A stretch of 64,000 nucleotides of DNA from Streptomyces sp. SLBN-118 (GTDB taxonomy: Bacteria; Actinomycetota; Actinomycetes; Streptomycetales; Streptomycetaceae): assembly GCF_006715635.1 (NCBI RefSeq), contig NZ_VFNP01000002.1, positions 1,426,001 to 1,490,000 of the forward strand, written 5' to 3'. A program made the position numbers and the translations under genes. Below the pieces are notes generated by a model. That model searched no databases and had not been told where the DNA came from. It was given only the letters and a program-made list of their open reading frames with translations. Shown in pieces: positions 1-64,000 of this stretch. How positions within the stretch are numbered: position 1 is the first letter of the stretch; each line of letters opens with the position of its first letter.

Positions 1-590
1 GCCAGCAGCCACGATCCGATCAGGCCGATCCCGCTCGCGATGCCAAGGTAGGCGAGCAGATACGACGACGCGTTGCTCAGCCGTTGCCAGGCCGTCGGTG
101 AGGCCTCGCCGACCATCACCGTCCCCAGGTGACGGCCGAGGTTGTGCTGAGCCGCACCGATCACCGGGACCTGCGCCACCAGTTGGCTGGAGCCGTCCAG
201 CATCACTTCGCCGGACCAGCCGCGGGCCTTGCCGACGCCGGGACCGAGTGGCATCCGGTCACCGACCGTCGTGGGAATCGTGGAGCTGACGATCTTGCCC
301 TTGCCGTCGGCGACGGTCACGGACGTAACGCCGGACTGGGTCAGCGTGGTCTGCACCAGGGGGGCGAGTGCCTCTCCCGGTGCCGGCCGGTCGAGCTGGC
401 TGCGCGCCAGAGGGGTCCCGGCCACCTGTTCGGCCAACGCGGTGACCCGGCGTCCTTCCACCCGTTCGAAGGTCGCTTCGGACTGAGCCAGAGAGATCGC
501 GGCGACCGCCACCAGCACCGCCACGATGATGGCGAGCTGCAGTACCAGCAGCTCGCCGGCGAGGGTGTGGCGGCGAAACCTTACGACCAC
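1..590 (-). CDS. Sensor histidine kinase, N-terminal part (cut by window edge)
   Basis: Only the first ~196 codons are in the window. I chose the GTG at 590 because an in-frame stop lies six codons upstream and GAAGGT precedes it at suitable spacing. The visible protein has one membrane segment (about residues 15-37), an extracytoplasmic region of about 125 residues containing a TVADGKGKIVSS stretch typical of CitA/DcuS-type PAS sensors, and the start of a second membrane segment. The catalytic domain would lie beyond position 1. It is divergent from tctCBA with 97 bp between, the usual arrangement for kinases that sense the tricarboxylate imported by that transporter. The kinase assignment is inferred from the sensor architecture and context, since no H-box or ATPase domain is visible. 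Confidence 0.75.
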   Translation of the reverse strand, partial: MVVRFRRHTLAGELLVLQLAIIVAVLVAVAAISLAQSEATFERVEGRRVTALAEQVAGTPLARSQLDRPAPGEALAPLVQTTLTQSGVTSVTVADGKGKIVSSTIPTTVGDRMPLGPGVGKARGWSGEVMLDGSSQLVAQVPVIGAAQHNLGRHLGTVMVGEASPTAWQRLSNASSYLLAYLGIASGIGLIGSWLL

Positions 591-687
591 AATGAACTCA
601 ACCTTCTATGCTGACACAACGCAGACGGGGTGTCTGCCGAGTCGCACAATCATGGCGTCCGAGTGCCCGAAGCGAAAGAGACCAGCC

Positions 688-1689
688 ATGAGAGCAAGAA
701 GAGCCGCCCTCGTCGGTGCCCTGACCGCCGTGTCGATTCTCACTGTCAGTGCCTGCGGTGCCACTGGGCAGAAGCAGGCGAAGGGCAAGAGCGACGGGCC
801 CGTCACCGGCCTGCGGATCATGGTCCCCAACACCCCGGGCGGCGGGTACGACACCACGGCGCGGACCGCGGCCAAGGTGATGGAGGACACCAAGATCGCC
901 TCCGGTATCCAGGTCTTCAACCTTCCGGGCGCGGGCGGCACCGTCGGCCTGCAGCGCACGGTGAACGAAAAGGGCAACGGCAAGCTGGCCATGCAGATGG
1001 GGCTGGGAGTCGTCGGCGCGTCGTACGCCGCGAAGTCGAAGGCGACGCTCGCGCAGACCACACCGATCGCCAGGCTGATGGAGGAGGCGGGCGCGATCGT
1101 CGTGCCCAAGGACTCGCCCTACAAGACGATCGACGATCTCGTCAGCGCGTGGAAGAAGAACCCCCAGGGCATCGCTGTCGGCGGCGGCTCGTCGCCCGGC
1201 GGACCGGACCATCTTCTACCGATGCAGCTCGCCAAGACGGTCGGTATCGATCCGAAGAAGGTCAACTACATCGGTTACGACGGCGGCGGCGAGCTGCTCC
1301 CGGCCATCCTCGGCAACAAGATCGCCTTCGGCGCCAGCGGTTTCGGTGAGTTTCTCGACCAGATCGAGGCCGGCCAGGTGCGGGTGCTCGCGGTAACCAG
1401 CGAGAAGCCGGTCGAGGCTCTCAAGGACGTCCCGACGCTGAAGTCCTCGGGTATCGACCTGGTCTTCACGAACTGGCGCGGAATCGTCGCCCCTCCCGGC
1501 ATCAGCGACGCCGACAAGAAGGTCTGGATCGACTCGCTGACCGCGATGCACGACTCCAAGGAGTGGAAGGCCGAGCTGACCAAGCACGGCTGGACCGACG
1601 CGTTCATGGCCGGCGACGGGTTCGCCACCTACCTGACTGACCAGGACAAGGCCGTCGCCACCATCCTCACAGAGCTCGGCCTGGCATGA
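688..1689 (+). CDS. tctC: Tripartite tricarboxylate transporter substrate-binding protein TctC
   Basis: Extracytoplasmic solute receptor of the TTT family, which hands citrate-like carboxylates to the TctAB membrane complex. The ATG at 688 follows GAAAGAGA and gives 333 residues. It begins with an Arg-rich lipoprotein signal whose lipobox VSAC ends at Cys23. The body carries the Bug/TctC hallmarks: a VPNTPGGGYDTTAR segment near the mature N-terminus, FNLPGAGGTVGLQ, and a late VTSEKPVEALKDVPTLKS segment. The stop overlaps the tctB start (ATGA). The open frame extends upstream to 526, but that part runs into the divergent kinase and lacks a signal sequence, so the later start is preferred. Substrate is unknown. 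Confidence 0.93.
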   Translation: MRARRAALVGALTAVSILTVSACGATGQKQAKGKSDGPVTGLRIMVPNTPGGGYDTTARTAAKVMEDTKIASGIQVFNLPGAGGTVGLQRTVNEKGNGKLAMQMGLGVVGASYAAKSKATLAQTTPIARLMEEAGAIVVPKDSPYKTIDDLVSAWKKNPQGIAVGGGSSPGGPDHLLPMQLAKTVGIDPKKVNYIGYDGGGELLPAILGNKIAFGASGFGEFLDQIEAGQVRVLAVTSEKPVEALKDVPTLKSSGIDLVFTNWRGIVAPPGISDADKKVWIDSLTAMHDSKEWKAELTKHGWTDAFMAGDGFATYLTDQDKAVATILTELGLA

Positions 1690-2219
1690 GCCTGCACGTC
1701 AACGAGCGGGACGAAACGAGTCACCGCCCGACACCGGCCGGGGACCGCGCACAGTACGGTGTGTGCGCGTTCCTCGCCCTGGTGGGGGTGCTCGTCATCG
1801 TCGACGCCTTCCGGACCGGGAACTCGACAAGCAGCACTGATCCGCTCGGCCCGCGCACGCTGCCGGTGGTTCTCGGCGTTCTTCTTCTCGTCGTCGCGCT
1901 GGTGTACGTCATCGACGTCGCGCGAGGCGGTCGCGGCGAACCGGAGGCCGGCGAGGACGTCGACCTGACGACCCCGGTCGACTGGCGCACTGTGCTGCTG
2001 ATGATGGGCGCCTTCGCCGTCAATGCGGTGCTGATCGAACCCCTCGGCTGGGTGATCAGCGGGTCCGTCCTCTTCTGGGGAACGGCCTTCGCCCTGGGCA
2101 ACCGGCACTACGTGCGCAACCTCGCGATCTCGGTCGCGCTGTCGCTGATCACCTTCTACGCCTTCGCGATCGGGCTCGGCGTCAATCTCCCGGCCGGCGT
2201 GCTGCAAGGAATCCTGTGA
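1686..2219 (+). CDS. tctB: Tripartite tricarboxylate transporter small subunit TctB
   Basis: A 177-residue membrane protein with about four hydrophobic segments (around residues 20-40, 58-76, 105-125 and 135-165). This fits the four-helix TctB family, the small membrane subunit that pairs with TctA in sodium- or proton-driven carboxylate uptake. It contains the family-typical segment [17 protein letters not shown] after the first helix. Its ATG overlaps the tctC stop, and its own stop overlaps the tctA start region, so the three genes are translationally coupled. TctB sequences are poorly conserved, so the assignment rests on size, topology and position. Confidence 0.9.
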
Positions 2220-3718
2220 TGGACAACCTGAATCATCTGCTCGAGGGGTTCGCGCACGTCGTCACCCCGATGAACCTTCTGCTGGCGCTGATCGGCGTCA
2301 CCATCGGCACGGCAGTCGGGGTCCTCCCCGGCATAGGCCCGGCCATGACCGTGGCCCTGCTGCTGCCCGTGACATACGGAATGGAGCCGACGCGGGCATT
2401 CATCATGTTCGCAGGCATCTTCTACGGAGGCATGTACGGCGGGTCGACCACCTCGATCCTGCTGAACACTCCCGGAGAATCGTCCTCGGTCGTCACCGCC
2501 ATCGAGGGCAACAAGATGGCCAAGGCCGGCCGGGCGGCGCAGGCGCTTGCCACCGCGGCGCTCGGATCCTTCGTCGCCGGAACGATCGGCACCCTGCTGT
2601 TGGTACTGGTCGCGCCGCTGGTGGTGCAGTTCGCTGTCAGCCTCGGCGCACCGGACTACTTCGCGATCATGCTGGTGTCCTTCATCGCGGTCACCGCGGT
2701 GCTCGGCGCGTCCCGCGTCCGCGGCTTCGCCTCGCTGCTCATCGGACTGGTGATCGGCATCGTCGGAATCGACTCGGTGTCCGGCCAGCAGCGACTCACC
2801 TTCGGAATCCCCCAACTCGCCGACGGCATCGATGTGGTGGTGGTCGCGGTCGGCATCTTCGCCGTGGGCGAGGCCCTGTGGGTGGCCGCGCATCTGCGGC
2901 GCAAGCCCACTGGGGTCATCCCGGTCGGCGTGCCGTGGATGGGCCGGCAGGACTGGAAACGGTCATGGAAGCCGTGGTTGCGCGGCACAGCGTTCGGTTT
3001 TCCGTTCGGTGCCATGCCGGCCGGCGGTGCGGAGATCCCGACGTTTCTGTCGTATGCCACGGAGAAGAAGCTGACCCGACACCCCGAGGAGTTCGGCAAG
3101 GGGGCGATCGAGGGTGTGGCGGGGCCCGAAGCCGCCAACAACGCGTCCGCGGCGGGCACTCTGGTGCCGATGCTCGCCATCGGGCTGCCGACGAACGCGA
3201 CCGCCGCGGTGATGCTCGCGGCGTTCCAGTCGTACGGCATCCAGCCGGGCCCTCTGCTGTTCGAGCGTGAGTCGACCCTTGTATGGGCGTTGATCGCCAG
3301 CCTTTTCATCGGCAACCTGTTGCTGCTCCTGCTGAACCTTCCACTCGCTCCGGCCTGGGCCAGGCTGCTGCGCATCCCACGCCCCTACCTGTATGCGGGG
3401 ATCGTGTTCTTCGCGTCCATGGGCGCCTACGCGGTCAACGCACAGCCACTGGACTTGTTCCTCCTGCTGCTGCTTGGGCTGCTCGGTTTCGGCATGCGGA
3501 GATTCGGGCTGCCGGTGCTGCCCCTGATCGTGGGCGTCATCCTCGGCCCGCGCGCCGAACTGCAGGGCCGGCGGTCGCTCCAGCTGTCGGGCGGCGACCT
3601 GTCCGGTCTGCTGGGCGGGCCGGTGTCCTACGTGATCTACACGGTGATCGTGCTGTTGCTGGCCTGGCCGCTCGTCCGGCGGTACATAGTGCGTCCGGCA
3701 GTCGAGCGAAGTGCCTGA
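2219..3718 (+). CDS. tctA: Tripartite tricarboxylate transporter large permease TctA
   Basis: Large (499 residues) polytopic permease with about 12 membrane helices, the transport subunit of the TTT system. Strong TctA signatures are seen: [20 protein letters not shown] near residue 40, [20 protein letters not shown] near residue 70, and the second inverted copy, [14 protein letters not shown] followed by [19 protein letters not shown] and [15 protein letters not shown]. The start is either GTG 2216 or ATG 2219; both are within reach of AAGGA, and I report the ATG. It is coupled to tctB. The universal stress gene follows 12 bp after the stop and probably belongs to the same transcript. Confidence 0.95.
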
Positions 3719-3730
3719 GAGGAAGCAGAC

Positions 3731-4126
3731 ATGACCGTACTGGTCGGATATGTACCGACGCCGGAAGGCGAGGCCGCGCTGCGAGCGGGAATCGAGGAGA
3801 CCCGCGCCAAGGGCGAGACCCTGCTGGTGGTGAACACAACGCGAGGCGACGCTCTTACCGACCGCGCCTTCGCGGAGCAGAAGGACCTCGACCACGTGCG
3901 ACGCGACCTGACCGAGCTGGGTGTCGACTTCGAGATACGCCAGGTGGTCGGCGGGCGCGACGCCGACGAAGAGATCCTCGACCTGGCGGCGTCGTCCGAA
4001 GCCTCCCTGATAGTGATCGGGCTGAGGCACCGCACCCCGGTCGGCAAACTCATCATGGGCTCCACGGCGCAGCGGATCCTCCTCGGTGCGCCGTGCCCGG
4101 TTCTCGCGGTGAAAGCCGACTCCTGA
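3731..4126 (+). CDS. Universal stress protein (UspA family)
   Basis: Small cytoplasmic protein of 131 residues, a single UspA domain. The ATP-binding signature G-x2-G-x9-G-S/T of this family is visible as GLRHRTPVGKLIMGST near residues 98-113, so nucleotide binding is likely. The ATG at 3731 follows AGAGGAAG. It lies 12 bp after tctA and is probably the last gene of the tctCBA operon. Usp genes linked to TTT or TRAP transporters are common, but their role in transport is not established. Confidence 0.92.
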   Translation: MTVLVGYVPTPEGEAALRAGIEETRAKGETLLVVNTTRGDALTDRAFAEQKDLDHVRRDLTELGVDFEIRQVVGGRDADEEILDLAASSEASLIVIGLRHRTPVGKLIMGSTAQRILLGAPCPVLAVKADS

Positions 4127-4180
4127 CGACTGCAACCGGGCACTCGCGGGTCAGGGTGCGTCCACATGAGCTTCGCGGGG

Positions 4181-5365
4181 CTACCGGAGCAGCTGGCGGA
4201 AAAAGGCCCGGACGTCGGTGACCAGCAGGTCGGGCTCCTCCATCGCGGGGAAGTGACCGCCTCTGTCGAATTCGGTCCACCGCACGATGGTGTTGGTCCG
4301 GTCGGCAATGTGCCGAAGCGGTACGAAGTTGTCGTGCGGGAAGACGGCGAGGGCGGTCGGTGTGGTGGACGGCTCGGGTCCGGTGTCGCCGGAATGGGCC
4401 CGCTCGTAGTAGATCCGTGCCGCCGACCCGGCCGTGCCCGTCAGCCAGTAGAGCATCACATTGGTGAGCAGCTGGTCGCGGTCGACGGCGTCCTCCGGAC
4501 GGTCCCTCGAGTCCGTCCACTCCTTGAACTTCTCCGCGATCCAGGCCAGTTGCCCGATCGGCGAGTCGGTGAGCGCATAGGCGAGGGTCTGCGGCCGCGT
4601 GGCCTGGATGTCGGCGTAGCCCTTGCGGTCGCGGTCCCATGCCTGGCTGCGTTTGACCGAAGCCAGCGTGCGCTCGCGCTCGGCCGGGCTCAGCGCGGCC
4701 AGCTCGTCGGGGCCCGGCTGCTCGGTGGCGGCGGCGCCGGGCAGCAGATTGAGATGCACGCCGATGACCCGCTCAGGATGAGCCCGCCCGAGCTCCCGCG
4801 AGACGGCCGCGCCCCAGTCCCCGCCCTGCGCGCCGTACCGCCCGTACCCGAGCCGCCCCATCAACTCCGCGAAAGCGGCGGCCACTCGCCGGAACTCCCA
4901 CCCGGTCTCCCTTGTGGGCCCGGAGAAACCGAACCCCGGAATGCTCGGCAGCACCAGGTGGAAGGCGTCGGCCGGATCGCCGCCGTGCGCCCGCGGATCC
5001 GTCAGCGGACCGGCCACATCGGTGAACTCGACGATGGAGCCCGGCCAGCCGTGGGTGACGATCAGCGGTGTCGCGTTCGGTTCGGGCGAGCGGATGTGCG
5101 CGAAGTGCACGGTGGCACCGTCGATGACCGTCGTGAACTGCCGCCACTCGTTCAGCTTCGCTTCCGCGGCGCGCCAGTCGTACTCGTGCCGCCAGTAGCG
5201 CGCCAGCTGCCGTAGATACCCGAGCGGGACCCCGTAGTCCCATCCGGCCCCGGGCAGTTCGTCGGGCCACCGGGCACGGTCGAGACGCTCGTGGAGATCG
5301 TCGAGGTCGCGCTGGGGGACGTCGATGCGGAAGGGGTGAAGGGCGGTGTCGTCCTGGCTGGTCAT
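4181..5365 (-). CDS. Epoxide hydrolase (EHN domain plus alpha/beta hydrolase)
   Basis: A 394-residue cytoplasmic enzyme that opens epoxides to diols. The N-terminal ~110 residues match the epoxide hydrolase N-terminal (EHN) region (PFRIDVPQRDLDDLHERL, YDWRAAEAKLNEW). The alpha/beta hydrolase core follows, with oxyanion motif HGWPGS, nucleophile Asp in GAQGGDWGAAVS, and a C-terminal catalytic His in RGGHFPAMEEPDLL. The architecture resembles microsomal-type epoxide hydrolases. The gene lies 30 bp downstream of the TetR gene on the same strand and may be cotranscribed with it, hence controlled by the same two operators. No signal peptide. Substrate is unknown. Confidence 0.92.
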   Translation of the reverse strand: MTSQDDTALHPFRIDVPQRDLDDLHERLDRARWPDELPGAGWDYGVPLGYLRQLARYWRHEYDWRAAEAKLNEWRQFTTVIDGATVHFAHIRSPEPNATPLIVTHGWPGSIVEFTDVAGPLTDPRAHGGDPADAFHLVLPSIPGFGFSGPTRETGWEFRRVAAAFAELMGRLGYGRYGAQGGDWGAAVSRELGRAHPERVIGVHLNLLPGAAATEQPGPDELAALSPAERERTLASVKRSQAWDRDRKGYADIQATRPQTLAYALTDSPIGQLAWIAEKFKEWTDSRDRPEDAVDRDQLLTNVMLYWLTGTAGSAARIYYERAHSGDTGPEPSTTPTALAVFPHDNFVPLRHIADRTNTIVRWTEFDRGGHFPAMEEPDLLVTDVRAFFRQLLR

Positions 5366-5395
5366 GGCGAGAGCGTAGTCAGGGACTGTATCTGT

Positions 5396-5956
5396 TCACC
5401 TGAGGAGCCACTGCCTGGTCAGCTCCATCACTTCGGCGCGGCTGCGACCGCCGTGGTCGGCTGCGATGACATGGCTACCGATCCGCACCGAGAAGGTGAG
5501 CATGCAGCGGACCTCGACGTCGTCCTTGTCGGGACAGAACTCGCCGAACAGCGAACGCAGGTAGTCCATGCGCCGGTTGTCGGCGCGCCGGAGCCGCTCG
5601 GCGACGGTCTCGTCGCGCCGGGCCCAGTCGCGGATCGCGAGGTCGGCCGCCACGCCCGTCGTCGGCCCGTCGCCGAACGAGGCAACGATCGTGAAGAGCC
5701 GGTCCAGCCTGGCCCTGGCGTCTCCCCCGCCGCTCTCGACCCGCTCGATCACAGCCTCGGTGACCTCGCGCTCCCACGTGTCGAGCATTTCGGTGAGCAG
5801 CGCGCCCCGGTTGCGGAAGTACCCGTAGAAGCCGCCCTTGCTGACGCCGAGCGCCTGCGCCAATGACTCGATCCGGACGGCCTCCGGGCCGCCCGCGCAA
5901 AGCGCACGCAGCCCCTCCTCGATCCATCTGCCGCGCGGCGTCCGGGTCACGCCCAT
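5396..5956 (-). CDS. TetR-family transcriptional regulator
   Basis: A 186-residue TetR-type repressor. The N-terminal helix-turn-helix is clear (ALCAGGPEAVRIESLAQALG, then VSKGGFYGYFRNRGALLTEM, residues about 18-57). The C-terminal ligand domain resembles the class with a WARRDETVAERLRRADNRR helix. It is divergent from the DUF2867 gene. The 96-bp gap holds two perfect palindromes with the common core TATACGGnnCCGTATA, which are very likely its operators, so it probably autoregulates and controls both the DUF2867 gene and the epoxide hydrolase downstream. The inducer is unknown. Confidence 0.93.
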   Translation of the reverse strand: MGVTRTPRGRWIEEGLRALCAGGPEAVRIESLAQALGVSKGGFYGYFRNRGALLTEMLDTWEREVTEAVIERVESGGGDARARLDRLFTIVASFGDGPTTGVAADLAIRDWARRDETVAERLRRADNRRMDYLRSLFGEFCPDKDDVEVRCMLTFSVRIGSHVIAADHGGRSRAEVMELTRQWLLR

Positions 5957-5986
5957 GATGTGTCTCCCCTCACGTCAGCCCTCAAC

Positions 5987-6002
5987 TATACGGCCCCGTA
6001 TA
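5987..6002. promoter_or_regulatory. Operator palindrome 1 for the adjacent TetR regulator
   Basis: TATACGGCCCCGTATA has perfect 7-bp arms around a 2-bp centre. It is 30 bp upstream of the TetR start, and its centre is 35 bp from that of the second copy. Same core as operator 2. Confidence 0.8.
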
Positions 6003-6020
6003 CACGGTGCTAGCCTCGAT

Positions 6021-6038
6021 CTATACGGCACCGTATAG
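6021..6038. promoter_or_regulatory. Operator palindrome 2 for the adjacent TetR regulator
   Basis: CTATACGGCACCGTATAG has perfect 8-bp arms around CA. It lies 14 bp upstream of the DUF2867 start codon, where a bound repressor would block transcription or early elongation. Confidence 0.8.
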
Positions 6039-6052
6039 ATGGGGGGCTGCTC

Positions 6053-6649
6053 ATGAGACTGCCCAGAACAGCGCACACGTCCCGCCCCTGGCGGATCCAC
6101 GAGATCGCCGCCGACTTCCACGTCGAGGACGTGTGGGCACTCCCGACACCAGGCGGCCCCGACGATCTCGCGCGGCTCGTGGACCAGTTCGCGAACGGCA
6201 CGGGGGATCCCGTCCCCTCTCCCGTGGGGCGCATGCTCTTCGCGCTCCGCTGGAAGCTCGGGGCCCTGCTCGGCTGGGACAAGCCCGCCGACGGCCTCGG
6301 CGGCCGGGTGCCGACGCTGCGCGACCGGCTGCCGGCGGACCTGCGCGAGGGCTCCCGCGGGCCGGACATCAACGCGCTTCCGTTCACCTCCGTCTACCAG
6401 ACCCATGACGAGTGGGCGGCCGAGATCGCCAACCGGACCATGCACGGGGTGATGCACATCGGCTGGGTCCCGGACGGTGCCGGCGGCTACCGCGGCCAGA
6501 TGGCCGTCCTGGTGAAACCGAACGGACTGTTCGGCAGCGTCTACATGCTGGGTATCAAGCCGTTCCGGTACCTGGGGGTGTATCCGGCGCTGCTGCGAGG
6601 GATCGGACGCGAGTGGCAGGCGAGTTCGGGGGGATCGAGCGCGGGCTGA
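6053..6649 (+). CDS. DUF2867 family protein
   Basis: A 198-residue protein resembling DUF2867 proteins found beside TetR regulators in actinobacteria. Visible features are an N-terminal RPWRIHEIAADFHVEDVWALPTPGG segment, a central LGWDKPADGLGGR stretch and a C-terminal VLVKPNGLFGSVYMLGIKPFRYLGVYPALL segment typical of SRPBCC-like ligand-binding folds. The function is unknown. It is probably the principal target of the divergent TetR regulator, given operator 2 just upstream. No signal peptide; cytoplasmic. Confidence 0.8.
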   Translation: MRLPRTAHTSRPWRIHEIAADFHVEDVWALPTPGGPDDLARLVDQFANGTGDPVPSPVGRMLFALRWKLGALLGWDKPADGLGGRVPTLRDRLPADLREGSRGPDINALPFTSVYQTHDEWAAEIANRTMHGVMHIGWVPDGAGGYRGQMAVLVKPNGLFGSVYMLGIKPFRYLGVYPALLRGIGREWQASSGGSSAG

Positions 6650-6768
6650 CCGGATCCGGACGAGGGGGCGGGCCGGTCGATACGCGGCACGGTGAACCCG
6701 GAGGCGTATCGTCGCCACCGCGACTGACTGGTGCAACCCGGGACCTGACGACTCCCGCGAGGACAGTG

Positions 6769-6846
6769 ATGCGAAAGATCATCCTGATGATGCCGGTGTC
6801 CCCGGACTGCTTCTTCGGCCGGAGGGGCAGGGACGACAGACCCTGA
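6769..6846 (+). pseudogene. Remnant of a dihydrofolate reductase-like (RibD C-terminal family) gene
   Basis: A 25-codon frame begins MRKIILMMPVSPDCFF, closely resembling the N-terminus of the DHFR-like RibD_C family (usual pattern MRKIxLxMxVSLDGFxEGP), then ends after GRRGRDDRP. The conserved Leu-Asp-Gly has become Pro-Asp-Cys and no continuation is visible downstream. It looks like the degraded 5' end of a former gene. The rest of the 6650-7078 gap holds no other recognisable feature. Confidence 0.45.
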
Positions 6847-7078
6847 GCTCCCTCGGCGCCGCCCCTTCCTCAGCCCTCACTTAGCGGCCCCTTAAACGCA
6901 CCATAAGTATGGCCATCACCCCCTCCCAGCAGGCGATTTCCCCCTTCCGAGCGGCTAGCTTGCTCGTCGTCGGGGCCGGTTCGAGCGGTCGGTGCAGATG
7001 TCCTACGGGGGGCCGCGCCGCCCGTTCGGGCCTGCCGCGGGTCCCCCCATATGCCGCTGTTGAAGGAGTACCGTCACC

Positions 7079-8053
7079 ATGACCGCTCGCCGTAAGGTCA
7101 TCTCCCTCGCCGCCCTCGGGTTCGCGCCCCTCGCGCTTGCCGGCGTGGCTGCGGGGCCGGCCTTCGCGCACGGGTCGATGACCGACCCGGTCAGCCGCGT
7201 GTCCGCCTGTTTTGCCGAGGGACCCGAGAGTCCGAAGTCCGCTGCGTGCAAGGCCGCGGTCGCCGCCAGTGGGACGCAGGCCTTCTACGACTGGAACGAA
7301 GTCAACATCGCCAACGCAGCGGGCAACCACAAGCAGTTGATACCGGACGGCAAGCTGTGCAGCGCGGGCCGTGACAAGTACAAGGGACTCGACCTGCCGC
7401 GCGTCGACTGGCCCGCCTCGACCCTCGCCTCCGGCAATCACACCTTCCGCTACAAGGCGACCGCCCCGCACAAGGGATCCTTCGAGCTGTACCTCACGAA
7501 GGACGGGTACAACCCGAGCAAGCCCCTCAATTGGTCGGACCTGGAGGGCAAGCCCTTCGCGAAGGTCACCGACCCCAAGCTGGTCAACGGTGAGTACGTC
7601 TTCGACGGCATCGTCCCGAACAAGTCCGGACGGCACCTGATCTACTCCATCTGGCAGCGCTCGGACTCTCCCGAGGCCTTCTACACCTGCTCCGACGTGG
7701 TGTTCGGGCGGGACAACGGCAACACCGGCGGTGCCCCCGCGCCGACCCCGTCCGCGCCGTCCGACGAGGAGATCGAGGACGGCGCGGACAAGTCCACCGT
7801 CGACCACAACGGTCACGGGGGCGATCACGGGAAGAGCACCACAGCTCCGGCCGCTCCCGCCGACAACGCCGCCGACAACGCTCCCGAGGTCAACGGCTCC
7901 GCCCAGCCCGCCACCGGCACCGGCACCGAGAACCTCGCCGAGACCGGCGGCGAGAGCAGCACCCCGTACATCGCCGTCGGCGGTGCCGCGGTCCTCGCCC
8001 TCGGCGCAGCCGTGATGCTCGGCTCCGTGCGCCGTGGCCGCCACTCGCGCTAG
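7079..8053 (+). CDS. Lytic polysaccharide monooxygenase (AA10/chitin-binding) with C-terminal wall anchor
   Basis: Secreted copper enzyme that oxidatively cleaves chitin or cellulose. A 30-residue signal peptide ends AFA, so the mature chain begins with His31 (HGSMTDPVSR), the N-terminal copper ligand of the histidine brace. The second ligand is His131 in TAPHKGSFELYLT, and the SPEAFYTCSDVVF segment supplies the axial aromatic region. After the catalytic domain (to about residue 223) comes a Pro/Ala/Asp-rich linker, then a sortase-type LAETG motif (286-290), a membrane segment and a Arg-rich tail. The enzyme is therefore probably anchored to peptidoglycan by a class E-type sortase rather than released. 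A strong hairpin follows the gene. Confidence 0.93.
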   Translation: MTARRKVISLAALGFAPLALAGVAAGPAFAHGSMTDPVSRVSACFAEGPESPKSAACKAAVAASGTQAFYDWNEVNIANAAGNHKQLIPDGKLCSAGRDKYKGLDLPRVDWPASTLASGNHTFRYKATAPHKGSFELYLTKDGYNPSKPLNWSDLEGKPFAKVTDPKLVNGEYVFDGIVPNKSGRHLIYSIWQRSDSPEAFYTCSDVVFGRDNGNTGGAPAPTPSAPSDEEIEDGADKSTVDHNGHGGDHGKSTTAPAAPADNAADNAPEVNGSAQPATGTGTENLAETGGESSTPYIAVGGAAVLALGAAVMLGSVRRGRHSR

Positions 8054-8066
8054 CCGCCCGACATGG

Positions 8067-8102
8067 CTGCGGTCCGTCCCCCTGCCGGGGAACGGACCGC
8101 AG
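8067..8102. terminator. Hairpin terminator between the LPMO and lipase genes
   Basis: Arms CTGCGGTCCGT and ACGGACCGCAG (11 bp, perfect) enclose a 14-nt loop. It lies between two convergent genes and can serve both strands. No U-tract, as is usual in this GC range. Confidence 0.8.
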
Positions 8103-8137
8103 TCATATGTTCTCAGACGTGTCTCTCAGACGTGTTC

Positions 8138-9010
8138 TCAGGAGAAGACGGACGCGCAGTTCGTCGGCGACGCATGTGACGGGTCCAGCGCGTTCGCCAC
8201 CTCGTGGAACGCGATCCGGTCGAACAGCCCGATCGCCAGATGCTCCGACAGGTCGACCGCGCACAGGTCCTGCAGCAGGACGTTGCGTACGTTCGCTCCG
8301 TCGAGGTACTGCGAGCGCCACGGGGTCGCCACCTCCTCGTACTTGGTGGAGATGACGGTGTAGCGAACGCCGGGCACGGTGTCACCGCCCGCGTTGAGCT
8401 TGGTGAGGAACGCGGAGCCAACCATCTGGTCGGCCAGCCCCGGGGTGGCGGAGGTGAGCAGGTCCTCCGCGCCCGGGAAGTACGGCAGCAGATTGGCCAG
8501 ACCGCTCAGCGTCGCCCCGTGGTTGTCGGGTGCGAGTCCGATCAGCGCGTTCACCTTGTCCGCCCCGCCCAGGAACTTGAGGTAGTAGCGCGGCATCATG
8601 CCGCCCTGGGAGTGGCCGACGAGGTCCGCCTTCGATGCGCCGGTCGCGGCCAGCACGCTGTCGACGTACGTGTTGAGCTGCCCGGCCGACTTGTCGATCG
8701 GGCCGAGGCCGTTGAAGAAGGGCACGCCGGGGAGCTGCCCGTAGTCCAGGCTGAAGACGCAGTAACCGCGGTGCACCAGGTACGGAGCGAGGCCGAGCCA
8801 GTTGTCCACGGAGTTCCCGAGGGTGCCGTGGACGAGGACGACGGGGCGGGGGTGGGTGGCGGAGGGCTTGCAGGAGTAGTCGTTCCAGCCGCTGTGGGGA
8901 GCCGATTCGGTGGCTGAATCGGCATGGGCGGCGGCGGCGGGCGTGAGGGCAACAGACACGGCCAGCAGTAGGGCGGCAACCGGTCTGAGGGCACGTTTCC
9001 AGGGCAGCAT
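8138..9010 (-). CDS. Secreted class 2 lipase/esterase (alpha/beta hydrolase)
   Basis: Secreted triacylglycerol lipase of the bacterial class 2 type, 290 residues. I prefer the ATG at 9010: AAGGAG sits just upstream, and from there the protein starts with a standard signal peptide (MLPWKRALRPVAALLLAVSV, cleavage after AHA). The frame is open to 9145 but crosses a low-complexity repeat. The core shows oxyanion segment VVLVHGTLGNS, nucleophile elbow GHSQGG, and a C-terminal region with the candidate catalytic Asp in CAVDLSEHLAIG and His in FHEVANALDPSHA. Cysteines near the C-terminus probably form disulfides. Confidence 0.9.
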   Translation of the reverse strand: MLPWKRALRPVAALLLAVSVALTPAAAAHADSATESAPHSGWNDYSCKPSATHPRPVVLVHGTLGNSVDNWLGLAPYLVHRGYCVFSLDYGQLPGVPFFNGLGPIDKSAGQLNTYVDSVLAATGASKADLVGHSQGGMMPRYYLKFLGGADKVNALIGLAPDNHGATLSGLANLLPYFPGAEDLLTSATPGLADQMVGSAFLTKLNAGGDTVPGVRYTVISTKYEEVATPWRSQYLDGANVRNVLLQDLCAVDLSEHLAIGLFDRIAFHEVANALDPSHASPTNCASVFS

Positions 9011-9035
9011 CGGGCTGTCTCCTTGCGGCTCAAGG

Positions 9036-9126
9036 GAGTAGCGATGGCTGGTGCGATGGCTGGTGCGGTGGGTGATGCGTGGGGTGAGGTGATGCGTGAT
9101 GCGTGGGGTGGGGTGGGGTGGTGGCT
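9036..9126. repeat. GT-rich short tandem repeats upstream of the lipase gene
   Basis: Imperfect direct repeats of GCGATGGCTGGT, GATGCGTG and TGGGG units. The end nearest the upstream side holds three consecutive GGGG runs (9105-9118) followed by GG pairs, so the + strand could form a G-quadruplex. The repeat occupies the 5' leader of the lipase transcript. Confidence 0.6.
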
Positions 9127-9232
9127 GGATTTGCGGCTTGCTCATGTCAAATTACGCACGGGTAACCCAAGAATGGAAGTTACGCGCGAGTAAAAACTGA
9201 ATCCGTGTCAATAAGACGCGTCTGTACACCCG

Positions 9233-10213
9233 TTATGCGGCGAGTGAGCCCGGCACGACCGCCCGCGGCCCGAACCTCGCCCGCGCCCGGTCCGCCACCG
9301 CCTCGATCCGCCGCGCCCGTTCGTCCGCGGGGTCGAACGTCAGCTGCCGCGCGGCCTGTTCGACGGGGATCAGGTCCTCGGCCCGCAGAGTGAGGCTCCG
9401 CACCCGGGCCCGCTGCAGGCCGAGCGACTCATGGATCCGGTACGCGGCCTCGGTGAGCGCCGCGGAGTGGGCGGTCGGCTCGCGCAGGCTGCGCGCCCGG
9501 GTGGTCGAGGACCGGTCGGCGTACCGCACGGTCAGGCTCAGCGCGCGGCACACCTGGCCCTCGCCGCGCATCCTCAGCCCCAGCTCCTCGGCGATCGAGA
9601 GCAGCGCCCTGCGGTGGCGTACGGGGTCCAGCTCGTCGCGCGAGAAGGCCCGTTCGGCCGCGACCGAGCGCGCGGCGGCGTTCGGGACGACCGTCGTACG
9701 GTCGATGCCGCGCGCCCGCTCCCACAGCTCGCGGCCGGCCCGCGCGCCGACGATCCGCTGGAGCACGGGGAGCGGCGCCTCGGCGACCCTGCCGACGGAG
9801 TCGAGGCCGTACACACACAGAGAGCGGGCCGTGGCCGTTCCCACGCCGTCCAGCGCAGCGACCGGTTTGCCGGCCAGGAACCCGGCCGTCTCGGCGTCCG
9901 TCACCACCAGGGTCGTCCCGGGTGCGGCCTCCCGTGCCGCCATCCTGGCCAGCATCGGGCCCGGGCCCGCTCCGATCACGCAGTCCACTCCGCAGTGTGC
10001 GAGCGCCCGTACCCGCAGCAGCGAGGCGAGTTGGGCGGCATCCCGGCCGAAGTACCGTTCGGCGCCGCGCACATCGATGAGCGCGGCATCGGGCGGGAGC
10101 GCCTGCACGACGGGGCTGATGTCCTCGGCCAGGCCGAGCAGGGACGGCAGGATCGCCTCGACCCCGCCGGATCCGAGCGCCTGGGCCGGCCTGAAGCGTA
10201 CGTAGAGGATCAT
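9233..10213 (-). CDS. Y-family DNA polymerase-like protein, ImuB type
   Basis: A 326-residue member of the Y-family polymerase/ImuB group, presumed partner of DnaE2 in damage-induced mutagenic synthesis. The ATG at 10213 overlaps the dnaE2 stop (ATGA), so the two are coupled. An HhH-like segment (KPVAALDGVGTATARSLCVYGLDSVGRVAEAP in the middle) and a little-finger domain (ELDPVRHRRALLSIAEELGLRMR) are visible. The catalytic acidic motifs of active Y-family polymerases (DMDAFFASVE, SIDEAFLD) are absent; the corresponding positions read YVRFRPAQALGS and AALIDVRGAERYFG. That is the ImuB pattern of a non-catalytic adaptor. No ImuA-type gene is adjacent here. Confidence 0.8.
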   Translation of the reverse strand: MILYVRFRPAQALGSGGVEAILPSLLGLAEDISPVVQALPPDAALIDVRGAERYFGRDAAQLASLLRVRALAHCGVDCVIGAGPGPMLARMAAREAAPGTTLVVTDAETAGFLAGKPVAALDGVGTATARSLCVYGLDSVGRVAEAPLPVLQRIVGARAGRELWERARGIDRTTVVPNAAARSVAAERAFSRDELDPVRHRRALLSIAEELGLRMRGEGQVCRALSLTVRYADRSSTTRARSLREPTAHSAALTEAAYRIHESLGLQRARVRSLTLRAEDLIPVEQAARQLTFDPADERARRIEAVADRARARFGPRAVVPGSLAA

Positions 10214-13200
10214 CCCGCGCTCCCCGGGCTCTGGTGCCACAGCTTCCGCCCGGTGGGGGTCCCTTCGCCCGGAGGCTGGAGGTCCGCCCAGGGGTTCATC
10301 TCATAACCCGTCGAGAGCTGGATACGGCGGCCGCTGTCGGCCGGAGCCGTATCTTCCGCGGGCACGGGCTCCGCCAGCCGTGCCGCGACCGCGTCGAGCC
10401 CGCCCGTACGCCGCAGCTCCACCAGTTCCGCCAGATTCCAGGCCGCCGCGCCGACCACGCTGAGGCTGCGCGGTCCGCGCCGCTGCACCACTCCGCGTAC
10501 CAGCAGCAGCCAGGAGTGGAAGACGGTGTGTGCGCACGCGGCATGGCTGTCGTCGAAGAAGGCGAGGTCGACCAGGCCCGTGCCGTCGTCGAGCGTGGTG
10601 AAGATGACCCGCTTGCCGGACCGGATCGGCGGGGTCTGGGTGGCCGCCTTCGCGCCCGCGACCAGCACCGTCCGCCCATGCTCCGCCGAGCGCAGCCGGT
10701 GTGCCGAGACCACTCCCAGCTCCTTCAGGAAGGCATGGTGATCTCCCATCAGATGACGGGAGGCGTCCATGCCGAGGACGCTCAGCTCGGCGCTGAGGCG
10801 TTCCGTGTCGCCCAGGTCGGGGAGTCCGACCGGGGCCGTCTTCTGCCCATCGCTCAGGGGGAGCTGACTGCCGTACCTGCCCGAACCCCGCTGCCCTCGG
10901 TGGAGTTCGGCGAGATGCAGCAGCAGATCGCGGCGGTTCGCGCCGAAGGCGTCCAACGCGCCCACCTGCGCGAGCCGTTCGGCGACCGGCCGGCCGGGGC
11001 GGGCCCGCTGCCAGAAGTCCAGCAGTGAGGAGTAGGGCTGCCCGGCCTCGATCCGTGCCGCCTCGGCCTCGCTGATGCCGTGGACGTCCAAGAGCGCGAG
11101 CCGCAGGCCCCACCGGTCAGGCGAACCAGGCACCAGTTCGATTCGGTGAGCGGATGCGGACCGGTTCACATCCAGCGGCAGCACCGGCACCCCGCGCCGT
11201 CTCGCGTCCGCCAGCAGCAGCCGCTTCGGATACATCCCGGGGTCGTGCGTGAGCAGCCCGGCGTAGAAGGCCGCCGGATGGTGCGCCTTGAGCCAGGCCG
11301 ACTGATAGGTCGGCACGGCGAAGGCCACCGCGTGCGCCTTGCAGAAGCCGTACGAGCCGAAGGCCTCGATGATCTCCCAGGCGCGGGCGACCACTTCGGG
11401 CGCGTACCCCTTCGCCTCCGCGTGCTGGGCGAACCAGACCTTGATCTTCCCCTGCGACTCGGAGTGGGACAGCCCGCGCCGCACCCGGTCGGCCTCGTCG
11501 CGACCGCAGCCGGTCATGATGTTCACCATCTCGATGATCTGCTCGTGGAAGACGACCACTCCGTATGTCTCCTCCAGCGGCCCCTTCAGGTCCGGATGCG
11601 GATAGCGGACGGGCGCCCGGCCGTGCCGGGCCTCGATGAACGGGCGCACCATGTCGGCGGCGACCGGCCCCGGCCTGAAGAGCGAGATGTCGACGACCAG
11701 ATCGTGGAAGTTCGACGGCTGCAGCCTGCCGACCAGATCCCGCTGGCCCGGCGACTCGATCTGGAAGCAGCCCAGGGTCTCGGTGGATTTGATGAGTTGA
11801 TACGTGGCCGGGTCGCCCGGCGGCACCTGCGCCGGGTCGTCGAGGTCGAGCTCCTGACCCGTCGTGCGCCGCAGCTCGGCGACCGCGTGCGCCATCGCCG
11901 ACTGCATCCGCACCCCCAGGACATCGAGCTTGAGCAGCCCCAGGTCCTCCACGTCCTCCTTGTCGAACTGCGACATGGGAAAGCCCTCGCCGCTGGTGGG
12001 CATCACCGGCGTACGGGTGAGGAGGGTGGCGTCCGAGAGCAGCACTCCGCACGGGTGCATGGCGATCCCGCGCGGCAGCGCGTCCAGCGCCTCGACCAGC
12101 TCCCACAGCCGTCCGCATCTCTCCTTCTCCCCTGCCAGCGAACGGAGTTCGGGCAGTTCCTCCATGGCCGCGCGGGCGTCGCGAGCGCGGATGTGCGGGA
12201 AGGACTTGGCGATCCGGTCGATCTCGGCCGGGTCCATGGAGAGCGCGGCACCCACGTCCCGTACCGCATGGCGCACCCGATAGGTCTCGGGCATGGCGAC
12301 CGTCGCGACCCGCTCCTCGCCGAAACGGCCGATGATCGCGCGGTACACCTCGAGCCTGCGGGCGGACTCCACATCGATGTCGATGTCGGGCAGTACGGAA
12401 CGCCGCTTGGACAGGAAGCGCTCCATCAGCAGCCCGTGCTCGACGGGGTCGGCGTGTGCGATGCCGAGGAGATGGTTGACGAGCGACCCGGCGCCGGAGC
12501 CGCGTGCCGCGACCCGGACACCCATCTTCTTCACGTCGTCGACGACTTGAGCCACCGTCAGGAAGTACGAGGCGTAGCCCCAGTGCGCGATGATGTCCAG
12601 CTCGTGGTGCATCCGCTCCCAGTACTCACGGCGGCCGCCGTAGCCGCGCAGCACCATTCCGGCGGCGGCTCGGGAGGCCAGCACCCGCTGCGGGGTACGG
12701 CGCCCGGCGCCGACCAGATGCGGCTCGGGGAAGTGGACGGCGCCGATGCCCAGATCGTCCTCGGGGTCGACCAGACACGCGGCCGCCGCCTCCTCCGTCA
12801 TGGCGAGCAGCCGGTGCGCGGTGTCGCAGCGGAAGCCTGCGGCCTCGGCGACGCGCTCGGCGATCCGGGCCATCGCGGCCGGTTCCTTGAGCCAGCGCTC
12901 ACCGCTGTCGAGGCCCTTGTGCGCGTCGATCGGGACCAGGCGGCGGGCCGAGTCGAGGACGTCGGCGACCGGACCCTGTCCCTGGTCGGCGTACCGGACG
13001 GCATTGGTGAGCACGGCCCGAACGCCCTGTTCGGCGGCGAAGCCGAGGGTGCGGGCGGCCTGGCGCAGCGAGCCGGGTCCGGTGTCGCCCCGGCCGTGGT
13101 GCACGACTTCCAGGCGCAGGCTGTCGCCGTAGCACTCCCGCCAGGGCACGAGCAGCCTGGCCGCGCGGTCGGGGCGTCCCGCGGTCAGTGCACGGCCGAT

Positions 13201-13653
13201 CTCGGAGGCCGGTCCGAGCAGTACGGTCAGGTCTTCGCCGTGGTTGTCGGCCCAGGGCAGCAGCGGGCTGCCGTCGCCGGCAGCGTGGGCGGCGCTCACC
13301 AGCCGGCACAGCTCGGCCCAGCCCTCGCGGGACCGGGCGAGATAGACCGTACGGGGCGCGGACTCGTCGACGAACGCACCGCCGCGCACCGGGGTACGCC
13401 GCCGCTCGGAGGGCCCCTCTTTGTGCACCCGCTCCCCCACCGCGAGATCGACACCGAAGAGCGGCCGCACCCCCACGCCCTCTTGCGCGCAGGCCTTGGC
13501 GAAGCGGACCGCGCCCGCGACGGTGTCGCGGTCGGTCAGCGCGAGGGCGTCCATACCCCGCTCGGCGGCGCGCTCCGCAAGCCGCTCCGGGTGCGAGGCC
13601 CCGTACCTCAGGGAGAACCCGGAGACGGTGTGCAGATGCGTGAACCCGGGCAC
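10210..13653 (-). CDS. dnaE2: Error-prone DNA polymerase III alpha subunit DnaE2
   Basis: Second replicative-type polymerase, used for translesion and induced-mutagenesis synthesis. From the GTG at 13653, preceded by AGGAGGT at 4-5 nt, the protein is 1147 residues, right for DnaE2. The PHP domain comes first (FTHLHTVSGFSLRYGASHPERL, then ALTDRDTVAGAVRF). The catalytic core shows PDIDIDVESARR and LLKLDVLGVRMQSAMAHAV, which carry the three active-site aspartates. The late region includes an HhH and an OB-fold. The stop overlaps the imuB-like start. The large open frame on the opposite strand is a GC-bias shadow. No LexA box was identified in the 154-bp upstream gap. Confidence 0.95.
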   Translation of the reverse strand: MPGFTHLHTVSGFSLRYGASHPERLAERAAERGMDALALTDRDTVAGAVRFAKACAQEGVGVRPLFGVDLAVGERVHKEGPSERRRTPVRGGAFVDESAPRTVYLARSREGWAELCRLVSAAHAAGDGSPLLPWADNHGEDLTVLLGPASEIGRALTAGRPDRAARLLVPWRECYGDSLRLEVVHHGRGDTGPGSLRQAARTLGFAAEQGVRAVLTNAVRYADQGQGPVADVLDSARRLVPIDAHKGLDSGERWLKEPAAMARIAERVAEAAGFRCDTAHRLLAMTEEAAAACLVDPEDDLGIGAVHFPEPHLVGAGRRTPQRVLASRAAAGMVLRGYGGRREYWERMHHELDIIAHWGYASYFLTVAQVVDDVKKMGVRVAARGSGAGSLVNHLLGIAHADPVEHGLLMERFLSKRRSVLPDIDIDVESARRLEVYRAIIGRFGEERVATVAMPETYRVRHAVRDVGAALSMDPAEIDRIAKSFPHIRARDARAAMEELPELRSLAGEKERCGRLWELVEALDALPRGIAMHPCGVLLSDATLLTRTPVMPTSGEGFPMSQFDKEDVEDLGLLKLDVLGVRMQSAMAHAVAELRRTTGQELDLDDPAQVPPGDPATYQLIKSTETLGCFQIESPGQRDLVGRLQPSNFHDLVVDISLFRPGPVAADMVRPFIEARHGRAPVRYPHPDLKGPLEETYGVVVFHEQIIEMVNIMTGCGRDEADRVRRGLSHSESQGKIKVWFAQHAEAKGYAPEVVARAWEIIEAFGSYGFCKAHAVAFAVPTYQSAWLKAHHPAAFYAGLLTHDPGMYPKRLLLADARRRGVPVLPLDVNRSASAHRIELVPGSPDRWGLRLALLDVHGISEAEAARIEAGQPYSSLLDFWQRARPGRPVAERLAQVGALDAFGANRRDLLLHLAELHRGQRGSGRYGSQLPLSDGQKTAPVGLPDLGDTERLSAELSVLGMDASRHLMGDHHAFLKELGVVSAHRLRSAEHGRTVLVAGAKAATQTPPIRSGKRVIFTTLDDGTGLVDLAFFDDSHAACAHTVFHSWLLLVRGVVQRRGPRSLSVVGAAAWNLAELVELRRTGGLDAVAARLAEPVPAEDTAPADSGRRIQLSTGYEMNPWADLQPPGEGTPTGRKLWHQSPGSAG

Positions 13654-13807
13654 CTGCACCTCCTGGATCAGTCGTCTCACCTCCCCCCGTCTTCCACCAT
13701 AGACCAAGTTTCGAACATTCGTACGACACGTGTCACACGGGCGCCACCTCCGCCATTCGGTCGCCTCCCACCTGCGAAAACACCGGCCGACACGGAGCGT
13801 GGGGCCC

Positions 13808-14842
13808 ATGAACAGGACCTCTGACGGCCCGCGCAAAGGCTTCGTGGACGAACTCAAGGACGCGGTGAGTGTGCGGGCGGCCGTCCTGATCACCGGGGTG
13901 CTGGCGCTCCAGCTCGCCTTCATCGCCTCGTACATCGGCGCCTTCCACAATCCGAAGCCGCATGAGATCCCGCTGGCCGTCGTCACACCCGCGGTGCGGA
14001 TCACCGACCAGGCCCTGGCGCGGCTCTCCGCGCTGCCCGGCGATCCGCTCGACCCGCGGGCCGTCGAGGACGAGGCGACGGCGGTGCAGCAGATCAAGAA
14101 CCGCGACGTCGACGGGGCACTGATCGTCGACCCGCGGGGCGCCGCCGACAAACTCCTGGTCGCCACCGCATCGGGCGCCTCACTCGCGCAGGCTCTCACT
14201 GAGGTCGTCGCGACGACGGAAAGGGCGCAGCGGCGCACGGTGGCCGTCGTGGACGTGGTCCCCAACGCCAGTGGTGACGCGCGCGGGCTCTCCTCGTTCT
14301 ACCTGGTCATCGGCTGGTGCGTGGGCGGCTATCTGTGTGCCGCGATCCTCGCGATCAGCTATGGCGCGCAGCCCGCCAACACGGCCCGGGCCCTGATCAG
14401 ACTGGGCGCGCTGCTGCTGTACTCGGTCTCCGCCGGCCTGCTGGGTACGGTGATCGCGGGCCCGGTCCTGGACGCGCTGCCCGGCAGCTTCATGGCCCTG
14501 TGGGGGCTCGGCACGCTGCTGGTCTTCGCGGTAGGGGCGATCACGCTGGCCTTCCAGAGCCTCGCGGGCATCGTCGGTATCGGTCTGGCGATCCTGCTGG
14601 TGGTGGTCTTCGGCAATCCGAGCGCGGGCGGGGCGTATCCGTATCCGCTGCTGCCGCCGTTCTGGCGGGCCATCGGACCGGCGCTGCCACCGGGCGCGGG
14701 CACCTATTCGGCGCGCTCCATCGCGTACTTCAAGGGCAACGGCATGACCGGCCCGATGTGGATCCTCGCCGCATGGGCGGCGGGAGGAGCGCTGGTCACG
14801 ATGGTGCTGGCGCTGCTGCGGAGCCGCAGGCCGACAGCATGA
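13808..14842 (+). CDS. ABC-2/YhgE-like multi-spanning membrane protein
   Basis: A 344-residue inner membrane protein. The ATG at 13808 starts a short basic cytoplasmic N-terminus. One membrane helix (about 25-48) follows, then a roughly 130-residue extracytoplasmic domain (HNPKPHEIPLAVVTPAVRITDQ, a segment with a repeated DVDGALIVDP type strand) and about five helices in the C-terminal half. This layout is that of DUF3533/YhgE-Pip proteins related to ABC-2 permeases, but no ATPase gene is adjacent, so transport is not established. It is divergent from dnaE2 and convergent with the S1 protease, with a hairpin terminator between. Confidence 0.75.
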   Translation: MNRTSDGPRKGFVDELKDAVSVRAAVLITGVLALQLAFIASYIGAFHNPKPHEIPLAVVTPAVRITDQALARLSALPGDPLDPRAVEDEATAVQQIKNRDVDGALIVDPRGAADKLLVATASGASLAQALTEVVATTERAQRRTVAVVDVVPNASGDARGLSSFYLVIGWCVGGYLCAAILAISYGAQPANTARALIRLGALLLYSVSAGLLGTVIAGPVLDALPGSFMALWGLGTLLVFAVGAITLAFQSLAGIVGIGLAILLVVVFGNPSAGGAYPYPLLPPFWRAIGPALPPGAGTYSARSIAYFKGNGMTGPMWILAAWAAGGALVTMVLALLRSRRPTA

Positions 14843-14849
14843 ACCGCGA

Positions 14850-14896
14850 CTTCGCCCCGGACCCGGCGCCTCGATGGCCAGGGGTCCGGGGCGAAG
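14850..14896. terminator. Bidirectional hairpin terminator
   Basis: Perfect 15-bp arms CTTCGCCCCGGACCC and GGGTCCGGGGCGAAG with a 17-nt loop lie between the convergent membrane-protein and protease genes. Confidence 0.85.
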
Positions 14897-14922
14897 CGGG
14901 TCCGGGGTGAGGCTCCAGCGCG

Positions 14923-16008
14923 TCAGCCGATCTCGGCGCCGAACGTGGACAGCGCCTCCGTCACCGGCTGGAAGAAGGTCTCACCGCCCGCTGAGCAGTC
15001 GCCGCTGCCGCCCGAGGTCAGCCCGATCGCGGTATCGCCCGCGAAGAGCGAGCCGCCGCTGTCGCCCGGCTCGGCGCAGACCGTGGTCTGGATGAGGCCG
15101 TTGACGATGTCGCCGTTGCCGTAGTTCACGGTGGCGTCGAGCCCGGTGACCTCGCCGTCGTGCACCTGGGTGGTCGAGCCGCTGCGGGTCACCTTCATGC
15201 CGACGGTGGCGTCACCGGCCTTGGTGATGGCCTGCGTGCTGCCGTTGTAGAGGTTCACCTCGCTGGGGTGCTCCACCTCAGCGGTGTACTTGACCAGGCC
15301 GAAGTCGTTGTCGGGGAAGCTGGACTCCGCGTTCTGGCCGATCTCCTTGCCGCTGCTGTCGGACCAGGTGGAGATCGACTCGGTGCAGTGCCCGGCCGTG
15401 ATGAAGAACGGCTGGCCGTCCTTGACGACGTTGAACCCGAGCGAGCAGCGGCCGCTGCCCCCGGTGATCGCGTCTCCGCCCGCGATGAAGGGCTTGAACT
15501 CCCCCGCGGACTTCTTCAGTTCGGCCTTGCCGCCCAGGGCCTTGACGACCTGGCTGAGCTTGGTCCACTGCGCGCCCTTGACCGTACGGTCGGCGGTGAC
15601 GACGACCCTGTTGGTGACGGGGTCGACGGCCCACGAGGTGCCGGGGATGGTCGCCTTGGTGGTGAGGGTCTGCCGAGCGGACTTCAGCTCGGCGAGCGTG
15701 TTCTCAACAATCCGGGCCTTGCCGCCCGCCTTGCGTACCGACTTGGCCGCCTTCTCGTCGAGGACGTTGACGACGAGCGCCTTGGTGTCGGCGTCGTAGT
15801 ACGTGCCCGCCGCGTCGCCCCCCAGAGTCTTGCTCAGGGTGGAGGCAAGATTTCCGGCCGCAACCGCCGACAGAGACTTGACGTCGAACTGCTCGGTGTC
15901 GTCACTGGCGTTCGCACTCTGGAAGGTGACGCCGGCGGCCACCAGGGCGACAACCGCGCCGCCCGCTATCGCCGCTTTTCTCTTGGGTATCCGTCGGTGC
16001 TTCAACAT
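14923..16008 (-). CDS. Secreted S1 serine protease, streptogrisin family
   Basis: Chymotrypsin-fold extracellular protease made as a pre-pro-enzyme of 361 residues. The ATG at 16008 follows AGGAGG. A basic signal peptide ends near QSANA. An alpha-lytic-type pro-domain of about 135 residues follows, with VDPVTNRVVVTAD typical of its end. The mature enzyme begins near [19 protein letters not shown]. Catalytic His is in ITAGHCTES, Asp in DNDFGLVKY and Ser in [10 protein letters not shown], and paired cysteines flank them. It resembles streptogrisin B, encoded elsewhere in this window, but its pro-domain is longer. The two are probably diverged paralogues. Confidence 0.95.
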   Translation of the reverse strand: MLKHRRIPKRKAAIAGGAVVALVAAGVTFQSANASDDTEQFDVKSLSAVAAGNLASTLSKTLGGDAAGTYYDADTKALVVNVLDEKAAKSVRKAGGKARIVENTLAELKSARQTLTTKATIPGTSWAVDPVTNRVVVTADRTVKGAQWTKLSQVVKALGGKAELKKSAGEFKPFIAGGDAITGGSGRCSLGFNVVKDGQPFFITAGHCTESISTWSDSSGKEIGQNAESSFPDNDFGLVKYTAEVEHPSEVNLYNGSTQAITKAGDATVGMKVTRSGSTTQVHDGEVTGLDATVNYGNGDIVNGLIQTTVCAEPGDSGGSLFAGDTAIGLTSGGSGDCSAGGETFFQPVTEALSTFGAEIG

Positions 16009-16220
16009 CGACCTCCTGTGGGGCCGTGTCGGGGCAGTGGGGTGCCGGGACACGGAGGATGGGGCGCCCACTATTCCGATACCGACTGGTAGCACACAAG
16101 GTCGACTTCAGGACGGGCACACGACAACACAGGTGCGTTCACTGTGTCTTCACAGGAAGCGTTCGCACAGGGCGGTTCCGATGTGCGAACACCGCATGCA
16201 ACCGGCCCATGGGCGGGGCG

Positions 16221-16299
16221 TAAGGACTGGGAGTGTCTTCAAAGTAGCGTCGTCCGCCCGCCAGGCAGACGGGACTTTGAAGACACGACCTAGTCCTGT
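16221..16299. repeat. Short inverted-repeat element (MITE-like or terminator)
   Basis: Perfect 13-bp arms GTGTCTTCAAAGT (16233-16245) and ACTTTGAAGACAC (16274-16286) extend outward imperfectly to GGACT/AGTCC, giving an element of about 75 bp. The outer right part contains the TAG stop of the band-7 gene. It contains no coding capacity. It could be a terminator for that gene or a miniature transposon remnant; AT-rich arms are unusual for this genome. Confidence 0.55.
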
Positions 16300-17117
16300 C
16301 CTGTTCCCGACTGCGCAGAGCCGGAATCCGACGGTGACAGCGGCGGCTGGGGCGCCGGCTGCTGGGCGCGTTCGAGGAAGCGCAACAGCTCCACCGGGAA
16401 CGGCAGCACCAGCGTGGAGTTCTTCTCCGCCGCGACGGCCACCACGGTCTGCAACAGCCGGAGTTGAAGGGCGGCGGGCTGGTCCGACATCACTCCGGCC
16501 GCCTCGGCCAGCTTCTTGGACGCCTGCAGCTCCGCGTCGGCGTTGATGACCCTCGCCCGCCGCTCACGGTCCGCCTCGGCCTGCCGCGCCATCGAGCGCT
16601 TCATCGTCTCGGGCAGGGACACGTCCTTGATCTCCACCCGGTCGATCTGCACACCCCATCCCATGGCCGGACTGTCGATCATCAACTCCAGCCCCTGGTT
16701 GAGCTTTTCGCGGTTCGACAGCAGATCGTCCAGATCGCTCTTGCCGATGATCGACCGCAGCGAGGTCTGCGCCATCTGCGAGACCGCGAAACGGTAGTCC
16801 TCCACCTGCACGATGGCCTCGGAGGCGTCCACGACCTTGAAGTAGATGACCGCGTCGACACGCACCGTCACGTTGTCCCTGGTGATGCCGTCCTGCGCGG
16901 GCACCGGCATCGTCACGATCTGCATGTTGACTTTACGGAGCCGGTCCACGAACGGGAGTATGAGCGTGAAGCCCGGGCCGCGCACGGAGGATCGGACCCT
17001 TCCGAGCCGGAAGACCACACCTCGTTCGTACTGCTTCACGACACGGGCCGCCGCCATCAGACAGACGACGCCCGCGGACGCGACGGTCGCTGCGGCCGCC
17101 ACCAGTGCCTCTACCAT
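16290..17117 (-). CDS. SPFH/band 7 (slipin-like) membrane protein
   Basis: Membrane-anchored stomatin/slipin-like protein of 275 residues. One N-terminal hydrophobic segment (residues 2-25) is followed by the band-7 domain: VVKQYERGVVFRLGRVR, GPGFTLILPFVDRLRKVNMQ, TRDNVTVRVDAVIYFKVVD, and the late VEIKDVSLPETMKRSMARQAEADRERRARVI helix. The C-terminus is a Pro/Gln/Ser-rich tail. These proteins form oligomeric scaffolds in membranes, often with an NfeD partner, but no nfeD is adjacent. The stop codon falls inside the short inverted-repeat element, so the last residues may reflect insertion of that element. The ATG at 17117 is the start that keeps a plain membrane anchor. Confidence 0.9.
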   Translation of the reverse strand: MVEALVAAAATVASAGVVCLMAAARVVKQYERGVVFRLGRVRSSVRGPGFTLILPFVDRLRKVNMQIVTMPVPAQDGITRDNVTVRVDAVIYFKVVDASEAIVQVEDYRFAVSQMAQTSLRSIIGKSDLDDLLSNREKLNQGLELMIDSPAMGWGVQIDRVEIKDVSLPETMKRSMARQAEADRERRARVINADAELQASKKLAEAAGVMSDQPAALQLRLLQTVVAVAAEKNSTLVLPFPVELLRFLERAQQPAPQPPLSPSDSGSAQSGTGQD

Positions 17118-17290
17118 CACGGCCCCCTGGGGTGCGATGTGGACGCGCCTGCACGTTCCTCTTCGACGGTACCCCCAAATGACGTCAAAGGGAGTCCCGG
17201 TCGGGCCCCTTGATGGGTAATCATCGAACGGGCGGGGAATGCCTGGCTCATTCTGTTTGCACAGGGCACATACACGGAGGGGGACGCGGA

Positions 17291-18160
17291 GTGCTGCGAC
17301 GTCGGGTGCGCGCAAAGGACGGGCGGCATCTGATGGTGGAACGGCTGGGGGATCCGCGCGGCAGACCCGTCTTCCTGCTGCACGGCACCCCGGGCAGCCG
17401 TCTCGGCCCGGCGCCGCGCGGCATGGTCCTGTACCAGCGCGGCACCCAGCTGATCGCGTACGACCGTCCCGGCTACGGCGGTTCGGACCGGCTCGCGGGC
17501 CGCAGCGTCGCCGATGTGGCCGAGGACGTACTGGCGATCGCCGACGAGCTCGGCCTTGACCGGTTCGCCGTGGTGGGCCGCTCGGGCGGCGCGCCCCACG
17601 CACTGGCGTGCGCGGCCCTGATGCCGGAACGGATCACCCGTACCGCCGCGCTGGTGACGCTCGCGCCCAGGGACGCGGACGGGCTCGACTGGTTCGAGGG
17701 GATGGCCGCGTCGAACGTCCTGGAGTACACCACGGCGTCCGACGACCCGGCGGGGCTGGTCCAGCGGTTCATCGTGAGGTCCGCGGAGATCAGGAAGGAC
17801 CCGATCCGGCTCCTCGACGATCTGCGCCGGGAGCTGACGGACTCCGACCGGATGGTGGTGGCGGACGCGGGTGTCAGGTCGATGCTGCTTCGCAACTACC
17901 AGGAGGCACTGCGTACGTCGGCGTACGGGTGGATCGACGACGCGCTCGCCTTCTGCAGCCCGTGGGGGTTCGACCCGGCGGACATCAAGGGTCCCGTGAT
18001 GCTGTGGCACGGCGAGAAGGACGTGTTCTCGCCGGTGGGGCACTCGAGGTGGCTGGCGCAGCGGATTCCGGGGGCGACCGCGGTGCTCGAACCGGCGGCG
18101 GCGCACTTTGATGCGCTGCATGCGTTGCCGCGGGTGCTGACGTGGCTGCTGGAGACCTGA
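17291..18160 (+). CDS. Alpha/beta hydrolase fold protein
   Basis: A 289-residue cytoplasmic alpha/beta hydrolase. The GTG at 17291 follows GGAGGGGGA at suitable spacing; the open frame extends upstream without a ribosome site. Visible are oxyanion motif LLHGTPGSRLG, IAYDRPGYGGSDR (common to proline iminopeptidase/haloperoxidase-like members), nucleophile elbow VGRSGGAPHALA, a WHGEKDVFSP segment supplying the catalytic Asp, and His in AAHFDALHALPRVL. No signal peptide. The substrate cannot be told from the sequence. Confidence 0.85.
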   Translation: MLRRRVRAKDGRHLMVERLGDPRGRPVFLLHGTPGSRLGPAPRGMVLYQRGTQLIAYDRPGYGGSDRLAGRSVADVAEDVLAIADELGLDRFAVVGRSGGAPHALACAALMPERITRTAALVTLAPRDADGLDWFEGMAASNVLEYTTASDDPAGLVQRFIVRSAEIRKDPIRLLDDLRRELTDSDRMVVADAGVRSMLLRNYQEALRTSAYGWIDDALAFCSPWGFDPADIKGPVMLWHGEKDVFSPVGHSRWLAQRIPGATAVLEPAAAHFDALHALPRVLTWLLET

Positions 18161-18189
18161 CCTACGGCCTCCAGCCGCATGACCTCGAA

Positions 18190-18224
18190 CGCCGGACGGG
18201 CTGAAGAATTCAGCCCGTCCGGCG
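18190..18224. terminator. Bidirectional hairpin terminator
   Basis: Perfect 16-bp arms starting CGCCGGACGGGCTGAA close on a GAA triloop. It separates the convergent alpha/beta hydrolase and fxsT genes. Confidence 0.9.
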
Positions 18225-18254
18225 CACGAGGCACGGGTCCGGGGCGAAGCCCCG

Positions 18255-21200
18255 TCAGACCGCCAGAGGCTCCAGGTCGCGGTGGACGCGGCGTTCGTCG
18301 CGGGCGATTCGGGTCAGCGCATGGTCGTCGCCGAGCAGCCGCTGCAGCTCCTCCACCGTCTCCGTCCTCAGCCGCACCGACTCGTCCTTGCGGCCGAGGA
18401 GGCCGAGCGTGACGGACATGTTGGACGCGATGCCGAGCACCTCCGGATGGTGCTGCCCCAGCACCTCCCGCAGCCGGGTCACCGTCCGCTGTTCGATCTC
18501 CAGCGCCTCCTCCAGACCGCCCAGATCGGCAAGGGCGTTGGCAAGGTTGATCGTGCCGTACAGGGCGTGCGGATGGCTTTCGCCCAGAACCTCCCGCATC
18601 GTCCTGGACACCTTCAGCAGCACCGCCTCCGCCGCCTCGGCATCGCCGCAGCCCCACAGGAAGATGCCGAGGTTGTTGCTGGCGGCGAGGGTGTACGGAT
18701 GCCGTTCGCCCGGCACCTTCCGGTACTGGTCGACGACCTCCTGCGCCAGGTCCCGCGCGGCCACCGGCTCGCCGGCCGCGAACAGGTCGGCCGCCAGGTT
18801 CAGGTCGCAGGCGAGCGAGTCCGGGTTGGCCGAGGTGTACTTGGCCCGATAGCGGTTGCGTGTGGCCGTGGTCAGCCGGCGCGCGTCCTCCAGCCTGCCT
18901 GCCCTGCGCAGCGAGACGGCGAGGCTCTTGGCCGCGGCCAGCGTGCCGGGGAAGGTCCGGCCCAGTTGCTCCTTGTAGAGCTCGTACGTCCGGCTGAGCA
19001 GCGAGACGGAGTCCTCGTACCGTCCGACCTCACGCAGGTCGCGCGCCAGGTTCATCGCCGAGGACAGGGTGTACGGATGCTCCGTGCCAAGGACTTCGGT
19101 GCGCCGGTCGAAGACCTCCTGGTCGATCTCGCGCGCCCTGGCGTACTGACCGACCATGCGCATGTTCAGCGCGAGGTTGTTGGCGGCGGCGAGCGTACGC
19201 GGATGGGACTCGTGGAAGATCTGGCTGAATCCCTCGTGTGCCTCGGTGGCCAGTTCCATCGCCCTGCCGTACTGGCCGAGCGTGCCCAGGTCCATCGCGA
19301 GACCGCTGGTGGTCATGTACGTATGCGGATGGGACAGGCCCAGAACCGCCTGCTGACGCTCCAGTGTGACCTCGTCCAGCTCCTTGGCCTCCACATAACG
19401 CCCTTGCGAACGAAGGATGTTGGAGAGGTGGAAGCGCAGATACAGATACTGGAGATCGTCGTTGCCGAGCATCTCGCGCCAGCTCTCGCGCAGTTCTTCG
19501 GCGAGCGTGTACGCGGTGTTCAGATCGCCGCGCTTCCACAGGTAGCGCACCCGGTCGATCAGCAGCCGCCGGGTCTCCGGCTCCTTGCAGAACCGGGCCT
19601 CGGAGGTGCCCAGATGCGGCCAGATGGTGGCGAACCGCGGCCAGGTCTCGGGGTTGTCGATCGGCTCGTCGTCGTCGGGCCGGGCGCCGGCGAGGACGCG
19701 GTGGACGGCGTGCCGTGCGTCCTGCTGCTCCTGCTCGGTCAGCTGGGAGCGGATGACCGCCTGCACAAGCCGGTGGACCTGGATGGAGTTGGAGACCTGG
19801 TCGACCTTGGCCAGCGCGAACCGGCCGATCTCGCGGATGACCCGGCCGAGAACGAGCTTCTCCTGGAGGGAGGCGTCGTACGGCTTGAGTGCGTCGATCA
19901 TCTCCTTGCTGTAGAGCAGGTTCGCGGAAATCGGCTCGGGTGCGAAGAACGCACAGAGCTGGAGCAGGCGCACCGCGGCCGGTGAGCGTTCCTTGAGCCG
20001 CTCGATGGAGACGTTCCAGGTCGCGGCGACCGGCTCGGGGTAACCGGCGGGCTGGTTGAGCGCGAGCACGCTCGCGGCCTGGTCCTTGAGCTGCTCCAGA
20101 TACTCGGCGACCGGCGTGGCCGTCTCCGCGATCCACGCCGCGGCCTGCTCGACGGCGAGCGGCAGATCCCCGACGGCGGTGGCGACCTGGTCGGCATCCT
20201 CGACGGTCAGTCCGCGGGCGCGCCGCTGGAGGTGCTCGATGGACTCCTCGCGCAGGAACACGTCGACGGGCAGCGCGTCCCCGTACTGCGACCAGGTCTG
20301 GTTCCTGGAGGTGACGAGGATGTGCCCGGGTCCCTGGGGCGGGAAGAACTGCTTCAGCCGCTCCGGGTCGTCGGCGTTGTCGAAGACCAGCAGCCAGCGT
20401 GAGGACGGCACTCCGCGCCGCAGCAGATCGATGGCCTCCTGGGAGGCGGCCGCCATGTCCTCGCCGCCCTGGGCACCGAGGCGTACGGCGAGTTCGGCGA
20501 GGCCCGCGACCACGTCGTCGGGCTGCTCGGAGGAGATCCACCACACCAGGTCGTAGTCCGCCATGAAGCGGTGGACGTACTCCAGGGCGACCTGGGTCTT
20601 GCCGACGCCGCCGAGCCCGTACAGCGTCTGCGGCTGGGGCAGTACCGCGGCCACCGCCATGCCGCCGCCGAGCTGGTCGCGCATCCGCTCGAGCACCACC
20701 GAGCGTCCGGTGAAACCGGGGTTGCGGGGCGGCGCGTTCCAGATCTTGGGGACCGTGCCGGGGAATCGCGGTCCCGGCGATGCGCTGTCGGGCAGCTGGA
20801 CCGGGCGGTCGAGTGCGCGCAGCAGCGCGGTGGTGGCGTGCACCTCGTCGAGCCGGAAGAGATCGACCGGGTTGCGGTCGATGTAGGGGGTGGTGAGTCT
20901 GACGTCCCCGACCCGGATCGCCATGAGGTGGTGCCGGCCTCCGCCGGGGTCCTCGGCCGCGGCGCGCGACCAGACCTCCACCGCCCGGGCGGACTTGAGA
21001 TAGGCGCTGGACAGGAGCACGACGGTGCGCGCGGCGTTCTCGGCGGCGAGTTCGGCCGCGTCCGCCGGGTCCCGCTCGGCCGAGACGTCGCGCGGCACGA
21101 CCCGGAACCCGGCCCGCGAGAGCTGGTACTCGACCCAGTCGGCCCACATGCGGTTCTCGGCCACATAGCTGAGGTAGAGGTCGGCGGGCAGGGCGGGGCG

Positions 21201-22196
21201 GCGGCGGGTGAAGGCGTCCCTGATGCGGAGCCTGACCTCTTCGCCGACCGCGGGCATCGAGGTGATCCGCTGTTCGGTGACGACCGAGGTGAGCCGTTCG
21301 AAGGCGGAGAGCAGGGAGTTGGTCAGGCCGGCTTCGTCGCCGAAGGTGGCCAGGGTCTCCTCGTAGGCGTAGTAGGGCCGGTACGGAATCTCCACCGCGC
21401 CCCAGTAGGCGGTGAGGTCCTCGCCCGCGAGCCCGCCCGGGAACCGGTCGAACTTCAGCCGGGCCAGGGCCCGTCCGGCGTCCGCCTTCTCCTTCTCGCC
21501 CTCGTCGATCCGCATCGGGACCGGGTAGATCTTGATGCCGCGGCCGCCGTAGCGCTCGTCGATCTGCCGCGCCACCGCTGCCGCGCCGTCGATGGACTGG
21601 TCGCTGAGGGTGAAGCAGTCCACGAGCACGTCGGGCAGATGGACGGTGCAGATGTCGGCGATGTCGCTGAGGCCGGTGCGGCTGTCGATGAGGACGTAGT
21701 CGTAGTTGGCCTTCATGTCCTCGCGCAGCGCGTCGAAGAAGTGGCCACCGCCGAGACGGTCGTAGAAGTTGTCCCAGTCGAAGGTGGAGACGGTCGCGGA
21801 GTACTCGCGGTTCTGCTTGCCCGCCGAGACGAAGTCGAGCGTGCCCCCGTCGGGGAACTCCCAGCCCAGGTTCTCGGGGGTGAGGGAGACGGCGTGCGGC
21901 TGGATACGCGCGTAGTCACGGTGCCAGTCGTCGCGGCGCGGCTCGGGGCTGGTCGCCGCCCAGGCGTACTCGGTGATCAGATCGATGACCCCGGTGGTGG
22001 CACCGAGCGTGGACGGGTCGAGGAAGGGATGGAAGAAGCGGTGCAGGCCGGGGGCTTCGAGATCCCAGTCGACCGCCAGGACCCGCTTGCCGTTCGCGGC
22101 GAGGATCCAGGCCACGTTGGCCAGGGCCATCGTGCGACCCGTACCTCCCTTGTAGGAATAGAAGGTGACGATGCGCCCGTCACGACTGGCTGTCAT
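18255..22196 (-). CDS. fxsT: FxSxx-COOH system TPR protein FxsT (ParA-like, TIR-like, NB-ARC, TPR)
   Basis: Very large (1313 residues) multidomain signalling protein. Domains in order: a ParA/MinD-like ATPase with deviant P-loop YKGGTGRTMALANVAW (residues about 15-30) and DWDLEAPGLHRFF; a TIR-like domain near 365-520 (DLYLSYVAENRMWADWVEYQ); a STAND NB-ARC NTPase with P-loop GLGGVGKTQVALEYVHRF near 530 and Walker B RWLLVFDNAD near 605; then about ten tetratricopeptide repeats to the C-terminus with the recurrent pattern HPxTLxxxxNLAxxL. This is the architecture of the tetratricopeptide protein of FxSxx-COOH loci. I chose ATG 22196, overlapping fxsC by 17 bp and implying coupling; ATG 22211 is an alternative. 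The molecular role is not established. Confidence 0.88.
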   Translation of the reverse strand: MTASRDGRIVTFYSYKGGTGRTMALANVAWILAANGKRVLAVDWDLEAPGLHRFFHPFLDPSTLGATTGVIDLITEYAWAATSPEPRRDDWHRDYARIQPHAVSLTPENLGWEFPDGGTLDFVSAGKQNREYSATVSTFDWDNFYDRLGGGHFFDALREDMKANYDYVLIDSRTGLSDIADICTVHLPDVLVDCFTLSDQSIDGAAAVARQIDERYGGRGIKIYPVPMRIDEGEKEKADAGRALARLKFDRFPGGLAGEDLTAYWGAVEIPYRPYYAYEETLATFGDEAGLTNSLLSAFERLTSVVTEQRITSMPAVGEEVRLRIRDAFTRRRPALPADLYLSYVAENRMWADWVEYQLSRAGFRVVPRDVSAERDPADAAELAAENAARTVVLLSSAYLKSARAVEVWSRAAAEDPGGGRHHLMAIRVGDVRLTTPYIDRNPVDLFRLDEVHATTALLRALDRPVQLPDSASPGPRFPGTVPKIWNAPPRNPGFTGRSVVLERMRDQLGGGMAVAAVLPQPQTLYGLGGVGKTQVALEYVHRFMADYDLVWWISSEQPDDVVAGLAELAVRLGAQGGEDMAAASQEAIDLLRRGVPSSRWLLVFDNADDPERLKQFFPPQGPGHILVTSRNQTWSQYGDALPVDVFLREESIEHLQRRARGLTVEDADQVATAVGDLPLAVEQAAAWIAETATPVAEYLEQLKDQAASVLALNQPAGYPEPVAATWNVSIERLKERSPAAVRLLQLCAFFAPEPISANLLYSKEMIDALKPYDASLQEKLVLGRVIREIGRFALAKVDQVSNSIQVHRLVQAVIRSQLTEQEQQDARHAVHRVLAGARPDDDEPIDNPETWPRFATIWPHLGTSEARFCKEPETRRLLIDRVRYLWKRGDLNTAYTLAEELRESWREMLGNDDLQYLYLRFHLSNILRSQGRYVEAKELDEVTLERQQAVLGLSHPHTYMTTSGLAMDLGTLGQYGRAMELATEAHEGFSQIFHESHPRTLAAANNLALNMRMVGQYARAREIDQEVFDRRTEVLGTEHPYTLSSAMNLARDLREVGRYEDSVSLLSRTYELYKEQLGRTFPGTLAAAKSLAVSLRRAGRLEDARRLTTATRNRYRAKYTSANPDSLACDLNLAADLFAAGEPVAARDLAQEVVDQYRKVPGERHPYTLAASNNLGIFLWGCGDAEAAEAVLLKVSRTMREVLGESHPHALYGTINLANALADLGGLEEALEIEQRTVTRLREVLGQHHPEVLGIASNMSVTLGLLGRKDESVRLRTETVEELQRLLGDDHALTRIARDERRVHRDLEPLAV

Positions 22197-23520
22197 CCGT
22201 GTCCTCCGCATCGGGGGCGATTCCACGCGTGTTCGGGACGTAGTGAGTGGTGCCGTACTCGGCCATCGGGCCGCGCAGCCGGGGCCGCTCGGACGAGCGG
22301 GCTCCGGGGGGCGGCGGCGCCGCGGGCGGGAAGACCTCGGCGTGCCGCAGATACTCCTGGGCCGCCGACTCCACCACCTGGGGCAGGATCTGGCCGAAGG
22401 CCTCCATGCTGAGCACTCCTCTGGCGGCTGCCCGGCTGGCCGCCCGGCCGTGGCGCAGCTGATGCGGCATGGTCCGCTCCAGTTTCTCGGCCAACTCGGC
22501 CTCGGTGGTCCGGCTCTGCGGGTCGTCACGGTTCCAGGGGACGATGACGCTCACCCAGGGGCGCGGCTCCGCGTCGAAGGCGGCGAGGCGCTGACGGCGG
22601 TCCTCGTCCTCCAGGGCCCAGCGGTCCACGAGAAGTATCTCGGGCCGGGTGGGCGGCTGGCCGGCGTCGGGCGGCGACTCGTGGTCGAACGAGGAGACCG
22701 TCGCCTGGTAGTTGAGCGAGCGCACCAGGTCCTGGGCGACATACGCCAACGGCCTGGCGGAGTCCGGGTGATAGGGATTCCAGTCCTGGGACTGTTTGCC
22801 GTAGTACTCGGGGGCCCGGCCTTCGGGCAGGTCGTGGCTGGTCGGCGCGGCAACCGTCACATGCATCGGACGGGGACCGCCGCTGGGCTTGCCGAAGGCG
22901 CTGGGCGCCTGCCGGTAGTCCACCGGGCTGCCGGAGCCGACGCGCGTAGTGTCGGCCACGCTGACGATGCGTTTGGCGAGTTCATAGACGGCAGCCTCGT
23001 ACTCCTCTGCGAATATCCGGAGTTTGATCAGTCCGTAGAGCCCGTCGGTGACATAGCGGTCGCCGAAGGCGCGGTGGTTGAACTGCAACCGCTCGGCGGG
23101 GCCCGGCAGTTGCTCCGGCGGCATGGGCACCCACAGGGCGGGCACGATCGCCTCGGCGGGTCTGTTGCTCTTCGCCTGGTGGTAGATCGCCCGCTGGGCG
23201 AAGGCGTACCACTCCTTGCCGCACATCTCACTGGCGAAATAGCGCGGCGAGAAGAGCGGGACGAACACCCGGCAGGTGGCCAGAACTTCACCCAGCCGCT
23301 CCGACCAGCCCTCGCCGGAACGGATCTCGCGGTCCATGAAACCGGCCGGCGCACCGGCCGGCAGATCGGTCATGGCCATCACATGGCCGCACAGATCGCG
23401 GAAGAGCCGCTCCACCCACATGTCCGGGTCCGGGCCCCCAGCCCCGTACCTCGGCGTATGCGCATAACTCAAGAAGAAGTACGGCCGATGATCCGCCGCT
23501 CGCTGCGCTGAATCCGACAC
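22180..23520 (-). CDS. fxsC: TIR-like protein FxsC
   Basis: A 446-residue protein with a GTG start at 23520. Its N-terminal half is TIR-like: PYFFLSYAHTPRYG opens the first strand, followed by GFMDREIRSGEGWSERLGEVLATCRVFVPLFSPRYFASEMCGKEWYAF, the TIR alpha-B to alpha-D region. The C-terminal half contains a second Rossmann-like segment (EILLVDRWALEDEDRRQRL, then WVSVIVPWNRDDPQSR). This matches the FxsC family of FxSxx-COOH loci. Whether it has NAD hydrolase activity is unknown. A candidate acidic residue lies within the RSGEGW/GKEW region, but assignment needs structure. It overlaps fxsT downstream and follows the acetyltransferase gene after 112 bp. Confidence 0.88.
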   Translation of the reverse strand: MSDSAQRAADHRPYFFLSYAHTPRYGAGGPDPDMWVERLFRDLCGHVMAMTDLPAGAPAGFMDREIRSGEGWSERLGEVLATCRVFVPLFSPRYFASEMCGKEWYAFAQRAIYHQAKSNRPAEAIVPALWVPMPPEQLPGPAERLQFNHRAFGDRYVTDGLYGLIKLRIFAEEYEAAVYELAKRIVSVADTTRVGSGSPVDYRQAPSAFGKPSGGPRPMHVTVAAPTSHDLPEGRAPEYYGKQSQDWNPYHPDSARPLAYVAQDLVRSLNYQATVSSFDHESPPDAGQPPTRPEILLVDRWALEDEDRRQRLAAFDAEPRPWVSVIVPWNRDDPQSRTTEAELAEKLERTMPHQLRHGRAASRAAARGVLSMEAFGQILPQVVESAAQEYLRHAEVFPPAAPPPPGARSSERPRLRGPMAEYGTTHYVPNTRGIAPDAEDTDDSQS

Positions 23521-23632
23521 ACGCCCCCCGCCCTGCCTGAACGCCCGACCTCACACCCAGCATCGATGAGAGATGCGAGCGAATTAATCATTCCGGAGCC
23601 CGACACACTCCATCCCCCCGACGTTCAGTCAA

Positions 23633-24466
23633 TCAACACCGCTTTTCGGTCATCCAGCGCTCCGCATGGTCGACCGCTTCCCTGATCGAGAAGAACCTTG
23701 CGGGCCTTCCTCCCAGTTGTCCCTTCTGTTCCATACCCCAGGCGAAGGCGGCGCCGATCGCACCAAAATCACTGTCGTCCAGTTCGATGTCTTCGTACTC
23801 CGTCCATTCCCTACCCCCACCAGGTCGCGACACCACACAACGGTAGGTTCGCGCAGGAGCACGGGTCTTGTATTCGGCGAGATGGAATGCGGTGCAGACA
23901 TCGAAATCCACGTTGATCATCAACACCTGGGCCCGCGCCCGGTACAGGGCTCCGAGCGGTGAGTCCTCGCCGAGATGCGAGGTCAGCGGATGTACGGCGA
24001 GCAATTCGGCGGCCCGCCGTCCCACCGCCGCGAATGAGGTCTGCGGATGGGCACTGCGCACGGCCCCCTCGGCGGTCCGCACGGACTCGGCCAACCGGCC
24101 CATCCCCTGACTGGGCGTCGTGGCGGCGTCGAAGGCCGGCATGTCCGCCCGGAAGGCCGCCGACTGCTCGGGTGTCATACCGCGCACACGAGCCCGGTAC
24201 GAGGGTGAGGTGTCGGAGTTGTCGGCGGTGAAGGCGGGCACGACGAGCGTGCCGTCATCTCCCAGCACCTCGAGGAGCGCGTCACGGAGGGATTCCGCTT
24301 CCAGTCCGGTGGCGCGCAGGGAGGCATGGACGAGCAGTGTCATACCGTCCTGTACGCCCAGCCCCCGTAACGACCGCCTCAGCCCTCGCGGGGAAGGCGC
24401 CGGTCCGTAGCGCGTCAGTCCTCGCTGGGAGCGCGTCAGTGCGCTTCTTGGCCCTTCCTCACCCAC
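23633..24466 (-). CDS. AAC(3)-family N-acetyltransferase in the fxs operon
   Basis: A 277-residue member of the antibiotic NAT/AAC(3) fold. Family signatures are MTLLVHASLRATG near residue 42, LGDDGTLVVPAFTADNSD near 70, and a TPSQGMGRLAESVRTAEGAVRSAHPQTSFAAVG segment holding the conserved SxHPxxSxxAxG core. HLGEDSPLGALYR and a DVCTAFHLAEY segment follow. The GTG start at 24466 overlaps the fxsB stop by 8 bp, so the two are coupled. Members of this fold include aminoglycoside 3-N-acetyltransferases, but its position inside the fxs operon argues for a role in peptide tailoring or self-protection rather than classical resistance. That role is inference. Confidence 0.88.
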   Translation of the reverse strand: MGEEGPRSALTRSQRGLTRYGPAPSPRGLRRSLRGLGVQDGMTLLVHASLRATGLEAESLRDALLEVLGDDGTLVVPAFTADNSDTSPSYRARVRGMTPEQSAAFRADMPAFDAATTPSQGMGRLAESVRTAEGAVRSAHPQTSFAAVGRRAAELLAVHPLTSHLGEDSPLGALYRARAQVLMINVDFDVCTAFHLAEYKTRAPARTYRCVVSRPGGGREWTEYEDIELDDSDFGAIGAAFAWGMEQKGQLGGRPARFFSIREAVDHAERWMTEKRC

Positions 24467-26666
24467 GGCCGGCCTCTTTCCACAGTTCGTCCAGCAGGCG
24501 CTGCCCGGCGACGGTCAGCTCCGCCGCCCGCCCCAGGGTCTCCAGCGCGCGCTTGGCCTCCTCGGCCAGGTCCGGCTCGAAGGCCGCGAGCCCCACACGC
24601 TCGTAGGCCCCGGCCAGCAGCTCGGACACCACGACCGGTTCGTCCTGCCAGGGCGCGGGGTGGCGCCACCAGCCGTCCTGCGCGTACAGATCCGTGACGT
24701 CGAGCAGGGCGTGCAGCCGGGCTCGCCTGAATCCGCGCAGCAGCGCCGGCGCGAGCTGTTCGGGCGTGGCGGGCAGGGCGATACCGAGTGCCCCGAAGCC
24801 GTACCGCCGCCCCGACGGCTCGCCCGCGGCCAGCGGGGTCAGGGTGGTCAGACAGTCCGCCGCGTCGGAAGCCTGTTCCGGTGCGGCCTGCCGCAGCAGG
24901 GCCCATGCCTCCCCCAGCCGCGCGGCCCACAAGGCCGCCTCCCGTGAGCCGAGCCGCTCCCTGACCGGGACTCCGAAGCAGTCGCGGTAGGGGTCGAGAT
25001 CGTCGAGCCGCAGGACGGGGAGGCCTTCGGCGGCGAGTGTGCGGACGGGCCGCCAGTCGCCGCTCTCCTCGGCCGTGTGTACATGGCGCGGCTCGCGGCC
25101 GTCCACGCGTACCAGGAACCCGTTGACCGCCGGCCGCACCTCGGCCTCGCCCCGCCGGTCCTGGCCCGTCAGCCGTAGCTCGCCGAGCGTGGGAAGCCGG
25201 AGCCTGCCGTCCTCGTAGCGCACCCGGACGGGGACGTCGAGCCCGCCCCGTACCACCGCGGCGGCGAGATACGCGGGCAGCCCGAGAGCGAGATCGGCCG
25301 CCTCGGGCAGCCCGTCACGCAGTGCGGCCAGGCACCCCTGGAGCCAGGTGTAGGTGTAGGGATGGCCGTAGACCGTGTCGAGGACGTCGGAGCGTTCCTC
25401 CAGCGCGGACGCCAGTTCCCAGGCCTCGTCCCAGGTTTCGCCGCCCCGCCCGTCGAGTTCCGCATGGACGTCGGCGAGCAGCATGCGCGTCAGGTCCTGG
25501 TGCTCGGCCATCAGGACGCCGGGATCCGGAACCGCGAGCGGGACCGTGGACGCGGCCGTGCGCTGCTCGATGCCCCGGATCAGTGCCTCCAGGTCGGTGC
25601 AGTACACGGAGGTGTTGTCGAAGTCATTGCGGGAGCTGTAGCGGTGGGTGTAGAGCCCGCCGCCGCACGACCGTACGACGGGACACTGCCGGCAGGCCGC
25701 GCCGACTCCCGCGAGCCCCAGCTGACGCGCCCTCACCCCTGGGTGGGCCGCGACATCGTCGAGGGGGTGGGTGAAGACGTCGAATCCGGTCGCGGCCGCG
25801 CCTTCGTAGGCGCTCTTGAGCGAGTCGACCTGCTCCAGGGTGCCGTCGGTTTCCACGACGACGAGGTCGGTGGGGGCGAGGCCGAGGGATTCGGTGAGGC
25901 TGGGGCCGCCGCTGAGGGTGGAGAGCACGGACTCGAAGAGCCGTACCGGCACCTTCCTGCCCTGCTGGTTCCAGCGGTCGAAGATCGCCAGGATCCAGTC
26001 GGCGTAGGCGGTGGGTGAGCCGTCGGGGCGGGCCGGCGGGTCGTCCCACGTGCTGTGCGGCAGGAGGAGGTCGATCCGCGGGGGCTCCAGCTCGGTGAGC
26101 GCGTCATACACGGCGATCGGGTCGTTGGCCACGTCGATCGTGCAGAGAAGACCGAGGTAGAGGTGGCGGTAGCGCTCCTGCCTGAGCAGGTCCACGGCTC
26201 TGAGGACCAGGGGGTGGCTGGTGCGCCCGTCCGCGAAGCGGCGATGGCGGTCGTTCGCGGCCTTGTCGCCGTCGAGGGAGATCCCGACCCTGACGTTGTA
26301 CTCGCTGAAGAGGTCGAGGTAGGAGGGACTCAGTTGAAGGCCGTTCGTATGGATACGAAGGTCGAGTCCGGCGACCGGGTCGAGTGCTCTTGTGAGCTCC
26401 TCACAGACGCGTCGCAGTCGTGCGGGCCCCGCCAGAAGAGGCTCCCCTCCGTGCAGGATCACTGACACGGAGGGCAGGGCATGGCTCTTGGCATGCTCGG
26501 CCAGTCGCAGAGCTGTCCAGGAAATCGCTTCGTCAGAGATTGCCTTCGGGCGGGTTCGCCAGCTCTGATCAGCGTGTTCGTAGATATAGCAATGGTCACA
26601 TGCAAGATCACATCTGCTGTGGACCTTCAAAACGATCTCGCGGAATGGGACCAGGGGTCCTGTCAT
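24459..26666 (-). CDS. fxsB: FxsB radical SAM/SPASM cyclophane-forming peptide maturase
   Basis: A 735-residue maturase that acts on FxsA. The radical SAM cluster motif CxxxCxxC is at Cys19, Cys23 and Cys26 (CDLACDHCYIY), with GGEP at 73-76 for SAM binding. A SPASM auxiliary-cluster region has Cys325, Cys328, Cys334 and Cys356. FxsB enzymes of the three-residue cyclophane class join an aromatic ring carbon of Phe to the beta-carbon of the residue two positions on. The C-terminal ~350 residues resemble the HExxH-type domain often fused to this family (FGALGIALPATPEQLAPALL, then ARLHALLDVTDLY), but the metal motif position reads RGFRR (644-648), so it is probably not a metalloenzyme here. It starts 9 bp after fxsA and overlaps the acetyltransferase gene. 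Confidence 0.93.
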   Translation of the reverse strand: MTGPLVPFREIVLKVHSRCDLACDHCYIYEHADQSWRTRPKAISDEAISWTALRLAEHAKSHALPSVSVILHGGEPLLAGPARLRRVCEELTRALDPVAGLDLRIHTNGLQLSPSYLDLFSEYNVRVGISLDGDKAANDRHRRFADGRTSHPLVLRAVDLLRQERYRHLYLGLLCTIDVANDPIAVYDALTELEPPRIDLLLPHSTWDDPPARPDGSPTAYADWILAIFDRWNQQGRKVPVRLFESVLSTLSGGPSLTESLGLAPTDLVVVETDGTLEQVDSLKSAYEGAAATGFDVFTHPLDDVAAHPGVRARQLGLAGVGAACRQCPVVRSCGGGLYTHRYSSRNDFDNTSVYCTDLEALIRGIEQRTAASTVPLAVPDPGVLMAEHQDLTRMLLADVHAELDGRGGETWDEAWELASALEERSDVLDTVYGHPYTYTWLQGCLAALRDGLPEAADLALGLPAYLAAAVVRGGLDVPVRVRYEDGRLRLPTLGELRLTGQDRRGEAEVRPAVNGFLVRVDGREPRHVHTAEESGDWRPVRTLAAEGLPVLRLDDLDPYRDCFGVPVRERLGSREAALWAARLGEAWALLRQAAPEQASDAADCLTTLTPLAAGEPSGRRYGFGALGIALPATPEQLAPALLRGFRRARLHALLDVTDLYAQDGWWRHPAPWQDEPVVVSELLAGAYERVGLAAFEPDLAEEAKRALETLGRAAELTVAGQRLLDELWKEAGRG

Positions 26667-26675
26667 TCCGCCAGT

Positions 26676-26840
26676 CTAGAGCGCCGAGTTGAAGGTGGAT
26701 GCACGCACAGAGCGGTCGGTGGCGGCCGGGAGGACCCGGGCCAGCTTGCTCGCGGCATCGGTGCCACGCACATCGATCTGCGCCAGTGGAACGCGGTTCT
26801 TCTTCGCAGCGGCGAAGGAGGCTGAGGTTTGAAACGTCAT
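26676..26840 (-). CDS. fxsA: FxsA, FxSxx-COOH precursor peptide
   Basis: A 54-residue precursor, MTFQTSASFAAAKKNRVPLA at the N-terminus and ending STFNSAL at the carboxyl end. The terminal F-N-S-A-L (residues 50-54) is an exact FxSxx-COOH motif, the defining feature of this family, and Phe50 to Ser52 is the expected site of a FxsB-made cyclophane. The leader includes PLAQIDVRGTDAASKLARVLP, typical of the FxsA conserved region. The ATG at 26840 is preceded by AAGGA at 8-9 nt. fxsB starts 9 bp downstream and the divergent SLATT gene begins 202 bp away. It is the first gene of fxsA-fxsB-AAC(3)-fxsC-fxsT. Confidence 0.93.
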   Translation of the reverse strand: MTFQTSASFAAAKKNRVPLAQIDVRGTDAASKLARVLPAATDRSVRASTFNSAL

Positions 26841-26947
26841 GGGGGCCGTCCTTGATGGTGTGTCCAGCACAGATACCATGCACCGTTGCGATGCTGGCGG
26901 CACGACTTTACTCTCATGGCCACTCGCAGCAACTCAGCACATGGATA

Positions 26948-26965
26948 CGCAACAAAAGAGTTGCG
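26948..26965. promoter_or_regulatory. Inverted repeat in the fxsA-SLATT divergent region
   Basis: Perfect 6-bp arms CGCAAC and GTTGCG flank AAAAGA. The site is about midway in the 201-bp region that must contain the promoters of both fxsA and the SLATT gene. It is a candidate operator. No regulator gene is adjacent, and no confident -35/-10 pair was identified on either strand. Confidence 0.35.
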
Positions 26966-27041
26966 GCGCATTCTCGCAGGACGGCTCGGAACAAGCCATT
27001 CCGCCTAAAGAGTGAAGACAAAACTGCAGACGGGGGTGCAC

Positions 27042-27974
27042 ATGACCGGTTTTTCCGGCCCACTGCACAGCATGGTCTTCCGTAACAATGATCTGCCGAT
27101 TCTCTACCATCACACGGACTCGATCGCGATCGCGCGCCAGCGTGAGGCTGTGGGCGCCACTCGCTACCAGCTGCTACTGCTCGTGGTGGGTGCCGCCCTC
27201 GCCGCGCTGCCGTCGTCGCTCAAGCTCGGCTCCAGCTTCCAACTCCCCGGAGCGCTCAGCGCGTTGGCATATGCCGGGGTGCTGGTCTTCAGCTATCGCT
27301 CGTCGAGCCGCAAAGCAAAGTCGCATTGGCAACTCAACCGCTCCGCAGCAGAGTTCATCAAATCTCTGTGCTGGCGGTACTCCGTCCACGGAGCGCCGTT
27401 CGACTCGCACTCCACCGACGCCGACGCGTTGTTCACCGTGAGGCTGGAGGAAGGACTGCGGGAGCTCACCAAGGTCGGCTGGGAGGACCCCCGCACTCGG
27501 GTGCCGAAGGTCGCCGCGGGGGAGCTGATCACGACGCCCATGCGGCAATTGAGGGAGAAGACATTCAGCATCCGCAAGGAGACCTATGTGAGGGACCGCC
27601 TCATCGAACAGCGCAACTGGTACCACCGGCGAACGGAGATATCCCGTCGCGCCACCCATCTGTGGTCCGCGTCCATCGGACTGCTCACGATGCTCGCGCT
27701 CTTCCTCGCCCTGCTGAGGACCTTCTCGCTCGCCGGATCGGTCCATCTGGCGGGCTTGTTGTCGGCATCGGCGGCGGCCTGTCTGGCGTGGAGCGAGATC
27801 CGGCGCCATCAACCGCTCATCGCCGCACATTCGCTGGTCGAACAGGACCTTGCGGCGATGCATACGGCGATGGAGACGACGGTGAGTGAGGTGGAGTGGC
27901 CCTCCGCGGTCTACGAGACCGAGCGCATCGTGTCCCCTCAGCACACGGACTGGCTGGTCAGACACCGGAGTTGA
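27042..27974 (+). CDS. SLATT/DUF4231-type membrane protein
   Basis: A 310-residue membrane protein with two pairs of hydrophobic segments: about residues 38-58 and 65-85 near the N-terminus, and about 205-228 and 233-252 in the second half. Each pair is followed by a charged helix (KAKSHWQLNRSAAEFIKSLCWRY; EIRRHQPLIAAHSLVEQDLAAM). This tandem 2TM arrangement with RLIEQRNWYHRRTEISRRATHLW fits the SLATT (DUF4231) superfamily, predicted membrane effectors of nucleotide-signalled conflict systems. I chose the ATG at 27042, which GGGGG precedes, over GTG 27012. It is divergent from fxsA and ends 12 bp from the SLOG gene on the other strand. Effector activity is inferred from the family. Confidence 0.8.
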   Translation: MTGFSGPLHSMVFRNNDLPILYHHTDSIAIARQREAVGATRYQLLLLVVGAALAALPSSLKLGSSFQLPGALSALAYAGVLVFSYRSSSRKAKSHWQLNRSAAEFIKSLCWRYSVHGAPFDSHSTDADALFTVRLEEGLRELTKVGWEDPRTRVPKVAAGELITTPMRQLREKTFSIRKETYVRDRLIEQRNWYHRRTEISRRATHLWSASIGLLTMLALFLALLRTFSLAGSVHLAGLLSASAAACLAWSEIRRHQPLIAAHSLVEQDLAAMHTAMETTVSEVEWPSAVYETERIVSPQHTDWLVRHRS

Positions 27975-27986
27975 AGGCCGCTTCCG

Positions 27987-28475
27987 TCACAGGCGCTCCA
28001 GGCCGTCGCGCCAGATGACTGTGACGGGCTTGCCCCGGTCTCGTGCGTAACGGACGATGTCGCCCGTGCCGCCGAGGCCGCGGGCGGGGTGGCCGTCCCA
28101 GACCGCCAGCAGCCGGTCGCAGTTGTCGGCGATATAGGCGCCCGCCGCGTAATAGGCCTCGTCGGTGGAGTACGGAAAGGCCAGCTGGATCTCACGGCTG
28201 GCAAGGCCTCTGAGGTGCTGGAAGCGGGCCAGCTCCCCCGGGGCGGTGAAGCCGTCCTCGTAGTCCCCGCTGGGAATGACCACGGTCAGCTCAGCCCCGC
28301 AGTCCAGCGCGACGTCGGCGAACAGCTGGTCGGCGCCCGCGGCGAGGCTGGAGAGGGCTTCCATCGAGCCCTGGTGACCGCACAGGACGGCGCGCATTCC
28401 GGCGCGGATATGGCCGTACGCCTCGGGAGGGATGCCTCTGTGGCCGGTCACTCCAATGCGTTTCACTGACCGCAA
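27987..28475 (-). CDS. SLOG-domain protein (predicted nucleotide-binding sensor)
   Basis: A 162-residue single-domain cytoplasmic protein. It has the SLOG/LOG Rossmannoid pattern: RIGVTGHRGIPPEAYGHI at the first strand and loop, GSMEALSSLAAGADQLFADVAL in the middle, and DRLLAVWDGHPARGLGGTGDIVRYARDRGKPV near the C-terminus, the last being the predicted nucleotide-binding loop. SLOG domains are proposed to sense or make nucleotide signals in conflict systems together with SLATT effectors; a SLATT gene is encoded tail to tail 12 bp away. The start is TTG 28475, which AAGGA precedes well, or GTG 28466; I report the first. The ligand is unknown. Confidence 0.8.
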   Translation of the reverse strand: MRSVKRIGVTGHRGIPPEAYGHIRAGMRAVLCGHQGSMEALSSLAAGADQLFADVALDCGAELTVVIPSGDYEDGFTAPGELARFQHLRGLASREIQLAFPYSTDEAYYAAGAYIADNCDRLLAVWDGHPARGLGGTGDIVRYARDRGKPVTVIWRDGLERL

Positions 28476-28529
28476 CCCCCGTCCTTCCCCGCCCGACCGC
28501 TCTCACATCCTCTCAAACCGGGACGCGAG

Positions 28530-28567
28530 GTCGAGCCCCCGTCCTGGTATACGGACGAGGGCTCGAC
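28530..28567. terminator. Hairpin terminator downstream of the streptogrisin B-like gene
   Basis: Arms beginning GTCGAGCCC and ending GGGCTCGAC, with CGTCC/GGACG pairing inside and one mismatch, enclose a 7-nt loop. It lies just beyond the protease stop at 28593. Confidence 0.75.
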
Positions 28568-28592
28568 TGCTGCCGGCTGCACCAGTGGTGCG

Positions 28593-29495
28593 TCAGTAGA
28601 CGCTTACCCCATAGGCGCTGAGCGCTTCGGTGACCGGCTGGAAGAACGTCGTGCCGCCGGAGGAGCAGTTGCCGCTGCCGCCGGACGTCAGGCCGATGGC
28701 CCGGGTTCCGGAGTAGAGCGAGCCGCCGCTGTCGCCCGGTTCGGCGCAGACGTTGGTGCGGATCATGCCGTAGACGATGTCACCGCCGCCGTAGTTGACG
28801 GTGGCGTTCAGCCCGGTGACGGAGCCGCAGTGGATGCCGGTGGTGGAGCCGCGGCGGCAGACGGACATGCCGACGGTCGCGTTGGCCGCGCTGGTGATGT
28901 CCTGGCTGCCGACCGTGCCCGGGTGGCTGAGCGAGGTGTTGGAGTACCTCACGATGCCGTAGTCGTTGCCCGGGAAGCTGGATCCGGCCGTGGGGCCGAT
29001 GCTCGTGGTGCGCGAGGAGTTGGTGTACCAGGGCGGGAAGCCTTCGGTGCAGTGACCGGCGGTCAGGAAGTAGTAGGTGCCGCTGCTGCTGCGGACGTTG
29101 AAGCCCAGGGAACAGCGCCAGCTGGTGGCGTAGATGGCGTCGCCGCCCGAGATGAGCTTGGAGAACTTGCCGGCGGTGCGCTGGATACGTATCGCCCCGG
29201 CGTTGGCTCCGGCTCCCTTCTTGATCTTGGCGATCCCGGCCTGGGAGACGGTGCTGTCGGCCGTGACGACCACGGTGCCGGTCGTCTTGTCGATGAGCCA
29301 GGCGGTGCCTGCCACATCCGCGTCGAGTACGGCGTCGCTCGCGGCACTGAGCTGGTTGGCGCTGAAGGTCTGTGCCTGGGTGGCATTGGCGGCGGGGACG
29401 GCCAGCGCGGCGGCGGTGATCAGGCCGGTGGTGACGGCGAGCAGACGCAAACGTCTCGCCGTGCCACTGAGTGGGGTGGTGCGCTTGATCCTCAC
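28593..29495 (-). CDS. Streptogrisin B-like secreted serine protease
   Basis: Extracellular S1 protease, a 300-residue pre-pro-enzyme. The GTG at 29495 is preceded by GGAGG and matches the length of streptogrisin B precursors. A signal peptide ends PAANA; the pro-region is short (about 76 residues), and the mature protein begins [20 protein letters not shown] as in streptogrisin B. Catalytic His in [10 protein letters not shown], Asp in GNDYGIVRY and Ser in [18 protein letters not shown] are all present, with six cysteines in the mature part. The C-terminus ([15 protein letters not shown]) is essentially that of streptogrisin B from memory. It is a general extracellular protease. A GTGTTCG inverted repeat lies about 85 bp upstream. 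Confidence 0.95.
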
Positions 29496-29576
29496 TTGTC
29501 GTTCCTCCAGAGGGGAATCGGGGGCCCGTTGTGGGGTTCGGGGCCCGTGAGGCGCAGCCATGAAGCACGTGGGGAT

Positions 29577-29595
29577 GTGTTCGATTGCCGAACAC
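29577..29595. promoter_or_regulatory. Inverted repeat upstream of the streptogrisin B-like gene
   Basis: Perfect 7-bp arms GTGTTCG and CGAACAC with a 5-nt spacer. It lies 82 bp upstream of the protease start, where an operator could sit. The rest of the 565-bp stretch 29496-30060 holds no gene that I can support. Confidence 0.35.
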
Positions 29596-30060
29596 GCCAT
29601 GCTCCTGACAAGCGCTGCTCGGGAGTATTCGGTGCGCCAACATCCTGCGCAAGGGTGTCTTTCGGCCGCTCCGCTCGCGCGCGACGTACGGCCCCGTCAG
29701 CTCGGTGGCTGCCGGGGCTGTGCCGTGTGTCCGCCCGTAAGACGGGGCAGCCGCCGGGAAGGTTCCGTTCACCGTCGTACGAGGTCGCGCCGATCTCCTG
29801 GGCGGCCTGCGTGCCGAGGAGACCGGCCGAAGTCCCGTACCGTCCCGGGCTTTTCAGGTGCGGTACCGCCACCAGACGCTCGCCGTGCGGTGCCCGGGCT
29901 CCTGGGAGGGAATCCACGGCCCGCTCCGGGACGAATTCGGCCGGTGAGCGGCTTGTCGTCGGCGGCGGGACGCGTCCTCGCGGGCGGCAGCCTGCGCCAC
30001 CTCGTCGCCGTCTTCGCGCCACGCGCGGGGACGGCCGGAATTCACCCTTCCGCCGCCCGG

Positions 30061-31284
30061 TCAGCAGCCGTCGCAGGGGCAGCAGCAGTCGCAGGGGCCA
30101 CAGTCGCAGTCGCAGTCCCGGCAGCAGCCCTCGCGCTTCTTGCGGGACCAGGGGCCCTCGTACTCCTTGGCGCAGCAGATCTGGCAGGTGCAGAAGAGCC
30201 CGGTGAAGACCGCGCAGCCCGCCCAGAAGCCGCGCCGCTTCGGCCCCAGCGGTTCACCGCCGAACTGCGGAGGGAGCCCGGGGCCGCCGGGTCCGCCCGG
30301 CGCTCCGGGGCTGCCACCGCCGTAGGGGTTGCCCGAGCCGTCGGGTCCCTGGCCGTGCGGGCCGTAGCCCCCGCCCTGGTAGGGATTGCGCGGGTCCTGC
30401 GGGGGCCCGTACCCCTGGTGCGAGCAGGTGGTGGTGCCGAAGGCACGGTTCACCGAGGTCCGCAGCTCATGGGCGAGCAGCACATGCACCAGCGCCCCGT
30501 CCACGAATCTCGCGTCGCGCAGCGCAAGGCGCACCCCGTGCACCGCGTCGTCGGCGAGCCTGCGGGCCTCGGCGAGCGAGGTGCCGGTCGCCGTGAGCGG
30601 GTTCCATGCACCCGACGCCGCGTCAGCTTCCCTGTCCTCCACGGCATCCAGCAGATGCGCAAGCCGCCCGAAGAGCCTTCCGGCCTCGGCCAGCGGCGCG
30701 ATGTTCTCCGGCCGCCCGGCCAGTACGGCGGTGTGCGCGAACGCGGCCGCGGTCGCCGTCTCGGTCGGCTCGGTGACCGTGAGCAGCGGGGTACCGGGAC
30801 CGGCCAGCGCCTCGATGCCGCTCTGACGGTCGACGGCATCGAGCAGCACCGCGGTGTCGAAGCCGAGCTCCGCGCCGGTACGGGCTCCCGCACGGTCCCA
30901 GCCCGCGGCGACCTTGCGGGCGGCGGCCGCCACGGGCCTGCGGGCCAACACCCCGTCCCGGTCGACGACGTGGTCGCGTATCTTCGCCGACGCCAGCACC
31001 AGCGAGACAGCGGCCGCCAGCCGTGCTCCCTCGCCCCGGGCGACGGGCGCGGTGCGCATGGCGCGCAGCGGACAGGGGCCCGCGGTGCGCCGGGACGCGG
31101 GGGTCCGCTCGGCCTGAGCCTCCGTCAGAACGGAGACGATCAGGCCGTCGTAGTTGGTCACCACCCGGGCGAACTGGCCGTGGTCGGCGCGAAGCGCCAG
31201 GCAGAGCCCGCAGAGATGGGCCATCCACTCGGTCTTCAGCCCCTCGCTGAGCCGGTGCGTGCATGGCCTGACGATTCCGAACAC
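30061..31284 (-). CDS. DUF5685 family protein with cysteine-rich tail
   Basis: Uncharacterised 407-residue protein. The GTG at 31284 follows GGGGG and opens MFGIVRPCTHRLSEGLKTEW, the usual DUF5685 start with its first Cys and following LCGLCLALR pair. The N-terminal ~280 residues are helical and contain a CxxC-type pair (HLCGLCLAL). Then comes a Gly/Pro-rich linker with NPYQGGGYGPHGQGPDG-type repeats, a hydrophobic-Cys patch WAGCAVFTGLFCTCQICCAK, and finally a tail with 11 Cys in the last 22 residues. Metal binding is plausible. No signal peptide. It is conserved in actinobacteria without known function. It is divergent from sepF. Confidence 0.82.
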   Translation of the reverse strand: MFGIVRPCTHRLSEGLKTEWMAHLCGLCLALRADHGQFARVVTNYDGLIVSVLTEAQAERTPASRRTAGPCPLRAMRTAPVARGEGARLAAAVSLVLASAKIRDHVVDRDGVLARRPVAAAARKVAAGWDRAGARTGAELGFDTAVLLDAVDRQSGIEALAGPGTPLLTVTEPTETATAAAFAHTAVLAGRPENIAPLAEAGRLFGRLAHLLDAVEDREADAASGAWNPLTATGTSLAEARRLADDAVHGVRLALRDARFVDGALVHVLLAHELRTSVNRAFGTTTCSHQGYGPPQDPRNPYQGGGYGPHGQGPDGSGNPYGGGSPGAPGGPGGPGLPPQFGGEPLGPKRRGFWAGCAVFTGLFCTCQICCAKEYEGPWSRKKREGCCRDCDCDCGPCDCCCPCDGC

Positions 31285-31572
31285 GACGATCCCCCGTGAG
31301 TCGTTCGACAGTGCGGAGCGCATCGTATCGAGCAATCCGTTCACCCGTACGCTCCACGATCACCCGTCTGGCCCGACTTTCATATTTTGGGCTCGCCACG
31401 CGCCGTACGCAGCAGGAATCTTGACGAATCGCCACATGTTCTGCACCAGTACCGTCACGAATCCCCTGCGCGGCGACTATCTACTTGGCGCGCGATCCGC
31501 ATCATGGACGACCATAGGGATGCAGAACGGAAGAAGACCGCAGTGAGCGGACCGCAGCGAAAGGAGGCGTCC

Positions 31573-32007
31573 ATGGGATCTGTGCGCAAGGCGAGCGCCT
31601 GGCTGGGGCTCGTCGAGGACAGCGACGAGCGTTACTACGACGAGGAGTACGCCGAGGGTACGGAGCCGGACGACGCATGGGTCACCGACCCGCGGGTGCG
31701 CGTTGCCTCCGAGTCCGCCCAGGAAGAGGGCCGGCGGATCGCCACGGTGTCGCCCACGAGCTTCCGGGACGCCCGCGGTATCGGTGAGCTGTTCCGCGAC
31801 GGCGTCCCGGTCATCGTGAACCTCACGTCCATGGAGCCCTCCGACGCCAAGCGCGTCGTGGACTTCGCCGCCGGGCTGACCTTCGGGCTGCGTGGCTCCA
31901 TCGACCGCGTCGCGACCCGCGTATTCCTGCTGAGCCCCGTGGACACCCAGGTGGTCAGCGGGGAAGCCGCGGGGCGCGGGCAGGACGGCTTCTTCAACCA
32001 GAGCTGA
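31573..32007 (+). CDS. SepF-family cell division protein (paralogue)
   Basis: A 144-residue SepF. The ATG at 31573 follows an ideal AAGGAGG. The N-terminal amphipathic helix ([16 protein letters not shown]) and an acidic linker precede the SepF core: [66 protein letters not shown], split by the usual loops. SepF tethers FtsZ rings to the membrane. Streptomyces carry several SepF genes. This one is not beside ftsZ but next to an acyl-CoA dehydrogenase gene, so it is a paralogue (sepF2-type) rather than the main division copy. The gap 31285-31572 shows no other feature. Confidence 0.92.
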
Positions 32008-32020
32008 GCACGGGGGCACT

Positions 32021-32041
32021 CCCCCAGACTTCGTCCGGGGG
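32021..32041. terminator. Possible short terminator between sepF and the dehydrogenase gene
   Basis: CCCCCAGAC pairs with GTCCGGGGG, one mismatch, around a TTC loop. It sits between convergent genes. Confidence 0.55.
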
Positions 32042-32088
32042 CACCGCCACCCAGCGGTCGACGTGGGAGCTCTCCGGCCGCTGCCCTG

Positions 32089-33279
32089 TCACCGGAAAGC
32101 GTCGAGTCCGGTGAGCGCCTTGCCCAGCACCAGCTGGTGCATCTCGACAGTGCCCTCGTAGGTGAGCACCGACTCGAGGTTCGTCGCATGGCGCATCACG
32201 GGGTACTCCAGCGAGATTCCGTTCGCACCGAGGATGGTGCGCGCGGTGCGGCAGATCTCGATCGCCTCGCGCACATTGTTGAGCTTCCCGAAGCTGACCT
32301 GCTCGGGCCGGAGCCTGCCCGCGTCCATCCGGCGGCCGAGATGGTGGGCGAGCAGGATGCCCTTGTGCAGTTCGACGGCCATGTCCGCGAGTTTGGCCTG
32401 GGTGAGCTGGAAACCGCCGATCGGCCTGCCGAACTGCTCGCGCGTCTTCGCGTACTCCAGCGCCGACTCGAAACTGGACCGGGCGGCCCCCATCGAGCCC
32501 CAGACGATTCCGTAGCGGGCGTGCGTGAGACAGCCCAGCGGGCCCCTCAGGCCGGTGACGTCCGGCAGTACGGCGTCGGCGGGCAGCCGCACCTCGTCCA
32601 TGACCAGTTCACTGGTGACGCTCGCACGCAGCGACCACTTGTGCTTGATCTCGGGTGCGGAGAAGCCGGGGGTGTCGGTCGGCACGGCGAAGCCGCGAAT
32701 GCCCTCGTCGGTCTGCGCCCAGACCACGGCGACCCCTGCCACCGAACCGTTGGTGATCCACATCTTGCGGCCCGTCAGCACCCAGTCGGAGCCGTCGCGC
32801 TTGGCGAAGGTGCGCATCCCGGCCGGGTCGGAGCCGTGGTCGGGCTCGGTGAGGCCGAAGCAGCCGATGATCTCGCCCGCCGCCATACCGGGCAGCCAGC
32901 GCTGCTTCTGCTCCTCGGAGCCGAAGCGGTGGATCGCGTACATGGCCAGCGAGCCCTGGACGGAGACGAGCGAGCGGATGCCGGAGTCGGCGGCCTCCAG
33001 CTCAAGGCAGGCGAGGCCGTACTGGACGGCGGTGGCGCCCGCGCAGCCGTAGCCCTCGAGCGACATGCCGAGGGCGCCGATCGAGCCGAGTTCGCGGGCG
33101 AGTTCGCGGATACCGGGGAGTTCGCCGCGCTCGTACCAGTCGGCGATGTGCGGCAGGACGCGGTCGGCGGCCCAGCTGCGGACGGTGTCGCGGATCGCCA
33201 GGTCCTCGGGTTCGAGCAGGTCGTCGATGCCGAGGGGGTCGCTCGGGTCGAAGGTCGCGGGCTTCGAGGGTGCGGACAT
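32089..33279 (-). CDS. gcdH: Acyl-CoA dehydrogenase, glutaryl-CoA dehydrogenase-like
   Basis: A 396-residue FAD-dependent dehydrogenase. Signatures of the family: GCFGLTEPDHGSDPAGMRT (flavin/substrate loop), GRKMWITNGSVAGVAVVWAQ, and the C-terminal EGT motif in VLTYEGTVEMHQLVLGKALTG, whose Glu is the general base. The N-terminal helices and the ARYGIVWGSMGAARSSFESALEYAKTREQFGRPI region match glutaryl-CoA dehydrogenase, which oxidises and decarboxylates glutaryl-CoA in lysine/tryptophan breakdown. That substrate is inferred from similarity. It is a single gene between convergent sepF and the MFS gene on the same strand. Confidence 0.9.
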   Translation of the reverse strand: MSAPSKPATFDPSDPLGIDDLLEPEDLAIRDTVRSWAADRVLPHIADWYERGELPGIRELARELGSIGALGMSLEGYGCAGATAVQYGLACLELEAADSGIRSLVSVQGSLAMYAIHRFGSEEQKQRWLPGMAAGEIIGCFGLTEPDHGSDPAGMRTFAKRDGSDWVLTGRKMWITNGSVAGVAVVWAQTDEGIRGFAVPTDTPGFSAPEIKHKWSLRASVTSELVMDEVRLPADAVLPDVTGLRGPLGCLTHARYGIVWGSMGAARSSFESALEYAKTREQFGRPIGGFQLTQAKLADMAVELHKGILLAHHLGRRMDAGRLRPEQVSFGKLNNVREAIEICRTARTILGANGISLEYPVMRHATNLESVLTYEGTVEMHQLVLGKALTGLDAFR

Positions 33280-33360
33280 GACATGGCCTCCGGCAAGCGC
33301 TCACACAGCGGAACACGAAAACTAGCAGTGTTAGTTACGATCTCCGCCCGACGTTACGAC

Positions 33361-34998
33361 TCAGTGTGCCGCGCGTCCAGACCCGGTCGCTTCGGCAGGC
33401 TCACGGCTTGCCGGGAGCGAGACCTCCGGGCGCCTCGGTGCCGGGAACTTCTCAGCCGCGGCCGCACACTCCATGACCCTCGGCAGGCGCAGCGCCGCGA
33501 GCGCGCCGAGCAGCAGCAGACCCGCGCTGACCAGCAGCGTGACATGGAGTCCGTTGACGAAGGAGTGGCGGGCCGTGGAGCGCACCATCTCGCCGCTCGA
33601 CCCGCCGAGACGGTCGGCCACCTGGTAGGCCTCGCCCAGTGAGTTCGACGCGGCCGAGCCCGCCGGGCCGGGGACGCCGCTCAGCGAGGTGAGGGCGGGC
33701 GCGTACGCGGCGTTCATGACGCTGCCGAGCAGGGCGATGCCCATCCCGGCGCCGAGCTGGTAGGAGGTCTCGCCTATCGCGGCGGCCCCGCCCGCCTGGT
33801 CCGGCGGGGCCTCACTCAGCATCGACTCGTACGCCCCGAAGAGCGTCGTCTGCAGTCCGAAGCCGAGCACGACGAACGCCGTCGTCAACAGCCAGGGCCG
33901 GTCGTGCTGCCCCATCAGGGTGAGCAGCAGGACGGCCGCCGCGGTGAGGACGAAGCCCCAGCCCACCATCCTGCGCGGGCCGACGCGGTGCAGGGTGTGC
34001 GAGCCGGTGGCACCGGCGGCCATCGCGGCGAAGGTGAGCGGCAGCAGGCGCAGGCCGGTCTCCAGCGGGCTGAGTCCGAGCACCAGCTGGAGGTACTGGA
34101 CGGCGATCAGCTCCAGGCCGACCAGCGCGAGCATCGCGAGGACGATGCAGCCGACCGAGGTCGAGAACGTGGCCCTGGCGAACATGCGCATGTCGATCAG
34201 CGGGTGCTCGCGGCGCTTCTGGCGGCGCACGAACAGGGCGAGCAGCACACCGCCCAGCAGCAGCGGTCCCACGGCCTTGACATCCAGGACGCTGTCACCG
34301 GCACCCAGCCGCTTGACGCCGAGGACCGTGCCGAGCACGCCGACCGCGGCCATCAGCGCACCGAGCACGTCCCAGGGGCCGTCGGCGCTGCCGCGGGATT
34401 CCGGCAGCAGCCGGCGTCCGACGGGCAGTATCAACGCCATCAGCGGGATGTTGATCAGGAAGACCGAGCCCCACCAGAAGTTCTCGACGAGAAAGCCGCC
34501 GAGGACCGGGCCGGTGGCGGCACCCACCGCGGCGACCGCGGTCCATATGCCGATCGCCATGGCGCGCTCGCGCCGGTCGGGGAAGACCGCACGGAGTATC
34601 GAGAGCGTCGCGGGCATGATCATCGCGCCGCCGACCCCGAGCAGGGCACGCGCGCCGATCAGTACCTCGGGGGTGGTCGCGAGTGCGGCGATCGCCGATG
34701 CGAGGCCGAAGATCCCGTAACCGATCAACAGCACACGGCGACGGCCGACCCGGTCACCGAGTGTGCCGAAAAGGATCAGCAGCGCGGCACAGATGAGGGG
34801 GTACGCGTCCACGATCCACAGGAGCTCGACTCCCGTGGGGCGAAGATCCTCCGTCACGGCGGGGACCGCGACGTGCAGCACGGTCGCGTCGAGCGCGACC
34901 AGCAGCAGGCTGATGCAGAGGACGACAAGGACGACCCAGCGGTTGGCACCGCCACCGGCGGCACGCAGCCGTGCTCCGGCCGTGGTCGTCCCGGACAT
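33361..34998 (-). CDS. MFS transporter, DHA2 (14-helix) drug exporter type
   Basis: A 545-residue major facilitator of the DHA2 group with about 14 membrane helices. The ATG at 34998 follows GGAGGTAC. The first helices carry WVVLVVLCISLLLVALDATVLHVAVPAV, containing the LDxTVxxVAxP motif of this group. GTLGDRVGRRRVLLIGYGIFG is motif A, and ALLGVGGAMIMPATLSI and GPVLGGFLVENFWWGSVFLINIP are motif C-type regions. The family exports drugs and dyes with protons. No TetR regulator is adjacent. A 429-bp region with two palindromes separates it from the divergent PAP2 gene. Confidence 0.9.
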   Translation of the reverse strand: MSGTTTAGARLRAAGGGANRWVVLVVLCISLLLVALDATVLHVAVPAVTEDLRPTGVELLWIVDAYPLICAALLILFGTLGDRVGRRRVLLIGYGIFGLASAIAALATTPEVLIGARALLGVGGAMIMPATLSILRAVFPDRRERAMAIGIWTAVAAVGAATGPVLGGFLVENFWWGSVFLINIPLMALILPVGRRLLPESRGSADGPWDVLGALMAAVGVLGTVLGVKRLGAGDSVLDVKAVGPLLLGGVLLALFVRRQKRREHPLIDMRMFARATFSTSVGCIVLAMLALVGLELIAVQYLQLVLGLSPLETGLRLLPLTFAAMAAGATGSHTLHRVGPRRMVGWGFVLTAAAVLLLTLMGQHDRPWLLTTAFVVLGFGLQTTLFGAYESMLSEAPPDQAGGAAAIGETSYQLGAGMGIALLGSVMNAAYAPALTSLSGVPGPAGSAASNSLGEAYQVADRLGGSSGEMVRSTARHSFVNGLHVTLLVSAGLLLLGALAALRLPRVMECAAAAEKFPAPRRPEVSLPASREPAEATGSGRAAH

Positions 34999-35148
34999 GT
35001 ACGTACCTCCCAATAAGTCCCTCGCGCTCGGCGGGCCAGCCGGGGATGCTGCTGTCCCCCCAGGGCGGTCCGGCATCGACGGGCGAGTGAGCCGTCAGAG
35101 TACGCGAGTTCGGGCGCCCGGCGCGTGGTCAGGTTCTCACCTCTGTGG

Positions 35149-35172
35149 ACACACGTGTGTGGCGTACGCCAC
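35149..35172. promoter_or_regulatory. Two adjacent palindromes between the MFS and PAP2 genes
   Basis: ACACACGTGTGT (35149-35160) and GTGGCGTACGCCAC (35159-35172) overlap by two bases. Both are perfect palindromes. They lie 151 bp upstream of the MFS start, in the 34999-35427 region where otherwise I see no gene. Candidate regulator binding sites. Confidence 0.4.
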
Positions 35173-35427
35173 GCCACGCCCGGCACGAACCGATTCCTGG
35201 GCGGCTCCGAACGGGTGGAAAATTCCGCACAGGCACCGGTGAACTGTTATTTGAGGCGCCGAAAGGCACCGGCGTGACCAGCTTCCGAGCAATAGGACGG
35301 GCGGCTTGCGGGATTTCCGAATTGGCCCGGAATAAATCCCGAACTGAGAGATAGTCCACATCACATCGTCATCACAAACCAGCTGGTTCGGCCTAGTCGC
35401 ACACTCACTCGCTGTAACGTCGATTGG

Positions 35428-36402
35428 GTGCGTACCGACATCTTTGCCCGCCTGGACCGAGAGCCGGAACCGCCGAAGATAGAGACCCCGCGGATGAGCC
35501 GCACGCGTCTCACGCTCTTCGGCGGGACGTTGGCGTTCTATCTCGCCATCGTCGTGGCGGTGCTCGCCTCGACCTGGCTGGTGATCATCGACTGGAAGGT
35601 CATGCTCTTCCGGCCCTACCAGCAGTGGCCGGAACTCCACGCCTTTCTCGACTACTTCGTGGTGCTCGGCCAGCGCGGACCCACAGCCGTGATGGTCGCG
35701 GCGTGGCTGGGCTGGCGCTCCTGGCGTCAGCACACGCTGCGCCCCCTCCTCGCGCTCGGCGCCGCGCTGCTCCTGCTCAATGCGACGGTTGGCGCCGTCA
35801 AGATCGGTCTCGGCCGCCTCGGCCCCCACTACGCGACGCAGATCGGTTCCGCCGAACTCTTCGCCGGCGGCGATATATTTCCCTCCGGGCACACCGCGAA
35901 CGCGGTCGTGACCTGGGGAATCCTGGCGTATCTGGCCACTACTCCGCGGGCCAGGCGCTATCTGTCGGCACTCTCGGCAGTGGTCTCCCTGGGCGTCGGC
36001 CTGACCACCGTGTACCTCGGTACGCACTGGCTGAGTGATGTGCTGCTCGGCTGGGCGGCCGGGCTGCTGATCCTGCTCGCACTGCCCTGGTGCGAGAACC
36101 TGATCGGCACGGCGGAGGCCTGGATCCTCTCGCTGCGCGACCAGTGGCGTGCGCGTCGGCGTCTCGCTCCCTCGCTGCCCGTCGCAGTCGGCGGCCCGAG
36201 GCCGGGGATATTCCCGCAGCGTGGCCCCTCGCCGGAGGAGCCGTCCCGCGAGCCGGTGGCCGTCGTCGGTGGCCGCTCCACCTCACGCACGGCCACTCAA
36301 CTCGACCGTCAGAGACCGCACACGGTGCGTTCCGAGCGGACGCCGGTCACGCCCTCGGGCAGCCGCCGTCCGCCCACGTCACGGCCCGTCACGGGCGGCT
36401 GA
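35428..36402 (+). CDS. PAP2-family membrane phosphatase
   Basis: A 324-residue membrane phosphatase of the phosphatidic acid phosphatase type 2 fold. It has six membrane helices. Catalytic motif 2 is FPSGHTANAV and motif 3 is TTVYLGTHWLSDVLLGW, with the His that attacks phosphate and its Asp partner. Motif 1 is reduced to KIGLGRLGP rather than the canonical K-x6-RP. Such enzymes dephosphorylate lipid phosphates such as undecaprenyl pyrophosphate or phosphatidate. The C-terminal ~90 residues are a basic, Pro-rich cytoplasmic tail. The start is GTG 35428; a hairpin terminator follows. Confidence 0.88.
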   Translation: MRTDIFARLDREPEPPKIETPRMSRTRLTLFGGTLAFYLAIVVAVLASTWLVIIDWKVMLFRPYQQWPELHAFLDYFVVLGQRGPTAVMVAAWLGWRSWRQHTLRPLLALGAALLLLNATVGAVKIGLGRLGPHYATQIGSAELFAGGDIFPSGHTANAVVTWGILAYLATTPRARRYLSALSAVVSLGVGLTTVYLGTHWLSDVLLGWAAGLLILLALPWCENLIGTAEAWILSLRDQWRARRRLAPSLPVAVGGPRPGIFPQRGPSPEEPSREPVAVVGGRSTSRTATQLDRQRPHTVRSERTPVTPSGSRRPPTSRPVTGG

Positions 36403-36426
36403 CCCCGGCCGCCGGCTCCGTACGGC

Positions 36427-36457
36427 GAAGGCCCCGGCCATGACGGCCGGGGCCTTC
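36427..36457. terminator. Bidirectional hairpin terminator
   Basis: Perfect 13-bp arms GAAGGCCCCGGCC and GGCCGGGGCCTTC, with a 5-nt loop, between the convergent PAP2 and inhibitor genes. Confidence 0.9.
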
Positions 36458-36488
36458 TTCGTACACACACGTCCGTATCGGGATCCTG

Positions 36489-36704
36489 TCAGCCCGGCCA
36501 GCAGCGCACGACTGTGCCGCCCTCGACCTCGAAGTTGAGCCGTCCCGCCAGATACTCCATGGTGATGATCGCGCCCGGCGGCAGCGATCTGACGGTGGTC
36601 CAGCCGCGCTCGCGGGCCAACTGCTCGGCGCTCTCGGCCTCGAGGCCCACATACGACGACGGGGCGTCGTCGGGCTGTGCGGGAGGGGTCGGTGTCGGTG
36701 CCAT
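36489..36704 (-). CDS. I78-type peptidase inhibitor family protein
   Basis: A 71-residue protein. The ATG at 36704 gives a short Pro-rich head and then ESAEQLARERGWTTVRSLPPGA and IITMEYLAGRLNFEVEGGTVVRCWPG, matching the I78 inhibitor fold in which the C-terminal strand ends near a conserved Trp-Pro/Gly. I78 proteins inhibit trypsin/elastase-like serine proteases. The window encodes two secreted S1 proteases, but there is no signal peptide here, so the target is unclear. The gap 36705-37019 downstream of the next gene holds no feature I can support. Confidence 0.75.
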   Translation of the reverse strand: MAPTPTPPAQPDDAPSSYVGLEAESAEQLARERGWTTVRSLPPGAIITMEYLAGRLNFEVEGGTVVRCWPG

Positions 36705-37019
36705 GCACCCACCGTAGGCGGGAGCGGACGGTGACGGAAGGCGGGGCACGTCTTGCGTCAGCAGCCCCATGTACCCCACCGGTCACGCTTCTGTCACAGG
36801 ATCCCGACACGCGTTCAGCTCAAACCGTGTCACTCGAACGAGCAGTTCAGCGCCACGCCCGCGGTAATTCCACAGCCCTTGTCGATCATGCAGAATTCGG
36901 CGGCGGGAATTACCCCGACAGGCGCCCGGGAGTGAATTGACGGACCGTTGGAGTATTCACCGGTTCCTAACAGAATCACCCCTCGGACAAGCGGCCGGGA
37001 GTTCCCGGGGCGAGCCGGA

Positions 37020-37976
37020 TCAGCCGAGAGCCCGGGACAGGCGGTCCCGGACCGTCCTGATGTGCTCGTTGAGCTCCACCGGCTCGATGACCTCGAAGTC
37101 GACGCCCATGAGCATCACATGGATCACCAGCACATCCAGGCTCGCGGCCCCTGTGCGCAGCAGACAGGTCGTGCCGTCGACCGCCTCCAGTGTGCCGTCG
37201 GACGGTCCCACGATCCGCGCGGCCAGTTCGGCGGAGGTGTGCAGCCGGATGACCGCCTGGGCGGCGTAGGCGTGGGTGGAGACGCCCTTCGAGACGTACG
37301 CGGCCAGATCCTCGGCCGGCGGTGTGCGCGGGGCGAAGCGCGGGCCGTGCGGTGGCTTCGGGGTGATCCGGTCCGCCCGGAACGTACGCCAGTCGCCGCG
37401 GTCCAGGTCCCAGGCGACCAGGTACCAGCGGCGCTCGGTGCACACCAGACGGTGCGGCTCGACGGTGCGGCGGGTGGCTGAGCCGCCGTGGTCGCGGTAC
37501 TCGAAGCGCAGCCGCTCGCTGTCGCGGCAGGCGTTGGCCAGCTCGGTGAGGACGGAAGGGTCGACCTGCGCCTGCGGGGCCCGCATCATCGGCACGGTGA
37601 ACGCGTGGAGCGCGCCCACCCGGCGGCGCAGCCGGCTCGGCAGCACCTGCTCCAGTTTCGCCAGGGCGCGTACGGAGGTCTCGCCGATGCCCTCGATGCC
37701 CTGGCCGGCGGCGGTACGCAGGCCGACCGCGACGGCCACCGCCTCCTCGTCGTCGAGCAGCAGCGGGGGCAGCTCGGCCCCCGCGCCGAGCTGATAGCCA
37801 CCACCGGTGCCGGGGCTGGCATTCACGGGATAGCCGAGCTCGCGCAGCCGGTCGACGTCGCGCCGCACGGTGCGCGGGGTGACGCCGAGACGGTCGGCAA
37901 GATCGGCGCCGGACCATTCGCGGTGGGCCTGGAGGAGTGAGAGCAGGCGCAGGAGTCGTGCGGAGGTCTCCAACAT
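37020..37976 (-). CDS. WYL-domain transcriptional regulator (DeoR-type HTH)
   Basis: A 318-residue regulator. The N-terminal winged helix is LETSARLLRLLSLLQAHREW and WSGADLADRLGVTPRTVRRDVDRLRELGYPVNA. Next comes a central linker and a WYL domain (ERRWYLVAWDLDRGDWRTFRADRI) that usually senses nucleic acids or other negatively charged ligands. A C-terminal WCX-like part follows. Such regulators often activate or repress DNA-damage, metabolic or toxin-linked genes. No obvious target operon is adjacent, and no operator was identified. Confidence 0.9.
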   Translation of the reverse strand: MLETSARLLRLLSLLQAHREWSGADLADRLGVTPRTVRRDVDRLRELGYPVNASPGTGGGYQLGAGAELPPLLLDDEEAVAVAVGLRTAAGQGIEGIGETSVRALAKLEQVLPSRLRRRVGALHAFTVPMMRAPQAQVDPSVLTELANACRDSERLRFEYRDHGGSATRRTVEPHRLVCTERRWYLVAWDLDRGDWRTFRADRITPKPPHGPRFAPRTPPAEDLAAYVSKGVSTHAYAAQAVIRLHTSAELAARIVGPSDGTLEAVDGTTCLLRTGAASLDVLVIHVMLMGVDFEVIEPVELNEHIRTVRDRLSRALG

Positions 37977-38103
37977 GGGGTCGAGTGTGCCAGCGGTTGC
38001 GGACGGGTTCTGTCCGCGAGGGGCGGGGGCTCCGCCCCGGACCCCGCACGGGACCTTCGGCCGTATGTCCTCAAAGCCGGACCGGCTGAATGTGCGGCCC
38101 GGC

Positions 38104-38895
38104 TCAGCGCGCCGCAGTGAGGCGGACGCACAGGTCGTTGTCGACCGTGTAGCTCGGCTCCGCGAACTGCCCCGTCTCCGTCAGCTGCTTCGGGTACACG
38201 AAGATGTTCCTCCTGTCCCAGACGTCGTCCAGGACGCGCGACACCCGCACCCCGGCCGCGCCGGCCGCCGGGACCAGCCACAGGTCCCACCACTGGTCCC
38301 TGCCGCCCGACGCCTCGGCCAGCGCGGCGTACGGCAGCGTGAAGCCGAAAGACCTGCCCTCGCCCGTCGCCGGCACCCGATGGACCAGGTCGCCGCCGCG
38401 CAGGCGGGCTTCGGCGACGGCTCCCTCGCCCGCTTCCGTTCCGTACAGCCGGCCCTCGACCGTCATCGCGCAGTGCCCCGGCACCAGGCCGATGTCCCCG
38501 GCCTCGGCGTGCGGTGCGCGCACCCAGCAGCGCAGGGCGAGGTGGCCCTGCGCAGTGGGATGCGGGACGCGTGCGGCGATCGGGTCGGTGTCCGGTGTGC
38601 GGTCGAGGAGGGCCCGGACGTCGCGAATGCCGGACTCGACAGGCTTGTCCCCGACATACGCGTCCCAGTGGCCCTCGGCCAGCTCGGCCGTCCCGGGCAG
38701 TACGGCACGCGAGGTCCCGTCGCCCGACGGCGTGAGCGGCAGTCGCGTCTCGTCCCGCTCCTGCTCGCCGCCGCGCCGCTTCAGCACCAGTTCGGCGTCG
38801 GTGTCGCCGACGCCCGCCAGGTCGAAGGTGACGGCACCCTCCGCGTTGGCGTGCGTGTCGGCGCGCGGCGTACGCCGCTCGGTGTCCGTGGTCAT
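38104..38895 (-). CDS. Uncharacterised protein linked to a glycosyltransferase
   Basis: A 263-residue soluble protein of unknown function, overlapping the glycosyltransferase start side: its ATG at 38895 overlaps that gene's stop (ATGA), so it is translated after it. Beta-rich pattern with repeated short segments (FDLAGVGDTDAELVLKRRGG, GHWDAYVGDKPVESGIRDVR, NIFVYPKQLTETGQF). No signal peptide or membrane segment. The linkage suggests a role in the same glycoconjugate pathway, but nothing in the sequence shows it. It could be an accessory or modulator subunit. Confidence 0.7.
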   Translation of the reverse strand: MTTDTERRTPRADTHANAEGAVTFDLAGVGDTDAELVLKRRGGEQERDETRLPLTPSGDGTSRAVLPGTAELAEGHWDAYVGDKPVESGIRDVRALLDRTPDTDPIAARVPHPTAQGHLALRCWVRAPHAEAGDIGLVPGHCAMTVEGRLYGTEAGEGAVAEARLRGGDLVHRVPATGEGRSFGFTLPYAALAEASGGRDQWWDLWLVPAAGAAGVRVSRVLDDVWDRRNIFVYPKQLTETGQFAEPSYTVDNDLCVRLTAAR

Positions 38896-40178
38896 CGGGA
38901 CTTCCTCCCCCTGCGGATGGCGTCGGCGGCCCGGTAGCGCGCGGAGTAGATCCCGTCGTAGAGCGAACTCCTGCCGCGGTTCAGCGTGTCCCGTACCGCG
39001 CCGCGCCAGAATCCTCGATCTCCCTGTCCGACGAGCTCGGTGAACAGGGCCTCGTGGCGCTCGGCGATCCGCTCCGGGTCGAAGCGCGCTGAGGCGGCGA
39101 GCGCGGCCTGTCCGGTGCGGCGGCGCAGTTCGTCGTCCTCGATCAGCGCGATGAGGGCGTCGGCGATCGCGTCCACGTCCCCGACCGGCACGAGACGGCC
39201 GTCGACGCCGTCCTCGATGATCTCGCCGGGCCCGTGCGGGCAGTCGGTCGAGACGACGGGGACACCGCAGCGCATCGCCTCGACGATGGTCATGCCGAAG
39301 GACTCAAGACTGGAGGTGACCGCGGCGATCGAGCCCTTGACCCACTCCGGCTCCAGCGGGTTGGCGGGACCCATCAGGTAGACGTGGTTGTGCAGTTGGC
39401 GCTCCTCGACGAGGGCGAGCAGCGCGTTCTTCTCGTTGCCGGTCGCGTCCGGCCCGCCGTAGATCCGCAGCCGCCAGTCGGGGTGGGCGGCGACCACCTT
39501 GGAGAAAGCCTTGACCAGCAGGTCGAACCGCTTGACCTTGGTCAGCCGGCCGGCCGCGACGATCCACTTGCCCTTGTGGTCCGCGGGCGCGACGGTCGGC
39601 GCGGGCACGCTGTTGGGCACGGACACGATCCGTACGCCGGACAGCTTCAGTTGGCCGCGGTAGGCCCGCGCGTCCGCCTCGGTGACGGTGGTGACCGCGT
39701 CCAGGAGCGGGTAGCGGTGCCCGATCTCGCGGCGAAGCCGGTAGCCGTGGCTGTCCAGGGTGAGATGTTCCTGGGCGATGCGGACCGGGCCGCGGCGAGC
39801 CTGGCGGGCGATGTGCACATTGAGCCCGGGGCGCGTACCGACGACCACATCGGCCCGCAGGGAGCCGAGATGGGCCGCGATGCGGGCGTCGGTGAGGCGG
39901 CTGTACTGCTTGTAGCGGCCGTCGCCGCGCGGGAAGACCCGGGCGGGGCGCTGGTGGTCGGGGTGCTTGCCGTCGTAGCCGGGGCTCTTTCCCCGCAGAT
40001 CCACAAGGTGCTTCATGGCGACGCCGGCGGGGGCGCCCATCATGGGCTCGTCACGGTGACGGAACACGGAGACGATCTCGACGTCGTGGCGCTCCGCGAG
40101 GATCCGGGCGAGGTTGAACGTCGTGCGGATCGTGCCGCCGATGCCGTACGCGTTGTGGAGCAGAAAAGAGATGTGCAT
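38892..40178 (-). CDS. Glycosyltransferase family 4 (GT-B) enzyme
   Basis: A 428-residue GT-B enzyme. The N-terminus MHISFLLHNAYGIGGTIRTT is the acceptor-side Rossmann start with the Gly-rich turn, and the donor-side domain shows IVAAGRLTKVKRFDLLVKAF and ESFGMTIVEAMRCGVPVVST, the EX7E motif characteristic of family GT4. The C-terminus has a basic, Arg-rich tail. The ATG at 40178 lacks a strong ribosome site, but upstream codons are not conserved-looking. Substrate and acceptor are unknown. It is coupled to the uncharacterised gene downstream. Confidence 0.88.
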   Translation of the reverse strand: MHISFLLHNAYGIGGTIRTTFNLARILAERHDVEIVSVFRHRDEPMMGAPAGVAMKHLVDLRGKSPGYDGKHPDHQRPARVFPRGDGRYKQYSRLTDARIAAHLGSLRADVVVGTRPGLNVHIARQARRGPVRIAQEHLTLDSHGYRLRREIGHRYPLLDAVTTVTEADARAYRGQLKLSGVRIVSVPNSVPAPTVAPADHKGKWIVAAGRLTKVKRFDLLVKAFSKVVAAHPDWRLRIYGGPDATGNEKNALLALVEERQLHNHVYLMGPANPLEPEWVKGSIAAVTSSLESFGMTIVEAMRCGVPVVSTDCPHGPGEIIEDGVDGRLVPVGDVDAIADALIALIEDDELRRRTGQAALAASARFDPERIAERHEALFTELVGQGDRGFWRGAVRDTLNRGRSSLYDGIYSARYRAADAIRRGRKSR

Positions 40179-40243
40179 GCGCCGTAGCGACCCCCGTTGT
40201 TCGTCTGTGCAGTAACGGACTGTACTCGTCCGCGGGACACAAC

Positions 40244-41524
40244 CTAAGGGCGGTAGGGGAGTTGGGGCACGGTGTAGCAGTTCTTGGTCATGTCGCCTTC
40301 TGTGACCCAGCCCTTGGCGTCCTGCCAGCGTGCGACGGACAGGCAGGTGTGACGGGTCTTCGGCGGCTCGGCGAGTTTCTCGAAGACCACGGGCAGCAGC
40401 AGGCCGCGCGCGGTGTACGGCTCGGGCCGGTTGACGAAGCGTTCGACGCAGTCCCGGGTGAGATCGGCCGCGCAGGAGCGCGCCGCGTCGGTGAACCACA
40501 TGGCGGCGGCCCAGCCCTCCAGCTGCCACTGGGAGAGCTGACGGCCCTTCATCGCCTCACGGAATTCATGGACGGCGGGTTGATCGGCGTCCTCGTAGTT
40601 GCGGCTCGATCCGGTCACCCACAGGGCGTTGCGGCAGCCCGGCGCGTTCTTGTAGTCCTTCGGTACGGAGGAGTCCCAGTTCTGAACGTTGGTGACCTTG
40701 GCGGTGACATGCACGCCGACGGCGTCCATCGCCTCGCAGAGCTGGGCGTTGCCGTGGGTGTCCATCGCATCGAAGACCAGGTCGGCGCCCTGCTGCTGGA
40801 GGTCGGCGGCAACGGCGCGGAAGTTCGGAAGAGCGAAGTCGACCTGTTCGGTGACCACGCGGTAGCCCTCGGCCTCAAGGCCCTGGGTGATCAGCCGGGC
40901 GTACGCGGCCGAGGATGCCTGGTTGTAGGAGACGACGGCGGCGGTACGGGCGCCCTGGGCGCTCTTGAAGTAGCGGTACACCTCGGTGCCGCCGTATAGC
41001 GTGCCGTTCCAGCCGGGGGCGTCGCCGGTGCGCGGGGCGAGGCTGCCGTAGATCCCGTACAGGTGGGGATAGGTGTCGTACGCGGGGCCGATGGGCTGGC
41101 CGCCGATGTCGGGGACGCCCGCCCTGGACACGAGGGGTGCGCCCGCGTAGTCGAGTGCGGTCGTCGCGACGAGCGCGAAGACCTTCTTCTCGTCGAGAAG
41201 CTTGTGCACGCACTCGTTGTTGCCGACGCCGCTGCCGCCGTCGTCGCAGGTGATCACCTCGACACGGCGGCCGTCGATGCCTCCCTTCGCGTTCAGGGCG
41301 CCGAAGTAGGCCTTGGCCCCGTCCCCCGGCCCGGAGAAGGTGGCGCCGCCGACCGGGCTGGTGGCGCTGCTGATGATCCCGACGCGGATCGGCTGGGCCG
41401 CGCTGCTGCGTACGGGTGACGACGAGCCCTCGAAGGCGCTCTCGGGCAACCGGCTGCCGCAGGCGGCACCCCCGATCAGGAGAGCCGCGAGCAGCAGGAC
41501 TTCAGCAGCCCGGCGCGGACGCAT
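40244..41524 (-). CDS. Branched-chain amino-acid-type ABC substrate-binding lipoprotein
   Basis: A 426-residue periplasmic-binding type lipoprotein. The signal MRPRRAAEVLLLAALLIGGA ends with the lipobox at Cys22. The type I fold of LivJ-like proteins follows, with IRVGIISSATSPVGGATFSGP, NAKGGIDGRRVEVITCDDGGS and VATTALDYAGAPLVSRAGVP. Its ligand is not identifiable. The corresponding permease/ATPase genes (LivHMG fusion, LivF) begin about 1 kb away on the opposite strand. Its 5' end overlaps the 3' end of the MTB12-like gene by 23 bp. Confidence 0.9.
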   Translation of the reverse strand: MRPRRAAEVLLLAALLIGGAACGSRLPESAFEGSSSPVRSSAAQPIRVGIISSATSPVGGATFSGPGDGAKAYFGALNAKGGIDGRRVEVITCDDGGSGVGNNECVHKLLDEKKVFALVATTALDYAGAPLVSRAGVPDIGGQPIGPAYDTYPHLYGIYGSLAPRTGDAPGWNGTLYGGTEVYRYFKSAQGARTAAVVSYNQASSAAYARLITQGLEAEGYRVVTEQVDFALPNFRAVAADLQQQGADLVFDAMDTHGNAQLCEAMDAVGVHVTAKVTNVQNWDSSVPKDYKNAPGCRNALWVTGSSRNYEDADQPAVHEFREAMKGRQLSQWQLEGWAAAMWFTDAARSCAADLTRDCVERFVNRPEPYTARGLLLPVVFEKLAEPPKTRHTCLSVARWQDAKGWVTEGDMTKNCYTVPQLPYRP

Positions 41525-42029
41525 TGCCGCTGAGCTTCACCAGGGCGCACAGGGTCTTCACGGAGACCTTCCAGGTCTGGTCCTGGTAGACGGCCGTTCC
41601 TTTGGAGCCGGGCAGCGCCGGAGCGCCGCCGACCAGCAGGTCATAGGTGACGGTGGCGTCGTTGGGCGAGGTGAACTGCACGGCCGTGACCTTGGCCGAG
41701 GACTGCTGGGCGTTCTTGTCGGCGCTGAACGCGGTGAGCAGCGGACGCAGTTGCTCACCGTGCTCCAGCACCTTGACCTTGGCGTCCGTGGTCGCCTTGG
41801 GGTCGAAGAACGTCGTCCAGTTCTTCTCGATCTCCGCCTTCGCGGCGGCGGGGTCGGCCGGGCCGTTGCCGGCCGGCGCCGTGCTGGAGGGCGGTGCCGT
41901 CGCGGACGGGGTCGGCGTGGCCTTGGACCCGCCGCCGTTGTCGTCCGAGCATCCTGCCGCGGCCGGTACGAGTATCAGGACCGCGGCGGCCGCCCATGCC
42001 GCGGTTCTCGGGTGCCTGACATGGACCAT
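41502..42029 (-). CDS. MTB12-like small lipoprotein
   Basis: A 175-residue secreted lipoprotein with lipobox AAGC (Cys27). After a Ser/Thr/Pro-rich linker comes the fold of low-molecular-weight antigen MTB12-like proteins: AKAEIEKNWTTFFDPKATTDAKVKVLEHGEQ, and a KVTAVQFTSPNDATVTYDLLVGG strand region. The role is unknown. It overlaps the substrate-binding gene by 23 bp and is divergent from a small membrane protein gene. Confidence 0.8.
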   Translation of the reverse strand: MVHVRHPRTAAWAAAAVLILVPAAAGCSDDNGGGSKATPTPSATAPPSSTAPAGNGPADPAAAKAEIEKNWTTFFDPKATTDAKVKVLEHGEQLRPLLTAFSADKNAQQSSAKVTAVQFTSPNDATVTYDLLVGGAPALPGSKGTAVYQDQTWKVSVKTLCALVKLSGNASAPGC

Positions 42030-42134
42030 CTGGCTCACCACCGGTTGTCGGCTTCCAGCGTCTGTCGGTTCAGGGCATAGTGCAAGGAATCGGCGTACAT
42101 CACCAGACCAGCACGAGACCGGGAGGGCCGCGCC

Positions 42135-42557
42135 ATGCCGACGTCCCGACTGCTGTGCTGGGGCGGGCTCGCGGCTGCCTCCGCCGGTGCCGTGCTGTCC
42201 GTGATCGGCTGGTACGGGGTGTCCGGCGAGCGCTTCGCCGAGCGGCAGATCCCTTATCTGGCCTCCTGCACGGTGCCGGGTGCGGCCCTGCTGGTGGCCG
42301 GGGCAGTGCTGCTCGCGGCGGCGGGGCGGCTGATGGGGCCTTGGGACGGGGAGGAGGCGGGGGTCCCGGAGGCGCCCGTGTCGTCCCCGGAGGTACCGCC
42401 CTTCGAGCCCCCCTCGTCGGAAGGGCCGGTGGTGTGCGTACCGGGCGGGACACTGGCGCACCGGCCCGACTGCCCGCTGGTCGCCGGCAAGCCGGAGGTG
42501 GAACCGGTCGGCGACAGAGTGCTGGGCCCGTGCCCCGTGTGCGAGCCCCAGGTCTGA
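42135..42557 (+). CDS. Small membrane protein with C-terminal cysteine motif
   Basis: A 140-residue protein with two membrane helices (about 7-29 and 47-68) joined by a short loop, an acidic Pro/Glu-rich linker, and a C-terminal segment HRPDCPLVAGKPEVEPVGD ending GPCPVCEP, three cysteines. It is not recognisable as a known family. It lies 4 bp before the liv fusion gene on the same strand and probably shares its transcript. Confidence 0.7.
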   Translation: MPTSRLLCWGGLAAASAGAVLSVIGWYGVSGERFAERQIPYLASCTVPGAALLVAGAVLLAAAGRLMGPWDGEEAGVPEAPVSSPEVPPFEPPSSEGPVVCVPGGTLAHRPDCPLVAGKPEVEPVGDRVLGPCPVCEPQV

Positions 42558-42561
42558 CCGG

Positions 42562-45146
42562 GTGAGTTCGCTGACGTACGACCTCACCCTCGCGGGGCTC
42601 GCGGTCGGCAGTGCGGCCGCGCTCACCGGGATCGGGCTGATCGTCACCTACCGGGCCACGGGTGTGCTGAATCTGGCGCAGGGCGCGATCGCGATGGTCT
42701 GCGCGTATGTGCTGCGGGAGTTCGCCGTGGAGTGGGGCTGGCCGCTGCCGCTCGCCGCCGCGGTGACACTGCTGGTGGTCGCTCCCGGGATCGGACTTGT
42801 CCTGGACCGGCTCGTCTTCCGCCCCATCGCGGTTGTGGAGATGGACCCGGCGCGCGCTCTGGTGGCGTCCATCGGTGTGTTCGTCCTGCTCGTGGGGGGC
42901 GCGGCACTTCTCTGGGGCAACGGGGCGCGGTCCGATGCGCCGGAGCTGCTGCCGGACGATCCATGGGTGCAGCTCAGTGCCGTGCTGCTGCTCGCCGTGC
43001 TGGTCACGGCGGTCACCCGGTGGACCCGTTTCGGCCGTGAGCTGCGCGCGGTCGTCGACAACCGCGCGCTCGCGGCGCTCGGCGGGATCGACGCGGACCG
43101 GGTGTCGGCGGTCGGCTGGGCGTTCGGCACGTTCACGGCCGGACTTACGGGTGTGCTGCTCGCTCCCTACGTACGCCTCGATCCCTACGGGCTGCCGCTG
43201 CTGGTCGTCGAGGTGATCGCGGTCGCGGTGGTGGCGCGGATGCGGAGTCTGGCCGTGGCCGTGGCCGCGGCCCTCGCCATCGGCGTGGCGCAGGCCCAGC
43301 TGACGCGGCTGCATCCCTCAGGGTGGGGCGAACCGCTGCTTCAGGCGGTGGGGGCGAACCTCTTCGTGGTGGCACTCCTGATCGCGGCGCTGATGCTGCC
43401 CGGGGTGGGGGCGCAGAGCACGGCGGCGGGGGCTGCGGCGCCCGCGGTGCGCGTTCCCGGCGTCGTCTGGCTGGTGGCCGGGATCCTGTTCCTCCTTCCG
43501 CTCGGCTTCGCGGGCACCGACCTGCACACCTCGATCCAGGTCCCGTCGCTTGCGGTCGTTCTGCTGTCGCTCGTGGTCGTCACGGGACGGGGCGGCCAGA
43601 TCTCTCTGGGCCAGGCGGCGTACGCGGGCCTCGGCGCGCTCTTCACGGCACTGCTGGCGGCCGGACGCTTCCCGGGCCTGCCCGCCATGCCCGAACTGCT
43701 CGCCCTGGTCGTCGCGGTCCTGCTGGTCGCGCCTCTGGGGCTGCTGACGGGATGGCCCGCGATCGGCCGCCACGGTCTGGCGCTGGCGCTCGCGACACTG
43801 GCGGTGGGCGTCGGGGTGAGCCGCTTCGTCTTCGCGCAGCCGTACGCGACGGCGGGGCTCTCCCTGTCACGCCCGACAGGCCTGACGTCGGACCGCGCGT
43901 ACTACGTGGTCGAACTGGCCGTCCTCGCCTGCGCGCTGCTCGCGGTCTCCGCGCTGCGGCGGGGCCGCACCGGCCGTGCGCTGGCGGCCCTGCGCGACCA
44001 CGAGCCGGGCGCGTCGGCGGCGGGTGTGCGCGTGGCCTCCCTCAAACTCCTGGCCTTCGTCCTCGGCGCGGCCCTCGCGGCCCTGGGCGGCGGCCTGCTG
44101 GGCATGGGCGTTCGGGCTTTCGACCCCGAGGCGTACGACCCGGTGCGCGGCCTGCTCTGGTTCGCCGCGGTGGTGGTCCTGGGCGCGGACAACCTCGTGG
44201 GGCCCCTGGCGGCAGCGGCACTGCTGGTGGGCCTGGACGCGGGCACCCGCGGCGGCGTGGCAGCGGCGGTCATCGGCATCCTGGCCGTCCTGATCGGCCG
44301 GTTCCCGGACGCCCCGAACCGGACGTTCAGACGCCTGGGCCTGACGACCTCCCGCCACGGCCAAGCGCGTCCCGCGAGGCTGATGGCCAAGGCGGAGGCC
44401 GAGGCGGAGGCCGCGCCGACCGGCCCGATCAGGCGGGACGCCGACCGCGTCCCCGCGGCACAGCCCGGCCCCCCGGCGCGGCGTGGAGCCACCCGTCCGC
44501 CCGCCACGCACACGCTCGTCGCCCGAGGCGTGCGGCTGCGGTACGGGAACTGCACCGCACTCGACGGCGTCGATCTCGTCCTTCCCTCCGGACAGGTCAC
44601 CGCCCTCATCGGTGCCAACGGCGCCGGAAAGACCACCCTGTTCAACTGTCTCTGCGGGACGCTGCGCCCCGATCGCGGCAGGGTCGAACTCGACGGGGCC
44701 GACATCACGCGGCAGGCCGCGCACGCGCGGACCCGGCTCGGGATTGCCCGGACCTTTCAGCAGCTCGCCGTCTTTCCCTCGCTGACCGTCGAGGAGAACG
44801 TACGCATCGGCGCCGAGCAGGGGCACCGGCACGACCCCGCTGCCGTCGAGCCCGTGCTGCGGCTGCTCGGGCTCGACGGGCCCGTGCGGAACCTGCCTGC
44901 CGCCGGGCTCTCCACCGGGGCCCTGCGGCGCGTCGAGTTGGGGCGGGCGCTCGCCGGGGGCCCGCACACGCTGCTGCTCGACGAGCCTGCCGCGGGGCTC
45001 GACGCCGTCGAGGCGGAATCCCTCGCCCGGATTGTGGGCGCGCTGGCCGCGGACGGGATGGCCGTGCTCGTCGTCGAGCACGATCTCGATCTCGTCGCTC
45101 GCATCGCGCACACCGTGCATGTCATGGAGGCGGGGCGGATCGTGCG

Positions 45147-45150
<4 letters not shown>
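42562..45150 (+). CDS. LivH-LivM-LivG fusion: permease-permease-ATPase in one chain
   Basis: An 862-residue single-chain protein that joins three subunits of a branched-chain amino-acid-type ABC importer. Residues about 1-285 are LivH-like (LGVLNLAQGAIAMVCAYV). Residues about 300-590 are LivM-like, with GQISLGQAAYAGLGALFTALL. A linker of ~60 Ala/Arg/Pro residues follows, and the LivG-like ATPase spans about 650-862 with Walker A GANGAGKTTLF, Q-loop, signature LSTGALRRVELG (less canonical than LSGGQQ), Walker B TLLLDEPAAGLD and H-loop EHD. The GTG start at 42562 is 4 bp after the previous stop. It overlaps livF by ATGA. The substrate is unknown. Confidence 0.92.
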
Positions 45151-46308
<1,158 letters not shown>

Positions 46309-46400
46309 CTAGGCAGCGCGGCCCGGCGAGAAGCGGTGCCGCGCCAGGGCGGCGGGCAGCCCCACCCGGTCGGACCCGGGCGGGGCTGTCGTCGTACACC

Positions 46401-47265
<865 letters not shown>

Positions 47266-47581
47266 CCAATCCCCTGTCATTCCAGGCCAGTTGCCCGTTA
47301 CCTGAAGTAGCGGCGAAATCAGGCCACCCACTTGATTCGCTGATTTCATGATTTGTCGACCTGTCCACGAGCCGATCTGTGAGCCGCTTCACGGCCCCAA
47401 CTTGCGTATACACAGAAGCTGTTGACGATGAGTAGTCGATTCCGCCCGCTGTCTCACCGCTTGTGTCGGATGGTTCGATTCCATTCCTCTCCGTGCGTGA
47501 CTCCGGCCACAGATCGCCCGTTGAGTTCTTTATGAGCCGGGACCCGCCCGGCACACATCGATCAAGTCCGAGGAGCCACCC

Positions 47582-48379
47582 GTGCCGCGCATGCTCGACG
47601 TCAGCCAGGACGTCCGCGCCGAGATCGGCGACGAAGAAGCCGACCGGTTGCTCGTCGGCGACAACGCCCCGGGAAGCTACGACTGCACCTCCTGCCGCAC
47701 CCCCGGCGACTGCGAGCAGGAACGCACGAGCACCGTCCTGTTCGTCGGCGAGGAGACCGCCGTTCTCGCCTTCGCCCACGCCACCTGCATCCCCTCGCAG
47801 GTCGTCCAGGTCGCCGAGGACCAGCTGCAGGGCGCCGTTCGCTCCATCACCGGCGAAGAACCGCCGCACCCCGGCGCCTCGCGGCACGCCGGGGGTCCGG
47901 AGCAGGCCGTGCTCGGGATCACCAGCGGTCTCGTACTGATCGAGGGGGAACTGCACCCCGCACTGGTCGTCGAACCGACCGCTCCCATCGCCCGCCCCGG
48001 CACGACCGGCACCGGCCGGGACGACTTCCTTCCGCTGCTCATCGAGCAGGGCTTCGTGCCGATCTCCGAGGTCAGCCAGCGGCCCACGACCCAGCTGCAC
48101 GGCTGGTCCGTCCTGGTCGCCATGGGCCAGCTGCACGCCGTGCTCCAGCCCGGCACCGGCGGGGGCAGCCCGGTCGCCTGGTGGCAGGCCCATCAGCCGC
48201 TCCAGGTCACCGACGGCTGGCGGGCGGCCGCCAACAAGTCGCACACGGTGCTGGTGTTCGCGGCCCCGGTCGGCTCGATCGGCCAGCAGCCGCGCGAGGA
48301 CCTGCTGCGCGACGCGCTGGAGAGGGCCGCGGCGGGTGGCCGTCTGGTGGCCGCGACGATGCCGCTCGCGGGCACCTGA
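47582..48379 (+). CDS. Uncharacterised protein
   Basis: A 265-residue soluble protein without signal peptide. The GTG at 47582 follows GAGGAG. It has an early CxxC pair and following Cys (YDCTSCRTPGDCEQE), a possible small metal site, and then a globular region with alternating beta segments (TSTVLFVGEETAVLAFAHATCIPSQVV; LVLIEGELHPALVVEPTA; SHTVLVFAAPVGSIG). I do not recognise the family; it looks conserved in streptomycetes. It is a single gene between divergent rpfA-type and the next small gene. No function proposed. Confidence 0.8.
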   Translation: MPRMLDVSQDVRAEIGDEEADRLLVGDNAPGSYDCTSCRTPGDCEQERTSTVLFVGEETAVLAFAHATCIPSQVVQVAEDQLQGAVRSITGEEPPHPGASRHAGGPEQAVLGITSGLVLIEGELHPALVVEPTAPIARPGTTGTGRDDFLPLLIEQGFVPISEVSQRPTTQLHGWSVLVAMGQLHAVLQPGTGGGSPVAWWQAHQPLQVTDGWRAAANKSHTVLVFAAPVGSIGQQPREDLLRDALERAAAGGRLVAATMPLAGT

Positions 48380-48509
48380 CCGGCGTTTGACGGGAGCATG
48401 AGGACCCGGGGGTGCGGAAGCGTACCCCGGCGCACGATTGCGCGTCCCCCGGAAGAAATGCAGCCCCGCACAGCCCGCATCCGTCCGACGGCAGGGTCGT
48501 TGCAGGTAC

Positions 48510-48857
48510 GTGCACTCCTCATACGACGCCTCCCACCAGCCGTATCAGAGTCAGATCCCCTCCATGCGCCCCGCGCACGAGGCGACGGCAGGCCAGTCGC
48601 CCACGCCGATCTACGACGCGCTGTACTCCGAGTACCGCAGGGCGTTCAAGGCACTGCCGGGCGACCGGAGCGGGGAGGAGGATCTCGACTTCAGGGCCTT
48701 CGGCACCGGACTGCACAGCAGTCATGGCGGAAGCGGCAGCCATCAGAGCCACCCCGTGCACCTTCCGGGCAGTTGGCAGCCCTACCCCGGTATCCGTCAG
48801 CACTACGGCACGCATGTGCCGGCCGCGCTGCCGCCGGGCCCCCGCCGGGGGACGTGA
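48510..48857 (+). CDS. Uncharacterised His/Ser-rich small protein
   Basis: A 115-residue protein with the GTG start at 48510 as best guess; ATG 48564 is an alternative. The sequence has PTPIYDALYSEYRRAFKAL, an acidic stretch (PGDRSGEEDLDFRAF) and a C-terminal His/Ser/Gly-rich part. No membrane segment or signal peptide. Not recognised. A strong hairpin follows. Given codon use in keeping with neighbours and its position before a terminator, it is probably expressed, but its coding status is less sure than that of its neighbours. Confidence 0.6.
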   Translation: MHSSYDASHQPYQSQIPSMRPAHEATAGQSPTPIYDALYSEYRRAFKALPGDRSGEEDLDFRAFGTGLHSSHGGSGSHQSHPVHLPGSWQPYPGIRQHYGTHVPAALPPGPRRGT

Positions 48858-48871
48858 CGGACACGGACTGC

Positions 48872-48920
48872 ACGAAGGCGCTGCCCCGGACCGCTGAACG
48901 GTCCGGGGCAGCGCCTTCGT
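48872..48920. terminator. Strong bidirectional hairpin terminator
   Basis: A near-perfect 22-bp stem (left arm 48872-48893, right arm 48899-48920) encloses a CTGAA loop. Located between convergent genes ending at 48857 and 48954. Confidence 0.9.
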
Positions 48921-48953
48921 TCGTGTCACATCTCGTACGTCACTTCGTACGCG

Positions 48954-50402
48954 TCACTTCTTGCGGCCGCGCTTCTCGCGCACCCGCACCGAGATGTGGA
49001 TCGGGGTGCCGTCGAAGCCGAACTCCTCGCGCAGCCGGCGCTCGACGAAGCGCCGGTAGCCGTGCTCCAGGAAGCCCGAGGCGAAGAGCACGAACCGCGG
49101 CGGCTTGGTGCCCGCCTGCGTGCCGAAGAGGATGCGGGGCTGCTTGCCGCCGCGGATCGGGTGCGGGTGGGAGGCGACGATCTCGCCGAGGAAGGCGTTC
49201 AGCCGGCCCGTCGGGATACGCGTCTCCCAGCCCGCGATCGCGGTCTCGATCGCCGGGACCAGCTTCTCCATGTGGCGGCCGGTGACGGCCGAGACATTGA
49301 CCCGGGGCGCCCAGGAGACCTGCGCGAGCTCGGTCTCGATCTCCCGCTCCAGGTAGTAGCGGCGCTCCTCGTCGAGGGTGTCCCACTTGTTGTAGGCGAT
49401 GACCATCGCGCGGCCCGCCTCGACGGCCATCGTGATGATCCGCTGGTCCTGGACGCTGATGGACTCACTGGCGTCGATCAGGACGACGGCGACCTCCGCC
49501 TTCTCGACGGCGGCGGCGGTGCGCAGCGAGGCATAGTAGTCCGCGCCTTCCTGGAGGTGGACCCGGCGGCGGATACCGGCCGTGTCGATGAACTTCCAGG
49601 TGATGCCGCCGAGTTGGATGAGCTCGTCGACCGGGTCGCGCGTCGTCCCCGCGATTTCGTTGACGACGACGCGGTCCTCGCCTGCGACCTTGTTCAGGAG
49701 GGAGGACTTGCCGACGTTCGGGCGGCCGATCAGGGCGATACGGCGCGGGCCGCCGACGGCATTGCCGAAGGTCTGAGCCGGGGCCTCGGGCAGCGCCTCC
49801 AGGACGGCGTCGAGCATGTCTCCCGTACCGCGCCCGTGGAGCGAGGAGACGGGGTGCGGCTGGCCGAGGCCCAGCGACCACAGGGCGGTGGCGTCCGCCT
49901 CGCCGCTGGGTCCGTCGACCTTGTTGGCGCAGAGCACGACGGGCTTTCCGGCTCGGCGCAGCAGCTTGACGACGGCCTCGTCGGTGTCGGTCGCGCCGAC
50001 CGTGGAGTCGACGACGAAGACGACCGCGTCGGCCGCATCGATGGCGTACTCGGCCTGGGCGGCGACGGAGGCGTCGATGCCGAGGACGTCCTGCTCCCAG
50101 CCACCGGTGTCGACGACCTTGAAGCGGCGGCCCGCCCACTCGGCCTCGTAGGTGACCCGGTCGCGGGTGACGCCGGGCTTGTCCTCGACGACGGCCTCAC
50201 GGCGGCCGATGATGCGGTTCACCAAGGTCGACTTGCCGACATTGGGGCGGCCGACGACGGCGAGGACGGGCAGCGGGCCGTGACCGGCCTCCTCGATGGC
50301 GCCTTCGACATCCTCGATGTCGAAGCCCTCTTCCGCGGCGAGCTCCATGAACTCCGCGTACTCGGCGTCGCCGAGTGCTCCGTGGTCGTGCTGGTCGTTC
50401 AT
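48954..50402 (-). CDS. der: Ribosome-assembly GTPase Der (EngA)
   Basis: Tandem-GTPase required for 50S ribosome assembly. It has two G domains, each with a P-loop: [13 protein letters not shown] (GD1) and [13 protein letters not shown] (GD2), together with G3 DTGGWEQ and [10 protein letters not shown]4 [11 protein letters not shown] and [10 protein letters not shown]. The C-terminal KH-like domain ([32 protein letters not shown]) ends REKRGRKK. I chose the ATG at 50402 because GAGG lies about 10 nt upstream; ATG 50411 would put it too close. It is the last gene of aroH-tyrA-cmk-plsC-der. Confidence 0.96.
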
Positions 50403-50456
50403 GAAGTACATACCTCGTTACGTTGCATCATCGATGGACCGCTGGGGGGCGATCCA

Positions 50457-51134
50457 CTACTCAAGTCTTACCCAGCGCCCGGTGAGACGCTTGGCGTTTT
50501 CCAGGTGGGCGGTCAGCCGCCCCTGGATGCGCACGGTCGCCTCGTCCAGCGCCTTGCGCGTGCGGCGGCCGCTGCCGTCGCCCGCCGCGAAGGCATCGCC
50601 GAAGACGATGTCGACCCGGCTGCGCAACGGTGGCAGTGCCCGTATCAGCCGTCCGCCGCGCTCGGTGCTTCCCAGCACCGCGACCGGAACGATCGGGGCG
50701 CCGGAGCGAAGGGCGAAATAGGCGAGCCCCGCGCGCAGCGAGGCGAAGTCTCCATCGCCCCGGGTGCCCTCGGGGAATATCCCGAGGACGCCGCCGCCCT
50801 CCAGCACGCCCAGCGCATTGGTGATGGCGGTGCGGTCGGCGCTCGTACGGTCCACCTTCAGCTGACCGATTCCCAGCAGGAACGGGTCCAGGAGGCCGAC
50901 GAACGCCTCTTTCTTGATCAGGAAGTGCACCGGCCGGGGCGCGGTGCCCATCAGCATCGGCCCGTCGATCATGTGCGAGTGGTTCACGGCGAGGATCACG
51001 GGACCGGTCGCCGGGACCCGCCACGCGCCGAGCACGCGCGGCCGCCACAGCCCGTACATGAGCCCGATGCCGATACCACGCCCGACTGCCGCGCCCCTCT
51101 CGGACGGTACGCCCTCCCCGGACGATTCGGTCAC
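50457..51134 (-). CDS. plsC: 1-acyl-glycerol-3-phosphate acyltransferase PlsC
   Basis: A 225-residue acyltransferase of phospholipid synthesis. The PlsC signatures are present: NHSHMIDGPML (the HX4D catalytic motif with His and Asp), FPEGTRGDGDFASLRAG (substrate binding), and PIVPVAVLGSTERG. It is membrane-peripheral or bears one short hydrophobic helix (ATGPVILAVNHSH). The GTG at 51134 overlaps the cmk stop (GTGA). Confidence 0.92.
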   Translation of the reverse strand: MTESSGEGVPSERGAAVGRGIGIGLMYGLWRPRVLGAWRVPATGPVILAVNHSHMIDGPMLMGTAPRPVHFLIKKEAFVGLLDPFLLGIGQLKVDRTSADRTAITNALGVLEGGGVLGIFPEGTRGDGDFASLRAGLAYFALRSGAPIVPVAVLGSTERGGRLIRALPPLRSRVDIVFGDAFAAGDGSGRRTRKALDEATVRIQGRLTAHLENAKRLTGRWVRLE

Positions 51135-51802
51135 CGCGCGGCCCGCTTCTCCTCGACAAGGGTGACGACGCACTCGATGACCTGCTGCAGGGTCAGGTCG
51201 GTGGTGTCCACCTCGACCGCGTCGTCCGCCTTGGCGAGCGGGGAGGTCTTACGGCTGGAGTCGGCCGTGTCCCGTTTGATCAGGGCTTCCCTGGTGGCCG
51301 CGACGTCGGAGCCCTTGAGCTCCCCGCTGCGGCGGGCGGCGCGGGCCTCGGGCGAGGCGGTCAGGAAGATCTTCAGGTCCGCGTCGGGCAGGACGGTGGT
51401 GCCGATGTCGCGCCCCTCGACGACAATGCCCTTCTCGGCCGCCGCGGCGATGGAACGCTGGAGCTCGGTGATCCGGGCCCGCACCTCGGGCACGGCACTG
51501 ACCGCGCTCACCTTGGCGGTCACGTCCTGGGTACGGATGGGCCCCGAGGCGTCCTCACCGTCCACCGTGATGGCGGGCGCGGCCGGGTCGGTGCCGGAGA
51601 CGATGACGGGCTTGCCGGCGGCGGTCGCGATCGCCGTGGGGTCCTGGGTGTCGACGCCGTTGCTGATCATCCACCAGGTGATCGCCCGGTACTGGGCGCC
51701 GGTGTCCAGGTAGCTGAGCCCGAGGGCGGCGGCGACAGCCTTGGAGGTGCTCGACTTGCCCGTGCCGGAGGGGCCGTCAATGGCGACGATCACGGATTCC
51801 AC
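51131..51802 (-). CDS. cmk: Cytidylate kinase
   Basis: Phosphorylates CMP/dCMP to CDP/dCDP. P-loop IDGPSGTGKSSTSKAVAAAL, DTGAQYRAITWW and GRDIGTTVLPDADLKIFLTAS (NMP-binding and LID regions) are clear. The GTG at 51802 gives 223 residues; GTG 51814 is possible but touches the SD-like AGGAAG. Stop coupled to plsC. Confidence 0.93.
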   Translation of the reverse strand: MESVIVAIDGPSGTGKSSTSKAVAAALGLSYLDTGAQYRAITWWMISNGVDTQDPTAIATAAGKPVIVSGTDPAAPAITVDGEDASGPIRTQDVTAKVSAVSAVPEVRARITELQRSIAAAAEKGIVVEGRDIGTTVLPDADLKIFLTASPEARAARRSGELKGSDVAATREALIKRDTADSSRKTSPLAKADDAVEVDTTDLTLQQVIECVVTLVEEKRAAR

Positions 51803-51977
51803 GGTGTCGGACACCTTCCTGGTACGCGGAGAGGGCAGGCGGAATTGCCGGTGGGCCCTGAACAAGGTTACCGAGTACTTGGGCCCGCCTTTACACACGT
51901 ACGGCGCAGCGAGCGCGACCGGGTCCGGCAACGGCTGCTGCCGGACCGGCCGGCCGCGTGCCCGGTCCCCGACGCGG

Positions 51978-53063
51978 CTACTGCCGGATCGACCAGCCCC
52001 GTTCCCGCAGGGCGGTCGTCAGGACCTTCGCCGCCGCCGGTTCCACCATCAGTTGCACCAGGCCCGCCTGCTGGCCCGTCGCGTGTTCGATGCGGACGTC
52101 CTCGATGTTCACGCCCGCCCGGCCCGCTTCCGCGAAGATCCGGGCCAGTTCGCCGGGCTGGTCGCTGATCAGGACCGCCACGATCTCGTACGACGTCGGG
52201 GCCTGGCCGTGCTTGCCCGGGACCCGGACGCGGCCGGCGTTGCCACGGCGCAGCACGTCCTCGATGCCCTCGGCGCCGCCCAGGCGCTTGGACTCGTCCG
52301 AGGACTGCAGGGCCCGCAGCGCCTGGACCGTCTCGTCCAGGTCGGCCGCCACCCCGGCGAGTACGTCGGCCACCGGGCCCGGGTTCGCGGAGAGGATCTC
52401 GACCCACATGCGGGGGTCGGACGCCGCGATCCGGGTCACATCGCGGATGCCCTGGCCACAGAGCCGTACCGCCGTGTCGTCCGCGTCCTCGAGCCGCGCC
52501 GCGACCATCGAGGAGATCAGCTGCGGGGTATGCGAGACGAGGGCGACCGCCCGGTCGTGGGCGTCGGCGTCCATGACCACGGGGACGGCGCGACACAGCG
52601 CGACCAGTTCGAGCGCGAGGTTGAGGACCTCGGTGTCCGTGTCGCGGGTGGGCGTGAGGACCCAGGGGCGGCCCTCGAAGAGGTCCGCGGTCGCGGCGAG
52701 CGGACCGGATCGTTCCTTGCCCGACATCGGATGCGTACCGATGTACGCGCTGAGATCGAGGCCCAGGGCCTCCAGCTCACGGCGCGGGCCGCCCTTGACG
52801 CTCGCCACGTCGAGGTAGCCGCGCGCGACCCCGGCGCGCATCGCTTCGGCGAGCGCGGTGGCGACATGCGCCGGCGGTACGGCGACGATCGCGAGGTCGA
52901 CCCGGCCCTCCGGCGGATCATCGGTCCCCGCGCCGAGCGCGGCCGCGGTACGGGCCCGCTCCGGGTCGTGGTCCATGAGGTGGACGGTGACCCCGCGCCC
53001 CGCCAGGGCCTGGGCCGCCGAGGTGCCGATCAGGCCGGTTCCGATGACGACGGCGGTTCTCAC
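51978..53063 (-). CDS. tyrA: Prephenate dehydrogenase TyrA with ACT domain
   Basis: A 361-residue enzyme of tyrosine synthesis converting prephenate to 4-hydroxyphenylpyruvate with NAD. NAD-binding GTGLIGTSAAQALAG is at the N-terminus, with THPMSGKERSGP and FEGRPWVLTP around the substrate site (His in the GTHPMSG motif). A C-terminal ACT regulatory domain (EIVAVLISDQPGELARIFAEA) suggests tyrosine feedback control. The GTG start overlaps the aroH stop. Confidence 0.95.
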   Translation of the reverse strand: MRTAVVIGTGLIGTSAAQALAGRGVTVHLMDHDPERARTAAALGAGTDDPPEGRVDLAIVAVPPAHVATALAEAMRAGVARGYLDVASVKGGPRRELEALGLDLSAYIGTHPMSGKERSGPLAATADLFEGRPWVLTPTRDTDTEVLNLALELVALCRAVPVVMDADAHDRAVALVSHTPQLISSMVAARLEDADDTAVRLCGQGIRDVTRIAASDPRMWVEILSANPGPVADVLAGVAADLDETVQALRALQSSDESKRLGGAEGIEDVLRRGNAGRVRVPGKHGQAPTSYEIVAVLISDQPGELARIFAEAGRAGVNIEDVRIEHATGQQAGLVQLMVEPAAAKVLTTALRERGWSIRQ

Positions 53064-53422
53064 TGGGCGATGTCCTTGCGCAGGGCGGCCGCGGCACCGA
53101 GGTAGACGTGCGCGATCTCCGATTTGGGCAGGTCGGACTCGACATGCGCGAGTATCCGTACGACACGGGGCATGGCCCCGACGATGTCCAGCTCCTGTGC
53201 ACAGATCAGCGGCACGTCGACGATGCCCAGCTTGCGTGCGGCTGCCGCCGGGAAGTCGCTGTGCAGATCGGGCGTGGCCGTGAACCAGACGCTGATCAGG
53301 TCGTCCGCGACGAGTCCGTTCCGCTCGAGCACGGCGGTGAGCAGATCGCTGACCTGCTCGTCCATGTGTCCGGCGTCGTCCCGTTCCAGCTGGACGGCTC
53401 CACGGACCGCTCGTACCGCCAC
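53060..53422 (-). CDS. aroH: Chorismate mutase, AroH type
   Basis: A 120-residue trimeric-type chorismate mutase feeding prephenate to the adjacent tyrA. It shows AVRGAVQLERDDAGHM (catalytic Arg), FTATPDLHSDFPAAAARKLG and PLICAQELDIVGAMPRVVRIL. The GTG at 53422 is preceded by AAGGAG. First gene of the aroH-tyrA-cmk-plsC-der cluster; a 175-bp gap separates tyrA and cmk. Confidence 0.93.
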   Translation of the reverse strand: MAVRAVRGAVQLERDDAGHMDEQVSDLLTAVLERNGLVADDLISVWFTATPDLHSDFPAAAARKLGIVDVPLICAQELDIVGAMPRVVRILAHVESDLPKSEIAHVYLGAAAALRKDIAQ

Positions 53423-53549
53423 GTCGTGCTCCTTACTGTGCGAGTGCTTCATTCAGCCTAGTCAGGCGCGGCGGGACACGGCCGCGGCGACCGCCCTCCG
53501 AGACGAGGCACCCGGCGTCTTCGGGCGGCCGTGCGCTACAACTGACGGC

Positions 53550-53882
53550 ATGCTCTTTCACGTCGTGCCCGTGGACGAATGGACGGCGGACATGGACCGT
53601 CCGTACGCCCCTGCCTCGCTCGCCGCCGAAGGCTTCGTGCACTGCTCGCCCGACGGGCCCGCCGCCCTCGCCATCGCCGACGGCCCCTACCGCGACGTGC
53701 CCAACCTGCTGGTCCTGCAGATCGACGAGGCACAGCTGAGCGCCGAGGTCCGCTGGGAGGGTTCCGAGGACATGCTCTTCCCGCATGTGTACGGGCCGAT
53801 CGAGCGGGGGGCCGTCACCGCCGTGTTCACCGTCTGCCGGGACGCGGACGGGCACGCACGGGAGCTCACGCCCTGGGCGTGA
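53550..53882 (+). CDS. DUF952 family protein
   Basis: A 110-residue cytoplasmic protein of the DUF952 family, which resembles glutathione-S-transferase-associated or ADP-ribosyltransferase-like small folds. Conserved pattern: MLFHVVPVDEWTAD near the start, a FVHCSPDGPAALAIAD segment with the conserved His, and DMLFPHVYGPIERGAVTAV at the end. Function unknown. It is divergent from aroH. Confidence 0.88.
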   Translation: MLFHVVPVDEWTADMDRPYAPASLAAEGFVHCSPDGPAALAIADGPYRDVPNLLVLQIDEAQLSAEVRWEGSEDMLFPHVYGPIERGAVTAVFTVCRDADGHARELTPWA

Positions 53883-54030
53883 GGGAGCGAACAGCTGGAC
53901 GCGGCGCAGGCTGAACGGCACGGACGGCACCCGGCTCCCCGCTCGCCCCGTCGTCCGCGCAGGGCGTCAGCCCGGTGAGGCCACGTCAGCCCCGCACGGG
54001 CAGCGCACTCGGCCTGCCGCAACTTGTGCG

Positions 54031-55062
54031 TCATGCATCCCACAGCGCCCCCAGCGACATCAGATCGCTCCGGTACTCGATCCGCTCCGACCACTCCTTG
54101 GGCCACGCCCCTGCCCCCAGGTGCGCCCCCGCGAACGCCCCCGCGAGGGCGGCGATGGAGTCCGAGTCGCCTCTCGTGCACGCCGCCCGGCGCAGCGCCA
54201 TGACCGGCTGTTCCGGGAAGAGCAGGAAGCACAGCAAGGCCGTGGCCAACGCCTCCTCCGCGATCCAGCCGTCTCCCGTCGCCAGGCACGGGTCCGTCTC
54301 CGGGTTCGCCGTGCGCACCGCGGTCCCGAGTCGTTCCAGGATCTGCAGGCACTCGTCCCAGCCGCGGGCGATGAACGCCTCGGGTGTGGGGTCGTGGGAG
54401 TAGGTCCACAGGTTGCCGAGCCACTGGTGGTAGTAGTGGCCGCGCATCTCGTACGCGTACGAGCGCAGCTGGCCCACGAGCCCCATAGGCTCCGCACCTT
54501 GGGCGAGCAGGAACACGGCCCGGGCCGTGAGGTCACTGGCCGCCAGTGCCGTGGGGTGGCCGTGGGTGAGTGCGGACTGCAACTGCGCAGCCCCCGCCCG
54601 CTGTTCCTCGCTCAGGCCGGGTACGAGTCCCACCGGCGCGACCCGCATGTTCGCGCCGCAGCCCTTGGAGCCGATCTGGCTGGCCTCCTGCCAGGGGCGG
54701 TCGCTGTCGAGCTTCTGGCAGGCGACCATGCAGGTGCGGCCGGGCGCCCGGTTGTTCTCCGGGGAGTGGTACCAGTCGACGAACTCCTCGCGCACCGGCG
54801 GGATCAGCCGGGGCGCCACAAGCAGCCCGCGGTCCATCGCGGTGCGGATGCCGCGCGCCAGGGCGAGCGTCATCTGAGTGTCGTCCGAGACGATCGCGGG
54901 CCTGACCAGCTCCATCTCCCGCCACGGCCCGCACTTGGCGAGGATCTGCGGCACATCGTTGAACTCGGTGGGGAAGCCCAGCGCGTCCCCGAGCGCGAGC
55001 CCGATCAGCGAGCCGGTGGCCGCTTGCTTGGTAACGGTCCTTGTGGTCCTGATGGCGGTCAT
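54031..55062 (-). CDS. ADP-ribosylglycohydrolase family protein
   Basis: A 343-residue protein of the DraG-like superfamily that removes ADP-ribose from proteins or hydrolyses related compounds. The dinuclear-metal motifs are visible: SLIGLALGDALGFPTEF (N-terminal), SDDTQMTLALARGI and the C-terminal TRGDSDSIAALAGAFAGAHLG. The ATG at 55062 overlaps the nrtR stop (ATGA), so it is coupled to it. In this NAD-salvage operon it may recycle ADP-ribose or reverse a modification; that is inference. Confidence 0.92.
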   Translation of the reverse strand: MTAIRTTRTVTKQAATGSLIGLALGDALGFPTEFNDVPQILAKCGPWREMELVRPAIVSDDTQMTLALARGIRTAMDRGLLVAPRLIPPVREEFVDWYHSPENNRAPGRTCMVACQKLDSDRPWQEASQIGSKGCGANMRVAPVGLVPGLSEEQRAGAAQLQSALTHGHPTALAASDLTARAVFLLAQGAEPMGLVGQLRSYAYEMRGHYYHQWLGNLWTYSHDPTPEAFIARGWDECLQILERLGTAVRTANPETDPCLATGDGWIAEEALATALLCFLLFPEQPVMALRRAACTRGDSDSIAALAGAFAGAHLGAGAWPKEWSERIEYRSDLMSLGALWDA

Positions 55063-55778
55063 GCCTGCCGTCCTTCCGGTCGCAGGAGTGGTGGGTGCAG
55101 TGCCGATGCGGCACCCGCCCGGTACAGTGCGGCCGGTTTCCCGCGGCCGCCGGTGCGGCGCGGCGGGCCCTCGACCTGCTCGACGAAGCCGGGCGTGGTG
55201 AGGACTTTCCGCCGGAAGTTGGGTCGGTCGAGTTCGACGCCCCATACCGTCTCGTACACCTGCTGGAGCTCGCCGAGCGTGAACTCGCGCGGGCAGAAGC
55301 TGGTGGCGAGGCAGGTGTATTCGAGCTTGGCGCCGATGCGTTCGTGCGCGTCGGCGAGGATGCGGTCGTGGTCGAAGGCGAGGCTGCAGGCGCCCGGCAG
55401 GTCCACCCACTGGGCGTGTGCGGCGTCTCCGCCGCCGCGCGGCTCGGGCAGGTCCGGTACGAGCGCGGTGTACGCGACGGACACGACCCGCATCCGGGGA
55501 TCGCGGTCGGGGTCGCTGTAGGTCCGAAGCTGTTCCAGGTGGAGGCCGGCGACGGTCTCGTGCGACAGGCTGGTCTCCTCGGCCAGTTCGCGCCGGGCGG
55601 CGGCTCCCGCCGACTCCCTGACGCGTACGAAGCCGCCGGGGAGCGCCCAGGCGCCCTTGTACGGGTCCTCTCCACGCTTGACGAGCAGGACGTGCAGCCG
55701 TGACTCGCGGACCGTGAAGACGGCGAGGTCGACGGTGACCGCGAAGGGCGGGAAGGCGCCCGGGTCGTAGCCCTCCAT
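55059..55778 (-). CDS. nrtR: NrtR-type NAD-metabolism regulator (Nudix plus winged helix)
   Basis: A 239-residue regulator that senses ADP-ribose or NAD metabolites. The N-terminal Nudix domain has the box GGFVRVRESAGAAAR then RELAEETSL, where the usual Gly of the last part is Ser, suggesting weak or lost hydrolysis as in sensor-type NrtRs. The C-terminal winged-helix follows (FTLGELQQVYETVWGVELDR, then PNFRRKVLTTPGFVEQ). ATG 55778 after GAGGAG is chosen; ATG 55781 is possible. It is in a coupled operon and probably controls the perfect palindrome in front of pnuC. Confidence 0.92.
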   Translation of the reverse strand: MEGYDPGAFPPFAVTVDLAVFTVRESRLHVLLVKRGEDPYKGAWALPGGFVRVRESAGAAARRELAEETSLSHETVAGLHLEQLRTYSDPDRDPRMRVVSVAYTALVPDLPEPRGGGDAAHAQWVDLPGACSLAFDHDRILADAHERIGAKLEYTCLATSFCPREFTLGELQQVYETVWGVELDRPNFRRKVLTTPGFVEQVEGPPRRTGGRGKPAALYRAGAASALHPPLLRPEGRQA

Positions 55779-55791
55779 CATCAGCTCCTCG

Positions 55792-56910
55792 TCATCGCTT
55801 CTCCGTGGGGGTCCCCCCACGCCCGCGGGGCGTAGGGGGAGGGTCGGCGAGGTCCCAGCCCTCGTCGATCAGTGCGTCAACGGCGGCGACCGCGGTGGCC
55901 AGGCGTTCCTCGTGCGGTCCGGTCAGTGTGATGAACCTGCGTCCGGTGCGGGTGAGTTCGTCCCGGAAGCGCGCCGTCATCCAGGGCCGCAGCTCCTCGC
56001 CGTCGCGCAGCCCGTCGTCCTCGAAGTCCACGCCCTCGTGGTCGGTGAGCAGCCAGAGGTGGTGGGTGACCCGGTCGGCGATCTCCTCGACGAGGGGATT
56101 GCGCCCGCCGACGTACCGCTCGTGCCAGACGGCGGTCGCGAACGAGTCGGTGTCGCAGAAGAGCACGGGCGAGCTGTTGCGGGCGAGCCGGTTCTCCCTG
56201 CGGTTCTGCCGCCTGGCGATCACCGGGAACTCCTCGGACGTGAACTCCACGTCCTCCCATTGGCTTTCGGGCCACTTGTCACGCAGAGCGGCCAGCTTCT
56301 CCTCGCTGTAGTCGCGGCCGCACTCGGGCACCCACCGCGTACTCGCCCATACTCCGCCGCGCCGCCGGTAGTGCTCTGCGAGCGCCCGAGCCATGGTGGT
56401 GGTGCCGGTGGACTCGGCGCCCAGCACGACGACCCGGCGGGTGAGCCAGGCCCGTACCGGCCGCTCCAGGTAGTCCCAGCAGCCGACCGGGTCCTTGCGG
56501 ACGGCGGTCCCGGAGACCGGGAAGAGCGAGCGCTCCGCGTCGACGCAGACATGCTCGGCACCGAAGCGCCGGGCGAGTTCGTCCCCGTACGGCTCCGAGG
56601 TGAAGACGGCGTCCACGGCGTCGCCCCGGTCCGGAACGGCCTCCTTGAAGATCGCCATGTGGGCGTCCCAGACTGCCGGATCGGTGAGGTCCACGGGAAT
56701 GTCGTCGACGGCCCCGACGACCCACACGTCCTGGTGGATCTCCTCCATCCAGCGGACGCGTTCGCGCAGCGGGATCGACTCCACCGAGGCGGCGCAGACA
56801 AGGACGGTCAGCCGCTCGCAGCGGTCCTTGGCCGTGCGTACGAGGTGGTGGTGTCCCGCGTGGGGCGGATAGAACTTGCCGAGCACCAGCCCGTGCCGGT
56901 AGCGCTTCAT
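55792..56910 (-). CDS. nadR: NadR-like NMN adenylyltransferase/ribosylnicotinamide kinase
   Basis: Two-domain NAD salvage enzyme of 372 residues. The N-terminal nucleotidylyltransferase domain has GKFYPPHAGHHHL with the HxGH motif (His17-His20). The C-terminal kinase-like domain has P-loop GAESTGTTT (164-172): the usual Lys of GxESTGKTT is Thr170. The start overlaps the pnuC stop by ATGA. It probably turns imported ribosylnicotinamide into NMN and NAD. The Lys loss may weaken the kinase step or be a family feature. No HTH domain is seen, unlike the enterobacterial NadR. Confidence 0.92.
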   Translation of the reverse strand: MKRYRHGLVLGKFYPPHAGHHHLVRTAKDRCERLTVLVCAASVESIPLRERVRWMEEIHQDVWVVGAVDDIPVDLTDPAVWDAHMAIFKEAVPDRGDAVDAVFTSEPYGDELARRFGAEHVCVDAERSLFPVSGTAVRKDPVGCWDYLERPVRAWLTRRVVVLGAESTGTTTMARALAEHYRRRGGVWASTRWVPECGRDYSEEKLAALRDKWPESQWEDVEFTSEEFPVIARRQNRRENRLARNSSPVLFCDTDSFATAVWHERYVGGRNPLVEEIADRVTHHLWLLTDHEGVDFEDDGLRDGEELRPWMTARFRDELTRTGRRFITLTGPHEERLATAVAAVDALIDEGWDLADPPPTPRGRGGTPTEKR

Positions 56911-57560
56911 GCCCGTACCACCGCCAAGTCCCGTTGCCCCGCGGCCACATCGCGCGACCAGTCACGCAGCCCGATGACGCAGAGGGTCAGGAAGCCGGCG
57001 TACAGCAGTGAGGTGAGGTAGAGCTCCTTGTACGCGTACAGCGGGATGTAGACCACGTCGGCCGCGATCCACAGCCACCAGGACTCGAGGCGCTTGCGGC
57101 ACTGCCCGTACGTCGCCATCAGTGACAGGGCAGTGGTGAGCGCGTCCCAGAACGGGACGCCCGAGTCCGTGGCCCGGTCGAGAAGGAGCGTCAGACCGAG
57201 GGTCCCCACCACCCCCGCCGCGAGCAGCCAGGTCCACTCGGTGCGGCTGGTGCGCCGTACCGGGAGGCCGTCGGGACCTGGTCCACCCCCGTGGGTCCAG
57301 GTCCACCAGCCGTACACGGCGAGGGTGATGAAGACGACTTGCAGGCCCGCGTCGGCGTACAGGCCGGCCTGGGTGAACAGCAGAACGAAGAAGAGGTTGT
57401 TGGCGATGCCGATCGGCCAGTTGACGATGTGCTGGCGGGCGACGAGCCAGACGCAGAGCGCGCCGCTGCCGAAGCCGAGGACCTCGGTCCAGCTCACCGG
57501 GGTGTCGAGCACGGTGAACAGCGGCTGCTGCAGGGGTTCGAGGATGTCCGCGAGACTCAC
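56907..57560 (-). CDS. pnuC: Nicotinamide riboside transporter PnuC
   Basis: A 217-residue membrane transporter with seven or so helices. PnuC signatures are GVVNWPIGIANNLFFVLLF-like (IVNWPIGIANNLFFVLLFTQ), YGWWTWTHGG and a late ESWWLWIAADVVYIPLYAYK. It imports nicotinamide riboside, which NadR then phosphorylates. The GTG at 57560 follows AGGAGG; the open frame extends through an operator-like palindrome, so the upstream part is not coding. Stop overlaps nadR. Confidence 0.92.
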   Translation of the reverse strand: MSLADILEPLQQPLFTVLDTPVSWTEVLGFGSGALCVWLVARQHIVNWPIGIANNLFFVLLFTQAGLYADAGLQVVFITLAVYGWWTWTHGGGPGPDGLPVRRTSRTEWTWLLAAGVVGTLGLTLLLDRATDSGVPFWDALTTALSLMATYGQCRKRLESWWLWIAADVVYIPLYAYKELYLTSLLYAGFLTLCVIGLRDWSRDVAAGQRDLAVVRA

Positions 57561-57570
57561 ACCCGCCTCC

Positions 57571-57593
57571 TTTATAGTCAGGTTGACTATAAA
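57571..57593. promoter_or_regulatory. NrtR-like operator upstream of pnuC
   Basis: Perfect 10-bp arms TTTATAGTCA and TGACTATAAA flank a 3-bp spacer. Located 11 bp before the pnuC start codon. Its half-sites and position agree with an NrtR operator; the regulator gene is two genes downstream. Confidence 0.85.
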
Positions 57594-57622
57594 GCTCAAC
57601 CCGCCCGCCCCACAAGACGCGA

Positions 57623-57654
57623 GAAGCCCGCGGCCTGAGATGGCCGCGGGCTTC
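57623..57654. terminator. Hairpin terminator downstream of rluB
   Basis: Perfect 13-bp arms GAAGCCCGCGGCC and GGCCGCGGGCTTC, 6-nt loop. Ends the parA-scpA-scpB-rluB transcript. Confidence 0.9.
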
Positions 57655-57684
57655 GTGCGAGAACTGGTGCCAGAACTGCTGTGG

Positions 57685-58785
57685 CTACAGGCCGACTTCC
57701 TTCATCAGCATGCCGACCTCGGTGTTGGTCAGGCGGCGCAGCCAGCCGGACTTCTGGTCGCCCAGGCCGATCGGCCCGAAGGCCGTCCGTACCAGCCGGT
57801 CGACCGGGAAACCCGCCTCGGCGAGCATGCGGCGGACGATGTGCTTTCGGCCCTCGTGGAGCGTGACCTCGACCAGGTAGTTCTTGCCGGTGTTCTCGAC
57901 GACCCGGAAGTGGTCCGCGCGGGCGTAGCCGTCCTCGAGCGGGATGCCGTCCTTGAGCCGCTTGCCCAGCTCGCGCGGGAGCGGACCCTGGATGGCGGCG
58001 AGGTAGGTCTTCTTCACGCCGTACTTGGGGTGGGTCAGCCGGTGAGCCAGCTCGCCGTGGTTGGTGAGCAGGATGATGCCCTCGGTCTCGGTGTCGAGCC
58101 GGCCGACGTGGAAGAGACGCGTCTCACGGTTGGTGACGTAGTCACCCAGGCACTGGCGGCCGTCCGGGTCCTCCATCGTCGACACCACACCGGCGGGCTT
58201 GTTCAGCGCGAAGAAGAGGTGCGACTGGGTGGCGACGGTCAGTCCGTCGACCTTGATCTCGTCCTTGTCGGGGTCCACACGCATGCCCTGCTCGACGACG
58301 ATCTTGCCGTTGACCTCGACGCGGGCCTGGTCGATCAGCTCCTCGCAGGCGCGGCGCGAGCCCATGCCGGCGCGGGCGAGCACCTTCTGCAGCCGCTCGC
58401 CCTCCTGCTCGGCGCCCGGGAAGGTCTTCGGCGTCTTCACCTGCGGCTTGTCGGCGTACCTGTCACGGTTGCGCTGCTCGATCTTGGCGTCGAGCTCGCG
58501 GGGGCGGGACGGGGCGCTGCCGCGCCGGGTGCCCTGGGGCTTCTGCGCGGGCTTCGGGCCGCCCTTCGCACCGCCGCGCGCGGCCGCGCCACGGCCCTTG
58601 CGGGGGCCGCTCTCCTCGGCGGAACCGCCCACGTCGTAGCGGCGCTCCTCGGGCCGGGGGCGGCGGGGGCGCTGCCCCTGCTTGTCGTCGCGCCCCTTGG
58701 CGCCTGCGCCCCGGGAGTCCCGGTTCCCGCCTGCGCCCCGGGAGTCCCGGTTGCCGCTTCCGCTGTTCCTGCCGCTGCTTCGCAT
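57685..58785 (-). CDS. rluB: 23S rRNA pseudouridine synthase RluB-type
   Basis: A 366-residue pseudouridine synthase of the RluB/RsuA/RluF group. It begins with a low-complexity Gly/Arg/Ser-rich extension of about 110 residues, an S4-like RNA-binding region (RLQKVLARAGMGSRRACEELI), and the catalytic domain with GRLDTETEGIILLTNHGEL, which carries the catalytic Asp, and HEGRKHIVRRMLAEAGFPV. The ATG overlaps the scpB stop (TGATG). It probably modifies the large-subunit rRNA; the RNA site is inferred. Confidence 0.93.
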   Translation of the reverse strand: MRSSGRNSGSGNRDSRGAGGNRDSRGAGAKGRDDKQGQRPRRPRPEERRYDVGGSAEESGPRKGRGAAARGGAKGGPKPAQKPQGTRRGSAPSRPRELDAKIEQRNRDRYADKPQVKTPKTFPGAEQEGERLQKVLARAGMGSRRACEELIDQARVEVNGKIVVEQGMRVDPDKDEIKVDGLTVATQSHLFFALNKPAGVVSTMEDPDGRQCLGDYVTNRETRLFHVGRLDTETEGIILLTNHGELAHRLTHPKYGVKKTYLAAIQGPLPRELGKRLKDGIPLEDGYARADHFRVVENTGKNYLVEVTLHEGRKHIVRRMLAEAGFPVDRLVRTAFGPIGLGDQKSGWLRRLTNTEVGMLMKEVGL

Positions 58786-59387
58786 CAAAATTCCGTCTTG
58801 TCGTCTGCGTCGGTGTCCGGTGCGTCCGGATCGAACGACGGCACACCCTCTTGTGTCTCGGCCTCGATCGCTTCCGCCTCGGGGAGGAAGGGCGCGAGCT
58901 CCGGGAGCTCGTCCAGGCCTCGCAGGCCCATCCGCTCCAGAAAGTAGTTCGTCGTCCTGTACAGGATCGCACCTGTTTCAGGTTCCGCGCCCGCCTCCTC
59001 GACCAGACCGCGCTGAAGGAGGGTGCGCATGACGCCGTCGCAGTTCACGCCGCGTACGGCCGAGACGCGAGAACGGCTGACCGGCTGGCGGTACGCGACG
59101 ACCGCGAGGGTCTCGAGAGCGGCCTGGGTGAGCCGGGCCTGCTGCCCGTCGAGAACGAAGCGCTCTACGGCGTCGGCGTGCTCGGCGCGTGAGTAGAACC
59201 GCCAGCCGCCGGCGACGAGCCGCAGCTCGAATCCCCGGCCCTGGACGGTGTACTCGTCCGCCAACTCGCGCAGGGCGTCGGCGACGGCCCGGCGCGGCTG
59301 CTCCAGCACCTTGGCAAGGTGCTCCTCGGTGGCCGGCTCGTCGACGACCATGAGGACCGCTTCGAGCGCGGGCTTGAGATCACTCAC
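58785..59387 (-). CDS. scpB: Segregation and condensation protein ScpB
   Basis: A 200-residue ScpB, the winged-helix partner of ScpA in the SMC condensin complex. Two winged helices are visible: PALEAVLMVVDEPATEEHLAKVLEQ and LTQAALETLAVVAYRQPVSRSRVSAVRGVN. Ends in an acidic tail. The GTG at 59387 overlaps the scpA stop (GTGA). Confidence 0.95.
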   Translation of the reverse strand: MSDLKPALEAVLMVVDEPATEEHLAKVLEQPRRAVADALRELADEYTVQGRGFELRLVAGGWRFYSRAEHADAVERFVLDGQQARLTQAALETLAVVAYRQPVSRSRVSAVRGVNCDGVMRTLLQRGLVEEAGAEPETGAILYRTTNYFLERMGLRGLDELPELAPFLPEAEAIEAETQEGVPSFDPDAPDTDADDKTEF

Positions 59388-60967
59388 GCGTTCTCGTCCT
59401 CCTCCTGGTTCTCGCGAACCTCAGAATCGAATTCGTCGGTCACGATGGGCTGATCGGCACCCTCGCCACCGGTCCAGCGCACCATGAGCTCCCCGAGGGC
59501 GGTCTCCTGCTCCAGGACGACGGCCTTCTCGCGGTAGAGCTCGAGCAGGGCGAGGAAGCGGGCGACGACGGTGAGGGTGTCGGGAGCATCCGCGGCGAGG
59601 TCCCGGAAGCTCACCTGCCCGGCTTCCCGCAGCCGTGCGACGACCACCTCGGCCTGCTCGCGCACGGACACCAGGGGGGCGTGGATGTGGTCCACGTACA
59701 CCTGCGGCTTGGGCCGGGGCTGCATGGCCTTGACCGCGAGTCCGGCGAAGCCGTCGGCGCCGATGCTGATGACGACCTCGGGCAGCAGCTCGGCGTGATG
59801 GGGTTCGAGTCCGACGGTACGCGGATACCGCCTGCTCTCGTCCTCCAGGCGCCCGCTGAAGATCTCGGCGATCTGCTTGTACGCGCGGTATTGCAACAGC
59901 CGGGCGAAGAGCAGGTCACGCGCTTCGAGCAGCGCGAGATCGGCCTCGTCCTCCACCTCGGCGGCGGGGAGCAGCCGGGCGGCCTTGAGATCGAGCAGGG
60001 TGGCGGCGACGACGAGGAACTCGGTGGTCTGATCGAGGTCCCAGTCGTTGCCCATGGCCCGGATGTGCGCCATGAACTCGTCGGTGACCTTGGACAGGGC
60101 GACCTCGGTCACGTCCATCTTGTGCTTGGAGATGAGCTGCAACAGCAGATCGAAGGGCCCCTCGAAGTTGGCGAGCCGCACGGTGAACCGCCCGTCGTCG
60201 ACGGGGGCGGCGGGGGCGGCGGGCGCACCGGCAGCCGCGTCACCGGGGCCCTCTCCGTCCCCGGCCTGCGGGGCGTTGTCGCCGCCGGCGGCTCCGGGAT
60301 CCCCGGCCGCAAGCTCGGCCTCGGCCGGCGGACCGGCATCCGCGGGCTCGCCATCGCCCCGGAGCGGCCGACTGAGCTCCGCTGTTGCCGCGCCGACGTC
60401 CTCCGACCGCCCGGACGGACGGGCATCCGCGGCGTCGCGCCCGTCTGGCGCCGCCTCGGCGAGACCGCCATTGCCACGAAGCCCGAGACCGGACCCGATG
60501 GAAGCCTCGGCCCAGCGCCGGGACTCAACCAAAGCCTCCGGCCCGGCCACGTCCGCCTCGGCGAGACCGCCATTGCCGCGAAGCCCGAGACCGGCCCCGG
60601 CTGGCACCCCGGCGCCGCCGGAGCGAGAGGACTCTGCGCCGGCCACGTCCGGCTCCGGCTCGGCCGGACGACCGGCGTCCGCGGGCTCTTCGCCGCGAAG
60701 CGGGCGACCGGGCCCGGCAGGGGCCTCCCCGGGCGAACGAACCTCCGCGGGCTCGCCCGCGGCCGGTTCCGGCACGGCGGTGTCGGTGTCGGTGTCGCCG
60801 CGAAGCGGGCGACGGGGGGCCGGGGGCTCGCCCCCGGTTTCGGGATGGGGCGGGGTGGGGGAAAACCCCTCCTCGCCCACCGCCGGACGCCCGCCCCGGC
60901 CCGTGCCCGGGCCGCGGCCCAGCGAGCGGCGGGGCGGCGGCGGGGCGGAGTCGTCGGTCGTGGGCAT
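59384..60967 (-). CDS. scpA: Segregation and condensation protein ScpA with long repeat-rich N-terminal extension
   Basis: Kleisin subunit of the SMC-ScpAB complex, 527 residues here versus about 250-280 for common ScpA. The true kleisin runs from about residue 258 (FTVRLANFEGPFDLLLQLIS) to the C-terminus (ARFLALLELYREKAVVLEQE). The first ~255 residues are Pro/Ala/Gly/Glu-rich and contain LRG-type repeats (RRPLRGDTDTD, GRPLRGEEPADAG, GLGLRGNGGLAEA twice, SRPLRGDGEPADAG). They have near-exact 40-bp DNA copies (60453-60492 and 60555-60594). ATG 60967 is the first plausible start; a start inside the extension near the kleisin cannot be excluded. Coupled to scpB. Confidence 0.88.
   Translation of the reverse strand: MPTTDDSAPPPPRRSLGRGPGTGRGGRPAVGEEGFSPTPPHPETGGEPPAPRRPLRGDTDTDTAVPEPAAGEPAEVRSPGEAPAGPGRPLRGEEPADAGRPAEPEPDVAGAESSRSGGAGVPAGAGLGLRGNGGLAEADVAGPEALVESRRWAEASIGSGLGLRGNGGLAEAAPDGRDAADARPSGRSEDVGAATAELSRPLRGDGEPADAGPPAEAELAAGDPGAAGGDNAPQAGDGEGPGDAAAGAPAAPAAPVDDGRFTVRLANFEGPFDLLLQLISKHKMDVTEVALSKVTDEFMAHIRAMGNDWDLDQTTEFLVVAATLLDLKAARLLPAAEVEDEADLALLEARDLLFARLLQYRAYKQIAEIFSGRLEDESRRYPRTVGLEPHHAELLPEVVISIGADGFAGLAVKAMQPRPKPQVYVDHIHAPLVSVREQAEVVVARLREAGQVSFRDLAADAPDTLTVVARFLALLELYREKAVVLEQETALGELMVRWTGGEGADQPIVTDEFDSEVRENQEEDENA
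60453..60594 (-). repeat. Direct repeat within scpA
   Basis: Two 40-bp copies (60453-60492, 60555-60594) differ at one position. They encode the repeated GLGLRGNGGLAEA peptide. Confidence 0.9.
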
Positions 60968-61016
60968 CGTGGTCCAGGGGGCAAAAGGAGCAGGCAGGGC
61001 AGCGCGCAGGCTACCG

Positions 61017-61598
61017 TCAGCGCCCGCGCAGGCGTCGTACGAGAATGCTCGCGTCGCCGCGCTGCTCAAGATCCGCCAGCACCACGGCCACCGCCTCGCG
61101 GACGATACGCCCACGGTCGACGGCCAGCCCGTGCTCGCCGCGCAGCACCAGCCGCGCGTGTTCGAGGTCCATCAGTTCCTCGGCCGAGACATAGACCGTG
61201 ATCTTCTCGTCGTGCCGCTCGCGCCCGCTGGGGCGGCGGTTCGCACCACGGCCGCCGCCCCGGCGGCGCGCCTGCCCGGCCGGAGCGGTGGCGGGCGAAG
61301 CCTCCTGCGGGCGCCGCTTGGCCCCGCCGGGGGGCTCGGCCTCCGCCGTCCGGCTGCGCCCTTGCGCCCCGGAGTCGGCCTCAGCCGCGGAGTGCTCCTG
61401 AGAGGAGGCGGAGGCGGGAGCGGTGGCCGGTGAGGACGGCTCGGCCGCTCCGTCCGCGATCGGATCGCTCTCCCCCGCCGGCGCCGGCACCCTCGCCTCG
61501 CCGTTGGCCTGCCTGCGCGGGGACGAGGACTGGAGCGCCATGCCCCCGGTCGTACGGAACAGCTCGTCGGCCCCGGGCAGACTCACTCGGCGTGACAC
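61017..61598 (-). CDS. Ribbon-helix-helix-like protein between parA and scpA
   Basis: A 193-residue protein. Residues 1-128 are disordered, Ala/Ser/Glu/Arg-rich. Residues about 130-193 (DEKITVYVSAEELMDLEHARLVLRGEHGLAVDRGRIVREAVAVVLADL, split here by loops) have the strand-helix-helix pattern of RHH/CopG DNA-binding proteins with ITVYVS as the strand. It overlaps parA by 16 bp, and scpA follows after 49 bp. It may be a DNA-binding or partner protein of the ParA ATPase. That is inference; it is not a ParB by sequence. The GTG at 61598 follows GGGAGGT. Confidence 0.8.
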   Translation of the reverse strand: MSRRVSLPGADELFRTTGGMALQSSSPRRQANGEARVPAPAGESDPIADGAAEPSSPATAPASASSQEHSAAEADSGAQGRSRTAEAEPPGGAKRRPQEASPATAPAGQARRRGGGRGANRRPSGRERHDEKITVYVSAEELMDLEHARLVLRGEHGLAVDRGRIVREAVAVVLADLEQRGDASILVRRLRGR

Positions 61599-62779
61599 CG
61601 GGCGAGCACCTCCCTGGCGAGCTGACGGTACGCGGCGGCGCCCACGGAGTTCGATGCGTACGTGGTGATGGGCTCACCGGCGACGGTCGTCTCGGGGAAG
61701 CGCACTGTCCGGCCGATCACCGTGTGGTAGACGTGATCGTCGAAAGCCTCGACGACCCGCGCCAGGACCTCGCGGCTGTGCACCGTACGGGAGTCGTACA
61801 TCGTGGCGAGGATGCCGTCGAGCTCCAGGTCGGGGTTGAGCCGCTCCTGGACCTTCTCGATCGTCTCGGTCAGCAGAGCCACACCACGCAGCGCGAAGAA
61901 CTCGCACTCCAGCGGCACGATCACCTTGTGCGCCGCGGTCAGCGCGTTCACCGTGAGCAGACCGAGCGAGGGCTGACAGTCGATCACGATGTAGTCGTAG
62001 TCGTTCATCAGCGGCTTCAGCGCACGCTGGAGCGTCGACTCGCGCGCGACCTCGCTCACCAACTGCACTTCGGCGGCGGAAAGATCGATATTGCTCGGCA
62101 GCAGGTCCATATTGGGGACCGCGGTCTTCAGCAGCACCTCGTCCGCCGACATGCCCCGCTCCATGAGCAGGTTGTAGACGGTGAGATCCAGCTCCATCGG
62201 GTTGACGCCGAGGCCGACCGACAGGGCTCCCTGCGGGTCGAAGTCGACGAGCAGCACACGCCGTCCGTACTCAGCGAGCGCGGCGCCCAGGTTGATGGTC
62301 GACGTCGTCTTGCCGACGCCGCCCTTCTGGTTGCACATCGCGATGATCTTCGCCGGGCCGTGATCGGTCAGCGGGCCCGGGATCGGGAAGTACGGCAGCG
62401 GCCGCCCGGTGGGGCCGATCCGCTCGCGGCGCTGACGCGCGGCGTCAGGGGCGAGGGTGGCGGCGTACTCGGGATCGGGCTCGTACTCGGCGTCGGGGTC
62501 GTAGAAGTGCCCCTCGGGGACTTCCTCGTAGGCGGCGAAGTGGGTGGACTCTCGGCCACTCTCGTTGCCGGCCATGGCGTTCACGTGTTGGCCGTCCATC
62601 ATCTTCATCGTGTGGGCTGTCGTCATGTGCGTCGGGTGCGTCGTGTGCTGATGCGTCTCGAAGGTTCGGACAGCGACGGAGCCGACAGCCTCGAGCCCGG
62701 GCTCCTCTGTTGACGGGACCCGGCCCCTCGCAGGCATCCCCGGTTGACCACCCCCGGGAGTAAATGTCGACTCATTCAC
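61583..62779 (-). CDS. ParA/MinD-family chromosome-partition ATPase
   Basis: A 398-residue ParA-type ATPase. A 140-residue N-terminal extension rich in His/Thr and Glu (MTTAHTMKMMDGQHVNAM) precedes the deviant Walker A CNQKGGVGKTTST (KGGVGKT 152-158). Walker A' and B follow (RVLLVDFDPQGALSVGLG; YIVIDCQPSLGLLTVNAL). It is not the oriC-linked ParA, which is elsewhere in Streptomyces. It is the first gene of parA-RHH-scpA-scpB-rluB, which suggests a role with the SMC complex. The GTG at 62779 follows GGAGG. The 337-bp gap to ald contains its promoter and the ald terminator. Confidence 0.92.
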   Translation of the reverse strand: MNESTFTPGGGQPGMPARGRVPSTEEPGLEAVGSVAVRTFETHQHTTHPTHMTTAHTMKMMDGQHVNAMAGNESGRESTHFAAYEEVPEGHFYDPDAEYEPDPEYAATLAPDAARQRRERIGPTGRPLPYFPIPGPLTDHGPAKIIAMCNQKGGVGKTTSTINLGAALAEYGRRVLLVDFDPQGALSVGLGVNPMELDLTVYNLLMERGMSADEVLLKTAVPNMDLLPSNIDLSAAEVQLVSEVARESTLQRALKPLMNDYDYIVIDCQPSLGLLTVNALTAAHKVIVPLECEFFALRGVALLTETIEKVQERLNPDLELDGILATMYDSRTVHSREVLARVVEAFDDHVYHTVIGRTVRFPETTVAGEPITTYASNSVGAAAYRQLAREVLARCHAE

Positions 62780-63054
62780 AAGTCGTCTTACCTCCTTGGA
62801 TGTGACCAGGACTTTATCGATAGGTCAGCGTGGCACCATGCCGACGGTTTGCGACTCTATGGCGTGTCACCGGTCCGCAGCAACACAATCCACCGGACCC
62901 GGCCCGATGTGTCGGCAACCGAACACGCTTCTGTCAAGGGCGCTCGGGGGGCACGGCGCGAGGCGGCCGTCAGGCCTCGTTGGTGCGCGAAACGGGTAAA
63001 GGGCTACGTTCGAGGCGAGTTGAACGAGTGTCGCAAAGTGGTCGTATACACGTC

Positions 63055-63085
63055 CGGCCGGACCTTGCTCGGCAAGGTCCGGCCG
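63055..63085. terminator. Hairpin terminator downstream of ald
   Basis: Perfect 14-bp arms CGGCCGGACCTTGC and GCAAGGTCCGGCCG around a TCG triloop. It is 31 bp past the ald stop. The rest of 62780-63116 shows no gene. Confidence 0.9.
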
Positions 63086-63116
63086 TTGGCCTGATGTTGA
63101 CGGCACGCGTTGACTC

Positions 63117-64000
<884 letters not shown>

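Follow-up and report, generated by a model that had tools for sequence, protein, structure and literature searches.

In the 64,000-nucleotide stretch of Streptomyces sp. SLBN-118 DNA that we analysed (the window), an fxs operon encoding an FxSxx-COOH peptide system lies next to a pair of genes for a SLATT membrane protein and a SLOG protein, and this neighbourhood recurs in the genus above chance. Judging from sequence comparison, the genomic association is solid and the mechanism putative. We give a probability of roughly 40% to the reading that the cassette is one regulated cell-fate circuit, probably an immune one, in which the fxs, SLATT and SLOG proteins act together. The fxs core and its link to biological conflict are in print already and the coupling to SLATT and SLOG is apparently the new part; we found no published report of it in the open literature (supplements and subscription papers might list it), nor a paper there that settles the function of the fxs peptide or of FxsB.

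Profile scans resolved a minus-strand operon of FxsA, FxsB, an AAC(3)-fold protein, FxsC and FxsT, with the SLATT gene divergent from fxsA (Table 1). The locus is an FxSxx-COOH system, with the precursor, FxsB, FxsC and the FxSxx TPR protein all scoring over cut-off. The initial annotation of this DNA had named these parts and their places, and all were found there by profiles, or by AlphaFold2 and Foldseek in the case of SLOG, including the tail-to-tail arrangement of SLATT and SLOG. Its description of the fxs locus as "fused" into a conflict neighbourhood was inaccurate, as the genes are adjacent, not fused. The C-terminus reads FxSAL in 23 of the 24 FxsA sequences in the alignment and FSSSL in the other. 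FxsB carries CxxxCxxC at residue 19, as seen by inspection of the sequence, and an inactivated HExxH extension that matches the lost-HExxH profile NF040587; no HExxH was found when we looked for it in the FxsB sequence, and Pfam and NCBIfam profiles detected no zincin-like metallopeptidase among the other scanned proteins of the block. Matches of FxsB to the viperin models of PADLOC (best 1.3e-9) were read as a shared radical SAM fold. The genome of the window has a second fxs locus (L006), which is without SLATT within 15 kb.

Table 1 Features of the fxs-SLATT-SLOG block and its surroundings, in positions of the window.
Feature	Position	Strand	Basis and remarks
Left border, secreted alpha-lytic-type protease	14923-16095	-	Profile scan; adjoins the right-border gene where the block is absent
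SPFH/Band_7 neighbour	16290-17603		Profile scan
Alpha/beta hydrolase	17210-18160	+	Abhydrolase_1 4e-19; convergent with fxsT
fxsT, ParA-like/TIR/NB-ARC STAND/TPR giant	18255-22196	-	NF040586 1055 bits, cut-off 300; ORF open to 22529
fxsC, TIR protein with CGxEW glutamate E103	22180-23520	-	NF040588 235.7 bits, cut-off 130
AAC(3)-fold acetyltransferase	23633-24466	-	PF02522 244.5 bits
fxsB, predicted radical SAM/SPASM cyclophane maturase	24459-26666	-	TIGR04269 583 bits, cut-off 370
fxsA, FxSxx-COOH precursor	26676-26840	-	54 aa, C-terminus STFNSAL; TIGR04268 42.4 bits, cut-off 28
Conserved non-coding element, fxsA/SLATT divergent intergenic region	26886-26921	.	Model from 8 close relatives
SLATT_3 + SLATT_1 membrane protein (predicted pore-type effector)	27042-27974	+	SLATT_1 126 bits, SLATT_3 125 bits, cut-offs 26.3
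SLOG protein, YpsA-like	27987-28466 (ORF to 28475)	-	Fold comparison; tail to tail with SLATT
Right border, protein with alpha-lytic protease prodomain	28593-29600	-	Profile scan

The SLATT gene, which probably starts at the ATG at 27042, encodes SLATT_3 and SLATT_1 within one protein, and SLATT_1 occurs once in the genome of the window. Two PDB sequence matches of this protein (E ~0.5) were taken as chance. The SLOG protein of the window had no match in Pfam, NCBIfam or PDB-sequence profile searches. Its AlphaFold2 model (58 sequences) reached a pLDDT of 94.3 and a pTM of 0.90, and Foldseek matched the model to YpsA (best, E 1e-8), DprA (1e-7), ShosA and LOG proteins, with the SLOG domain of Thoeris ThsA with 3'cADPR at rank 45. 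These fold matches identify the protein as a SLOG and confirm, at the level of the predicted model, a YpsA-like SLOG Rossmannoid fold, which it has in common with the YpsA/DprA-like structures 2nx2, 3uqz and 8zva at less than 20% identity. Translation of SLOG probably begins at the GTG at 28466, because most relatives among the matches listed are 159 aa long. In the passages of PMC9503650 that deal with these families, SLATT is predicted to be a membrane effector regulated by ADPr derivatives, and the YpsA-like SLOG clade is said to include members that sense cADPR.

The operon encodes two TIR proteins, FxsC and FxsT. Glutamate E103 in the CGxEW motif of FxsC was invariant in 42/42 aligned sequences, while one of the 25 rows of an earlier alignment (L203) had Gln at this position. 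The FxsC profile pairs E103 with the CLME glutamate of the flax L6/L7 TIR (E 0.027), and we take this residue to be catalytic in L6. A PDB sequence search with the single FxsC sequence returned no match; the top fold match of the FxsC model was the RUN1 TIR (E 6e-4, target TM 0.45), and a further one was a PDB entry titled RUN1 E100A mutant bound to NAD. FxsT, which probably starts near 22196 and not at the ORF end at 22529, is composed of a ParA-like AAA domain (KGGVGR/KGGTGR), TIR_2, NB-ARC and TPR. Its TIR shows no conserved Glu at the FxsC-type position: the FxsT of the window has a Glu one position off, and relatives have Asp, Thr or another residue there. Because FxsC keeps the glutamate and the TIR of FxsT does not, we infer that FxsC is the candidate TIR enzyme and FxsT a candidate scaffold. 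PADLOC, run on five proteins, matched its phage-defence-candidate model PDC-M28B to the ParA-like region of FxsT (E 1.7e-23), which lends slight support to a defence reading; FxsC, SLATT and SLOG had no match, and no Thoeris model was hit.

In order to compare neighbourhoods, we used 150 genomes of the genus of the window and counted only FxsC and SLATT_3 matches over cut-off, leaving out weaker matches to FxsC in 6 and to SLATT_3 in 4 further genomes. FxsC was found 75 times in 53/150 genomes and SLATT_3 48 times in 47 genomes, and 39 of the 48 SLATT_3 genes lay within 6 kb of FxsC: 31 were upstream of it on the opposite strand, and 8 were downstream and co-oriented with it. Both genes were present in 43 genomes, FxsC only in 10, SLATT only in 4 and neither in 93 (Fisher p = 3e-23, kinship ignored). 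A search with SLOG only, from which the best 80 of at least 510 confirmed stretches were kept (all 80 from Streptomyces, and overlapping with the loci of the genus genomes, hence not independent samples), showed SLATT at 80/80 loci and on the opposite strand in 80/80, with FxsB at 75, FxsC at 70 and FxsT at 68 by bit-score thresholds; the AAC(3) gene was detected at 35. Among the loci longer than 20 kb in this best 80 of at least 510 (n=63), 59 had SLATT with FxsB, FxsC and FxsT, one had SLATT with FxsB only and three had SLATT without fxs. The association of SLATT and SLOG with fxs above chance, for which the initial annotation had suggested such a comparison, was therefore upheld. The pair is an optional partner of fxs, outside its core, because 36/75 FxsC genes in these 150 genomes have no SLATT within 15 kb, which implies that fxs can do without these two genes or uses other effectors.

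Shared ancestry at one chromosomal site, where the SLATT, SLOG and fxs genes travel as a block, accounts for much of the signal in the genus. We examined 18 genomes without over-cut-off FxsC at the right-border gene, 8 of which were uninformative. The block was wholly missing in 6/18, with the border genes as neighbours ~240-530 bp apart, and a single gene lay between the border genes in 2/18; one stretch (L235) carried a scar in which the end of FxsT abuts the end of SLOG, and one (L230) retained FxsT alone. No SLATT of the window type was found in the 18 stretches. As the two flanking protease-type genes adjoin each other where the block is missing, they are chromosomal borders, and they were rejected as FxsA-processing enzymes.

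The pairing is also kept in diverged loci of the genus, namely L069 and L082-L084 (FxsB 48-49%, SLATT 45-47%) and L086 (FxsC 29%), where we looked for the border genes of the window and did not find them. The link of SLATT-SLOG with fxs was likewise seen in L191 and L192, the latter with SLATT after AAC3. In a second arrangement (arrangement II, L087-L094, 8/8) the fxs operon lies in inverted orientation, with the hydrolase on one side and SLATT on the other, so that SLATT comes directly after FxsT and is co-oriented with it (aligned gap 37-86 bp). For a tree of FxsT, 59/69 candidate rows passed thresholds, 36 from loci with both genes, 3 with SLOG only and 20 with none. The label "both" required 8 changes on this tree, of which well-supported branches enforce at least 5, whereas shuffled labels needed 18.6 on average; the tree was a quick one with several long branches, and its loci were partly picked for having the pair. 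The SLATT-SLOG label is clustered on the FxsT tree, yet it was gained or lost several times.

Outside Streptomyces, the fxs link is weaker. In a 345-genome sample of the class, over-cut-off SLATT_3 lay within 10 kb of over-cut-off FxsC in 11/18 genomes that have it, and outside the genus it did so in 1/7 (G440); another genome, G465, has a sub-threshold FxsC-like gene near SLATT_3. In a second family, represented by 130 genomes around G440, SLOG was present in 75 genomes, over-cut-off FxsC in 33 and both within 6 kb in 8. Several gene orders were seen in this family. Three loci (L187, L208 and L209) have the co-directional order SLOG-SLATT-FxsB-(AAC3)-FxsC-FxsT, though no AAC3 was found in L187, and L213 has SLATT and SLOG divergent from fxs. 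SLOG adjoins fxs with SLATT absent in L210-L212, and L207 has SLOG plus SLATT fragments. At seven SLOG loci of the second family away from FxsC (L214-L220), neither fxs nor SLATT was seen.

A conserved non-coding element in the divergent region between fxsA and SLATT bears on whether the two sides are regulated together. An extra gene, membrane-like by eye, separates SLATT from fxsA in some loci (relatives in 19/173 loci, in overlapping sets), and in two of these, L068 and L079, one copy of the element lies before SLATT and another before fxsA. In L095, which has SLATT-SLOG and no local fxs, the element precedes SLATT with 18.6 bits, against a maximum of 12.7 in ten 20-kb shuffles. The element was not found in L070, L072, L073, arrangement II or the diverged loci. 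It points to shared control of fxsA and SLATT, which is suggestive only, because the model derives from 8 close relatives and the element is missing elsewhere, so that it is local to part of the clade of the window. In L081, a second copy lies in the gap between SLOG and SLATT.

An alternative explanation, which we consider unlikely, is that SLATT and SLOG form a two-gene defence module of their own, which uses the same insertion hotspot as fxs and hitchhikes in defence islands with no joint function. The many fxs loci of the genus without SLATT would agree with this, as would the frequency in the second family of related SLOGs without fxs, and the loci at which SLATT-SLOG stands without a local fxs operon, that is L095 and, with full flanks, L108, L133 and L135. 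At these four loci, the pair can outlive the local fxs operon; the AAC3 gene is kept in L108 and L135, and fragments of FxsB and of the TIR of FxsT remain in L133. Two more loci, L113 and L184, were counted as lacking fxs but end at a contig edge and are uninformative; at the edge of L113, FxsA and the beginning of FxsB are still visible. However, the genomes of L108, L133 and L135 all have over-cut-off FxsC outside the stretch examined (3/3). In the genus, 9/48 SLATT_3 genes have no FxsC nearby, and among these, those of G139 and G028 are on separate contigs of fragmented assemblies that hold FxsC, and in G057 FxsC is ~470 kb from SLATT. The link is retained where loci have diverged, in more than one gene order and in the second family, and this, together with the element that precedes both SLATT and fxsA in L068 and L079, also argues against hitchhiking.

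The initial annotation had overlooked the alpha/beta hydrolase gene convergent with fxsT. Relatives of this protein (53-91% identity) adjoin FxsT, or FxsA in arrangement II, and are kept in fxs loci with and without SLATT, also in other families; a search of the loci that have diverged furthest, among them L086, L191 and L192, found none. An ORF at 17117-18121 (-) was discarded as a shadow of the hydrolase on the opposite strand.

In the joint circuit that we favour, FxsB would staple the C-terminus of FxsA. Because no transporter or exporter was found among the scanned proteins in 16096-28592, the modified peptide would most likely act inside the producer, where it may set or trigger the STAND protein FxsT. 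FxsT could then serve as a scaffold which, on sensing an insult, would assemble FxsC into an NAD-consuming or signal-making complex. SLOG would bind or clear the NAD-derived nucleotide, and the signal would open the double-SLATT protein, permeabilising the membrane and stopping the cell; the hydrolase may process either FxsA or the signal. A narrower version, which we regard as possible, if doubtful, would make the cassette a peptide-gated, Thoeris-like abortive system: the stapled peptide would belong to a TIR-STAND immune complex as its internal ligand, lock or trigger, the standalone SLOG would read the NAD-derived signal of that complex, and the double-SLATT pore would execute it.

The same parts could instead serve development or the response to envelope stress in multicellular actinobacteria and not immunity, TIR, STAND and SLOG being ordinary signalling parts. 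This is also improbable in our view: the patchy but settled chromosomal presence of FxsC in the genus, the SPFH/Band_7 neighbour and the absence of mobile-element proteins among those scanned are compatible with it, whereas a block that is present or missing as a unit, with an effector pair gained or lost several times, resembles an accessory conflict system. It is quite unlikely that the peptide, once stapled, is exported as a kin signal or toxin with SLATT-SLOG as self-protection or receiver arm, as suggested by a RiPP precursor with its maturase, a membrane protein divergent from fxsA and protease-type genes on the flanks of the site, given that the scanned block proteins include no exporter and that those flanking genes are chromosomal borders.

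Comparison with known systems places the locus close to, and partly beyond, what has been described. In the FxSxx passages of Kaur 2020 (PMC7159879), the peptide systems are described as having TIR-AP-ATPase-TPR proteins and a MinD/ParA-like domain, and a role as toxin or signal is proposed for the peptide. The locus of the window resembles the standalone peptide-processing systems of those passages in having FxsA, FxsB and an AP-ATPase with TIR, TPR and MinD/ParA-like parts. Unlike them, it adds SLATT, SLOG and the alpha/beta hydrolase, and whereas their core is described there as a zincin peptidase, the FxsB of the window is without HExxH; the SLATT passages of the same paper concern GAP1 GTPase systems. 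Thoeris, as outlined in the relevant part of PMC11204291, couples a TIR protein (ThsB) to a ThsA of SIR2-SLOG or TM-macro type, pairing TIR with SLOG or with a membrane effector. The window would share with it a candidate TIR enzyme, a SLOG-fold partner and the logic of a membrane effector, but its SLOG is standalone, it also encodes a RiPP and a STAND protein, and no SIR2 or macro domain was found in the proteins scanned. The firmicute-phage TIR-SLATT neighbourhoods in the section of PMC9503650 devoted to them, as in the window, combine a TIR gene with a SLATT membrane gene; that section mentions HTH or zincin genes and, unlike the window, no RiPP, STAND or SLOG.

The proposal in the initial annotation that the locus serves defence or conflict thus gains from the repeated occurrence of SLATT and SLOG beside fxs, and loses from the optional nature of the pair in the genus and from the weaker link outside it. 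The SLATT-SLOG partner, conserved and possibly co-regulated, makes the idea of the peptide as toxin or signal a testable chain that would run from peptide through STAND, TIR, nucleotide and SLOG to a membrane effector. If this is true, the cassette would be an immune-type circuit with a ribosomal modified peptide as a working part.

The partner of SLOG may not be the same in every fxs locus: L212 carries SLOG without SLATT, and the product of the gene adjoining SLOG there has a RyR domain and matches TrkA_N weakly; it is possibly another membrane effector replacing SLATT. Where both genes are present, their spacing can vary. SLOG and SLATT lie approximately 4 kb apart in loci L112 and L113, and in L112 this stretch encodes a DUF6415 protein. 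The SLOG-SLATT gap of L081 is unusually long and contains a second copy of the conserved intergenic element. In L068, L070, L079 and 16 other loci, the gap between SLATT and fxsA holds a protein of approximately 236–260 aa (19 matches in all, fragments among them), which appeared membrane-like by eye and had no Pfam match.

At the fxsT side of the block, the alpha/beta hydrolase is kept in fxs loci both with and without SLATT, and is a candidate enzyme for processing FxsA or a signal.

Coordinates of features in the window and in compared fxs loci
Feature	Locus	Coordinates	Strand	Position
SPFH/Band_7 protein	window	16290-17603	-	between left border protease and hydrolase
Alpha/beta hydrolase	window	17210-18160	+	adjoins fxsT
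RyR-domain protein	L212	11591-13970		adjoins SLOG
Second intergenic element	L081	6613-6639		SLOG-SLATT gap
FxsT kept alone	L230	6653-10579		between both border genes
Deletion scar	L235	14141-14437		SLOG fragment abutting FxsT end

Another fxs locus of the same genome, L006 (at ~993 kb on contig C2), lacks SLATT and SLOG; its FxsB retains the HExxH motif, which is lost in the FxsB of the window.

FxsT is the sole block gene present in L230, with no match to FxsB, FxsC, SLATT or SLOG alongside it. In L235, a SLOG fragment is directly abutted by the end of FxsT, and this scar is a vestige of block loss.
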